A stretch of DNA of 40,995 nt from Rhabdothermincola sediminis (GTDB lineage: Bacteria; Actinomycetota; Acidimicrobiia; Acidimicrobiales; Acidimicrobilacustridaceae): assembly GCF_014805525.1 (NCBI RefSeq), contig NZ_JACFSZ010000023.1, positions 1-40,995 on the forward strand. The letters are read 5' to 3'. Every line of letters starts with the position of its first letter. Position 1 is the stretch's first letter. Positions 1-40,995 of this stretch are shown here, one piece after another. A program made the position numbers and the translations under genes. The notes beneath the pieces are model-generated. The model was not told the DNA's origin and ran no database searches. It saw only the letters and a list, made by a program, of their open reading frames with translations.

Positions 1-716
1 GGCATGAGTGGCCGGGACCCGGCCGACGGATCACCGAGGAGCGGCGTGGGCGGGTACCACCCGGAGGCCCCGGGCGGGCCGTACGGCTGGTAGGGGGCGA
101 GAGCCGGGGCAGCCGCCCACCTGGCCCGCGACCGGCGCACCGCGGTCACCACGATCACGACCACCCCGACCACGGTGGACACCAGCCCGACGCCCATCGC
201 TCCCACGATCCCCACGACGGATCCGACCTCGAAGACGGGACGGCCGATGGCCACCCGGTGGCCGCCGGCCCGGCTGCTGGCTCCCGACTCGCCGTAGGTC
301 TCGACGGTGTAGCGGCCGGCGACCCGGGCCCGGAACTCGGCCATCGACCGCCCGTGCCGGCCACCCGCGGTGTACGTCTGGCTCGCTGAGGGACGCTCGA
401 GGGGCACCACCCGGCCGCCCGGGTCGCGAATCACGACCTCGGGCTCCACCACCACGTACAGCGAGTCGCTCTCGACGTAGACCACCCAGTCCCCTTCGTC
501 GAGCACCACGCCCGCCCTCGAGGGCACGTCGACCCGGTGGAAGTCGTCGGTGGGGTTCACCAGGCCCACGACCGTGGCTACGAACCACACCACGGCGATG
601 GCCACCCCCACCGCGATGACCGCCCCGCCGATCCAGTAGCCCGCCGGCGACACCTTGCGGGGCCCGAGCGGACCGGCACCTTCCAGGGGTGGCGGCTGCG
701 GCGGGAACGGGTCCAT
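1..716 (-). CDS. Two-TM proline-rich-tailed membrane protein (3' end cut by window)
   Basis: Open reading frame from ATG at 716 that runs off the left edge without a stop (at least 238 residues). Visible order: a short Pro-rich N-terminus (MDPFPPQPPPLEG), one hydrophobic helix (about residues 26-50), an extracytoplasmic-looking beta-rich domain of about 110 residues with alternating Val/Glu/Asp strands, a second hydrophobic helix (about 165-190), then an Arg-containing turn and a Pro/Tyr/Gly-rich tail. It starts 15 nt after the dapC stop, so it is probably the last visible gene of the recA-dapC transcript. I do not recognise a named family; the architecture (TM, beta domain, TM, Pro-rich tail) is common among actinobacterial envelope proteins of unknown role. 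The coding call is solid because the frame stays open for the whole 716 nt and has membrane-protein character, while the competing frames are Arg/Gly-rich and featureless. Confidence 0.75.
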   Translation of the reverse strand, partial: MDPFPPQPPPLEGAGPLGPRKVSPAGYWIGGAVIAVGVAIAVVWFVATVVGLVNPTDDFHRVDVPSRAGVVLDEGDWVVYVESDSLYVVVEPEVVIRDPGGRVVPLERPSASQTYTAGGRHGRSMAEFRARVAGRYTVETYGESGASSRAGGHRVAIGRPVFEVGSVVGIVGAMGVGLVSTVVGVVVIVVTAVRRSRARWAAAPALAPYQPYGPPGASGWYPPTPLLGDPSAGSRPLM

Positions 717-731
717 GGTCGGTCTTCCCGC

Positions 732-1838
732 TCACCCGCAGCCGAGCCGCCGGCCCACCAGCCGGAGCCGCTCCTCCGGCTGCACCACCGCCACCCGCAC
801 GTGGCCCGCGCCGGCCGCACCGTAGAAATCCCCCGGGCTGACCAGCGCCCCACCCTCCGTGGCCAGGCGCCGGGCGAGGCCCCAGGCATCGCCGCTGGGG
901 GCAGGGGCCCAGAGGTAGAACCCTCCCGCCGGCAGGGGCACGTCGATGCTGACCGCCGCCAGGATCCCGGCGAACAGCTCGAGGCGCCGCCGGTATCGGT
1001 CCCGCTGCTCGTCCACGTGGCGGTCGTCGTCCCAGGCGGCGACCGCCGCGGCCTGTACAGGCCCCGGCACCATGAATCCCGCGTGCTTGCGCAGCTCGGC
1101 CAGGTACCCCACCAGCTCGGGGTCACCGGCATAAAAACCCGCTCGGGCCCCGGCCAGGTTCGACCGCTTCGACAGGGAGTGCACCGCGACCACCCCGTCG
1201 AGACCGTGCTCCAGGATGGTGCGGGGCGGGCCGTCCCAGGTGAACTCGACGTAGCACTCGTCGCTGAACACCGGCACCCCCTGTGCCCGCCCCCAGGCGG
1301 CGACCGCGCCGAGGTCGTCCAGCCCACCCGCCGGGTTGCCCGGCGTGTTGACCCAGAGGCACAGCGCCCGAGCCGCGTCCGCGGGGTCGACGGAGGACAG
1401 GTCGAGGCGGAACCGCTCGTCGACCCGGACGGGCACTGCCCGGGCCCCGGCCAGCAGTGCCCCCATCTCGTAGGTCGGGTAGCTCACTTCGGGGTACAGC
1501 ACGGTGTCCCGATCGGGTGAACGCAGGCGCAGCCAGTGCGGCACCCCCGCCACCAGCTCCTTGGTGCCCACACACGCCGCGAGGTGAGCGGGGTCGAGGT
1601 CCACGCCCAGCCGGCGGCGCAGCCAGCCGGCGGCCGCGTCACGGTAAGCGGGGGTGCCGACCGACGGTGGGTAACCGCGCTCAGCACCCGACTCGGCCAG
1701 CGCGCGGACCACCACGGCCGCCGGCGGATCCGTGGGCGTGCCAACGGACAGGTCGACGCAGCCCCCGTCGTGGGCATCGGCCGACCGGCGCAGCTCGGCC
1801 AGCCGATCGTAGGGATACGGGGGCGGGGTGAAGCCCAT
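732..1838 (-). CDS. dapC: Succinyldiaminopimelate transaminase-like PLP aminotransferase
   Basis: Fold-type I PLP aminotransferase of 368 residues. The Schiff-base lysine is K224 in SLSKRSNLAGAR; NTPGNPAGG (about 164-172) and the SDECYVEF stretch (about 192-199) are the other cofactor-contact motifs, and the C-terminal Arg that binds the substrate carboxylate is expected in VRVAVVQPEERL. Within the family the sequence resembles actinobacterial DapC, which makes N-succinyl-LL-2,6-diaminopimelate from the 2-amino-6-oxo precursor and glutamate in lysine and peptidoglycan precursor synthesis. The context supports this: dapF lies two genes upstream in the same operon and dapA and dapB are elsewhere in the window. 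ATG 1838 is 5 nt after the hflX stop, so translation is likely coupled. A more general aspartate/alanine aminotransferase remains possible on sequence alone. Confidence 0.85.
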   Translation of the reverse strand: MGFTPPPYPYDRLAELRRSADAHDGGCVDLSVGTPTDPPAAVVVRALAESGAERGYPPSVGTPAYRDAAAGWLRRRLGVDLDPAHLAACVGTKELVAGVPHWLRLRSPDRDTVLYPEVSYPTYEMGALLAGARAVPVRVDERFRLDLSSVDPADAARALCLWVNTPGNPAGGLDDLGAVAAWGRAQGVPVFSDECYVEFTWDGPPRTILEHGLDGVVAVHSLSKRSNLAGARAGFYAGDPELVGYLAELRKHAGFMVPGPVQAAAVAAWDDDRHVDEQRDRYRRRLELFAGILAAVSIDVPLPAGGFYLWAPAPSGDAWGLARRLATEGGALVSPGDFYGAAGAGHVRVAVVQPEERLRLVGRRLGCG

Positions 1839-1843
1839 GGGCC

Positions 1844-3205
1844 CTATTCCACTACGAACTCGTGCCAGCGGGTGGCGGAGGCTTCGTCGAGGCGGGCCCG
1901 GACCCGCACCCCTCCCTCACCCGCGGTCTCCACCAGCACCTCCCCTTCCCGGTGCAGCGACGCCAGCACGTCACCTCGGTCGTAGGGCACGACCAGCTCG
2001 TGGATGGTGGTCAAGGCCCGGAGGCGGTCGCCGATCGCCCGGAGCAGCGCGTCGATGCCCTCGCCGGTGCGAGCGGAGATCGCCACCGCCCCGGAGTGGG
2101 CCGCCACCAGCGCGCTGGCCGCACCCGGCGCGACGTCGGCCTTGTTGCAGGCCATCAGCTGCAGGATCGAGCCCGCACCGATCTCGGCCAGCACCTGCTC
2201 CACCGCGCGGATGTTGGCCTCCGGATCCGGGGCCGAGGCGTCGACCACGTGGACCAGCAGGTCAGCGTCCACCACCACATCGAGAGTGGACCGGAAGGCC
2301 TGCACGAGCTGGTGGGGCAGCTTGGTGATGAACCCCACGGTGTCGGTCAGCAGGACGGTCTCACCGCCGGGGAGGTGCAGCCGGCGGGTGGTGGCGTCGA
2401 GGGTGGCGAAGAGCCGGTCCTCGACCAGCACCCCGGCATCGGTGAGCCGGTTGAGCAACGTGGACTTGCCGGCGTTCGTGTAGCCGACGATGGCCACCAG
2501 GTGCAGGCTCGACCGTTGGCGGGCCTTGGCCTGGGTACGGCGGGTCCGGTCGATGCGGCGCAGGTCGGCTTCGAGCTTGTGCATCCGCCGCTCCAGGCGC
2601 CGGCGGTCGACCTCGAGCTGGGTCTCGCCGGGACCCCGGGTGCCGATGCCCGCCGCCTGCTGGCTGAGCGCCCGGCCCTTCCCCCGCAGGCGCGGCAGCC
2701 GGTATCGGAGTTGGGCCAGCTCGACCTGCGCCTTGCCCTCCTGGCTGTGGGCGTTCTGGGCGAAGATGTCGAGGATCACCGCGGTGCGGTCGAGCGCGGT
2801 GCGGCCCAGCTCCTTCTCCAGGTTGCGTTGCTGGGCCGGGGTGAGCTCGTCGTCGAACACCACCGTGTCCGCGTCGAGCTCCTCGCAGCGCTCCCGCAGC
2901 TCGGCCAACTTGCCCTTGCCGATGTAGGTGGCCGGATCGGGCGCCCCGCGCTGCTGGATCACCCGGTCGACCGCATCGGCTCCCGCGGTGTCGACCAGCA
3001 GCGCCAGCTCGTCGAGGGAGCGCTCGGTGTCCTCGCCGGTGTGGGGCGGGAGGGTCACGCCCACCAGCACGATGCGTTCCCGGAAGGCCCGCTCGATGAG
3101 ACCGGTCGACTCGCCGCCGTACTCGCCGAACGCACCGCGGTGACTGCCGTCCCGGTGGCGCGCGGCGCCCTCGGCCGGCCGAGCGCGGCGCGACCGATCA
3201 GCCAC
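1844..3205 (-). CDS. hflX: Ribosome-associated GTPase HflX
   Basis: HflX splits or rescues stalled ribosomes using GTP. Order of domains: N-terminal HflX domain with the YIGKGKL signature and VFDDELTPAQQRNLE; a linker with GIGTRGPGETQLEVDRRR and an Arg/Lys-rich coiled region; then the G domain with G1 GYTNAGKST (about residues 240-248), G3 DTVGF and G4 NKAD; and a short C-terminal domain ending WHEFVVE. I chose GTG at 3205, which overlaps the end of dapF by 8 nt and gives 453 residues. The same frame stays open upstream to an ATG at 3262, but that would overlap dapF by 65 nt and add an Arg/Ser-rich stretch with no family resemblance. The dapF-hflX neighbourhood is conserved in actinobacteria. 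The family call is very secure; the start is inferred. Confidence 0.95.
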   Translation of the reverse strand: MADRSRRARPAEGAARHRDGSHRGAFGEYGGESTGLIERAFRERIVLVGVTLPPHTGEDTERSLDELALLVDTAGADAVDRVIQQRGAPDPATYIGKGKLAELRERCEELDADTVVFDDELTPAQQRNLEKELGRTALDRTAVILDIFAQNAHSQEGKAQVELAQLRYRLPRLRGKGRALSQQAAGIGTRGPGETQLEVDRRRLERRMHKLEADLRRIDRTRRTQAKARQRSSLHLVAIVGYTNAGKSTLLNRLTDAGVLVEDRLFATLDATTRRLHLPGGETVLLTDTVGFITKLPHQLVQAFRSTLDVVVDADLLVHVVDASAPDPEANIRAVEQVLAEIGAGSILQLMACNKADVAPGAASALVAAHSGAVAISARTGEGIDALLRAIGDRLRALTTIHELVVPYDRGDVLASLHREGEVLVETAGEGGVRVRARLDEASATRWHEFVVE

Positions 3206-4010
3206 CGTCGACCTCGATGACCGCCACGAACACCGCCGGGCCCGTGAGTCGGATCTCGTCACCTATGTCGACCTCCGCCGTGCCGCCGGGCATCCGGACC
3301 TGCACCGGGGTGCCGACCAGACCCCATCCGTGCGCGGCCACGGCGGCCGCGCAGGCCCCGGTGCCGCACGCCTCGGTGATCCCTACGCCGCGTTCCCACA
3401 CCACCATCGTCACCTGATCGTCGCCGACGCCCGGGGCGATGAACTCGACGTTGACCCCGCCGGGGAACTGCTGCTCGAGCCAGGCCCCCTCGGTCGCCAG
3501 GTCGACGCTGGCCGGGTCAGGCACCTCGACCACCAGGTGTGGGTTGCCGAGATCGAGCGTGCGATACCGCCCGTCGAGCTCCTCGGCCAGCGGGCCGGGC
3601 ACCGGCGGGCCGTCCTGCGCCCGGCCCATCCCCACCGTGGCCACCGACTCGGTGGAGGTGCCGGCTCGGACCGCCACCTCACGGACACCCCCGTCGGTGC
3701 GCACCACCACCGTCGCCTGGTCGCATCCCCGCAGGCGGGTGAAGGCCTGGGCCAGGCATCGGATGCCGTTGCCGCTCATCTCCGCCCGGCTGCCGTCCGC
3801 GTTGTACAGGTGCATGACGAGATCGACGCCCGCGTCGCGGTCCTCGCCGGTCGGGATGGCACCGCGGATCAGCCCGTCGGCGCCGATGCCGGTGCGCCGG
3901 TGGCAGAGACGGCGTGCCAGCTCGCCGTCGACCTCGACCGCGCCGCCGTTCGCCTCGTCGAGCACGACGAGGAAGTCGTTGGCCAGTCCGTGGTGCTTGG
4001 TGAGCTGCAC
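3198..4010 (-). CDS. dapF: Diaminopimelate epimerase
   Basis: Converts LL- to meso-diaminopimelate, the last step before lysine and the cross-linking residue of peptidoglycan. It has 270 residues, the normal length. Both catalytic cysteines are visible: C85 in MSGNGIRC and C215 in EACGTGAC, the thiol pair that acts as acid and base on the two faces. KHHGLANDFLV at the N-terminus and GNPHLV (about 155-160) are also family marks. GTG at 4010 has a good ribosome-binding site (GAGGAG, 4 nt before the start). The gene lies 32 nt after miaA and overlaps hflX by 8 nt, the usual actinobacterial miaA-dapF-hflX order. Confidence 0.97.
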   Translation of the reverse strand: MQLTKHHGLANDFLVVLDEANGGAVEVDGELARRLCHRRTGIGADGLIRGAIPTGEDRDAGVDLVMHLYNADGSRAEMSGNGIRCLAQAFTRLRGCDQATVVVRTDGGVREVAVRAGTSTESVATVGMGRAQDGPPVPGPLAEELDGRYRTLDLGNPHLVVEVPDPASVDLATEGAWLEQQFPGGVNVEFIAPGVGDDQVTMVVWERGVGITEACGTGACAAAVAAHGWGLVGTPVQVRMPGGTAEVDIGDEIRLTGPAVFVAVIEVDGG

Positions 4011-4042
4011 GAGTCTCCTCGATCGGTGAGTGGGCAGGCGGC

Positions 4043-4933
4043 TCAGTCTCCCAGCAGGTGGGCGAGCTCGCCCACCGGATTGTGCCCGGAGGAGGCGTCG
4101 ATCCAGACGAGGCGGGGGTCGCGGCGGAACCAGCGGAGCTGGCGGCGGGCGAAGCGTCGGGTGCGGGTGATGGCCCGCTCCAGCGCCTCGTCGAGGGTGC
4201 CGTGGCCTTCGAGGTGCTCGAGCAGCTCCTTGTACCCGAGCGCCTGACGGGCGGTGCGCGACATCCCCCGCGGGTCGGTGGCGAGGCCGCGGACCTCCTC
4301 CAGGAACCCGGCGTCGAGCTGCTGGCGGTACCGCGCCGCGATGCGTTCGTCGAGTTCCTCCCGAGGGACCCGCAGCCCGATCAGGCAGTACGGCGAGGGC
4401 GGGTAGGTGTCGAGGCCGGGCCCGTAGGAGGAGAAGGGGCGACCGCTGCCGAGGGTGACCTCCAGTGCGCGCAGCACCCGCCGGCGGTTCGACGGCTCCA
4501 TCCGCGCCGCGGCGGGCGGATCGAGCTCGGCCAGGCGTCGATGGAGACGACTCGTGTCGGCCTCGGCCTCCAGCTCCGCCCGCACCTGCGGGAACCGGCC
4601 GGGGATCTCCAGGCGGTCGACCACCGCTCGCAGGTAGAGACCGGTTCCCCCGACGAGCAGGGCCCGGTGACCCCGGGCCTCGATGGTCGCCAGCGTCTCT
4701 TGGAACGCCCGCTGGAACTCAGCCACCGTGAACTCCTGCCAGGGGTCCACCAGGTCGATGAGGTGATGGGGCACCTCGGCCCGCTCGGCCGGCGTCGGCT
4801 TGGCGGTGCCGATGTCCATGCCTCGGTACACCTGCATCGAGTCGACCGACACCAACTCCAGCTCCGGATACCGGCGGGCCAGCGCGAGCGCCACCGCCGA
4901 CTTGCCCGAGGCGGTGGGACCGACCAACGCCAC
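4043..4933 (-). CDS. miaA: tRNA dimethylallyltransferase
   Basis: Transfers a dimethylallyl group to N6 of A37 in tRNAs that read UNN codons. The P-loop GPTASGKS is at residues 5-12, followed by the DSMQVYRGMDIGTAKP substrate motif, LVGGTGLYLRA, and the C-terminal tRNA-binding RQALGYKEL and RTRRFARRQLRWFRRD region. 296 residues is normal for MiaA. The frame is open far upstream (to 6307) because of the high GC content, but everything before the P-loop is out-of-frame miaB. The only start that places the P-loop correctly is GTG 4933, 23 nt after the miaB stop. MiaB, the next enzyme acting on the same base, is encoded immediately upstream. Confidence 0.96.
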   Translation of the reverse strand: MALVGPTASGKSAVALALARRYPELELVSVDSMQVYRGMDIGTAKPTPAERAEVPHHLIDLVDPWQEFTVAEFQRAFQETLATIEARGHRALLVGGTGLYLRAVVDRLEIPGRFPQVRAELEAEADTSRLHRRLAELDPPAAARMEPSNRRRVLRALEVTLGSGRPFSSYGPGLDTYPPSPYCLIGLRVPREELDERIAARYRQQLDAGFLEEVRGLATDPRGMSRTARQALGYKELLEHLEGHGTLDEALERAITRTRRFARRQLRWFRRDPRLVWIDASSGHNPVGELAHLLGD

Positions 4934-4956
4934 GTGGCGGGCCGGCGCGGCGCCGC

Positions 4957-6444
4957 TCAGCCGGCCACCACCGGGATGCGCCGGCGATGGCGGGGCGCCG
5001 CGGTCACCGCCAGCAGGTCGCCACGCAGGAAGTGTGCGCTGGCATCCGTGACCCGCACCCGGGCGAAGGTGCCCGGCCGCAGGTGCTCGGCGCTGCGGAA
5101 ATGGACCAGCTTGTTCTGCCCCGTGCGCCCGGTACGCAGCGACGGGTCCTTCTTGCTGGGACCTTCGACCAGTACCAGTTCCTCGCGGCCGATGCGGTCC
5201 CGATGCCGGGCCAACGCGGAACGCTCGACGACGACTCGCAGCCGCTCGAACCGTTCGGCCACGACCTCCGGGGGCACGAACCGATCGGTGAGCGCAGCGG
5301 CCTCCGTGCCGGGGCGAGGCGAGAACACGAAGGTGTACGCGCTGTCGTAGCCCGCGGCGGCCACCACCTCGAGCGTGCGCTCGAAATCCTGGTCGGTCTC
5401 CCCGGGGAACCCGACGATCAGGTCGGTGGTGACCGCGAGATCGGCCACCGCGGCGCGCGCGGCCTCCAGCCGGCTGAGGTACCGCTCGGCCGTGTAGCCC
5501 CGGTGCATCGCCGCCAGCACCCGGTCGCTGCCCGACTGTAGGGGCAGGTGCAGGTGGGGACAGACGGCGGGGTGGGTGGCCATCGCCTCGATGGTCTCGG
5601 GCCGAAGGTCCTTCGGGTGGGGGCTGGTGAAGCGGACCCGCTCGATGCCCTCCACCCGCGCCACCGCGGCGAGCAACTCGGCGAACAGCGGCCGGCGCTT
5701 GGTGAGATCGCGACCATAGGAGTTGACGTTCTGGCCGAGCAGGGTCACCTCGACCACCCCTTCGGACGCCAGCCGCTCGACCTCCGCCACCAGCTCGTCC
5801 ATGGGGCGGCTGATCTCCCGCCCCCGTACCGCGGGCACGATGCAGAACGCGCAGCGGTTGTCGCAGCCCACCTGGATGGTGACCCACGCCGCGTAGTCGA
5901 CCTCCCGCTTCACGGGGAGCGCGGACGGGAAGGCCTCCGCCTCGTCGAGGGCCTCGTCCCAGATCTCCACCACCGGCCCCTCCCGGCGGGCGCGCTCGAG
6001 CAGCTCGCCGGTGCGGTGCACGTTGTGGGTTCCCACGACCACGTCGACGTGGCTGGCTCGCTGGCGGATGAGCTCGCGGTCCTTCTGGGCGAGGCAGCCA
6101 GCGACAACGATCTCGAGCTCGGGCCGGGCGGCTTTGGCCGCCTTGAGGTGCCCGAGGGCACCGTAGAGCTTGTTGTCGGCGTTCTCCCGGATGCAGCAGG
6201 TGTTGAGCACGACCACGTCGGCCTCGTCGGCGGAGCTGGCCGCCACGAGACCCTCGCCCTCGAGGAGACCCGCGATCCGCTCCGAGTCGTGCTCGTTCAT
6301 CTGGCACCCGTAGGTGCGGATGAAGTACCGGCGATCCACCCGGTCCAGGTTAGGAGGCGCCACCTCGACCGGCGAGACAGCACCGACCTCCGCGGGGCCC
6401 GATCCCGATGACGGTGCCGCCCGCACCGGAACGGCCGCCACCAC
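4957..6444 (-). CDS. miaB: tRNA-2-methylthio-N6-dimethylallyladenosine synthase
   Basis: Radical-SAM methylthiotransferase that adds the 2-methylthio group to i6A37, the product of MiaA. In the 495-residue form the auxiliary cluster cysteines are C47 (TYGCQMNEHDSE), C83 (NTCC) and C117 (AGCLAQ); the radical-SAM CxxxCxxC is C194/C198/C201 (VGCDNRCAFCIVP). A TRAM domain for RNA binding closes the protein (about 415-485). The first 36 residues are Ala/Pro/Val-rich and not part of the family, so a GTG at 6339 (VDRRYFIRTYGC) is a plausible alternative start; I keep GTG 6444 as the longest non-overlapping choice. The gene is 58 nt downstream of recA and directly precedes miaA. Confidence 0.95.
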   Translation of the reverse strand: MVAAVPVRAAPSSGSGPAEVGAVSPVEVAPPNLDRVDRRYFIRTYGCQMNEHDSERIAGLLEGEGLVAASSADEADVVVLNTCCIRENADNKLYGALGHLKAAKAARPELEIVVAGCLAQKDRELIRQRASHVDVVVGTHNVHRTGELLERARREGPVVEIWDEALDEAEAFPSALPVKREVDYAAWVTIQVGCDNRCAFCIVPAVRGREISRPMDELVAEVERLASEGVVEVTLLGQNVNSYGRDLTKRRPLFAELLAAVARVEGIERVRFTSPHPKDLRPETIEAMATHPAVCPHLHLPLQSGSDRVLAAMHRGYTAERYLSRLEAARAAVADLAVTTDLIVGFPGETDQDFERTLEVVAAAGYDSAYTFVFSPRPGTEAAALTDRFVPPEVVAERFERLRVVVERSALARHRDRIGREELVLVEGPSKKDPSLRTGRTGQNKLVHFRSAEHLRPGTFARVRVTDASAHFLRGDLLAVTAAPRHRRRIPVVAG

Positions 6445-6466
6445 GCCGAGGGGGAGGCAGTGGCGA

Positions 6467-6481
6467 CCGTCCCGGGGACGG
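6467..6481 (-). terminator. Small hairpin in the recA-miaB spacer
   Basis: CCGTCC and GGACGG form a 6-bp GC stem around a 3-nt loop, starting 21 nt after the recA stop codon in the direction of transcription. There is no U-tract, so it could attenuate, protect a processed recA end, or do nothing. Low confidence. Confidence 0.3.
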
Positions 6482-6502
6482 CTCGCTGGCGACTGGTGGG
6501 AC

Positions 6503-7537
<1,035 letters not shown>

Positions 7538-7623
7538 CGTGCTCCCCTTTGCTGCTCTGACGATGCGTGCTGGGTGGCTGCGGATCGGCCCGGTCGCCCG
7601 GCGTACGCAGCGATCTGTGTGCG

Positions 7624-7646
7624 ACCCTACCCGGGGGGTCTGACAG
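7624..7646 (-). promoter_or_regulatory. RecA-NDp (PafBC-type) promoter of recA
   Basis: On the minus strand the sequence reads CTGTCAGAC, exactly 8 nt, then TAGGGT. This fits the LexA-independent DNA-damage motif known from mycobacteria as RecA-NDp (tTGTCRGtg-N8-TAnnnT), which is activated by the PafBC regulator. The -10 element TAGGGT is at 7629-7624, giving a leader of roughly 80 nt before the recA GTG. Matching by eye; no score computed. Confidence 0.7.
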
Positions 7647-7656
7647 GAATGACGCC

Positions 7657-7685
7657 AACGTAATTGCGAACAGCCGTTCGATCAA
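7657..7685 (-). promoter_or_regulatory. Distal recA promoter containing the LexA box
   Basis: Minus-strand TTGATC (7685-7680), 17 nt, TACGTT (7662-7657) makes an acceptable sigma-70-type promoter. The LexA box lies between the -35 and -10 elements, so a bound repressor would block it directly. Confidence 0.5.
7667..7680. promoter_or_regulatory. LexA (SOS) box
   Basis: CGAAC-AGCC-GTTCG is a perfect 5-4-5 palindrome identical to the core of the LexA operator known from mycobacteria and other actinobacteria. It lies 130 nt upstream of the recA start. It also lies 116 nt upstream of the divergent msrB start, so msrB could be affected too, though no clear plus-strand promoter overlaps it. Confidence 0.85.
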
Positions 7686-7795
7686 GCATTCCCCGCCGGG
7701 ACCCACGACCAGGGAACGACCCGGGCGGAGGAGGTGTTTCCCTGACCGCCACCGACGACCCCTCGACCGAAACCGGCCAGACCCAGAGGAGCGAC

Positions 7796-8206
7796 ATGGA
7801 CGACACCGACCTGCGCCGACGGCTCACCCCCGAGCAGTACCACGTCACCCAGGAGGGCGGCACCGAACGGGCCTTCACCGGCGAGTACTGGGACTGCCAC
7901 GACGACGGCGTCTACCGCTGCGTGGTCTGCGACGCCCCTCTGTACACCTCCGACACCAAATACGACTCCGGCACCGGGTGGCCGAGCTTCTGGCAGCCCA
8001 TCGAAGGGGCCGTCGACACCCGTCTCGACACCAGCCATGGCATGGTGCGCACCGAGGTGATCTGCGCCTCCTGCGGGGCCCACCTGGGGCACGTGTTCGA
8101 CGACGGCCCCCGACCCACCGGCCAGCGCTTCTGCATGAACTCCTGCGCGCTGCGCCTCGACCGCGACACCGACCCAACCGGAGCGGACCGCGCCAGCTCC
8201 CCGTGA
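7796..8206 (+). CDS. msrB: Peptide-methionine (R)-S-oxide reductase
   Basis: Repairs the R-epimer of methionine sulfoxide in oxidised proteins using thioredoxin. 136 residues from ATG 7796, which has AGAGGAG five nt upstream; the frame is open further upstream to 7664 but that part would read through the LexA box and is not MsrB-like. The structural zinc is held by C42/C45 (CVVC) and C90/C93 (CASC), and the catalytic cysteine is C113 in RFCMNS, next to GHVFDDGPRPTGQR. The Cys in place of the usual Ala just after it (NSCAL) is a common variant. It stands alone on the plus strand, divergent from recA and convergent with thpR. Confidence 0.96.
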   Translation: MDDTDLRRRLTPEQYHVTQEGGTERAFTGEYWDCHDDGVYRCVVCDAPLYTSDTKYDSGTGWPSFWQPIEGAVDTRLDTSHGMVRTEVICASCGAHLGHVFDDGPRPTGQRFCMNSCALRLDRDTDPTGADRASSP

Positions 8207-8215
8207 CCGTGACGC

Positions 8216-8229
8216 CCCGCCCGGGCGGG
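8216..8229. terminator. GC palindrome between convergent msrB and thpR
   Basis: CCCGCCCGGGCGGG is a perfect 14-nt palindrome, 9 nt after the msrB stop and 10 nt beyond the thpR stop. It could fold as a 5-bp stem with a CCGG loop on either strand. No U-tract; a weak bidirectional terminator candidate. Confidence 0.3.
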
Positions 8230-8239
8230 CCTCGCGCCC

Positions 8240-8740
8240 TCAGCGGGGCCGCAACGGCCGGCGGGCGATCACCTCGTGGATCGGGCCCTCGGCGGTGAGC
8301 GTGCTTCGCAGCAGCTCGACCTCCCGCACCGGGAACCGAGCCGAGAATGGGGCCCCGGCCAGCCCGCAGGCGGCGCGCCGACCCAGTCGGGCCAGGGTCA
8401 GGTGGCCGGTGAAGGGCCGGGGATCGGGGGGCTCCCCGATCCCCGCGGTGAGCGCCCGCACCGCCGCCGCCAGCTCGTCGAGGCCCTGCACCGGGATGGC
8501 CACCACGAAGCGGCCCACCCGGCTCACCGCCGGGCCCAGCAACGCCTCCGTCTCGGGCTGATCGAGACCGGCCAACGCCTCGGCGGCCTCCTCCGGGTCG
8601 GCCTCCCCCAGGAACCGCAGGGTCACGTGCCAGTGCTCGCGGCGGGTCCAACGCACCCCGGGATCGTCCGGTCGAGGGAGCGCGGCCAGCGCGTCGAGCA
8701 CCTCCTCGGTCGGCTGCACGGCGATGAACAGCCTGGCCAT
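8240..8740 (-). CDS. thpR: RNA 2',3'-cyclic phosphodiesterase
   Basis: 2H-phosphoesterase (LigT/ThpR) that opens 2',3'-cyclic phosphate ends of RNA; in vivo substrates are uncertain for the family. 166 residues, normal. The two HxT/S motifs are present: HVTLRFLGE (about 38-46) and HLTLARLG (about 122-129). MARLFIAVQP at the start is typical. ATG 8740 has GGGAGG six nt upstream. The gene is 26 nt after cinA and is probably the last gene of the rimO-pgsA-cinA-thpR operon. Confidence 0.93.
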   Translation of the reverse strand: MARLFIAVQPTEEVLDALAALPRPDDPGVRWTRREHWHVTLRFLGEADPEEAAEALAGLDQPETEALLGPAVSRVGRFVVAIPVQGLDELAAAVRALTAGIGEPPDPRPFTGHLTLARLGRRAACGLAGAPFSARFPVREVELLRSTLTAEGPIHEVIARRPLRPR

Positions 8741-8766
8741 ACGGAGCCTCCCGGCGTCTCGGCGTC

Positions 8767-10002
8767 CTAGCGGCCCCGCAACGCTCGCCGGAGCATGTCC
8801 AGCACCGAGATGGCGGCGAACTGGCGGACCCGTTCCCGATCGCCGGGCAGGCGCACCATGGTCGAGCGGGTGTCGCCCTCCACGGTCACCGCCATGAACA
8901 CGGTGCCGACCGGCAGACCCTCCTGCTCGGCCGGTCCGGCCACCCCGGTGACCGCCACCGCGCAGTCCGCGCCCAGCAACCGGCAGGCTCCCTCCGCCAT
9001 CTCGACCGCCGCCTCGTCGCTCACCACCGGGCCCCGGCGCACCCCCAGCACGTCGAACTTCACCTCGCTGGCGTAAGAGACCACCCCACCCCGGAACACC
9101 TCGCTGGCGCCGGGCACCGCGGTCACCCGGGCGGACACCAGCCCGCCGGTGACCGACTCGGCGGCGGCGAGGGTGAGTCCCCGGTCTCGCAGCATGGCCA
9201 CGACGACCTCCTCCATGGACTCGTCGTGGGTGCTGAATACCAGATCACCGAGGAGCTGCTCGAGCAGCTCGACCTCCGCGTCGAGGATGGCGTCGGCCTC
9301 GTCGAGGGTGGCCGCCTTGGCCGTGGCCCGGATCTTGATGCCCTCGATGCCGCTGGCGAGGAACGCCAGCGTGCACCGACCCGACCGATCGAGCTCCTCG
9401 ATGCGTCCGGCGAGCATCTCCGCCAGACCCGACTCGGACTGGCCCCAGGTACGCAACACGCGGCTGCGGATCACCGCCTGCTCGCCGGCCCGTCGCCGCA
9501 GGTCGGGGATCACCGCGCCCGCCACCATCGCCTGCATCTCGTAGGGGACGCCGGGCACGGCGTAGATCACCTTGTCGCCCACTGGGCAGATCAGTCCGGG
9601 GGCGGTGCCGGGCTGCTGTGCCATCACGGTCGCCCCGACCGGCACCAATGCCTGGCGGAGGTTGTTGGCGGGCATCTCGCGACCGCGAGCGCCGAACATC
9701 GCCCTGATGCGCTCCTCCACCTCGGGGTCGAGCTGCAACTCGACCCCCATCACCTCCGCGATGACGTCGCGGGTGATGTCGTCGGGGGTCGGCCCGAGGC
9801 CGCCGCACACGATCACCGCGTCGGAGCGATCCAGCGCGATGCGCAACGCCTGCCCGATCCGCTCCCGGTTGTCGCCCACCTTGGTCTGGAAGTGCGAGTC
9901 GATGCCCGCGACGGCGAGCTGCTCACCGATCCAGGCCGAGTTCGTGTCCACGATCTGGCCGAGCAACAGCTCCGTGCCGACCGCAACGACCTCACAGCGC
10001 AT
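8767..10002 (-). CDS. cinA: CinA-family nicotinamide mononucleotide deamidase/pyrophosphatase
   Basis: Two-domain CinA protein of 411 residues. The N-terminal MoCF-like domain (about 1-170) has EVVAVGTELLLGQIVDTNS and GGLGPTPDDITRD; the C-terminal amidase domain (about 255-411) has AAESVTGGLVSARVT, FRGGVVSYA and AVTGVAGP. CinA enzymes recycle NMN in pyridine nucleotide salvage, and in some bacteria CinA is co-transcribed with recA; here recA is nearby but in a separate transcript. I start at ATG 10002 because GGGAG precedes it; 16 residues of open Arg-rich frame before that are not conserved and would overlap pgsA. pgsA-cinA adjacency is classical in actinobacteria. Confidence 0.95.
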   Translation of the reverse strand: MRCEVVAVGTELLLGQIVDTNSAWIGEQLAVAGIDSHFQTKVGDNRERIGQALRIALDRSDAVIVCGGLGPTPDDITRDVIAEVMGVELQLDPEVEERIRAMFGARGREMPANNLRQALVPVGATVMAQQPGTAPGLICPVGDKVIYAVPGVPYEMQAMVAGAVIPDLRRRAGEQAVIRSRVLRTWGQSESGLAEMLAGRIEELDRSGRCTLAFLASGIEGIKIRATAKAATLDEADAILDAEVELLEQLLGDLVFSTHDESMEEVVVAMLRDRGLTLAAAESVTGGLVSARVTAVPGASEVFRGGVVSYASEVKFDVLGVRRGPVVSDEAAVEMAEGACRLLGADCAVAVTGVAGPAEQEGLPVGTVFMAVTVEGDTRSTMVRLPGDRERVRQFAAISVLDMLRRALRGR

Positions 10003-10021
10003 CGCTCGACGCTCCCGCCGC

Positions 10022-10663
10022 TCAGCCGCCGGGCGGGTAGTGGGGGCCACCGGGATCGCGGGACATGGTCGTGGCTGCCCGCCGGCCGTCGAGCAGGTAC
10101 TGGCCCCCGCTGACCAGGGCGAAGAACACCGCGGCCCACAGCAGCGAGTTGGCGATCCAGCGGTAGGGCACCAACCAGGGCATCAGGGCCGCGCCGACGG
10201 CCAGCGCCTGCAGGAACGTCTTGGCCTTCGCGCTCGGGCGAGCGGGCACCGCCAGCCCGTGGCGGGCGAGCTGCACCCGGAACAGCGAGATCGCGAGCTC
10301 GCGGGCCGCGATCACCACCACCGGCACCAGCGGGAAGGCGTCCGCGGCGACCAGGGCGAACATGGCCCCGAGCACCAGCACCTTGTCGGCCAGCGGATCG
10401 AGGAAGGCGCCGCTGCGGGTGGTGCCGTAGCGGCGGGCCATCAACCCGTCGACGAAGTCGGTGGCGGCGAGCACGGTCCAGAAGACGAAGTTGGGCCAGG
10501 TGGCCACGGTGTCGGCGATCATGGCGAACAAGGCCGGTGCGGCGAGCAGCCGCACGACGGTCACGAAGTTCGCCGGCGTGGCCAGCGCCGAGGGTCCGTA
10601 GACGGATGCGTGCGGGGGTGCCGGGGCGCTCGCCCGGCCCTCGCCCGGCTCCACGTCGCTCAT
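10022..10663 (-). CDS. pgsA: CDP-diacylglycerol-glycerol-3-phosphate 3-phosphatidyltransferase
   Basis: Membrane CDP-alcohol phosphotransferase that makes phosphatidylglycerol phosphate. The catalytic metal-binding signature DxxDGxxAR...GxxxDxxxD is visible as DFVDGLMARRYG followed by GAFLDPLADK (about residues 65-90). Several hydrophobic helices follow, for example VLVLGAMFALVAADAFPLVPVV (split here between two helices) and NSLLWAAVFFALVSGG. 213 residues. ATG 10663 overlaps the rimO stop in ATGA, so translation is coupled. The enzyme could use another alcohol (for example inositol phosphate), but the cinA context favours PgsA. Confidence 0.92.
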   Translation of the reverse strand: MSDVEPGEGRASAPAPPHASVYGPSALATPANFVTVVRLLAAPALFAMIADTVATWPNFVFWTVLAATDFVDGLMARRYGTTRSGAFLDPLADKVLVLGAMFALVAADAFPLVPVVVIAARELAISLFRVQLARHGLAVPARPSAKAKTFLQALAVGAALMPWLVPYRWIANSLLWAAVFFALVSGGQYLLDGRRAATTMSRDPGGPHYPPGG

Positions 10664-11943
10664 GGCCCCGCCCCACCGCCCGCCACACCGGCAGGAGCCG
10701 GCGCCCCGACCGGCACCGCCTCGAGATCGGGACCTGCCGCGCCGGTGATCTCGACCTCGGCGAAGACGCCGACGGGGAGGTGCGAGGGCACGGCGATGAC
10801 GCCGTCGATCTCGGGTGCCTCCCGGTAGCTGCGGGCCCGCCCCGGTGCCTCCACCAACACCTCGACACGGCTGCCGAGCAACTCGTCGCGTTTGGTCGCC
10901 ATGATGGCGTCCTGCAGCTCGCGCAGCTCGGCCAGCCGCTCCGCCACCAGCGACGCCGGGACCTCGCCGTCGAGCCCGACCGCGTAGGTGCCCTCCTCGC
11001 GGGAGAAGGCGAAGAACCCGCACCAATCGAGCTGCGCCTGCTCGACGAACGCGAGCAGCGCGTCGTGATCGGCCTCCGTCTCCCCCGGATACCCCACGAT
11101 GAAGTTGGTGCGCAGCGCGGCCGCGGGCTCCGACCGGCGGATGCGATCGATGCGCTCGAGAAAGCGGCGGGCGTCACCCCAGCGGCGCATGCGCCGCAGC
11201 AAGGGCGCCGACACGTGCTGGAGGGAGAGATCGAAGTAGGGCACGCCGGTGGCCACGATCGTGTCGATCAGCTCGTCGGACAGCTCGGCGGGATACAGGT
11301 AGAGCAGCCGCACCCAGTCGACCCGCCGGGCCGCCTCACGCACGAGCGGCACGAGCTGCTTGCGGCCCCGGCCCTGGTCGCGACCGTAGCTGGCGAGGTC
11401 CTGGGCGACCAGCACGACCTCACGGACCTCGAGCGCGTCGATCTCGGCCAGCACCTCGTCGAGGGTCCGCGACCGCTGCCGGCCACGGAAGCTGGGGATG
11501 GCGCAGAAGCCGCAGCTGCGGTCGCATCCCTCGGCGACCTTCACGTACGCCCAGGGAGCCGCCGCCGGCGGGCGGGGAAGGTTCAACAGGTCCAACGAAG
11601 GTGTCGCGGGCTTCGTGCCGATGGTGACCGGCACCCCGAAGCCGACGACCGCGTCGGCCTCCGGCAGCTCGGCCGCGAGCTCCTGGCCGTAGCGCTCCGC
11701 CAGGCAGCCGGTGACCACCAGCTGCGCGCCCGGCCGCCGGGCGTCGCCCAGCGCGAGGATCGTCTCGATCGACTCGGCCCGGGCCTCCTCCACGAAGGCA
11801 CAGGTGTTGACCACCACCAGGTCGGCGTCCTCCGGTGCCGGCGCGGCGGCCATGCCCTCCGCCAGCAGCGTGCCGGCCAGCTTGTCGGAGTCCACCTGGT
11901 TCTTGGGACAGCCCAGGGTCTCCACCCAGAAGGTCCGCGCCAT
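10660..11943 (-). CDS. rimO: Ribosomal protein S12 (Asp) methylthiotransferase RimO
   Basis: Radical-SAM enzyme that methylthiolates an Asp of ribosomal protein S12. 427 residues from ATG 11943. Auxiliary cluster: C12 (ETLGCPKNQVDSD, the RimO-type GCPKN), C48 (NTCAF) and C80 (TGCLAERYG). Radical-SAM cluster: C140/C144/C147 (EGCDRSCGFCAIP). FRGRQRSR and a C-terminal TRAM domain complete the family picture, and GCPKN separates it from MiaB. The chosen start is backed by a TACGAT -10 box 6 nt upstream; an in-frame GTG at 11967 would lie upstream of that box. Confidence 0.96.
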   Translation of the reverse strand: MARTFWVETLGCPKNQVDSDKLAGTLLAEGMAAAPAPEDADLVVVNTCAFVEEARAESIETILALGDARRPGAQLVVTGCLAERYGQELAAELPEADAVVGFGVPVTIGTKPATPSLDLLNLPRPPAAAPWAYVKVAEGCDRSCGFCAIPSFRGRQRSRTLDEVLAEIDALEVREVVLVAQDLASYGRDQGRGRKQLVPLVREAARRVDWVRLLYLYPAELSDELIDTIVATGVPYFDLSLQHVSAPLLRRMRRWGDARRFLERIDRIRRSEPAAALRTNFIVGYPGETEADHDALLAFVEQAQLDWCGFFAFSREEGTYAVGLDGEVPASLVAERLAELRELQDAIMATKRDELLGSRVEVLVEAPGRARSYREAPEIDGVIAVPSHLPVGVFAEVEITGAAGPDLEAVPVGAPAPAGVAGGGAGP

Positions 11944-11949
11944 CCCCCG

Positions 11950-11955
11950 ATCGTA
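11950..11955 (-). promoter_or_regulatory. TANNNT -10 box, rimO
   Basis: Minus-strand TACGAT lies 6 nt before the rimO ATG, the spacing expected for a leaderless transcript. Confidence 0.5.
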
Positions 11956-11988
11956 CCGGAGCGCCACCTGCCGCCCGCCGGAGCGGTG

Positions 11989-12525
11989 TCAGCGCAACCG
12001 ACCGAGGGCGAGTGCGGTGGCCAGCCCGGTGAGCGACAGCCCGTCGGTCACCGCCCCCTGCGCCAGCAGCTCGACCACCCGATCCACCGGGACCCACTCC
12101 ACCCGCTCGGCCTCCGAGGGATCGGTCGGCTCGCCGACGTGCACCGCGCCGCTCGCCAGGTACGCGGTGAACGACTGGTCGGACAACCCGTTGGTCGGGA
12201 ACCAGCTGGCCAGCCGCTCGAGCGGGCCGGGCCGCCAACCGGTCTCCTCCAGCGCCTCGCGGGCCGCGGCCTGCTCCAGGCTCTCACCGGCGTCGACGCG
12301 CCCGGCGGGGATCTCCCAGCCCCAGGTGTCGGTGATGAAGCGGTGCCGCCAGAGCAGCAGCACCCCGCGGTCGGGGTCGTGCACGATGACCCCGACGGCT
12401 GGTGCGGTGGATCGCACCACGTGGTGCTCGAAGCGCCGGATCCCCGGCACCTCGACATCGACGAGCGTCAGGCGCAACCAGTCGCTGCGGTAGAGGGTGC
12501 GCTCGCCGTGGACCGTCCAGCGCAT
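11989..12525 (-). CDS. Nudix hydrolase (ADP-ribose pyrophosphatase type)
   Basis: 178 residues with a perfect Nudix box from G75 to W97: G-x5-E81-x7-R89-E90-x-x-E93-E94-x-G96, which binds the catalytic Mg2+. The preceding VLLLWRHRFITDTWGWEIPAG matches the ADP-sugar pyrophosphatase subgroup, where the hydrophobic WEIPAG strand leads into the box, so ADP-ribose or a related sugar nucleotide is the likely substrate (inference from subgroup only). The gene begins 13 nt after the SMP-30-like gene, so the two are probably co-transcribed. There is no domain besides Nudix. Confidence 0.88.
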   Translation of the reverse strand: MRWTVHGERTLYRSDWLRLTLVDVEVPGIRRFEHHVVRSTAPAVGVIVHDPDRGVLLLWRHRFITDTWGWEIPAGRVDAGESLEQAAAREALEETGWRPGPLERLASWFPTNGLSDQSFTAYLASGAVHVGEPTDPSEAERVEWVPVDRVVELLAQGAVTDGLSLTGLATALALGRLR

Positions 12526-12538
12526 CGGTGTGGCTGGT

Positions 12539-13453
12539 TCAGAACGCGAGGGGTAGGCCCGGGCGAGGCCACTCGCAGGAGAACAGCTTGCCGGTGCCCG
12601 ACGCGGTGATGAACGCGGTGCGGCCTCCGATACCTCCGAAGCAGATGTTGGTCACGATCGTGTCGGGGACCGGCACGTGTTCGATGGTCGAACCGTCGGG
12701 CGACACGCAGGTGATGCCGCCGTTGACGATGGTCGCCACGCAGACCCACCCGTCGCCGTCGACGGCCAGCGAGTCGAACAGCTGGCCCTCCGGGGCGTCG
12801 TGGAGCAGTTCGCCACCGTGCCTGCCCGGCGACGAGGGCGACGTCGCCACCCGACCGGGGCCCGTGACCTCCCAGGCCCAGAGGCGGCCGTGGTGGGTCT
12901 CGGCGACGTACAGGCGCGACCCATCGGGCGACAGGCCGATGCCGTTGGGGCTCTCGAGCCCGTGCACGACCCCCTCGATGCGGGAGCCGTCCGGGTGGGC
13001 GTAGAGCACGGCGGCCTGGGTCGAGTCACCGGTGACGCCGTGGTCGGTGAACCAGAAGCCGCCGTGCACGTCGAACACGAGGTCGTTGGGTGCGATGAGC
13101 GGGTCATCGCCGCAGGCGGTGTAGACCACACGCACCTCACCGGTGGTGGGATCGACCCGCTGGATCGAACCGCCCGCGTGGGCCGAGCCCGGGGACGGGA
13201 CCAACCCGATGCCTTCCACCTCGTTCCAGTCGAAGAACCCCCCGTTGTTGCAGAGGTACACGGCCCCGTCGGGTCCGATGGCCGCGCCGTTCGGGCCTCC
13301 ACCGCAGTCGGCCACCACCTCGATCGTTCCGCCGGGACGCACCCGGCTCAGCGTGCCCCGGGCGATCTCGACCAGCAGCACGCTGCCGTCGGGCATGGCC
13401 ACCGGACCCTCCGGGAACCTCAGCCCCGATGCCAGCTCCACCAGCTCGCTCAT
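12539..13453 (-). CDS. SMP-30/gluconolactonase-family beta-propeller protein
   Basis: 304 residues with the repeated pattern of a six-bladed propeller: LRFPEGPVAMPDGSVLLVEI opens blade one, then PNGAAIGPDGAVYLCNNGG, PNDLVFDVHGGFWFTDHG, PNGIGLSPDGSRLYVAETH and FDSLAVDGDGWVCVATIVNGG. The family's metal ligands are expected at E15 (FPEGP), the Asn of PND and the Asp of SLAVD, all present. Members hydrolyse sugar lactones or related esters; the substrate here cannot be told. No signal peptide, so cytoplasmic. It is followed by the Nudix gene with a 13-nt gap. Confidence 0.88.
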   Translation of the reverse strand: MSELVELASGLRFPEGPVAMPDGSVLLVEIARGTLSRVRPGGTIEVVADCGGGPNGAAIGPDGAVYLCNNGGFFDWNEVEGIGLVPSPGSAHAGGSIQRVDPTTGEVRVVYTACGDDPLIAPNDLVFDVHGGFWFTDHGVTGDSTQAAVLYAHPDGSRIEGVVHGLESPNGIGLSPDGSRLYVAETHHGRLWAWEVTGPGRVATSPSSPGRHGGELLHDAPEGQLFDSLAVDGDGWVCVATIVNGGITCVSPDGSTIEHVPVPDTIVTNICFGGIGGRTAFITASGTGKLFSCEWPRPGLPLAF

Positions 13454-13468
13454 GGCCGGTTCCTAGCA

Positions 13469-13485
13469 CGCGGGAGCTCCCCGCG
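13469..13485 (-). terminator. Hairpin downstream of the exchanger gene
   Basis: CGCGGG/CCCGCG, 6 bp with a 5-nt loop, begins 27 nt after the exchanger stop and lies just before the SMP-30-like gene. No U-tract. Confidence 0.35.
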
Positions 13486-13512
13486 CTCACCGCCAGGGGA
13501 TCAGCCCACGAG

Positions 13513-14478
13513 TCAGAGCACCAGGAGCGGGACCATGGCGGCGTAGAGCCCGAGCAGCACCCCTCCCTCGACCCGGTCCACCAGCAGCCGCCGGCCCATC
13601 ACCACCCACGACACGGCGACCACGACGATCGACGCCACCGCAGCCCGCCGGGCGACCCCGGGATCGGCGAGTGCGCCGGCGCCGGCCAGCGCCACCACAG
13701 CTCCCACGGCGAGGCTGTTGACGAGGTTGGAGCCGAGGACGTTCCCCACGATCAGGTCGTCGTGGCCGTGGCGTGACGAGGCGATCGCGGTCACCAGCTC
13801 CGGCAACGAGGTTCCCACCGCCACCAGCGTCACACCCACGATCCCCTGGGAGATGCCGAGCCGCTCCGCCACGTCGGAGGCCCCGCTCACCAGGAACTGC
13901 GCCCCCACCAGCACGCCGGCGAGCCCCAGCACCACCCGCAGCAGCTCCCGCGCCCGCCGGCGAGGCGAGACACGCTCGTGGTCGGTCTCTTCCTGCACCT
14001 CGACGACGAGGCGTCGCTCGTCCTCCCGGTTGCGCAACGCGGCACGAACCAGCAGCCACACCGCCCCGGCGAAGCCGGCGAGCAGCACGGCGCCCTCGAT
14101 CCGGTAGAGGCGACCAGCCATCACCATCACCGCGAACCCGACCGTAGCGGCCGCGCTGAGCGGGACCTCGCGGCGCAAGACCCGTGAGGTGACGCCCACC
14201 CGGCGCACGAGCGCCGCGCACCCGAGCACGAGCGCGAGGTTCGCGACGTTCGAGCCGAGGATGTTGCCGACCCCCAGGTCGACGTTGCCCTCGACGGCCG
14301 CCAGGCCCGACACGAACAGCTCCGGGGCGCTGGTCCCGAAGCCCATCACCACCACGCCCACGATCACCGGCGAGAGCTGCAGCAGGCGGGCCAGGCGAGC
14401 CGACCCCAGCACGAAGTGGTCGGCGGCCTGCGTGAGCAGGACCAGACCGGCGAGAACGGACGCGACCGCGAGGACCAC
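13513..14478 (-). CDS. CaCA-family Ca2+/Na+ (or H+) exchanger
   Basis: Integral membrane cation exchanger of 321 residues with the inverted duplication typical of the CaCA (YrbG-type) family. The two ion-binding alpha repeats are visible: GFGTSAPELFVSGLAA (about 47-62) followed by LGSNVANLALVLG, and VAVGTSLPELVTAIASSRHG (about 215-234) followed by VLGSNLVNSLAVG. The central loop (about 145-170) is charged (NREDERRLVVEVQEETDHE), as expected for the cytoplasmic link between halves. It starts at GTG 14478, 6 nt after the ftsK stop, so it is likely translated from the ftsK transcript. The ion specificity cannot be read from the sequence. Confidence 0.92.
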   Translation of the reverse strand: MVLAVASVLAGLVLLTQAADHFVLGSARLARLLQLSPVIVGVVVMGFGTSAPELFVSGLAAVEGNVDLGVGNILGSNVANLALVLGCAALVRRVGVTSRVLRREVPLSAAATVGFAVMVMAGRLYRIEGAVLLAGFAGAVWLLVRAALRNREDERRLVVEVQEETDHERVSPRRRARELLRVVLGLAGVLVGAQFLVSGASDVAERLGISQGIVGVTLVAVGTSLPELVTAIASSRHGHDDLIVGNVLGSNLVNSLAVGAVVALAGAGALADPGVARRAAVASIVVVAVSWVVMGRRLLVDRVEGGVLLGLYAAMVPLLVL

Positions 14479-14484
14479 GGGCGG

Positions 14485-16959
14485 TCAGCCGCTCTGGGCG
14501 GCCAGGACCTCGTCGAGCTCCTCGGGGGTCATGAGCACGGCGCGGGCCTTCGAGCCCTCCGAGGGGCCGACCACGCCACGCTGCTCGAGCAGGTCCATGA
14601 GGCGTCCGGCGCGCGCGAACCCCACACGGAGCTTGCGCTGCAGCATCGAGGTCGAGCCGAGCTGGGAGCGGACCACGAGCTCCATCGCCTGGAGCAGCAG
14701 ATCGTCGTCGTCGTCACCACCGGCGCCACCGCCACCGGAGCCGGGCTCCGCGTCGTCGGGACCTTCGACCCCTTCGACGTAGACGACCTCGGGGGACTGC
14801 CGACGCCAGTGGGCGACGACGTTGCGGACCTCCTTCTCCGTCACCCACGCGCCCTGGATCCGCTGGGGAACGCTCGACGACGGCCCGAGCAGCAGCATGT
14901 CGCCCCTGCCGACCAGCCGTTCAGCGCCACCCTGGTCGAGGATCACCCGGCTGTCGGCCAGGCTGGACACCGCGAACGCCAGCCGCGCCGGGATGTTGGC
15001 CTTGATGACACCGGTGATGACGTTGACCGACGGCCGCTGGGTGGCGATGACCAGGTGGATACCGACCGCGCGGGCCATCTGGGCGATGCGGCAGATCGAC
15101 TCCTCCACGTCGCGGGCCGCCACCATCATGAGGTCGTTGAGCTCGTCGACCACCACCAGGATGTACGGCAGGCGCTCGTACTGCGGGGCACCGGGCGCGT
15201 CGTCGACGAGGTCCCCGCGGTCGTAGGCCGCGTTGTACCCGTTGATGTCGCGGAAACCGACCTCCGAGAGCAGGTCGTATCGCCGCTCCATCTCCCTCAC
15301 CGCCCACGCCAGCGCGTTGGCAGCTTTCTTCGGGTTGGTCACCACGCCCGTCAGCAGGTGCGGGAGGCGGTTGTACTGGCCCAGCTCCACCCGCTTGGGG
15401 TCGACGAGGATCATCCGCACCTGGTCCGGTGTCGAGCGCATCAGCACCGAGGTGATCAGGGAGTTGATGCACGACGACTTGCCCGCCCCGGTCGCCCCGG
15501 CGATGAGGATGTGGGGCATGGTCGCCAGGTTGGCCAGGATCGCCCGCCCGTTGATGTCACGGCCGATCGCCACCTCCAGGGGGTGCTTGGCCCGCTTCGC
15601 TTCCTCCGACTGCAGGATGTCGCCCAGCGCCACCACCTGCCGCCTGGCGTTCGGTACCTCCACCCCGATGGCTTGGCGCCCGGGGATCGGGGCGAGGATC
15701 CGCACGTCGGGCGAGGCCATGGCGTAGGCGATGTCGCGGTGCAGGCTGGTCACCTTGGCGACCTTGACGCCCGGGGCGAGCTCGAGCTCGTAGCGGGTCA
15801 CCGTCGGGCCCACGACCATGCCCACCAGGCGGGTCTGTACCCCGTGCTCGGCCAGCGCGTTCTCCAGGGTCCGGCCCTGTTCCTCCACGAACGCCCGGTC
15901 GACCTCCTGGGTCTCGGAGCGGTCGAGGAGCTTGGCCGGCGGCAGCTTCCAGGTCGGCGGCCGAGCAGCGGGGCCGAGGTCGATGGCGAGCTGCTCCACC
16001 TCACCCGGCACGTCGTCGGCCCCGGGAACGTGCAGGGGGTGCTCGGCGGCGGGCTCGAGTTCCACCGGCTCGTCCTCCGCGAGGTCGGCATCGGGCGGTG
16101 GGTCCTCCCCGGCCACGATCACGGTGGGGGCATCCTCCGCTGCCGGGAGCCGGCTCTCCGGTCGACCCTCGTCCGGTTCGCCTCCGGATCGTTGCTCGCG
16201 CAGATCGATGGTGTGGTCCCCGTCGCCGAGGTGGAACAGGGTGCGCGACCGGTCCCGCGCGGCGCGCCCCACCGCTGCCGACACCGCCGCGACCCGCGCC
16301 CACGCGGCGCGCACCGGCGTGCCGGTCAGCAGCACCAGCCCGATCACCGCGATGGCGCCGAGCACGAAGCCCGACCCCCACACCCCGAGCAGCTCGCCCA
16401 GGGGACCGCCGGTGAGAGCGCCCGCGTAGCCACCGGCACGGGTCAGCTCGGCGGTGGGGGCGTCGAGCGGCGGGCGGCCCCCGGCGAGATGGAGCAGCCC
16501 CGAGCCCGCGACCGCGAGGAGCACCGCGCCGATGATCGGCCGGACCGGGAGTCGGGTGCGCTCGCCCTCGCGGGGGCCCCGCACGAGGGTCGCGCCGAGG
16601 GCGACCAGTGCGATCGGGACCAGCCACGCCAGGCGGCCGACCAGGGAGCCGAGCATGTCGGCGACCGCCTCGCCCACCGGGCCGGCGGCATCGGCGAAGA
16701 CCCCGAGCGCGGCGACGATGCCGGCGGCGATGCACACCACCCCCCAGACGTCGTGGCCGTGGCCGTCGAAGGCTTCCCGGATCGCCGCCGCCAGGCCGGC
16801 CCTCCCCGACCGGGACCTGCCGGATCCGGACCGGCCCTTCGCCTGGCGTCCCTGGCGACCGTTGCCGGACGTCGAGCCCTTCGCGCCTCGGCCGGTGCGT
16901 GCCGGTGGCGTCGACCTCGGGCGCGACGAGGACGTCGTGCTGCGTTGCTTCGTGGCCAC
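14485..16959 (-). CDS. ftsK: DNA translocase FtsK/SpoIIIE
   Basis: Septum-anchored DNA pump that clears chromosome termini during division. In the 824-residue form from GTG 16959: a basic, Ser/Gly/Arg-rich N-terminus (1-55), four membrane helices (about 68-200), an acidic Pro/Glu linker, then the RecA-like motor with Walker A GATGAGKSS (about 487-495) and Walker B ILVVVDELND (about 602-611), and a C-terminal gamma winged helix (about 740-815: LVVRSQLGSTSMLQRKLRVG) that reads orienting sequences. The frame extends 62 residues further upstream with no family resemblance; GTG 16959 is supported by TAGCGT 10 nt upstream. bioB and bsaP lie upstream, an exchanger gene downstream. Confidence 0.96.
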   Translation of the reverse strand: MATKQRSTTSSSRPRSTPPARTGRGAKGSTSGNGRQGRQAKGRSGSGRSRSGRAGLAAAIREAFDGHGHDVWGVVCIAAGIVAALGVFADAAGPVGEAVADMLGSLVGRLAWLVPIALVALGATLVRGPREGERTRLPVRPIIGAVLLAVAGSGLLHLAGGRPPLDAPTAELTRAGGYAGALTGGPLGELLGVWGSGFVLGAIAVIGLVLLTGTPVRAAWARVAAVSAAVGRAARDRSRTLFHLGDGDHTIDLREQRSGGEPDEGRPESRLPAAEDAPTVIVAGEDPPPDADLAEDEPVELEPAAEHPLHVPGADDVPGEVEQLAIDLGPAARPPTWKLPPAKLLDRSETQEVDRAFVEEQGRTLENALAEHGVQTRLVGMVVGPTVTRYELELAPGVKVAKVTSLHRDIAYAMASPDVRILAPIPGRQAIGVEVPNARRQVVALGDILQSEEAKRAKHPLEVAIGRDINGRAILANLATMPHILIAGATGAGKSSCINSLITSVLMRSTPDQVRMILVDPKRVELGQYNRLPHLLTGVVTNPKKAANALAWAVREMERRYDLLSEVGFRDINGYNAAYDRGDLVDDAPGAPQYERLPYILVVVDELNDLMMVAARDVEESICRIAQMARAVGIHLVIATQRPSVNVITGVIKANIPARLAFAVSSLADSRVILDQGGAERLVGRGDMLLLGPSSSVPQRIQGAWVTEKEVRNVVAHWRRQSPEVVYVEGVEGPDDAEPGSGGGGAGGDDDDDLLLQAMELVVRSQLGSTSMLQRKLRVGFARAGRLMDLLEQRGVVGPSEGSKARAVLMTPEELDEVLAAQSG

Positions 16960-16969
16960 AGTGGCCTCA

Positions 16970-16975
16970 ACGCTA
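16970..16975 (-). promoter_or_regulatory. TANNNT -10 box, ftsK
   Basis: Minus-strand TAGCGT, 10 nt before the ftsK GTG. It supports the shorter start and a near-leaderless mRNA. Confidence 0.4.
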
Positions 16976-17051
16976 ACAGCAGCAACATCAGCCACTGGCG
17001 GATCGTGCGCGACGCCAGCGCCCGGCTCTGTCGGGCCCTCGCGGGTGGGGC

Positions 17052-17231
17052 TCAGGCGGGTGGGAGCGGACCGTGCTCCCGGCAGGTGGCCTCGAAGCCG
17101 GTCGGGATGACCACCACCCGCAGGCGCCGGCCGCACGACGGGCAATGGCGAGGGGGGTCGAGCGCCCGCCGGCAGGCCGCCTGGTCACACGCCCCGGCGC
17201 GGGCGCCACACCACCGGCACCAGGGGTCCAT
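17052..17231 (-). CDS. bsaP: Small Cys-rich protein, likely biotin synthase auxiliary protein BsaP
   Basis: 59-residue protein starting 5 nt after the bioB stop. It holds seven cysteines: CRWC and two singles (C15, C20) in the first third, then CPSCGRRL, IPTGFEATC and REHG. The CxxCGRR...VxVxPxGxxAxCxxHG pattern matches the small protein encoded after bioB in mycobacteria (Rv1590 type), described as an iron-sulfur partner that lets BioB turn over. The longer open frame in which it sits is otherwise out-of-frame bioB. The assignment rests on pattern, size and position recalled from the family, not a search. The extra N-terminal CRWC is not something I recall from the mycobacterial protein. Confidence 0.75.
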   Translation of the reverse strand: MDPWCRWCGARAGACDQAACRRALDPPRHCPSCGRRLRVVVIPTGFEATCREHGPLPPA

Positions 17232-17236
17232 CGGCC

Positions 17237-18238
17237 CTAGAGCACCTTCGACAGGACCCCGATCGGCATGCGCAGGTCGTCGAGCATCTGCAGGTCCTCC
17301 TCCGGGGAACGCCCGAGGGTGGTGAGGTAGTTGCCCACGATCAGTGCGTTGATGCCGGCGGTCATGCCCAGGGCCTGCAGCTCGCGCAGGGTCACCTCCC
17401 GGCCGCCGGCGTAGCGCAGGATGGCACCGGGCAGGCCCAGGCGGAACAGCGCGATCCACCGGATGGCCTCCAGCGGCTCGACCAGCGGGCGATCCCCGAA
17501 CGGGGTGCCCGGCCGGGGGTTCAAGAAGTTGATCGGCACCTCGTCCGGCTCCACCTGCCGGAGCTGGCCGATGAGCTCGATGCGCTGCTCGACCGACTCC
17601 CCCATCCCCAGCAGCACGCCGCAGCACAGCTCCATGCCGTGCCGGCGCACCAGCCGGCAGGTCTCGAAGCGCTCGTCCCAGGTGTGGGTGGTGACCACCT
17701 GCGGGAAGAAGGACCGGGCGGTCTCGAGGTTGTGGTTGTAGCGGTGCACCCCACCCTCGGACAGGCGGCGGGCCTGCTCGTCGGTGAGGATGCCGGCGCT
17801 CACGGCCACGTTGATGCCCACCCGGTCGCGCACCATCGGTACGAGCTCCAGCAGCCGCTGCATCGTGCGCTCGTCCGGGCCACGGACCGCCAGCACGATG
17901 CAGAACTCCGACGCACCCAGCCGGGCGGTCTCCTCGGCGGCCCGAAGCACCTGGTCGGTGTCGAGGAACGGGGTGGCGAGCACCTGCGTCTCGAAACGGG
18001 CCGACTGGCTGCAGAAGTGGCAGTCCTCGGGGCAGCCGCCGGTCTTCGCCGACAGGATGCCCTCGACCTCGACCTCGGGGCCGCACCAGGCGAGACGCAC
18101 CTCATGCGCCAGGGCGGCGAGCGACGGCACCGATGAGCTCGGGAGCGCGGCCAGCGCCGCCAGCTCCTCCAAGCTGAGCTGCTCCTTGCGGTCGAGCAGC
18201 GTGGCCTCGGCATCGGCGATGAGGGCGCGGGAGGACAT
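17237..18238 (-). CDS. bioB: Biotin synthase
   Basis: Radical-SAM sulfur insertion enzyme that turns dethiobiotin into biotin. 333 residues. The SAM cluster cysteines are C69, C73 and C76 ([15 protein letters not shown]), a sequence almost unique to Bio[26 protein letters not shown] and LRYAGGREV (with the Arg that touches the second cluster) follow in order. bsaP starts 5 nt after the stop. No bioA, bioD or bioF is in the window, so the rest of the pathway is elsewhere or missing. A TACCCT -10 box 8 nt before ATG 18238 suggests its own leaderless transcript rather than read-through from the RNase J gene only 21 nt upstream. Confidence 0.98.
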
Positions 18239-18246
18239 GGCCGCCG

Positions 18247-18252
18247 AGGGTA
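18247..18252 (-). promoter_or_regulatory. TANNNT -10 box, bioB
   Basis: Minus-strand TACCCT, 8 nt before the bioB ATG, squeezed into the 21-nt gap after the RNase J gene. I see no palindromic biotin operator over it. Confidence 0.5.
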
Positions 18253-18259
18253 ACGCCGG

Positions 18260-19924
18260 CTAGACCTCCATCACCACCGGGACGATCATGGGCCGCCGGC
18301 GGGTCTGCTCGTTCACGAACCGCCCCGCGGCCCGCCGCACCTGGCGCTGCAGGCTCTCGATGTCGGTGGCGTCCTTGTTGAAGGCGTCCTTCACCGCGTC
18401 ACGGACCTGTTGCGCGCACTGGTCGAGCAGGTCCTCTGCCTCGGGCGCGTGCACCCAGCCCCGGGTGATCACCTCCGGACCGGTCACGATCGCCCCCGTG
18501 GTGACGTCCACCGCGACGATGACCACCACCACGCCCTCCTCCGCCAGCACCCGGCGGTCACGCAGCACCCCCGCGCTCACGTCACCGATGATCCCGTCGA
18601 CGTAGAGGTACCCGGCCGGCGCCGCACCCCGCTGCACCTCGAGGCCGCCGTCGTGCAGCGTGAGGCGGTCCCCGTCCTCGCACACCATGACCTGCTCCGA
18701 TCGGAACCCCATGCCCGTCGCGAGCCGGGCGTGAGCGACGAGATGGCGGTACTCGCCGTGCACCGGCACGAACCACTCCGGCCGGGTGATCGACAGCAGG
18801 GTCTTGAGCTCCTCCTGCTTGGCGTGCCCGGTGGCGTGCACGTCGGCGATGCCCGAGTGCACGACATCGGCGCCCAGCCGGACCAATCCGTCGATCACCT
18901 TGCTGACGTTGGCCTCGTTGCCGGGGATCGGGTGCGAGCTCATGATCGCCACATCGCCGGGGCCGAGTTGCAACCAGCGGTTCTCGCTGGCCGCCAGCAG
19001 CGCCAGCGCCGACATCGGCTCACCCTGGGAGCCAGTGCTGATGACGCAGACCTGCGCGGGATCGAGATCGGCGACCTCCTCGATGTCTCGCAACGCATGG
19101 TCGGGTATGCGCAGCAACCCCATCGCCCGTGCCAGGCTGACGTTGCGCTTCATCGACAGGCCCATCGTGGCGATCGTGCGCCCGAACGCGATGGCCGCAT
19201 CCGCGATCTGCTGCACCCGGTGGATGTGCGACGCGAAGCACGTGGTGATGATGCGGCGCCCCTCGTACTGGTGGAACAGGTCGTAGAGCACCTGGCCCAC
19301 GCTCGACTCCGACGAGCTGTGGCCATGCTCGTCCGCGTTGGTCGAATCGGACAGCAACAGGCGTATCCCGTCACGATCAGCGATGGCGCCGATGCGAGCC
19401 AGGTCCGTGAGGCGGCCATCGACCGGGTTCAGGTCGAGCTTGAAATCGCCCGAGTGCAGGATGACCCCCTGTGGGGTGTGGAACGCCGTGGCGAAGCCGT
19501 GTGGCACCGAGTGCGTGACCGGGATGAACTCCACGTCGAAGGGCCCGATGGTGCGACGCTCACCGTCGCGCACCGCGATCAGCTCGGTGCGGTCGAGCAG
19601 TCCCGCCTCCTCGATGCGGTTGCTCGCCAAGCCCAACGTGAGCGCGGAGCCGTAGATCGGGAAGGACAGCTCGCGCAGCAGGAACGAGAACCCACCGACG
19701 TGGTCCTCGTGCCCGTGCGTGGCGATGGCACCCACGATGCGCTCCGCGTTCTCGCGCAGGTAGGTGAAGTCGGGCAGGACCAGGTCGACACCCAACATGT
19801 CGAGATCCGGGAACATCAGCCCGCAGTCGAGCAGCATGATCGAGCCCTCGACCTCGATACAGGCGCAGTTGCGGCCGATCTCTCCCAGGCCCCCGAGGAA
19901 GGTGATCCGGACCGGCTCAGCCAT
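18260..19924 (-). CDS. rnj: Ribonuclease J
   Basis: Beta-CASP metallo-beta-lactamase with 5'-3' exo- and endoribonuclease activity in RNA turnover and rRNA maturation. 554 residues from ATG 19924. The zinc motif is H70-x-H72-x-D74-H75 (ATHGHEDHVGG); HSVPHGFATAFHTPQGVILHSGDFKLD (seen across about 150-178), the LSDSTNADEHGHSSSE segment, TGSQGEPMSALALL and the RMMBL-type VPVHGEYRHLVAHARLA are all intact. A C-terminal domain with RPMIVPVVMEV ends it. The start overlaps the dapA stop by 8 nt (ATGGCTGA); dapA-RNase J is a standard actinobacterial pair. A longer in-frame start at 19975 adds a basic, unconserved tail inside dapA. Confidence 0.97.
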   Translation of the reverse strand: MAEPVRITFLGGLGEIGRNCACIEVEGSIMLLDCGLMFPDLDMLGVDLVLPDFTYLRENAERIVGAIATHGHEDHVGGFSFLLRELSFPIYGSALTLGLASNRIEEAGLLDRTELIAVRDGERRTIGPFDVEFIPVTHSVPHGFATAFHTPQGVILHSGDFKLDLNPVDGRLTDLARIGAIADRDGIRLLLSDSTNADEHGHSSSESSVGQVLYDLFHQYEGRRIITTCFASHIHRVQQIADAAIAFGRTIATMGLSMKRNVSLARAMGLLRIPDHALRDIEEVADLDPAQVCVISTGSQGEPMSALALLAASENRWLQLGPGDVAIMSSHPIPGNEANVSKVIDGLVRLGADVVHSGIADVHATGHAKQEELKTLLSITRPEWFVPVHGEYRHLVAHARLATGMGFRSEQVMVCEDGDRLTLHDGGLEVQRGAAPAGYLYVDGIIGDVSAGVLRDRRVLAEEGVVVVIVAVDVTTGAIVTGPEVITRGWVHAPEAEDLLDQCAQQVRDAVKDAFNKDATDIESLQRQVRRAAGRFVNEQTRRRPMIVPVVMEV

Positions 19925-20798
19925 GCAGGTTCTTCCAGACCTCGAGCGCCCGGTCCTCCAGACCGGCCGGCGCATCGCCCATGGGGAGACGGCACTGGCC
20001 TGCCGGCTGGCCGAGCGCCCGGAGCATGGCCTTGGCGGGGATGGGGTTGGGCGCGGCGTCTCCGGTCTCGAAGTCGTAGCTCTCGAGGAGCCGGGCGTTG
20101 ATCCGCCGGGCCTCGGCCAGCTCGCCGCGCTCGAACGCCGCGATCATCTCCCCCATCGGCGCCGCCGCCCAGTGGGTGCACACACCGATGACGCCGACCG
20201 CACCGACCGCCAGCAGGGGCAGGGTCAGCGAATCGTCACCGCTGTAGAGCTCGAAGCCATCGGGTGCCTCGGCCAGCAGGCGCGCCGAGGCTGCGGGGTC
20301 GCCGGCCGCGTCCTTCACCCCCACAACGTTTGGAACCTCCCGGGCCAGGCGGACCAGCACATCGTGGGAGATCTTGCGCCCGGTGCGCACCGGGATGTCG
20401 TAGAGGAGGACCGGCAAGCGGGTGGCAGCCGCGACCCGGCGGAAGTGGGCTTCGATCCCCGCCTGCGAGGGCCGGTTGTAATAGGGCGTCACCACCAGCA
20501 CCCCGTCGAGGCCCGCGCCATCGGCTCTGGCGGTCAGCTCCGCCGCGTGCCTGGTGTCGTTGGTGCCGCTCCCGGCCAGCAGCGGGACGTCCACCGCGGC
20601 CCGCACCGCTCGCCACACCTCGACCTGCTCATCGTCGGTGAGCACGCTGGCCTCACCGGTCGTGCCGGTGACCACCAGCCCGTCGTTGCCCTGCTCGACC
20701 AGCCATCGGGCCAGCGCAGCCGCGCCGTCGAGGTCGACCCGGCCGTCGGCGCCGAACGGCGTCACCATCGCGGTCAGCACACGTCCGAAGCGAGCCAT
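19917..20798 (-). CDS. dapA: 4-hydroxy-tetrahydrodipicolinate synthase
   Basis: Condenses pyruvate with aspartate semialdehyde, the committed step to lysine and diaminopimelate. 293 residues, normal. The Schiff-base lysine is K162 (VVGVKDAAGD), the catalytic Tyr is Y133 (LLYDIPVRTG, with R138 binding the substrate carboxylate), and the relay residues T46/T47 (GTTGEAS) and Y106 (TPYYNRP) are present. ATG 20798 lies 14 nt after the regulator gene stop and the end overlaps the RNase J start, giving a regulator-dapA-rnj operon. The frame is open 28 residues further upstream but that part overlaps the regulator and is unlike the family. Confidence 0.98.
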   Translation of the reverse strand: MARFGRVLTAMVTPFGADGRVDLDGAAALARWLVEQGNDGLVVTGTTGEASVLTDDEQVEVWRAVRAAVDVPLLAGSGTNDTRHAAELTARADGAGLDGVLVVTPYYNRPSQAGIEAHFRRVAAATRLPVLLYDIPVRTGRKISHDVLVRLAREVPNVVGVKDAAGDPAASARLLAEAPDGFELYSGDDSLTLPLLAVGAVGVIGVCTHWAAAPMGEMIAAFERGELAEARRINARLLESYDFETGDAAPNPIPAKAMLRALGQPAGQCRLPMGDAPAGLEDRALEVWKNLHG

Positions 20799-20812
20799 CG
20801 TCTCTGGTGCCC

Positions 20813-21448
20813 TCACTCCCTGGTCTCGCTGCCCCGCTCGATGCCGAGCGTGGCCAGCAGGTGCTCGTGCAGCTCGAACCACACGGTGTGGTACGAGTCG
20901 ATCGTCGGCTTGGTGAACCAGTCGAGCTCACCGCCGCGCACCCGGTCGAGCGCGTTCGTGAACCGGGGACGGTACCCGGAGAAGCGCTGGAGCGCGCCCG
21001 CCAGGCGATCGCACACCGGGCCGACGGCCGCGTCGAGCGACACCAGCTCGTCCACCAGCGCCTGGTCGTAGCCGCGATCGGTGTGGTCGTTCACCACCGT
21101 GACGTCGCCGGTCTCGCGCACCTGCCAGCGGGTGCACAGCTCGAGGAGCGCGGGGTTGTGCCGGAGGAACGAGCGATAGGCGCTGGCCACGGGCTCGCGG
21201 GTGTCGGTCTCGTCGAGCTCGGCGGCGAGGAGCCGCTCACCCTCTGCCCGGCCGGCGGCGGTCAAGGTCCAACCACTCACCCTCCCCTGGCGATGGCGCA
21301 CCAGCGACTCGGCCTCGAACACCTCGAGGTGCTTCTCGACCGTGGCCACCGTGAGCCCCACGGCCTCGGCCAGCGTGGCGGGCTCGGCGAAACCCTTCAA
21401 CCGCAGCCCGAGCAGCACGAGCAGGTCGGCAGGTGACTCGGCGGGCAT
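20813..21448 (-). CDS. Winged-helix (MarR/ArsR-like) DNA-binding protein
   Basis: 211 residues. The first half carries a winged-helix domain: LLVLLGLRLKGFAEPATLAEAVGLTVATVEKHLEVFEAES (read as helices H1-H3, about 10-48) then the wing LVRHRQGRVSGWTLTAAGRAEGERLLAAEL. The second half is a helical domain rich in Trp/Tyr/Arg with no recognised ligand site. Such proteins are probably transcription regulators, but target and ligand are unknown. TAGGGT 7 nt before ATG 21448 indicates a leaderless transcript. It heads the dapA-rnj operon, so control of dapA is conceivable but is only inference from position. Confidence 0.75.
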   Translation of the reverse strand: MPAESPADLLVLLGLRLKGFAEPATLAEAVGLTVATVEKHLEVFEAESLVRHRQGRVSGWTLTAAGRAEGERLLAAELDETDTREPVASAYRSFLRHNPALLELCTRWQVRETGDVTVVNDHTDRGYDQALVDELVSLDAAVGPVCDRLAGALQRFSGYRPRFTNALDRVRGGELDWFTKPTIDSYHTVWFELHEHLLATLGIERGSETRE

Positions 21449-21455
21449 CCTCGGC

Positions 21456-21461
21456 ACCCTA
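21456..21461 (-). promoter_or_regulatory. TANNNT -10 box, regulator-dapA-rnj operon
   Basis: Minus-strand TAGGGT, 7 nt before the ATG of the winged-helix gene. Confidence 0.5.
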
Positions 21462-21500
21462 CCAGCGCGCCTCACCCCAGCCGTCGGGGGCGGGTGCGGT

Positions 21501-22379
21501 TCATCGGGTGGCGAGCTCGACCACCGCGTCGACGAACCGGGCCGCGGCAGCGGGTGGGCCCAGGGGCAGGTACAGCGCGGGCTCGATGAGCTCCAGCTCC
21601 ATGAGCAGCGGCTCACCGTCGACCGTGACGCAGTCGACCCGCGCGTACAGCACCGGCCCGACGATCGAGCTGGCAGCCTCGAGGGCTCGGGCCGCGAGCT
21701 CGCGCTCCGCCATGGTGGCCTCCACCAGCTGCTCGCCGCCCCCGAACTGCGGCTGGACGCGGAACTCACCCGGTGAGGGGACCTTCGACACCGCGTGGGT
21801 GATCGTGCCGGCGACGACCACCAGCGACGTCTCCCCCCGCGATTCCACCCCGTCCAGGAAGGGCTGGACGAGCGCGTCGCCCTGCGCGGTCAACACGGCC
21901 AGAGCCCGCTCACCATCCGGATCGTCGAGGCGATGGCGGGTGGTGCCGAACGAGCCGGCGGACACCGCGGGCTTGAGCACCACGTCGTCCCAGCCCCGGG
22001 CGTCGAGGATCATGCCGAGACCCTCCGCTTCGCCGGACTCGACCAGCACGGTCGGCACCACCGGCACACCGCAGCGCTCGAGATCCAGCAGGTAGCGCTT
22101 GTGGGCGTTCCACCGCACGGCCCGGCCGGGGTTGCACAGCGTGGTGTCACGCTCGACCCGTGTGCACCACTCGAGGAAGCGGTCGAGCCGGCGGTGGTAG
22201 TCCCACGTGGAACGGATCACCACCAGGTCGTAGTCCCGCCAATCGACGGTGGCCGAGTCCCATGCCACCCACTCGCCGCGTACGGCTCGATCGGCGAGGC
22301 CCGAGTCGATCAGCGGCCGGTCCTCGTCCTCGTGCGGCAGCGCCGGGGCGGTCACGAACGCGATCCGGGGCTCGCTCAC
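21501..22379 (-). CDS. ATP-grasp family protein of unknown substrate
   Basis: 292 residues. The N-terminal domain has VAWDSATVDWRDYDLVVIRSTWDYHRR, seen in a family of stand-alone ATP-grasp proteins related to glutathione synthetase/RimK-type ligases. The ATP-grasp fold follows: K(R)YLLDLERCGVPVVPT, the first nucleotide Lys in DDVVLKPAVSAGSFGT (about 155-170), VQPFLDGVESRGETSLVVV as the large loop, and the metal-binding DCVTVDGEPLLMELELIEP (about 250-268) with the expected Glu/Glu pair. It most likely joins a carboxylate to an amine or thiol. No partner gene lies next to it, so the product is unknown. GTG 22379 has TAGGAT 9 nt upstream. Confidence 0.8.
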   Translation of the reverse strand: MSEPRIAFVTAPALPHEDEDRPLIDSGLADRAVRGEWVAWDSATVDWRDYDLVVIRSTWDYHRRLDRFLEWCTRVERDTTLCNPGRAVRWNAHKRYLLDLERCGVPVVPTVLVESGEAEGLGMILDARGWDDVVLKPAVSAGSFGTTRHRLDDPDGERALAVLTAQGDALVQPFLDGVESRGETSLVVVAGTITHAVSKVPSPGEFRVQPQFGGGEQLVEATMAERELAARALEAASSIVGPVLYARVDCVTVDGEPLLMELELIEPALYLPLGPPAAAARFVDAVVELATR

Positions 22380-22388
22380 GAGCCCCGG

Positions 22389-22394
22389 ATCCTA
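22389..22394 (-). promoter_or_regulatory. TANNNT -10 box, ATP-grasp gene
   Basis: Minus-strand TAGGAT, 9 nt before GTG 22379, in the 90-nt spacer after the diiron gene. Confidence 0.45.
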
Positions 22395-22469
22395 TTGCAC
22401 CTCTTCTCGCGCCCCTGCTCCCCTGCCCCGATCGTGGTCCTCGCCCGTCAGCTCGGGGAGCCGACTCGC

Positions 22470-23582
22470 TCAGGAGACGGCGGGGACGTCCTGACCGAGC
22501 GCGAACTGGTCGTACTCCTCGCCGGTGTCGGCCCAGTCCTCGAACATGATCACGCCCAGCTCGGTGAACTTCTTGCGCAGCCACCCGTCCGCGGCGTCGA
22601 GGAGCCCCAGCTTCTTGCAGTTCGGCACGATCTTCGAGAACAGCATCGCCTGGAAGACCTGCTGCTCCGGCGTGGCCATCACCAACGACACGGCTTCCTT
22701 GACCGGCACGCCCATGCGATCCCACACCTCCTGCTGGAGGAACCGGTCCCGCATCCGCACCGCGGCCTCGAACGCGAACTCCTGACGCTCGCGGATCTCC
22801 TTGGCGTCGAGCTCCGCGTAGTACTCCTTGAGCGAGAGCACCCCGAAGGCCACGTGGCGGGCCTCGTCGCTCATCACGTACCGCAGCAACTGCTTGAGCA
22901 GCGGCTCGGTGGTGAGGTTGTGCATGAACCCGAACGCGGCCAGCGCCAGGCCCTCGACCATGATCTGCATACCCAGGTAGGTCATGTCCCAGCGGGGGTC
23001 CTCGATGATGTCGTCGAGCAGCATCCGCAGGTGGGCGTTGATCGGGTAGTGCCCGGAGAGCTTGTCCTCGAGGTACTTGGCGAAGACCTCCACGTGGCGG
23101 GCCTCGTCCATCACCTGGGTCGAGGCGTAGTACTTGGCATCGATCCAGGGCACGGTCTCCACGATCTTGGCGGTGCAGATCAGCGCGCCTTGCTCACCGT
23201 GCATGAACTGGCTGAGCGTCCAGTTCTGGGACTCGATGCCGAGCTGCAGCCATTCCTTGTCGCCCCAGTGCTCGAAGCAGGTCCCGGTGAGGTCCATCTC
23301 GCTCTGACCGTTGGCCGCCGCATTGGCGAGCACCACCTTCTCCTGGTCCACGTCGGTGTCCCAGGGCAGGTCGGTCTCCCCGTTCCACTGCGCGTTCTTC
23401 GCCTTCTCGTAGAGCTTGTTGAGCGCGGGCCGGGCCCCCTTCTCGTAGTCCCAGGTGAAGATGGCATCCGCGCTGTCCTTGACCGTGTGGACGAGCGCGT
23501 CGACGTCGGTGTTGGTGATGGCGAGGATCGCCTCGAGGTCGTTCACCTCGGACCGGCCGATGATCTCCTCAGTGCTGGACAT
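22470..23582 (-). CDS. Ferritin-like diiron-carboxylate protein
   Basis: 370-residue mostly helical protein. Ferritin-like diiron ligands are visible as E130 (HGEQGALI), E160-x-x-H163 (MDEARHVEVF), E210 (MVEGLALAAFG) and E240-x-x-H243 (SDEARHVAFG): two E...ExxH pairs, the four-helix-bundle pattern of oxygen-activating diiron enzymes. The size is larger than ferritin or R2lox and closer to N-oxygenase or ribonucleotide-reductase-R2-like oxygenases, but I cannot name the substrate. No signal peptide. It overlaps the upstream TetR gene by 14 nt (start inside the end of that gene), so both are made from one transcript controlled by the palindromic operator at 24238-24268. That links its expression to a small-molecule ligand. 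Confidence 0.8.
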   Translation of the reverse strand: MSSTEEIIGRSEVNDLEAILAITNTDVDALVHTVKDSADAIFTWDYEKGARPALNKLYEKAKNAQWNGETDLPWDTDVDQEKVVLANAAANGQSEMDLTGTCFEHWGDKEWLQLGIESQNWTLSQFMHGEQGALICTAKIVETVPWIDAKYYASTQVMDEARHVEVFAKYLEDKLSGHYPINAHLRMLLDDIIEDPRWDMTYLGMQIMVEGLALAAFGFMHNLTTEPLLKQLLRYVMSDEARHVAFGVLSLKEYYAELDAKEIRERQEFAFEAAVRMRDRFLQQEVWDRMGVPVKEAVSLVMATPEQQVFQAMLFSKIVPNCKKLGLLDAADGWLRKKFTELGVIMFEDWADTGEEYDQFALGQDVPAVS

Positions 23583-24195
23583 GCGTCTGCTCCTGTTCGT
23601 GAACGGGGGTGAGCCCGGGTAGGACGAAGGTCGAGACCAGCCGACGGACGTCGGCCTCATCGGTGAGATCGATGGGTGCTTCGGGGTCGGCGGCGTACGC
23701 CACCACCAGCCGGGCCGCCCATTCGGCGGCCCGCCCGGCGCGGTCCTCGGGGAGGAAGCGGCGGAGATGGGGTGCGAGGAAGGCGACCGCTCGCTCGAGG
23801 AGTGGATCGAGGCCGTCGAAGCTGAGATGGGGCAGCACGACACCCGGCTCATTGGCCAGGAGGTACTGGAGCGCGTCGTGGTCCCGCAGCGCCTCGGCGG
23901 TGCCCCCGATCGCCTGCACGAGCGCCTCCTCCAAGGTCCCGGCCCCATCCAGCCTGCCCTGCATGGCCCGGAGCAGGCGCTGCACCTCGGCATCCAGGAC
24001 CGCCAGGAGCAACACCTCGCGACCGCCGGGGAAAAGCCGGTAGATCGTGGCTCGGCTGCAACCTGCCTCGTGGGCGATGTCGTCAAGCGTGGTGCGCCGC
24101 ACACCCGCGCGGGATACGCAGCGCAGGGCTCCCGCCACGATCCGCGCGTCAAGTCGGTCTGGCCGGGGCTCGGCTGGACTGGTCACCGCCGGCAC
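23569..24195 (-). CDS. TetR-family regulator (of the diiron operon)
   Basis: TetR regulator, 208 residues from GTG 24195. The DNA-binding domain is RTTLDDIAHEAGCSRATIYRLFPGGREVLL (two parts of one HTH, about 34-63); the rest is a ligand-binding helical domain with no recognised pocket. The frame is open up to a TTG at 24273, but that TTG is the -35 element of the apparent promoter, so translation must start later; GTG 24195 has GGGGGAG 8 nt upstream and GTG 24186 is an alternative. Its last 14 nt overlap the diiron protein start. Autoregulation through the inverted repeat that covers its promoter is likely. Confidence 0.88.
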   Translation of the reverse strand: MPAVTSPAEPRPDRLDARIVAGALRCVSRAGVRRTTLDDIAHEAGCSRATIYRLFPGGREVLLLAVLDAEVQRLLRAMQGRLDGAGTLEEALVQAIGGTAEALRDHDALQYLLANEPGVVLPHLSFDGLDPLLERAVAFLAPHLRRFLPEDRAGRAAEWAARLVVAYAADPEAPIDLTDEADVRRLVSTFVLPGLTPVHEQEQTHVQH

Positions 24196-24237
24196 CCCCT
24201 CATCTCCCCCTGTTCCCCCTGTCGAAGACGACCATCT

Positions 24238-24268
24238 GATGAGACAATAAGGCTGATCTTGTCTCATC
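24238..24268. promoter_or_regulatory. Palindromic operator of the TetR/diiron operon
   Basis: GATGAGACAA and TTGTCTCATC form a perfect 10-bp inverted repeat separated by 11 nt. It covers the -10 element and reaches the -35 element of the promoter below, 43 nt upstream of the TetR start. A textbook position for TetR self-repression. Confidence 0.75.
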
Positions 24269-24273
24269 GCCAA
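24244..24273 (-). promoter_or_regulatory. Promoter of the TetR/diiron operon
   Basis: Minus-strand TTGGCG (24273-24268), 18 nt, TATTGT (24249-24244). Transcription should begin near 24237, leaving a leader of about 40 nt. Confidence 0.55.
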
Positions 24274-24352
24274 GAGCCGTCGTCTGTGACTTCGGTCTCA
24301 GCTCGCCACTCACTCCGGCCTGCTCGCCCTCCGACCGCCCTCCGACTGCGCG

Positions 24353-24400
24353 TTCTGGCATGTCAAACGCGTGCTCCGGCACGCGTTTGACATGCCAGAA
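24353..24400. repeat. 48-nt perfect inverted repeat (22-bp arms, TCCG loop)
   Basis: The left arm (24353-24374, TTCTGGCATGTC...) and right arm (24379-24400, ...GACATGCCAGAA) are perfectly complementary over 22 bp around the 4-nt loop TCCG. It begins 9 nt after the stop of the second TetR gene, so it may end the SURF1-TetR transcript, yet neither strand has a U-tract after it. Its base composition is less GC-rich than the surroundings. See findings. Confidence 0.9.
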
Positions 24401-24409
24401 GGCAAAGGT

Positions 24410-24997
24410 TCAGGGGAGCAGGCCGCCGACGAACTGGGACCGCACCAGCAGCTCGACCTGAGCCCGATCGGTCAGGTCCCACTGACCCTGGCTCCCGACG
24501 TAGGAGAGGAACATCCGGGTCAGGTAGTCCGCCGCCTCCCCCGGGTCGACACCGGGGCGGAGACGCTCGCCCCGGAGCAGGGCCAGCAGGTAGGCCCGCA
24601 TGGCGGCCTCGATGAGCGGCACGGTCTGGGACAGCTCCTCCAGCAGGGCCTCGGGCTCGGTGCGCAGGATCCGCTGCAGCAAGGCGTGCTCATGGATCGC
24701 CCGGTGACCGAAGATCAAGCCCTCCTCGAGCTTCGCTGCCAGGTCCGGCGCGGCAGAGACATGGTGCTCGAGCCGGGCGAAGAACCGGCCCACCTCCCAG
24801 GTGACCGTGTCGTGGACCAGATGCTCGCGCCCTCCCGGGAAGTAGCGGTACAGCGTGGCCCGGGAGAGCCCGGCCTCCCTGGCGACGTCCTCCAGGGAGG
24901 TCTTCGCCAGGCCCCAACGTTCGATGCAGGTGAGCGTCGCAGCCAGGATCCGTGTCCGGGTGCGCTCCTTGCCGACCGCCGCGCCGCCGCTCCTCAC
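24410..24997 (-). CDS. TetR-family regulator (co-transcribed with SURF1)
   Basis: 195 residues from GTG 24997, whose GTGA overlaps the SURF1 stop by 4 nt. HTH: KTSLEDVAREAGLSRATLYR then YFPGGREHLVHDTV (about 28-60). The helical effector domain (about 70-195) includes HHVSAAPDLAAKLEEGLIFG and MFLSYVGSQGQWDLTDRAQ. It shares the EAGxSRATxYRxFPGGRExL signature with the TetR gene at 23569-24195, so the two look like paralogues. The longer open frame (to 25087) reads through SURF1 out of frame and is not used. I see no palindrome at a promoter of its own; control may be through the SURF1 promoter. Ligand unknown. Confidence 0.87.
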   Translation of the reverse strand: MRSGGAAVGKERTRTRILAATLTCIERWGLAKTSLEDVAREAGLSRATLYRYFPGGREHLVHDTVTWEVGRFFARLEHHVSAAPDLAAKLEEGLIFGHRAIHEHALLQRILRTEPEALLEELSQTVPLIEAAMRAYLLALLRGERLRPGVDPGEAADYLTRMFLSYVGSQGQWDLTDRAQVELLVRSQFVGGLLP

Positions 24998-25794
24998 GCC
25001 TCCACCGCCTCCCGGCCTCGATGGCGAGCCACCCGCCGCAACAACAAGGGGTAGACGATGACCGTCAACCCGGCGAAGACGAACCACTGACCGGCATAGC
25101 CCAGGTGCGGCCCCTCCGACAGATCGGGCGGGGGCACGGGCTGCGGCAGCTCACCCTGGGCCGGCTCCTGGCTGGCCAGGTTGACGTACAGCGGCCACAT
25201 GGGCTGGGCGACCTGCTGGGCGAGCCGCCCGACGTCGACCCGGGAGAGGGTCCACAGCCGGCCTTCCGGTGCATCGACCGGGCCGCCCACCAGCCCGCCC
25301 GCCCGCACCTGCGGTTCTTGCACCATGCCCGTCACGGTCACCGAGGCGGCCGGGGGGTCGTACTGCGGCCAGGGCCCCTCGGGATCGGTGGACGCGAACG
25401 GCACCCACCCCCGGTTGACCGCCACGGCCGTGCCATCGTCGAGGACGAGCGGGGTCACGACCCAGTACCCCGGCAAACCCTCACTGGTGCGGTTCCGCAC
25501 CAGCACCTGCTCGTCGAGCGCGTACCGCCCTCGCAGGACCACCATCCGGTAGGCGACCTCCGCCACCTCCTCGGGCGACGAGGCCGGCCCGGCGGGTAGC
25601 AGCTCGCCCAGCGGCGCCGGGGGAAGATCCTGGCGGGACTCGATCAGCGCGTTGTGGGTGCGACGCTCGTCAAGCCGGCGCAGCTGCCAGAAGCCGAGGT
25701 TCACCATCAGCACGACCATCCCGGCGGCGAACAGGTGGGACAGGATCCACCAGGGCCTCCGCGCGAAGCGGTAGTCGGGACGTGGCTCGGGCAC
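24994..25794 (-). CDS. SURF1-family cytochrome oxidase assembly protein
   Basis: 266 residues with the SURF1 layout: a first membrane helix near the N-terminus (about 16-36, WILSHLFAAGMVVLMVNLGF) leading into WQLRRLDERR, a long extracytoplasmic domain with LRGRYALDEQVLVRNR, GYWVVTPL and VAVNRGWVPF, and a second membrane helix near the C-terminus (FVFAGLTVIVYPLLLRR). SURF1 helps insert haem a into the aa3-type terminal oxidase; no oxidase gene is in this window. GTG 25794 has TAGCCT 6 nt upstream, a leaderless arrangement. Co-translated with the downstream TetR through a 4-nt overlap, an unusual partner for SURF1. Confidence 0.93.
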   Translation of the reverse strand: MPEPRPDYRFARRPWWILSHLFAAGMVVLMVNLGFWQLRRLDERRTHNALIESRQDLPPAPLGELLPAGPASSPEEVAEVAYRMVVLRGRYALDEQVLVRNRTSEGLPGYWVVTPLVLDDGTAVAVNRGWVPFASTDPEGPWPQYDPPAASVTVTGMVQEPQVRAGGLVGGPVDAPEGRLWTLSRVDVGRLAQQVAQPMWPLYVNLASQEPAQGELPQPVPPPDLSEGPHLGYAGQWFVFAGLTVIVYPLLLRRVARHRGREAVEA

Positions 25795-25800
25795 GGCCCA

Positions 25801-25806
25801 AGGCTA
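25801..25806 (-). promoter_or_regulatory. TANNNT -10 box, SURF1-TetR operon
   Basis: Minus-strand TAGCCT, 6 nt before the SURF1 GTG, placed between that start and the hairpin below. Confidence 0.45.
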
Positions 25807-25812
25807 GGCATC

Positions 25813-25852
25813 CCGCCCGCGGCGACCGATCCTGGTCCGGGCCCGCGGGCGG
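25813..25852 (-). terminator. Long-armed hairpin after the type III PKS gene
   Basis: CCGCCCGCGG (25813-25822) pairs with CCGCGGGCGG (25843-25852), 10 bp, enclosing a nested GACC/GGTC stem. It lies 10 nt after the PKS stop and just upstream of the SURF1 promoter. No U-tract. Its right arm can instead pair with 25855-25862 (see findings). Confidence 0.5.
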
Positions 25853-25862
25853 TGCCGCCCGC

Positions 25863-26927
25863 TCACCACCGCGGCCCGGCCTCGAACAAGACGTGCTCGA
25901 AGCCGAAGCCGGGGCCCATCGCGGTGAGCAGGCCGGGCCCTGGCGCCGGCCCCGCCTGCAGAACCGCCTCCAGCATCACGAGCACCGTCACCGCGCTGAG
26001 GTTCCCGTGCTCGGCCAGGATGCGCCGCGACCACCCCAGCCGGCCGGCCGGCAGGCCGAGGGCGTCCTCGACCGCGTCGAGGACCTTGGTCCCCCCGGGA
26101 TGGACCAGCAGGTGCTCGAGGTCGGCGAGCCGCCAGCCCCGATCAGCCAGGGCCCGCTCGACGCTCTCGGCCACCCGGGCCTCGGCCAGCGCGGGTACGT
26201 CCGGCGCGAGCCTCCAGCGCAGACCCGTGGCGGCCATGTCGAAACCCATCACCCCGAGCGAGTCCGGCACCAGTGTGGAGGAGCGGCCGACCAGCTCGAG
26301 GCCTCCACCCTCCACACCACCGGGCGAGCCGGCGCGCACCACCGCCGCCGCCGCGCCGTCCGAGAACAAGGCCATGCTGACCACGGCCTGCATCGACGGG
26401 GGCTCGGTGCGGGGCACGAACATCAACGAGTTCAGCTCCGCGACGACCACCAGCACGCAGCGGTCACCGGCGGCGACGAGATCGGCCGCCAGTGCCAGGC
26501 CCGAGCAGCCCCCGAGTGACGCCGACCCGAACAGCGGGAGCCGCCGCACGCGGTCGCGAAGCCCCAGCGCGGGCGCGAGCGAGGCATCCAGCGCCGGAGA
26601 GCGCACCGCGGTGGTGGTCACGAACACCAGGGAGTCGACCGACTCCGGCGACACCCCGGCACCGTCGAGTGCCGCCCGGGCCGCCCGAGCGCCGAGCTCG
26701 AGCCCCTGATCGCAGGCGAGCTCGGCGCGCTCGGCCAGCCCGTGCTCGGACCCGTACCACTCGACGGGTCGCACCAGATGGCGATGATCGATACCCGTGT
26801 TGGCGAACACCGACCGGATGCGATCCGGTGGCAGCTCCGGATGCAGCTCGACGGCGAGCGCCGCCACGTCCTGCTGCGAGACGCGGGGCGCGAGCGCGGA
26901 GCGCACCGATGCGAGCATCGCAGCCAT
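25863..26927 (-). CDS. Type III polyketide synthase-like protein (Cys nucleophile apparently Ser)
   Basis: 354-residue thiolase-fold protein of the chalcone/stilbene synthase family. Family marks in order: FANTGIDHRHLVRPVEWY (about 41-58), VTTTAVRSPALD, ALFSDGAAAAVV (about 186-197), VMGFDMAATG, the catalytic His H276 (VHPGGTKVLDAVE), the catalytic Asn N309 (EHGNLSAVTVL), and the C-terminal AMGPGFGFEHVLFEA. At the nucleophile, members normally read FGLGCxxGxxGL; here the same-length segment is FGSASLGGCSGL, placing S137 where Cys is expected, with C141 four residues on. The enzyme may be altered or inactive, or C141 may serve (see findings). Substrate unknown. ATG 26927 has TAGGCT 8 nt upstream; a DedA-like/SDR operon is transcribed divergently 72 nt away. 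Confidence 0.85.
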   Translation of the reverse strand: MAAMLASVRSALAPRVSQQDVAALAVELHPELPPDRIRSVFANTGIDHRHLVRPVEWYGSEHGLAERAELACDQGLELGARAARAALDGAGVSPESVDSLVFVTTTAVRSPALDASLAPALGLRDRVRRLPLFGSASLGGCSGLALAADLVAAGDRCVLVVVAELNSLMFVPRTEPPSMQAVVSMALFSDGAAAAVVRAGSPGGVEGGGLELVGRSSTLVPDSLGVMGFDMAATGLRWRLAPDVPALAEARVAESVERALADRGWRLADLEHLLVHPGGTKVLDAVEDALGLPAGRLGWSRRILAEHGNLSAVTVLVMLEAVLQAGPAPGPGLLTAMGPGFGFEHVLFEAGPRW

Positions 26928-26935
26928 CGGCGGTC

Positions 26936-26941
26936 AGCCTA
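26936..26941 (-). promoter_or_regulatory. TANNNT -10 box, type III PKS gene
   Basis: Minus-strand TAGGCT, 8 nt before ATG 26927, in the 72-nt divergent spacer. Confidence 0.5.
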
Positions 26942-26983
26942 GGAGGCCCGAACCCGACCGGAGTCCACCGGACAGCCGGCGGC

Positions 26984-26989
26984 TAGGGT
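26984..26989 (+). promoter_or_regulatory. TANNNT -10 box, DedA-like/SDR operon
   Basis: Plus-strand TAGGGT, 10 nt before ATG 27000. It makes ATG 27000 a better start than the in-frame GTG at 26988, which overlaps the box. Confidence 0.5.
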
Positions 26990-26999
26990 GGCGGCGCCT

Positions 27000-27830
27000 A
27001 TGACGAGCGCGCCCGAGCCCTCGGAAGCCGAGCCCTCGGGAGCCGGACCCTCGGAAACCGGCACCCACCCGCCGGGCGCCCCCGATGCCGACCCGGCGGA
27101 TGCCATGCCCGGTCGCGTCGGCGAGAGCGAGCACCGGGGCGCCCCCAGCCGCCGGGCGCTGGCGGCGGTCGTCGTCATCCTGATCATCATGGTCATCGCC
27201 TCCTGGGTCGGTGACGCGCTCGGACCCGGCCTCGTCGACACCCGGCCGCTGCTGCTGATCGCCCTCAACTCACGGATCCGGTGGCTGGTGCTCACGGTCA
27301 ACGACCTGAACCCGGTCGCCTACTTCACCGTCGGCACCCTGCGCGCCCTGGCCTCCGACCCGCTCTTCTACCTGCTCGGCTACTGGTACGGCGACAGCGC
27401 GGTGCGCTGGATGGAGCAGCGGACCGTGACCGTCGGCCAGCTCATGCGCAGCCTCGAGCGCTCGTTCGGCACGTGGGGGTACCCGCTGGTGGCCATCGCC
27501 CCCAACAACCCCATCTGCCTGCTCGCCGGCGCGGCCCGCATGCGCCCGGCGGTCTTCATGACCCTCAACGTGGGCGGGACGATCGCCCGCCTGGCGCTCA
27601 TCAAGCTGCTCGGTGAGGCGTTCGAGGCACCGATCAACTGGGTGCTCGATGTCATCCGCACCTACCGGCTGCAGCTCATCGTGATCAGTGTGCTCGCGGT
27701 GGCCTTCTCCGTGTGGAACGAGACCCGCAAGGGCACGTCCGAGATCGAGCAGCTCCGCCATCTCGAGCAGGACGTGGGCGGCGACGGCGACTCGGGCGAG
27801 ACCGGCCGGGCCACGCCTGGAGAGCCATGA
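27000..27830 (+). CDS. Divergent DedA/VTT-like membrane protein
   Basis: 276 residues. A low-complexity Pro/Ser/Glu-rich N-terminus of about 50 residues contains a threefold 5-residue repeat. Then a membrane helix (AVVVILIIMVIASWVGDAL, about 57-75), DPLFYLLGYWYGDSAVRWME (about 118-137), a region FGTWGYPLVAIAPNNPICLLAGAARM, which resembles the DedA segment F.R.G...R..P..R...AG...M, and two more helices including LQLIVISVLAVAFSVW. In DedA proteins, which flip undecaprenyl phosphate or phospholipids, this segment has Arg residues; here APNN stands in their place. The tail is acidic. The stop overlaps the SDR start (ATGA). The function is probably membrane-lipid related, but this is a guess from distant similarity. 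Confidence 0.75.
   Translation: MTSAPEPSEAEPSGAGPSETGTHPPGAPDADPADAMPGRVGESEHRGAPSRRALAAVVVILIIMVIASWVGDALGPGLVDTRPLLLIALNSRIRWLVLTVNDLNPVAYFTVGTLRALASDPLFYLLGYWYGDSAVRWMEQRTVTVGQLMRSLERSFGTWGYPLVAIAPNNPICLLAGAARMRPAVFMTLNVGGTIARLALIKLLGEAFEAPINWVLDVIRTYRLQLIVISVLAVAFSVWNETRKGTSEIEQLRHLEQDVGGDGDSGETGRATPGEP
27015..27059 (+). repeat. Three 15-bp tandem repeats in the DedA-like gene
   Basis: Units GAGCCCTCGGAAGCC, GAGCCCTCGGGAGCC and GGACCCTCGGAAACC follow without gap and encode EPSEA-EPSGA-GPSET in the N-terminal tail. In-frame, so copy-number change would only alter tail length. Confidence 0.8.
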
Positions 27831-28579
27831 CAGGCTCCCGGGCGTCGCGACCGCGCCTGGCGGTGGTCACCGGCGCCAGCTCCGGTATCGGCGCGGCGAC
27901 CGCGCAGCGACTGGCCCGAGAGGGATTCGAGGTGGTCCTCGGCGCGCGCCGGGCGGAGCGCATCGAGCAGCTCGCCTCACAGATCGGGGCCCGCAGCCAT
28001 CCCCTCGACGTCACCGACGACGCATCGGTGGAGGCGTTCTGCGCCACGCTCGACCGCTGCGACGTGCTGGTGAACAACGCAGGTGGCGCGATCGGGCTCG
28101 AACCGGTCGAGGAGGCGGACCTCGCCGACTGGCAGCAGATGTTCGACACCAATCTGCTCGGCGTCGCCCGCATGACCCGGGCGCTGCTACCAGCGCTCGT
28201 CGCCTCCGGTGACGGCCACGTGGTCGTCGTCGGCTCCATCGCCGCCCACGAGCCTTACCCCGGGGGTGCGGGCTACAACGCGGCCAAGTTCGGCGTGCGG
28301 GCGGTGGTCGGCGTGCTGCGCCAGGAGCTGCTCGGCCGGCCGGTGCGGGTCACCGAGATCGACCCCGGCATGGTGGAGACCGAGTTCAGCCTGGTGCGCT
28401 TCCGCGGCGATGCCGAGCGGGCGTCCCGGGTCTATGAGGGGATGACCCCGCTCACCCCGGAGGACGTGGCCGACTGCATCGCCTTCGCCGTGACCCGCCC
28501 GAGCCACGTCAACATCGACCAGATGATCGTCCTGGCCCGGGACCAGGCGGGAGCCCGTACCGTGCACCGGCGAGGCTGA
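27827..28579 (+). CDS. Short-chain dehydrogenase/reductase
   Basis: 250 residues, classical SDR. Cofactor motif TGASSGIG (about 15-22), an Arg pair after strand 2 (GARRAERIE), which favours NADP(H), NNAGG (about 83-87), and the catalytic Ser, Tyr and Lys in VVVVGSIAAHEPYPGGAGYNAAK (read as S~130, Y~143, K~147). PGMVETEF and HVNIDQMIVLA place it near the YdfG subgroup that oxidises 3-hydroxy acids such as serine or 3-hydroxypropionate, though the substrate is not certain. ATG 27827 overlaps the DedA-like stop by 4 nt, giving a two-gene operon; it ends 8 nt from the convergent dapB stop with no room for a terminator. Confidence 0.92.
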   Translation: MTGSRASRPRLAVVTGASSGIGAATAQRLAREGFEVVLGARRAERIEQLASQIGARSHPLDVTDDASVEAFCATLDRCDVLVNNAGGAIGLEPVEEADLADWQQMFDTNLLGVARMTRALLPALVASGDGHVVVVGSIAAHEPYPGGAGYNAAKFGVRAVVGVLRQELLGRPVRVTEIDPGMVETEFSLVRFRGDAERASRVYEGMTPLTPEDVADCIAFAVTRPSHVNIDQMIVLARDQAGARTVHRRG

Positions 28580-28587
28580 GTCGGCGC

Positions 28588-29376
28588 CTACAGGTCGAGC
28601 AGAGCGTCGAGCCCCACGGTCAGACCCGGGCGATCGGATACCAGCTTGATCGCCAGGAGCACGCCAGGCATGAACGACGCCCGGTCATAGGCGTCGTGCC
28701 GGATGGTGAGCGTCTGGCCGGTGGTGCCGAGGATGACCTCCTGATGCGCGACCATCCCCTTGATGCGCAAGGCGTGCACGGGGATGTCGCCCGGGCCCTT
28801 GCCGCCGCGTGCACCGGGCAGGACCTCGTTGGTCGTGGGGTCCGGAGTCCAGTCGCTGGACGCCTTGGCCATCCGCTCGACGGTCAGCATGGCCGTGCCC
28901 GAGGGCGCGTCGACCTTCTGCTCGTGGTGCCACTCGATGACCTCGGCGGACTCGAAGTACGGGCTCGCCATCTCGGCGAAGCGCATCATCAGCACGGCCC
29001 CGATCGCGAAGTTCGGGGCGATCACGCAGTTGCTCTTCGTGAACGCGGCCCTCAGACGCTCGTAGTCGCCATCGGTGAAGCCCGTGGTTCCCACCACGGC
29101 GTGGATCCCATGCGCCGCGAGCCACGCCAGGTTCCGGCGGGCGGCATCGAGCTGGGTGAAATCGACGGCCACCTCGGCGCCCGCCTGCTCGAAAGCCTCC
29201 GGGCCCGCGGCGATCTGCAAGGGGAGATCGAGCCCGGTGACCTGGCGCAGGTCGATGCCCACATGCAAGGGATCGACCGCGGCGACGAGCTCAAGATCCG
29301 GGTCGTCGGCCACCGCCCGACACACCGTGCTCCCCATGCGACCACCGGCCCCGAACACTCCGACCCGAAGTGCCAT
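28588..29376 (-). CDS. dapB: 4-hydroxy-tetrahydrodipicolinate reductase
   Basis: Second common enzyme of the lysine/diaminopimelate path, acting on the DapA product. 262 residues. NAD(P) motif GVFGAGGRMGS (about 6-16), GTTGF (96-100), and the catalytic stretch EWHHEQKVDAPSGTA with H150, H151 and K154. ATG 29376 is preceded by TAGGGT at 6 nt, so it has its own leaderless promoter and is not part of a pnp-M16 read-through only. The order pnp-M16 peptidase-dapB is conserved in actinobacteria; dapA follows about 8 kb further on in the same direction, with accessory genes in between. Confidence 0.98.
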   Translation of the reverse strand: MALRVGVFGAGGRMGSTVCRAVADDPDLELVAAVDPLHVGIDLRQVTGLDLPLQIAAGPEAFEQAGAEVAVDFTQLDAARRNLAWLAAHGIHAVVGTTGFTDGDYERLRAAFTKSNCVIAPNFAIGAVLMMRFAEMASPYFESAEVIEWHHEQKVDAPSGTAMLTVERMAKASSDWTPDPTTNEVLPGARGGKGPGDIPVHALRIKGMVAHQEVILGTTGQTLTIRHDAYDRASFMPGVLLAIKLVSDRPGLTVGLDALLDL

Positions 29377-29382
29377 GGCAGC

Positions 29383-29388
29383 ACCCTA
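29383..29388 (-). promoter_or_regulatory. TANNNT -10 box, dapB
   Basis: Minus-strand TAGGGT, 6 nt before the dapB ATG. Confidence 0.5.
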
Positions 29389-29435
29389 CTTCGACGAGGG
29401 TCCCCCTCCCCCAAGCGGGCGCGCACCACCACCGG

Positions 29436-30662
29436 TCAGGTCCGCACCGCCCGGGTGACGGCCGGGTCGTCCGCGCCCAGCGGACCGACGACCACCGCGG
29501 CGCGAGGGCCGCCGAGCACCTCGGCCAGCACCCGGTTCACGTCCTCGGTGGACACCGCTCGCACCCGGAGGAGCTGCTCGTCGAGCGGGATGACCTCGCG
29601 CCGGGTGACCTCGCTGGCGCCGAGGCGACCCATGCGGCTGGCGCTGTCTTCCAATCCGAGCAGCAGCGACCCTTCGATGCACCCGAGCGCCACCGCGTGC
29701 TCCTCGGCGGTGATGCCGTGCGCCACCAGGTCGTCGAGCACCGCATCCACGACCTCCACCAGCTCGCCCAGCCGCCCCGGTGCCGTCCCCGCGTAGAGGG
29801 TCATCGAGCCCGCACCCCGGTACGTGGCCGGGGACGTGTACACCGTGTACGCGAGACCCCGCTCCTCACGCACCTCCTGGAAGAGGCGGCTCGACATGCC
29901 ACCGCCCAGCACCTGGTTCGCGATCCACAGCGCGTACCGGTCGGGATCGTCGTGGTCGGGCCCCCGCCAGCCGAGCGCGTAGTGGACCTGCTCACTCGGT
30001 CGCTCCACCACGCTGAGGGGCACCAGATGCTCACCGGGCGGCGTTCGCTCGGGAGCAGCGCCGCCCGGAACGCCCTCGAAGAAGCCGTACACCCCCTCGA
30101 CCACCTCGTCGTGATGGAGGTCGCCCGCCGCGGCCACCACGAGACACGACGGGCGGTAGTGCTCAGCATGGAACGCGGCGATCACGTCCCTCGACAGCGA
30201 CGCCACCGTCTCCCGGGAGCCGAGCGTCTCCCGGCCCAGCGGGTGACCGGGAAAGAGCGCCTCATTGAGCTTGACCACCGCCACGTCGTCGGGCGTCTCG
30301 TCGCTCATCAGGATCTCGTCGAGGATGACCTCCCGTTCCGCTTCGACCTCGTGCGGCCGGAACGCGGGCGCGGCGACCACGTCGGTGAGCAGCTCCAGGC
30401 CGAACCCGAGGTGCCCCGCCGGCAGGCGGGTGTAGAAGGCCGTGTGCTCCCTGGTGGTGAACGCGTTCAGTTCGCCTCCGACGGCGTCGACCGCGACGGC
30501 GATGCTCCGAGCCGAGCGCGACTCGGTGCCCTTGAACAGCAGGTGCTCGAGGAAGTGGGAGGCGCCGGCCAGCTCGTCGGGCTCGTCACGGGAGCCGACG
30601 TCGACCCACACCCCGACGCTCACCGAGCGAGCCTCGGGCATCCGCTCCGTCACCACCCGCAC
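29436..30662 (-). CDS. M16-family zinc peptidase
   Basis: Processing-peptidase-like protein of at least 408 residues. The inverted zinc motif H36-x-x-E39-H40 (ASHFLEHLLFKGT) and the distal Glu in EREVILDEI (about E116) are intact, as are GGELNAFTTREHTAFYTRL and the substrate-arm segment RGLAYTVYTSPATY. The usual family N-terminus would read about 10 residues further upstream (IKTVLPSGVRVV is in frame) but no ATG or GTG exists there, so GTG 30662 is used by default; a CTG or ATC start cannot be excluded. It follows pnp by 71 nt and lies upstream of dapB, the conserved order. Confidence 0.9.
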   Translation of the reverse strand: MRVVTERMPEARSVSVGVWVDVGSRDEPDELAGASHFLEHLLFKGTESRSARSIAVAVDAVGGELNAFTTREHTAFYTRLPAGHLGFGLELLTDVVAAPAFRPHEVEAEREVILDEILMSDETPDDVAVVKLNEALFPGHPLGRETLGSRETVASLSRDVIAAFHAEHYRPSCLVVAAAGDLHHDEVVEGVYGFFEGVPGGAAPERTPPGEHLVPLSVVERPSEQVHYALGWRGPDHDDPDRYALWIANQVLGGGMSSRLFQEVREERGLAYTVYTSPATYRGAGSMTLYAGTAPGRLGELVEVVDAVLDDLVAHGITAEEHAVALGCIEGSLLLGLEDSASRMGRLGASEVTRREVIPLDEQLLRVRAVSTEDVNRVLAEVLGGPRAAVVVGPLGADDPAVTRAVRT

Positions 30663-30733
30663 CCCCGAGGGCAGGACGGTCTTGATGCATCCGGTCGCCG
30701 CCCGCCGGGCGGCTCCGCCCGAACCCCGCCCGC

Positions 30734-33121
30734 TCAGCGCCGCCGACCGCCTCCGCGGCGGCGGCCGCCGCGGCGCTCGCCACCCCGGTCCCCACCGCTG
30801 CTGCTGCTCGCCGGCTCGGGACCGAGATCGCCGAACTCCTCCCGGATCTCCTCGTCGAACGCGTCCTCGAAGGAGACGTACTCGCGCTCGGGGCCCGGCC
30901 GGCCCTCGCCACCACCGCGCTCGTCGCCTCGCGCGGCCGGCTGCGTCGGGGCCGGCGAGGAGGCCAGGCTCAGGGAGACCTTGCCGTTCGGGTCGACGTC
31001 GTCGACCCGAACCTCGACCTCGTCACCGAGATCGAGCACGTCCTCGACCTTGTCGATGCGCTTGCCCTGCCCGAGCTTGGAGATGTGGAGCAGCCCATCG
31101 CGCCCCGGCAGGATGTTGACGAAAGCGCCGAACTTGGTGATGTTCACCACCTTGCCGGTGTAGGTCTGGCCCACCTCCGCCGTGGGCGGGTTGAGGATGA
31201 GCCGGATCTGCCGCTCGGCCTCGGCCACCGCTCCGGCATCGGTGGAGCCGATGCTCACGATGCCCACCGTGCCGTCGTCGTCGACGCTGATGTCCGCGCC
31301 GGTCTCCTGCTGGATGGCGTTGATGACCTTGCCCTTCGGGCCGATGACCTCGCCGATCTTGTCGATCGGGATCTCGAAGTTGACGATCTTCGGCGCGGTG
31401 GGGCCGACCTCCGGCCGGGGCTCTGCGATCGCCTCCGCCATCACGTCCAGGATCCTGAGGCGGGCCTCCTTCGCCTGCTGCAGGGCCTGGGCGAGCACGT
31501 CGGCGGGGATGCCGTCGATCTTGGTGTCGAGCTGCAGCGCGGTCACGAAGTCCGCGGTGCCGGCGACCTTGAAGTCCATGTCGCCGTAGGCGTCCTCCGC
31601 CCCGAGGATGTCGGTGAGGGTGGTGTAGGTGCCCTCCGCGAAGACCAGACCCATGGCGATGCCCGCGACAGGGGCCTTGATCGGAACGCCGGCGTCCATC
31701 ATCGACAGCGTCGAGGCGCACACCGAACCCATCGACGTCGAACCGTTCGACGACAGCACGTCGGAGACGGTGCGGATCGTGTAGCCGAACTCCGACGACG
31801 AGGGGAGCACCGGCACCAGGGCCCGCTCGGCGAGCATGCCGTGGCCGATCTCACGCCGCTTCGGGCCCCGCATGAAGCCCGTCTCGCCCGTCGAGTACGG
31901 CGGGAAGTTGTAGTGGTGCATGTAGCGCTTGCGGTCGACCACCCCCAGGGTGTCGAGCATCTGCTCCATGCGGGGCATGCCCAGGGTGCACACGTTGAGC
32001 ACCTGGGTCTCGCCCCGCTGGAACAGGCCCGAGCCGTGCACCGACGGCAGGACGCCCACCTCCGCCGACAGGGGTCGGATGTCCTTCGGGCCCCGTCCGT
32101 CGATGCGGACGCCTTCCTCCACGATGCGCTTGCGGACCACCTGCTTGGTGAGCGACCGGATCGCGGCCTTGATCTGCGCCTCGGCGTCCTCGAGCTCCTC
32201 GAAGCGCGGCGCCAGCTCCTCCACCAGCGCGGCCTTCAGCTCGTCCTCCGCGGCCTGGCGGTCGTGCTTGTCGGCGATGGTCATGACCTGAGCCACCCGC
32301 TCCCGGCCGGCGGCCTCCACCGCGGCCAGCACCTCGGGGGTGTAGTCGACCGCGACCGTGTAGGCCATCGGCGGCTTTGCGCCCGCCTTCTCGACCAGCT
32401 GGCGCTGTAGCTCGACCGCTTCACGGATCCACAGCTTCGACGCCTCGAGCCCGTCGGCGATGGCCTCCTCGTCGACCTTGGGCGCCCCCGACTCGTACGC
32501 CGGCCAGGCCGCCTCGGTGCCCCCGGCCTCCACCATCATGATGGCCACGTCGCCGTCGTCGAGCAGCCGACCGGCCACCACCATCTCGAACGTCGATGCC
32601 TCGCCCTCCGCGTAGGTGGGATGGGGGATCCACTCTCCCTCGGTGGAGTACGCGATGCGCACCGCGCCGATGGGTCCGTCGAAGGGGATGCCCGACAACG
32701 ACAGCGCCGCGGAGGCCCCGTTGATCATCAGCACGTCGTGGGGGTTCTCGAGATCAGCCGCCAGCACCGTGCCGACGATGTGCACCTCGTTGCGGAACCC
32801 GTCGGGGAAGCACGGGCGCAGCGGGCGGTCCGTCAGGCGGCAGGTGAGGATGGCCTGGTCGCTGGCCTTGCCCTCCCGGCGGAAGAACGAGCCGGGGATC
32901 TTGCCCGCCGCGTACATCCGCTCCTCGACATCGACCGTGAGCGGGAAGAAGTCCGCTCCGGGACGGACGGTCTTCGCCGCGGTCGCGGTGACGAGCATGA
33001 CCGTGCCCCCCAGCTGGACGGTCACGGCACCGTCGGCCTGGCCGGCCAGCTTGCCGGTCTCGAGGGATAGCGTCTTGGCCGTGCCGGTCACGGAGCCCGA
33101 CACGCTGATGGCTTCCGCCAT
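30734..33121 (-). CDS. pnp: Polyribonucleotide nucleotidyltransferase (PNPase)
   Basis: Phosphorolytic 3'-5' exoribonuclease. 795 residues: two RNase PH-like domains (about 1-230 and 330-560) around an all-helical linker, a KH domain (FEIPIDKIGEVIGPKGKVIN, about 595-615), an S1 domain (VGQTYTGKVVNITKFGAFVN, about 660-730), and a C-terminal tail rich in acidic residues and then Arg/Gly repeats. The catalytic second half is intact: FQRGETQVLNV, FPPYSTGE, SEFGYTIRTVSDVLSSNGST. ATG 33121 has AAGGAG a few nt upstream, directly behind a small hairpin. rpsO is upstream; the long inverted repeat between them is described separately. Confidence 0.98.
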   Translation of the reverse strand: MAEAISVSGSVTGTAKTLSLETGKLAGQADGAVTVQLGGTVMLVTATAAKTVRPGADFFPLTVDVEERMYAAGKIPGSFFRREGKASDQAILTCRLTDRPLRPCFPDGFRNEVHIVGTVLAADLENPHDVLMINGASAALSLSGIPFDGPIGAVRIAYSTEGEWIPHPTYAEGEASTFEMVVAGRLLDDGDVAIMMVEAGGTEAAWPAYESGAPKVDEEAIADGLEASKLWIREAVELQRQLVEKAGAKPPMAYTVAVDYTPEVLAAVEAAGRERVAQVMTIADKHDRQAAEDELKAALVEELAPRFEELEDAEAQIKAAIRSLTKQVVRKRIVEEGVRIDGRGPKDIRPLSAEVGVLPSVHGSGLFQRGETQVLNVCTLGMPRMEQMLDTLGVVDRKRYMHHYNFPPYSTGETGFMRGPKRREIGHGMLAERALVPVLPSSSEFGYTIRTVSDVLSSNGSTSMGSVCASTLSMMDAGVPIKAPVAGIAMGLVFAEGTYTTLTDILGAEDAYGDMDFKVAGTADFVTALQLDTKIDGIPADVLAQALQQAKEARLRILDVMAEAIAEPRPEVGPTAPKIVNFEIPIDKIGEVIGPKGKVINAIQQETGADISVDDDGTVGIVSIGSTDAGAVAEAERQIRLILNPPTAEVGQTYTGKVVNITKFGAFVNILPGRDGLLHISKLGQGKRIDKVEDVLDLGDEVEVRVDDVDPNGKVSLSLASSPAPTQPAARGDERGGGEGRPGPEREYVSFEDAFDEEIREEFGDLGPEPASSSSGGDRGGERRGGRRRGGGRRR

Positions 33122-33134
33122 GGTTGCTCCTTCT

Positions 33135-33150
33135 CGGGGCCTTCGCCCCG
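33135..33150 (-). promoter_or_regulatory. Small stem-loop next to the pnp ribosome-binding site
   Basis: CGGGGC-loop-GCCCCG (6 bp, 4-nt loop) ends 3-4 nt upstream of AAGGAG and 13 nt before the pnp ATG. It could modulate translation start. Confidence 0.4.
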
Positions 33151-33175
33151 CATGGATCGGAGGCGGTGGCGGCGC

Positions 33176-33231
33176 CAGTTCCCAGTGGTGAGGGGCGGGG
33201 CGGACGTCCCGCCCCTCACCACCGGCAACTG
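33176..33231 (-). ncRNA. Long stem-loop in the rpsO-pnp leader
   Basis: A perfect 15-bp inverted repeat (GTGGTGAGGGGCGGG at 33185-33199 with 33208-33222) around an 8-nt loop, extended by imperfect pairing to CAGTT/AACTG (33176-33180 with 33227-33231). It lies between rpsO and pnp where other bacteria carry an RNase III-cleaved pnp leader or an rpsO terminator. No U-tract follows. Confidence 0.65.
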
Positions 33232-33337
33232 ACGGACGCGTGACCGCCGGTGTGTATCAAGTTGTGGTGCCTCCCGGCGCCGGGATGTCCGGGCCGGGAA
33301 CGCGACGACGGCGACCCGCACGGGTCGCCGTGTCCCG

Positions 33338-33616
33338 TCAGCGCCGCAGCCCGAGCTTGGCGATGATCGCCCGGTAGCGCTCGACGTCGTTGGACTTCAC
33401 GTAGTCGAGCAACCGACGGCGCCTGCCCACCAGCATCAGCAGCCCTCGCCGGCTGTGATGGTCCTTCTTGTGGACCTTCAGGTGCTCGGTGAGATGGTTG
33501 ATGCGATCGGTGAGCAACGCGATCTGCACCTCCGGGGAACCCGTGTCGGTGTCGTGGAGGCGATGCTCGCTGATCGTGCCTGCCTTCGGTGGCAGGTTGG
33601 TGGGCTTGCGGGACAT
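33338..33616 (-). CDS. rpsO: Small ribosomal subunit protein S15
   Basis: Primary 16S rRNA-binding protein of the 30S platform. 92 residues, usual length is 88-90. [34 protein letters not shown] and [16 protein letters not shown] are the rRNA-contacting S15 motifs. The N-terminus ([20 protein letters not shown]) has a few extra residues compared with the common M(S/A)xxT start. ATG 33616 follows GAGGT. The 171 nt upstream, to the hydrolase gene, holds a possible TAGCCT -10 box but no clear S15 autoregulatory pseudoknot that I could fold by eye. pnp follows after 216 nt. Confidence 0.98.
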
Positions 33617-33787
33617 GTGGTGGTACCTCGTGTGGTTGGGCGTCGGACCCGGCCTCCTGGGATCCGCTGCCTCCGCCGGGACGGGCGGTGCTGGCGTGAT
33701 CGGAAGCGGCGGCCCGCGACGGGCCGATCACCAAGGCTAGCAGCCGCGCCGGCCGGGCCGCCCACCCACGGCCGGCGGGGCCGGTGG

Positions 33788-34903
33788 TCAGTGGATGGTC
33801 CACTCGTACTTGGGTGGCCGGTGCAACGCCGTCTCCGAGCTGTAGGTGTGGTCAGGGGTGAGCGCCAGGATGGGCGCGTCCGGCGCGTACAGCAGCTCCT
33901 CGAGCTCCTCCACCGTCTCGGCCCCCGCGGTCTGGAGATGGGACCGGATGGCCTCGCCGAGCCGCCCCTCGAGCAGCTGCGAGACGATCGCCGGGAGGGT
34001 CTCGGGGTCGCGCAGCAACCAGGAGTGGGCAGCCCGCTTCACCGTGACGAGCTGCCCGTTGGCCCGGGTCGCGGCCGAGCGGGCGGTGCACACCGGCACG
34101 ACCAGGTCGAGCTCGCCGTGGATGACGAAGGTCGGGACCTCGTTCGCGGCCAGGGCATCGAGCAGGCCGGCGCTGCCCCGGGTGCGCAGGATCGACGCCG
34201 CGGGGCCGATGAGGCGCCACGGCTGGAGCGCGTGCCCGACCAGTGTGGGGGTCAGCAGGCGACCGAGCTTGCGGGCCTGGCCGGGGTCCGTGGCCAGCGG
34301 GACGGTGGCCAGGGTGTCCACGAGCAGTGCGGCCCCCTCCATCGCCAGCAGGGGTGGCGCCAACCGGAAGAACCGCACCATCCAGTCCCACTGATCGCCC
34401 ACGATGGCGTCGATCAACAAGGTGGCGATGGTGCGGTCCGGCTCGAGCGCGGCGAGCTGGGCGACCACCCGCCCACCCATCGAGTGCCCGGCCGTGACCG
34501 CCTTGCGGATGCCGAGCTCGTCGATGCAGCGGCCCATCAGGCGGGCGTAGTCGCCGAGGCGGGCGCCTCCACCGGGCAGGCCCTGGGTGCCGCCGTGGCC
34601 GGCCATGTCGATGGCGATCACCTTGAAGCCCTTCCTCACCAACCGGTGGAGGGTTTGCGCGTAGAGGAACCCTTCGGCCGTGTAGCCGTGCACCACCACC
34701 AGCGGCACCCCCCGACCCGCGACCGCCAGGCCGACCTTGTGGCCGTCGGCGAGCGTGAAGGTGTGGCGGGCCAACCGCGGCACGGCGGCCACCGCCGGCG
34801 CGGGAGCATCGCTCGGCGCCGGCAACGGCTCGTGCGGGGAGGGCTGGGCCACGGCGTCCAATGTTCGCCCCACCTGCCGGCTCCATGGTGGATGGAGGGC
34901 CAT
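33788..34903 (-). CDS. Alpha/beta hydrolase
   Basis: 371 residues. Oxyanion-hole motif VVHGYTAEGFLYAQTL (about 70-85), nucleophile S141 in AGHSMGG, catalytic Asp in IHGELDLVVP (about 270-279) and catalytic His in VKRAAHSWLLRDP (about 300-312) make a full triad. A lid domain lies between S141 and the Asp. The N-terminal 45 residues are Pro/Ala-rich and disordered; the C-terminal 60 residues (YAPDAPILALTPDHTYSSE) are an extra tail. The substrate is unknown: esterases and lipases of this type act on many acyl esters. ATG 34903 has TACACT 9 nt upstream; an in-frame ATG at 34933 lies beyond that box. It is divergent from the sulfotransferase-like gene with a 107-nt spacer. Confidence 0.88.
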   Translation of the reverse strand: MALHPPWSRQVGRTLDAVAQPSPHEPLPAPSDAPAPAVAAVPRLARHTFTLADGHKVGLAVAGRGVPLVVVHGYTAEGFLYAQTLHRLVRKGFKVIAIDMAGHGGTQGLPGGGARLGDYARLMGRCIDELGIRKAVTAGHSMGGRVVAQLAALEPDRTIATLLIDAIVGDQWDWMVRFFRLAPPLLAMEGAALLVDTLATVPLATDPGQARKLGRLLTPTLVGHALQPWRLIGPAASILRTRGSAGLLDALAANEVPTFVIHGELDLVVPVCTARSAATRANGQLVTVKRAAHSWLLRDPETLPAIVSQLLEGRLGEAIRSHLQTAGAETVEELEELLYAPDAPILALTPDHTYSSETALHRPPKYEWTIH

Positions 34904-34912
34904 CGGCCTCGG

Positions 34913-34918
34913 AGTGTA
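34913..34918 (-). promoter_or_regulatory. TANNNT -10 box, alpha/beta hydrolase
   Basis: Minus-strand TACACT, 9 nt before ATG 34903. Confidence 0.45.
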
Positions 34919-34997
34919 GGGAGGCGACGACACGGAACGGTCCCGACGGCCCGTCCCGGCGTGCCAGGAGCGCCCCTCGCGGCTGGCTCAGGGGCGG

Positions 34998-35003
34998 TAG
35001 CGT
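34998..35003 (+). promoter_or_regulatory. TANNNT -10 box, sulfotransferase-like gene
   Basis: Plus-strand TAGCGT, 7 nt before ATG 35011. Confidence 0.45.
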
Positions 35004-35010
35004 CCGCCGG

Positions 35011-36309
35011 ATGGATACGCCGAGCCCGCCGGCAGCGGTGCACCTCGACGATCTGGCCGATCCGCGCTTCCCGCCGGAGGCGGCGGCGATCATCGAGGCC
35101 ACCGCGCCACTGGGCGCGACCATCGACCTCAACCCCGCCACGCTGTGCGCGCAAGCGGTGGCGGAGACCGGCCTGGAGGACTTCGGCGAGCCGTCGTTCC
35201 GGGAGCGCCTGCGGGTGCTGGCGGACGCCCTGGAGTCGGAGGCGGGCCTGTCGGGGATGGGGCGGGTCACCACCTCCGTGCAGCTCGTGCAGCTCCTGAA
35301 GAACCGGGTGCTGCTCGAAGACCTGCTCGCCCGGCACCCCGAGATCCGTGAGGAGCGGATCGACCGGCCCATCATCATCGCCGGGCTCCCCCGCACGGGC
35401 ACCACCCACCTGCACAACCTGCTGGCAACCGACCCGGTGCTGCGATCGCTCCCGTACTGGGAGAGCCTCGAGCCGTTCCCCACCCCCGAGGACGCCGTGG
35501 CCCTGGCGGCGGGGGCACCCGACCCCCGCCTGGCCCGAGCGGAAGCGGGCACGGCGTTCCTCGATCTGGCCCTGCCCTACTTCAAGCGGATGCATGAGAT
35601 GACCCCCGACCACGTGCACGAGGAGATCCAGCTCCTGGCCATGGACTTCTCGAGCATGCTTTTCGAAACCACAGCGCCGATGCCGTCCTGGCGTGAGCAC
35701 TACCTCGCCCACGACCAGGTGCCCCACTACGAGTACCTGCGCACCGTGCTCCAGGCGCTGCAGTTCCTCCGCCCCGCCCGACCGCCAGGCGAGGAGGATC
35801 GCCCGGTTCGGTGGGTGCTGAAGTCCCCGCAGCACCTCGAGCAGTTCCAGGTGATCGAGCAGGTGTTCCCGGACGCCACGGTGCTCGTGACCCACCGGGA
35901 TCCGGTATCGGTCACCGCGTCGATGGCCACGATGATCGCCTACACGGCGCGGCTGCACCTCGAGCGGGTCGACCCGGTGGCGATCGGCCGGTACTGGGCC
36001 GACCGCCTGGTGAGGATGCTGCGAGCCTGCGTCGACCAGCGCGACGTGCTGCCCCGGGACCGCTCACTCGACGTGCGCTTCGACCAGTTCATGGCCGACG
36101 ACCTCGGGACCATCGAGCGCATCTACGCGGTCGCCGACCAGCCCCTCGACGACCGGGCCCGAGCAGCGCACCAGCGCTACCTGGCGAGCCACCAGCGTGA
36201 CCGCCACGGATCGATCCTCTACGACCTCGCCGATTTCGCGCTGGACCCCAGCGCCTGCCGAACGGCGACGCGCTCGTACACCGAACGCTTCGGCATCCCC
36301 ACCGAGTGA
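35011..36309 (+). CDS. Sulfotransferase-family protein
   Basis: 432 residues. The PAPS 5'-phosphosulfate loop is IIIAGLPRTGTTHLHNLL (about 124-141), and the 3'-phosphate-binding part follows as WVLKSPQHLEQF and VLVTHRDPVSVTAS (about 268-298). DVRFDQFMADD and YLASHQRDRHG complete the C-terminal half. This is the large sulfotransferase subgroup (about 380-430 residues) common in actinobacteria, with a helical N-terminal extension whose acceptors are mostly unknown; lipids and sterol-like alcohols are typical guesses. The gene sits alone on the plus strand, ends 37 nt from the convergent ribF stop, and interrupts an otherwise conserved ribF-rpsO region. The alternative upstream in-frame starts would overlap the hydrolase gene. 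Confidence 0.87.
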   Translation: MDTPSPPAAVHLDDLADPRFPPEAAAIIEATAPLGATIDLNPATLCAQAVAETGLEDFGEPSFRERLRVLADALESEAGLSGMGRVTTSVQLVQLLKNRVLLEDLLARHPEIREERIDRPIIIAGLPRTGTTHLHNLLATDPVLRSLPYWESLEPFPTPEDAVALAAGAPDPRLARAEAGTAFLDLALPYFKRMHEMTPDHVHEEIQLLAMDFSSMLFETTAPMPSWREHYLAHDQVPHYEYLRTVLQALQFLRPARPPGEEDRPVRWVLKSPQHLEQFQVIEQVFPDATVLVTHRDPVSVTASMATMIAYTARLHLERVDPVAIGRYWADRLVRMLRACVDQRDVLPRDRSLDVRFDQFMADDLGTIERIYAVADQPLDDRARAAHQRYLASHQRDRHGSILYDLADFALDPSACRTATRSYTERFGIPTE

Positions 36310-36346
36310 GCACCCGGATCATCTGCGCGGCGGTCCAGCGGGCAGA

Positions 36347-37309
36347 TCAGGGGGGGGTGGCGCCGAGGATCCGGCGGGCCTGCCGGCAGTCCCGTTCCAT
36401 CTGCTCGACCAGCGCGTCGACCGAGTCGAACTTGCGCTCGTCTCGCAGCCGCTCGACGAAACGCACTCGAGCCGGCTCGCCGTAGAGGTCGCCCTCGAAG
36501 TCGAGCAGGTGGGCCTCGAGCAGCGAGGACTCGGCGTCCTCGTAGAACGTGGGCCGCCGGCCCAGCGAGAGGGCAGCGGGGCGCGCGAGCCCGTCGGGAC
36601 GTAGGTACCAGCCGGCGTAGATGCCGTCGGCCGGCAGGCAAATCTCGGACGGCACGGCGATGTTGGCGGTGGGGAAGCCCAGCTCGCGGGCTCGCTTGTC
36701 ACCGCCGACGACCGCGCCGCGCACCTCGTGGAACCGGCCGAGGAGCCGGTTGGCCCGCGCCAGGTCACCGTGGCGGAGCGCCTTCCGGATGGCCGTCGAG
36801 GACACCCGTTCCTCGCCCGCGGCTGGGCGCCCGTCGGTGCCGACCAGGTCGATGCCGAGCACCTCGAAACCGAGCTTGGCACCCATGTCGCGCAGCAGGG
36901 CGACGTTGCCGGAGCGGCGGTGACCGAAGTGGAAGTCCTCGCCCACCACGACCGCCCTCGCGTTGAGGCTGCCGACGAGCACCTCGGTGACGAACTCCTC
37001 GGCTGGTTCCTTCGAGCGGGCGTCGTCGAAGTGCAGTACGAGCGTGTAGTCGACACCGGTGGTGGCGAGCAGCTCGAGCTTCTGCTCGAGATCCGTGAGC
37101 AGCGGTGGGGCGGAGTCGGGTCGCACCACCGCTGCCGGATGTCGGTCGAAGGTGACGACCGCCGTGGCGAGCCCGTGCGCGGCAGCGAGGTCACGGACAC
37201 TGGCGATGACCGCGCGGTGACCGAGGTGCACACCGTCGTATGCCCCGATCGTGACCGCCGTGCCCCGGGTCGGACGGGGCCAGGTCTCGATGTCACGCAG
37301 CACCTGCAT
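36347..37309 (-). CDS. ribF: Bifunctional riboflavin kinase/FMN adenylyltransferase
   Basis: Makes FMN from riboflavin and then FAD. 320 residues. The FAD-synthetase half (about 1-180) has TIGAYDGVHLGHRAVI and GEDFHFGHRRSGN, with the ISSTxIR-type motif as VSSTAIRKAL; the kinase half (about 185-310) has GDKRARELGFPTANI, ADGIYAGWYLR and AHLLDFEGDLYGE. truB lies directly upstream, the usual order. ATG 37309 has TAGCCT 7 nt upstream; the box overlaps the truB stop codon, so ribF probably also has its own leaderless promoter. Confidence 0.97.
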   Translation of the reverse strand: MQVLRDIETWPRPTRGTAVTIGAYDGVHLGHRAVIASVRDLAAAHGLATAVVTFDRHPAAVVRPDSAPPLLTDLEQKLELLATTGVDYTLVLHFDDARSKEPAEEFVTEVLVGSLNARAVVVGEDFHFGHRRSGNVALLRDMGAKLGFEVLGIDLVGTDGRPAAGEERVSSTAIRKALRHGDLARANRLLGRFHEVRGAVVGGDKRARELGFPTANIAVPSEICLPADGIYAGWYLRPDGLARPAALSLGRRPTFYEDAESSLLEAHLLDFEGDLYGEPARVRFVERLRDERKFDSVDALVEQMERDCRQARRILGATPP

Positions 37310-37316
37310 CGTGGCG

Positions 37317-37322
37317 AGGCTA
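37317..37322 (-). promoter_or_regulatory. TANNNT -10 box, ribF
   Basis: Minus-strand TAGCCT, 7 nt before the ribF ATG, sharing its TAG with the truB stop codon. Confidence 0.5.
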
Positions 37323-38243
37323 ACCCTGCGCCCGGCCGCCGGACGATCCCCGGCCTGCCGGGGCCACCACCACCGCCGGCTTCACCGTTCCCGCGCGGTG
37401 GAGCTCGTAGACCGCGAGCAGCGCACCGCCGGCGTCGAGCACCGCCCACGGACCTTCGCCCTCACCCACCCCCAGCCGGCTACGGTCGAGCACCTTGCCC
37501 ACCCCCACCTCCGCCGCCACCCGCTCGTCGACCCGCACCTGCGGGTAGTCGCGCAACGCCGCGGCGGGCGCCAGCAGCACCTCCGGCCCGACCTGCTCGA
37601 CGGGCCACGCCTCGGCCTCGGTGAAGGACCCGATGGCCGTGCGCCGCAGGTGGCGAAGGTGGGCTCCGCCCCCGAGCGCCGCGCCGAGGTCCGCGGCGAG
37701 GCTACGCACGTAGGTGCCCGACGAGCAGGTCACCGATGCCTGGTACACCAGCGGATCCCCGGTCGGGGTCACCTCGAAGCGCCACACCGTGACCGGCCGC
37801 GGCGCTCGCTCCACCTCCCGGCCCTCGCGGGCCAGCTCGTGCAGCCGGCGCCCACCGACCTGCACCGCCGACACCATCGGCGGCACCTGCAGGATCTCAC
37901 CCGTGAGCGCCTCCGCGGCCACACGCACGTCATCCGGCGTGACCGCCATCGCGTGGGTGGCGGTCACCTCGCCGGAAGCGTCCAGGGTGGAGGTCTCGAC
38001 CCCGAGCACGATCTCGCAGGTGTAGGACTTCGGCAGCGCGGTCAGGAATCGCAGCAGGCGGGTGACCCGACCGACCCCGACGAGCAGCACCCCTGTGGCG
38101 TCGGGGTCCAGCGTGCCCGAATGACCGACCCGGCGCGTGCCGAGCAGCTTGCGGCACTTCGCCACGACGTCGTGGGAGGTCCAGCCTGGCGGCTTGTCGA
38201 CCACCACCAAGCCATCAGGCCCCGAGCGCGCCCCTCGTCCCAC
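37320..38243 (-). CDS. truB: tRNA pseudouridine(55) synthase
   Basis: Isomerises U55 in the T-loop of tRNAs. 307 residues from GTG 38243, which has GAGGA 7 nt upstream; the frame stays open to 38438 through rbfA but without family resemblance. The catalytic Asp is D46 in GHSGTLDPDATGVL; KPPGWTSHDVV, PKSYTCEIVLG and SSGTYVRSLAADLG follow in the right order. A C-terminal PUA-like region (about 225-300) is present. It starts 10 nt after rbfA, so the infB-ylxP-rbfA-truB transcript continues. The nanoRNase gene (nrnA) often found between rbfA and truB is absent. Confidence 0.97.
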   Translation of the reverse strand: MGRGARSGPDGLVVVDKPPGWTSHDVVAKCRKLLGTRRVGHSGTLDPDATGVLLVGVGRVTRLLRFLTALPKSYTCEIVLGVETSTLDASGEVTATHAMAVTPDDVRVAAEALTGEILQVPPMVSAVQVGGRRLHELAREGREVERAPRPVTVWRFEVTPTGDPLVYQASVTCSSGTYVRSLAADLGAALGGGAHLRHLRRTAIGSFTEAEAWPVEQVGPEVLLAPAAALRDYPQVRVDERVAAEVGVGKVLDRSRLGVGEGEGPWAVLDAGGALLAVYELHRAGTVKPAVVVAPAGRGSSGGRAQG

Positions 38244-38253
38244 CGGGCGGTCC

Positions 38254-38667
38254 TCAGCGCTCGTGGTCGCCCTGCCCGCCCGGCTCGCCCGGCTCGCCGG
38301 CGCGGTGGATGCCTCGCAGCAACTCGTCGATCCGCTCCCCCGAGCGGACCGCAGGATCGGGCCGGAAGGACAGCTCAGGGGTGCGACGCAGGTGAGCCTG
38401 CCGGTTGATGCTCGCCTGCAACCGGACCCGGTGCGCACCCAGCGCCTCGAGCACCACCGGATCGCCCTCCTCTCCCCGGAGCGAGTCGTAGTAGACGACC
38501 GCGCGGCGCAGGTCGCGGTCGACCTCCACCCCGGTGATGGTCAGCAGCTCCAAGCGGTCGTCGTCGATCGCCTCGAGCGCGTCGGCGATGATCTCCCGCA
38601 GTAGCTCGTTGACCCGCGCCGTGCGCGGGAATCCCCGGCCGCCGCCGGACCATCTTCGCCCGGTCAC
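38254..38667 (-). CDS. rbfA: Ribosome-binding factor A
   Basis: Assembly factor of the 30S subunit. 137 residues. The KH-like core is visible: RVNELLREIIADALEAIDDDRLELLTITGVEVDRDLRRAVVYY (seen in two halves) and LRRTPELSFRPDPAVRSGERIDELL. The N-terminus (TGRRWSGGGRGFPRTA) is basic and the C-terminus is a Gly/Glu-rich tail. GTG 38667 overlaps the ylxP stop in GTGA. It is the third gene after infB in the usual infB-ylxP-rbfA order. Confidence 0.95.
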   Translation of the reverse strand: MTGRRWSGGGRGFPRTARVNELLREIIADALEAIDDDRLELLTITGVEVDRDLRRAVVYYDSLRGEEGDPVVLEALGAHRVRLQASINRQAHLRRTPELSFRPDPAVRSGERIDELLRGIHRAGEPGEPGGQGDHER

Positions 38668-38963
38668 GGGTCCACCTCCAACCAGTGCCGCTCGGTGGCG
38701 GTGACCTCCGCCTCGGTGAACGACCACACGAAGCGTTCCACCGCGTCGATCACCTCGGTGGTGTGCCCCGGCGACCCGGCCACCCCGACGAAGCACAGCT
38801 CCGCGCGCTGCCAGGCGTCCTGCCGGCCGGTCTCCGACGCGGCCACCCCGAAACGCCGGCGGGCCCCGTCGACGATGGACCGAAGGCTGGCGCGCTTGTC
38901 CTTCAGGGACCGGCTCTCCGGGAGGTGCAGCTCCACGGTGAGGGCGAGCACGTACGCGGTCAC
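38664..38963 (-). CDS. DUF503/YlxP-like protein
   Basis: 99 residues. AYVLALTVELHLPESRSLKDKR followed by LRSIVDGARRRFGVAASETG (about 2-45) and the aromatic-rich second half (VERFVWSFTEAEV) match the DUF503 family (YlxP), a small protein often encoded between infB and rbfA and thought to be involved in ribosome assembly; its activity is not known to me. GTG 38963 is 16 nt after the infB stop, and the stop overlaps the rbfA start. The open frame upstream of 38963 lies inside infB and is ignored. Confidence 0.92.
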   Translation of the reverse strand: MTAYVLALTVELHLPESRSLKDKRASLRSIVDGARRRFGVAASETGRQDAWQRAELCFVGVAGSPGHTTEVIDAVERFVWSFTEAEVTATERHWLEVDP

Positions 38964-38979
38964 CTCGACGATGGCGCCA

Positions 38980-40995
38980 TCAGGCCCGCGGGATCTCCCG
39001 TTCCTCGTAGGTCTCGATGATGTCGCCCTGCTTGAGGTCCTGGAAGTCGGACAGGCCCACACCGCACTCGAAGCCCGCGGCGACCTCGCGCACGTCGTCC
39101 TTGAAGCGTCGCAGCGAGCTGATGGTGCCCTTCCAGATCACTGTGCCTTCACGCAGGAAACGGACCTTCGATCCCCGGGTGATCACACCGTTGGTGACGT
39201 AGCAGCCCGCCACCGCGCCGACCCGGGGCACCCGGAAGACCTCGCGGACCTCCGCCTCACCGGTCACCACCTCCTCGTACTCGGGGGCGAGCAGGCCGAG
39301 CATGGCGTTCTCGATGTCCTCGAGCACCTGGTAGATGATCTCGTAGGTGCGGATCTCGACGTTCTCGACCTCGGCCATCTCCCGGGCCTTGCGATCGGGC
39401 CGCACGTTGAAGCCGATGATGGTGGCGTTCGACGCCGAGGCGAGCTGGACGTCGTACTGGGTGATGCCCCCCACGCCGCGGTGCACGAACGACAGCTTGA
39501 CGTCGTCGCGCTCGAGCTTGCGCAGCGCCTCGGTGAGTGCCTCCAGGGAGCCCACCACGTCGGCTTTGAGGATCAGGTTCAACGTGGCGGTCTCGCCGGC
39601 CTGGATCTGCTTGAAGATGTCCTCGAGCTTGGCGCCACCGGACATGGCGTGCGCCTCGCGCCCCAGGGTGGCCAACCGCTGCCAGTGCTCGCGGGTCTCG
39701 GCCACCCGGCTGGCGGTCTTCTCGTCCGGCGCGGTCACGAACGAGTCGCCGGCCTGGGCCACCTCGGAGAGACCGAGGACCTGCACCGGTGTCGACGGGC
39801 CGGCCTCCCTGACCTGGTTGCCGCGATCGTCGATCAGGGCCCGCACGCGCCCCCACGACGCGCCGGCCACGACGGGGTCGCCGACCTTGAGGGTGCCCCG
39901 CTGCACGAGGACCGTAGCCACCGGGCCCCGCCCGATGTCGAGGTTGCTCTCGAGCACGACCCCTCGGGCCCGGCCTTCGACGGGAGCCCGCAGGTCCTCC
40001 AGCTCGGCCACCACGAGGAGGTTCTCGAGCAGGTCGTCGATGCCCTCGCCCTGCAGGGCGGACACCGGCACCATGATGGTGTCGCCTCCCCACTCCTCCG
40101 GCACGAGGCCCTGCTCGCTCAGCTGCTGCATCACCCGGTTGGGGTCGGCGTTCTCACGGTCGATCTTGTTGATCGCCACCACGATCGGCACCCCGGCCGC
40201 CTTGGCGTGGTTGAGCGCCTCGATGGTCTGGGGCATCACCCCGTCGTCGGCCGCCACCACCAGCACCACGATGTCGGTGGCCTCGGCCCCACGGGCTCGC
40301 ATGGCCGTGAACGCCTCGTGCCCCGGGGTGTCGATGAAGGTGATGGGCCGACCGTCCTTCTCGGTCTGGTAGGCGCCGATGTGCTGGGTGATGCCGCCGG
40401 CCTCCCCGGCCACCACGTTCGCGTTGCGGATCCGGTCGAGCAGCTTCGTCTTGCCGTGGTCGACGTGACCCATGACGGTGATCACCGGCGGACGGGTCGG
40501 CCAGGACTCGTAGGTCTCCTCATCGACCTCCTCGTCGAGGAGCAGCAGCTTCTGCAGCTCGACCTCCTGCTCCTCGCCAGGATCCACGAGGCGGATCTCC
40601 GCCCCGATCTCCGCGGCGAAGAGCTCGATCATGTCGTCGGAGAGCGACTGGGTGGCCGTGACCATCTCACCCTGTTGCATCAGGAAGCGGACCACGTCCG
40701 CGGCGGTGCGGTTCAGCTTGGGGCCGAGCTCCTGGGGCGTGGAGGCGCGCTCCACCACCACGACGCCTTCAGGGACCGGAGCCTCCTTCGGCGTGTAGGT
40801 GGGGATGTCCATCGGCTGCAGCTCGTCGCGCGAACGGCGCCGGCGCCCCTTGCGTCGTTGCGGGCGACGCTGGCCCGGGCCACCGGGCCGGCCACCGCCG
40901 GGCCCGCCACGGCCACCTGGTGGACCGCCACCTGGGGGTGGGCCACCGGGACGGCCGGCCCCCACACCAGGGCGGGCCATGCCCGCACCGGGACC
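38980..40995 (-). CDS. infB: Translation initiation factor IF-2 (5' end beyond window)
   Basis: Places initiator tRNA on the 30S subunit. 671 C-terminal residues are in the window. In order: a Gly/Pro/Arg-rich low-complexity stretch, a basic segment ([11 protein letters not shown]), an IF2_N domain ([21 protein letters not shown]), the G domain with G1 [15 protein letters not shown]3 DTPGHEAF and G4 NKIDRE, then the beta-barrel, IF2-type coupling helix and C-terminal initiator tRNA-binding domains ([38 protein letters not shown]). An ATG at 40980 is not the start: the frame is open to the edge with the same Gly/Pro-rich character, and IF-2 normally has a much longer N-terminal region. Confidence 0.97.

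Follow-up and report, generated by a model that had tools for sequence, protein, structure and literature searches.

A type III polyketide synthase homologue with serine at the nucleophile position in five Acidimicrobiales genomes

The locus and the family of its product

The window, by which we mean the whole 40,995-nt stretch of DNA analysed, carries on its minus strand a gene whose product belongs to the type III polyketide synthase (PKS) family and has serine at the position of the nucleophilic cysteine. This Ser-type gene is followed directly, on the same strand and 68 bases past its stop codon, by a SURF1 family gene. The features discussed below are listed here, with codon coordinates counted from the ORF start at 26927.

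24994..25794, minus strand: SURF1 family gene (Pfam SURF1, 151.5 bits; NCBIfam NF050123, 192 bits against a cut-off of 190)
25863..26927, minus strand: Ser-type type III PKS homologue, ATG start, 354 amino acids (Pfam and phmmer matches; four orthologues)
26001..26003, minus strand: Asn309 codon, equivalent of chalcone synthase (CHS) N336 by alignment
26100..26102, minus strand: His276 codon, equivalent of CHS H303 by alignment
26505..26507, minus strand: Cys141 codon (TGC); residue not conserved, all four orthologues having Ala here
26517..26519, minus strand: Ser137 codon (TCA), at the nucleophile position by alignments
26988..27830, plus strand: divergent gene for a VTT-like membrane protein (VTT-domain, 31.0 bits, just under the cut-off of 33.9)

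Further along the minus strand, at 22470-24152, lies an ORF with weak matches to AurF and to R2-like ligand-binding oxidases, whose true start probably lies downstream of the called one; homologues of it occur near SURF1 in many genomes of the family, at about 67-85% identity with partial matches included. No enoyl-CoA hydratase family match was found among the seven proteins of the window that were scanned.

The 25863-26927 protein matched the Pfam models Chal_sti_synt_N (75.8 bits) and Chal_sti_synt_C (70.3 bits), both above the cut-off of 27. The KAS III domain pair (PF08545/PF08541) also exceeded its thresholds, with ACP_syn_III at 27.3 bits against 24 and ACP_syn_III_C at 31.4 bits against 26.6, although these domains scored below the Chal_sti domains. 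A FabH-type KAS III was rejected at the family level, as the scores for PRK09352 (69.7 of 249 bits) and TIGR00747 (59.3 of 292.1 bits) fell well short of the NCBIfam cut-offs. The top NCBIfam model was that of the 3,5-dihydroxyphenylacetyl-CoA synthase DpgA (NF042429), but the score of 148.1 bits lies far below its equivalog cut-off of 425. When the source genome (3,293,621 bases in 49 contigs) was searched with the Ser-type protein, no second copy was found, the sole match being 25863-26927 itself.

The closest solved structure was that of Pks11 from M. tuberculosis (4jat, E 1.8e-55, phmmer). The alignments to the Pks11 entries 4jao, 4jap and 4jat were full-length, with 37-38% identity over 345-347 residues and the same His, Asn and Phe positions; the titles of these entries refer to methyl-branched alkylpyrones. 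An AlphaFold2 model (mean pLDDT 81.9, pTM 0.86), built from the source protein together with seven relatives, predicted a type III PKS fold for the entire chain. When the model was compared with known structures using Foldseek and VIA-align, the Pks11 entries ranked first (Z about 47; for 4jat, Z 47.2 over 345 residues with an rmsd of 1.8) and other type III PKSs came next, including THNS (Z 43.3) and chalcone synthases (Z 42-43). By descent and fold, then, the protein is a member of the type III PKS family, and it lacks the cysteine by which that family is defined.

Serine at the nucleophile position

The earlier note had proposed from the letters of this one gene that Ser137 replaces the nucleophilic Cys while the His and Asn of the triad remain intact, and had suggested aligning many homologues and looking for orthologues with the same Ser. 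Residues 128-150 of the protein read RRLPLFGSASLGGCSGLALAADL. In the phmmer alignments Ser137 stands opposite Cys138 of Pks11 in 4jao with no gap, and opposite a Ser in 4jat, an entry of the same Pks11 protein that we take to be its engineered C138S mutant. Pks11 thus has Cys138 (4jao), whereas the Ser of the proteins described here is natural and present in five genomes. Numbered along the 4wum row, Ser137 corresponds to C164, His276 to H303, Asn309 to N336, Phe188 to F215, Trp238 to F265 and Asn166 to T194.

We compared 116 homologues, namely the source protein, its four orthologues, mycobacterial loci from peptide-pattern searches, and order, class and phylum matches with E <= 1e-30; weaker, KAS III-like matches at the family level (L007-L030) were removed ahead of the residue count. 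Column 137 held Ser in 5/116, these being the source protein and the four orthologues, and Cys in all 111 others. Phe188, His276 and Asn309 were invariant (116/116), and the GPGFG loop and the remaining catalytic residues were retained in the Ser-type proteins.

The earlier note had also raised the alternative that Cys141 acts as the nucleophile through a shifted elbow, with a CSG motif as in KAS III. The CSG string is indeed present in the source protein, but residue 141 is Ala in all four orthologues, and the four-residue shift that this arrangement requires is absent from the alignments. In the AlphaFold2 model, residue 137 lies between a strand (128-133) and a helix (138-152), where the nucleophilic elbow would be expected, while Cys141 falls within the helix; model confidence is lower at 131-140 (block mean 70). 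We consider a Cys141 nucleophile hardly credible. Alignment, model and orthologues thus agreed that Ser137, not Cys141, takes the place of the nucleophilic Cys.

The four orthologues (G029, G031, G032 and G033; 52-60% identity) belong to the same family as the source, and the five genomes represent three genera (g1, g8 and g10) of this one Acidimicrobiales family. Their Ser codons are TCA, TCC, TCA, TCG and TCC. Since three different TCN codons occur across five genomes, a base-call error in a single genome does not explain the Ser, and sequencing or assembly error was rejected; the variation further indicates that the third base turned over while the residue stayed Ser. For the closest pair, G033 and G032, a simple counting method gave a dN/dS of 0.11 at a dS of about 1.0; the remaining nine pairs gave less reliable values of 0.24-0.49 (dS 0.86-1.32).

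These data bear on the suggestion that the protein is a catalytically dead scaffold or a partner of the SURF1 product. The Ser-type gene does adjoin SURF1 in 5/5 genomes, but the catalytic residues besides Cys are fully retained, with Phe188, His276 and Asn309 present in 5/5 and the low dN/dS of the closest pair pointing the same way. Moreover, SURF1 was found in 37/37 genomes of the family, of which 32 yielded no Ser-type gene (some of these assemblies are incomplete), indicating that SURF1 is independent of the Ser-type gene. We therefore judge a scaffold role very unlikely.

Searches covered the genus (one genome, the source), the family (37), the order (397, a sample), the class (395), the phylum (396), 60 relatives of G029 and, by peptide patterns, the genome_contigs collection; at the order, class and phylum levels we used E <= 1e-30 and scored at most five candidates per genome. 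No further Ser member appeared in any of these sets. The order sample is incomplete, as it missed G029 and G031. The genome_contigs search returned seven loci, three of which were contigs of G031-G033, and a plasmid search returned 134 records, every one below 60% identity and with residue 137 unread. One contig, CAMAQM010000020.1 (L033), is titled as a 'Bifidobacterium breve' metagenome-assembled genome; its title looks wrong, because its genes and gene order match those of the Acidimicrobiales family. Separately, a genome of the same order (G066) carries three Cys-type type III PKS homologues (L038, L046 and L047).

Single origin and genomic setting of the Ser-type gene

A maximum-likelihood tree built from 104 of the homologues compared grouped the five Ser proteins in one clade (support 100/100) that was sister to a Cys clade of the same phylum, family f102 (support 99/97), with further Cys groups outside. 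Ser was thus fixed once, from Cys-type bacterial type III PKSs; as the tree was midpoint-rooted, the direction from Cys to Ser rests on the Cys groups on all other sides. Proteins of the sister clade are 39-44% identical to the Ser-type protein, but they have Cys preceded by Gly, with Val at 238 and Ser or Cys at 166 in 34/34.

Seven columns were private to the Ser clade (5/5 against 0/99 elsewhere): A71, R109, A136, S137, G154, N166 and W238. On recount, A71, R109, A136, S137, N166 and W238 were confined to 5/116 homologues, G154 lying outside the recount. T194, F265 and the GFGPG loop each have a role in CHS, and we place N166, W238 and A136 at or beside positions of the CHS active site: N166 matches T194, W238 matches F265, and A136 matches the residue preceding the nucleophile. 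Private changes in the active site, combined with invariant Phe188, His276 and Asn309, give the pattern of a re-tooled rather than a decaying enzyme. W238 alone would mean little, since the accessible part of a cyanobacterial study describes F265 as not conserved there either, with the triad kept in all seven of its modelled enzymes (PMC8086630).

The position of the Ser-type gene is constant: in all five genomes it lies directly upstream of SURF1 and has a VTT-like homologue as its own upstream neighbour, the gene order being dapB, an SDR gene in two genomes only (the source and G029), the divergent VTT-like gene, the Ser-type gene and SURF1. Isolated gene transfer into one genome is not favoured, as this neighbourhood is the same in 5/5.

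We also inspected the SURF1 region in eight relatives without the Ser-type gene. The slot that the VTT-like gene and SURF1 enclose (25794-26988 in the window; also L167-L173) varies among the genomes inspected: five have the Ser-type gene there, three (G034, G035 and G022) have an AMP-binding acyl-CoA ligase, one (G028) has a different large ORF, and in two (G030 and G024) it is empty. In G036 and G010 the VTT-like gene was absent from the SURF1 stretch inspected. The ligase in the equivalent slot hints at an acyl-CoA function but is only suggestive, and the SURF1 neighbour points to no acyl substrate.

The Cys sisters have a different neighbourhood. In 3/3 genomes tested, a strong ICMT match (PF04140) lay directly beside the PKS gene, where the Ser clade has SURF1. 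At L176 and L178 the adjoining ICMT was assigned by Pfam, and L176 also has a nitroreductase on the other side; some genes of the neighbourhoods compared were named by eye (serS-like, kinase-like, rpsO, pnp), among them what is presumably a seryl-tRNA synthetase-like gene near the Cys-type PKS gene at L176, L178 and L180. With PF04140, no ICMT match was found on the contig carrying the Ser-type gene (0/5 genomes) and none anywhere in the source genome; the other four genomes had ICMT matches of 21-35 bits, some above the 24-bit cut-off, all on different contigs. The usual tailoring gene is therefore missing beside the PKS homologue in the Ser clade.

Proposed function and its implications

Because the Cys gave way to a conserved Ser while the remaining catalytic machinery was kept, the reaction of the Ser-type protein probably differs from that of its Cys relatives. 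Published mutants indicate what such a replacement can do. According to the available portion of PMC6274091, CHS C164A and C164S are unable to form naringenin, yet their malonyl-CoA decarboxylation drops only modestly; the CHS His303, Asn336 and Phe215 mutants listed there mostly lose or nearly lose decarboxylation. The same portion gives RppA C138S as having no activity and DpgA C160A and C160S as not fully losing product formation. For stilbene synthase, C164S is described in a passage of PMC3431822 as lowering the yield rather than abolishing it, with the protein unstable.

A natural Ser nucleophile on a thiolase fold is found in DpsC (Ser118), the priming KS III of doxorubicin/daunorubicin, for which self-acylation and acyl transfer are confirmed in the excerpted text of PMC12664062. 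DpsC differs in belonging to the KS III family of type II PKS clusters and in transferring to ACP. Its third triad residue is Asp in PMC12664062 and His in PMC9573744, as far as the sections available go, whereas all five Ser-type proteins have Asn309. The analogy is thus loose, as the Ser-type protein shares with DpsC the Ser nucleophile, by alignment position only, and has Asn in place of the Asp or His. The portions of PMC7763939 and PMC10896814 available to us contain nothing on a Ser nucleophile, and the literature searched, with most subscription journals outside its scope, described no natural clade of type III PKSs with Ser in this role.

From the published mutants and DpsC, retention of the decarboxylation apparatus together with a loading residue that can form an oxygen ester leads to a reading of acyl transfer or single condensation. 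The Cys-to-Ser replacement would have been fixed along with further active-site changes in this Cys-derived subfamily. As in CHS, His276 and Asn309 would bind the thioester carbonyl and bring about the decarboxylation of malonyl-CoA. Ser137, worse than Cys at chain loading, could yet form an oxygen ester and take up an acyl group. This group might then be passed to an acceptor, or one short condensation might be supported, in a cavity that Trp238 and Asn166 would reshape. We give about even chances to such an active, re-tooled acyl-CoA enzyme of the thiolase fold, which would keep malonyl-CoA decarboxylation and form a Ser acyl ester without being an iterative PKS; long polyketides are an unlikely product.

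Alternatively, the protein might still carry out condensation and form polyketides as a type III PKS, loading onto Ser or handling its starter non-covalently, as the DpgA mutants may. The retained catalytic residues and GPGFG loop fit this, as does the remaining product formation by DpgA C160S (PMC6274091, in part), and the lowered but not abolished yield of stilbene synthase C164S (PMC3431822, likewise) leaves room for it. Against it stand the lack of naringenin from CHS C164S and the inactivity of RppA C138S (both in the same portion of PMC6274091), the private residues Trp238 and Asn166 of the clade (F265 and T194 in CHS), and a setting without the PKS-ICMT neighbourhood of the Cys sisters; we regard it as unlikely.

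A malonyl-CoA (or methylmalonyl-CoA) decarboxylase, in which His and Asn would yield the acyl-CoA and Ser137 would be a small polar filler, seems to us similarly improbable. Invariant Phe188, His276 and Asn309 would suit it, and so would the decarboxylation kept by CHS C164S and C164A (PMC6274091, as excerpted). However, Ala would do as a filler, so that this role does not call for Ser in all five proteins, and Ser was kept across codons. Of the three kinds of explanation put forward in the earlier note, a decarboxylase-like or non-condensing enzyme remains the best candidate type.

We can only tentatively suggest a physiological role. The Ser-His-Asn subfamily may, though we think it doubtful, be a CoA-dependent acyltransferase that works through a Ser oxygen ester and shares a housekeeping operon with SURF1, a gene for cytochrome-oxidase assembly, and would then have been repurposed from secondary to primary (respiratory or membrane) physiology.

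For annotation, these genes carry a warning, as domain scores would label them polyketide synthases, a name unwarranted for the Ser-type protein short of an enzyme assay. The Cys has been treated as defining type III PKSs, and laboratory Cys-to-Ser mutants lose or reduce their product. A natural clade in which Ser is fixed, together with private active-site changes, is a direct test of what this fold can do without the thiol.
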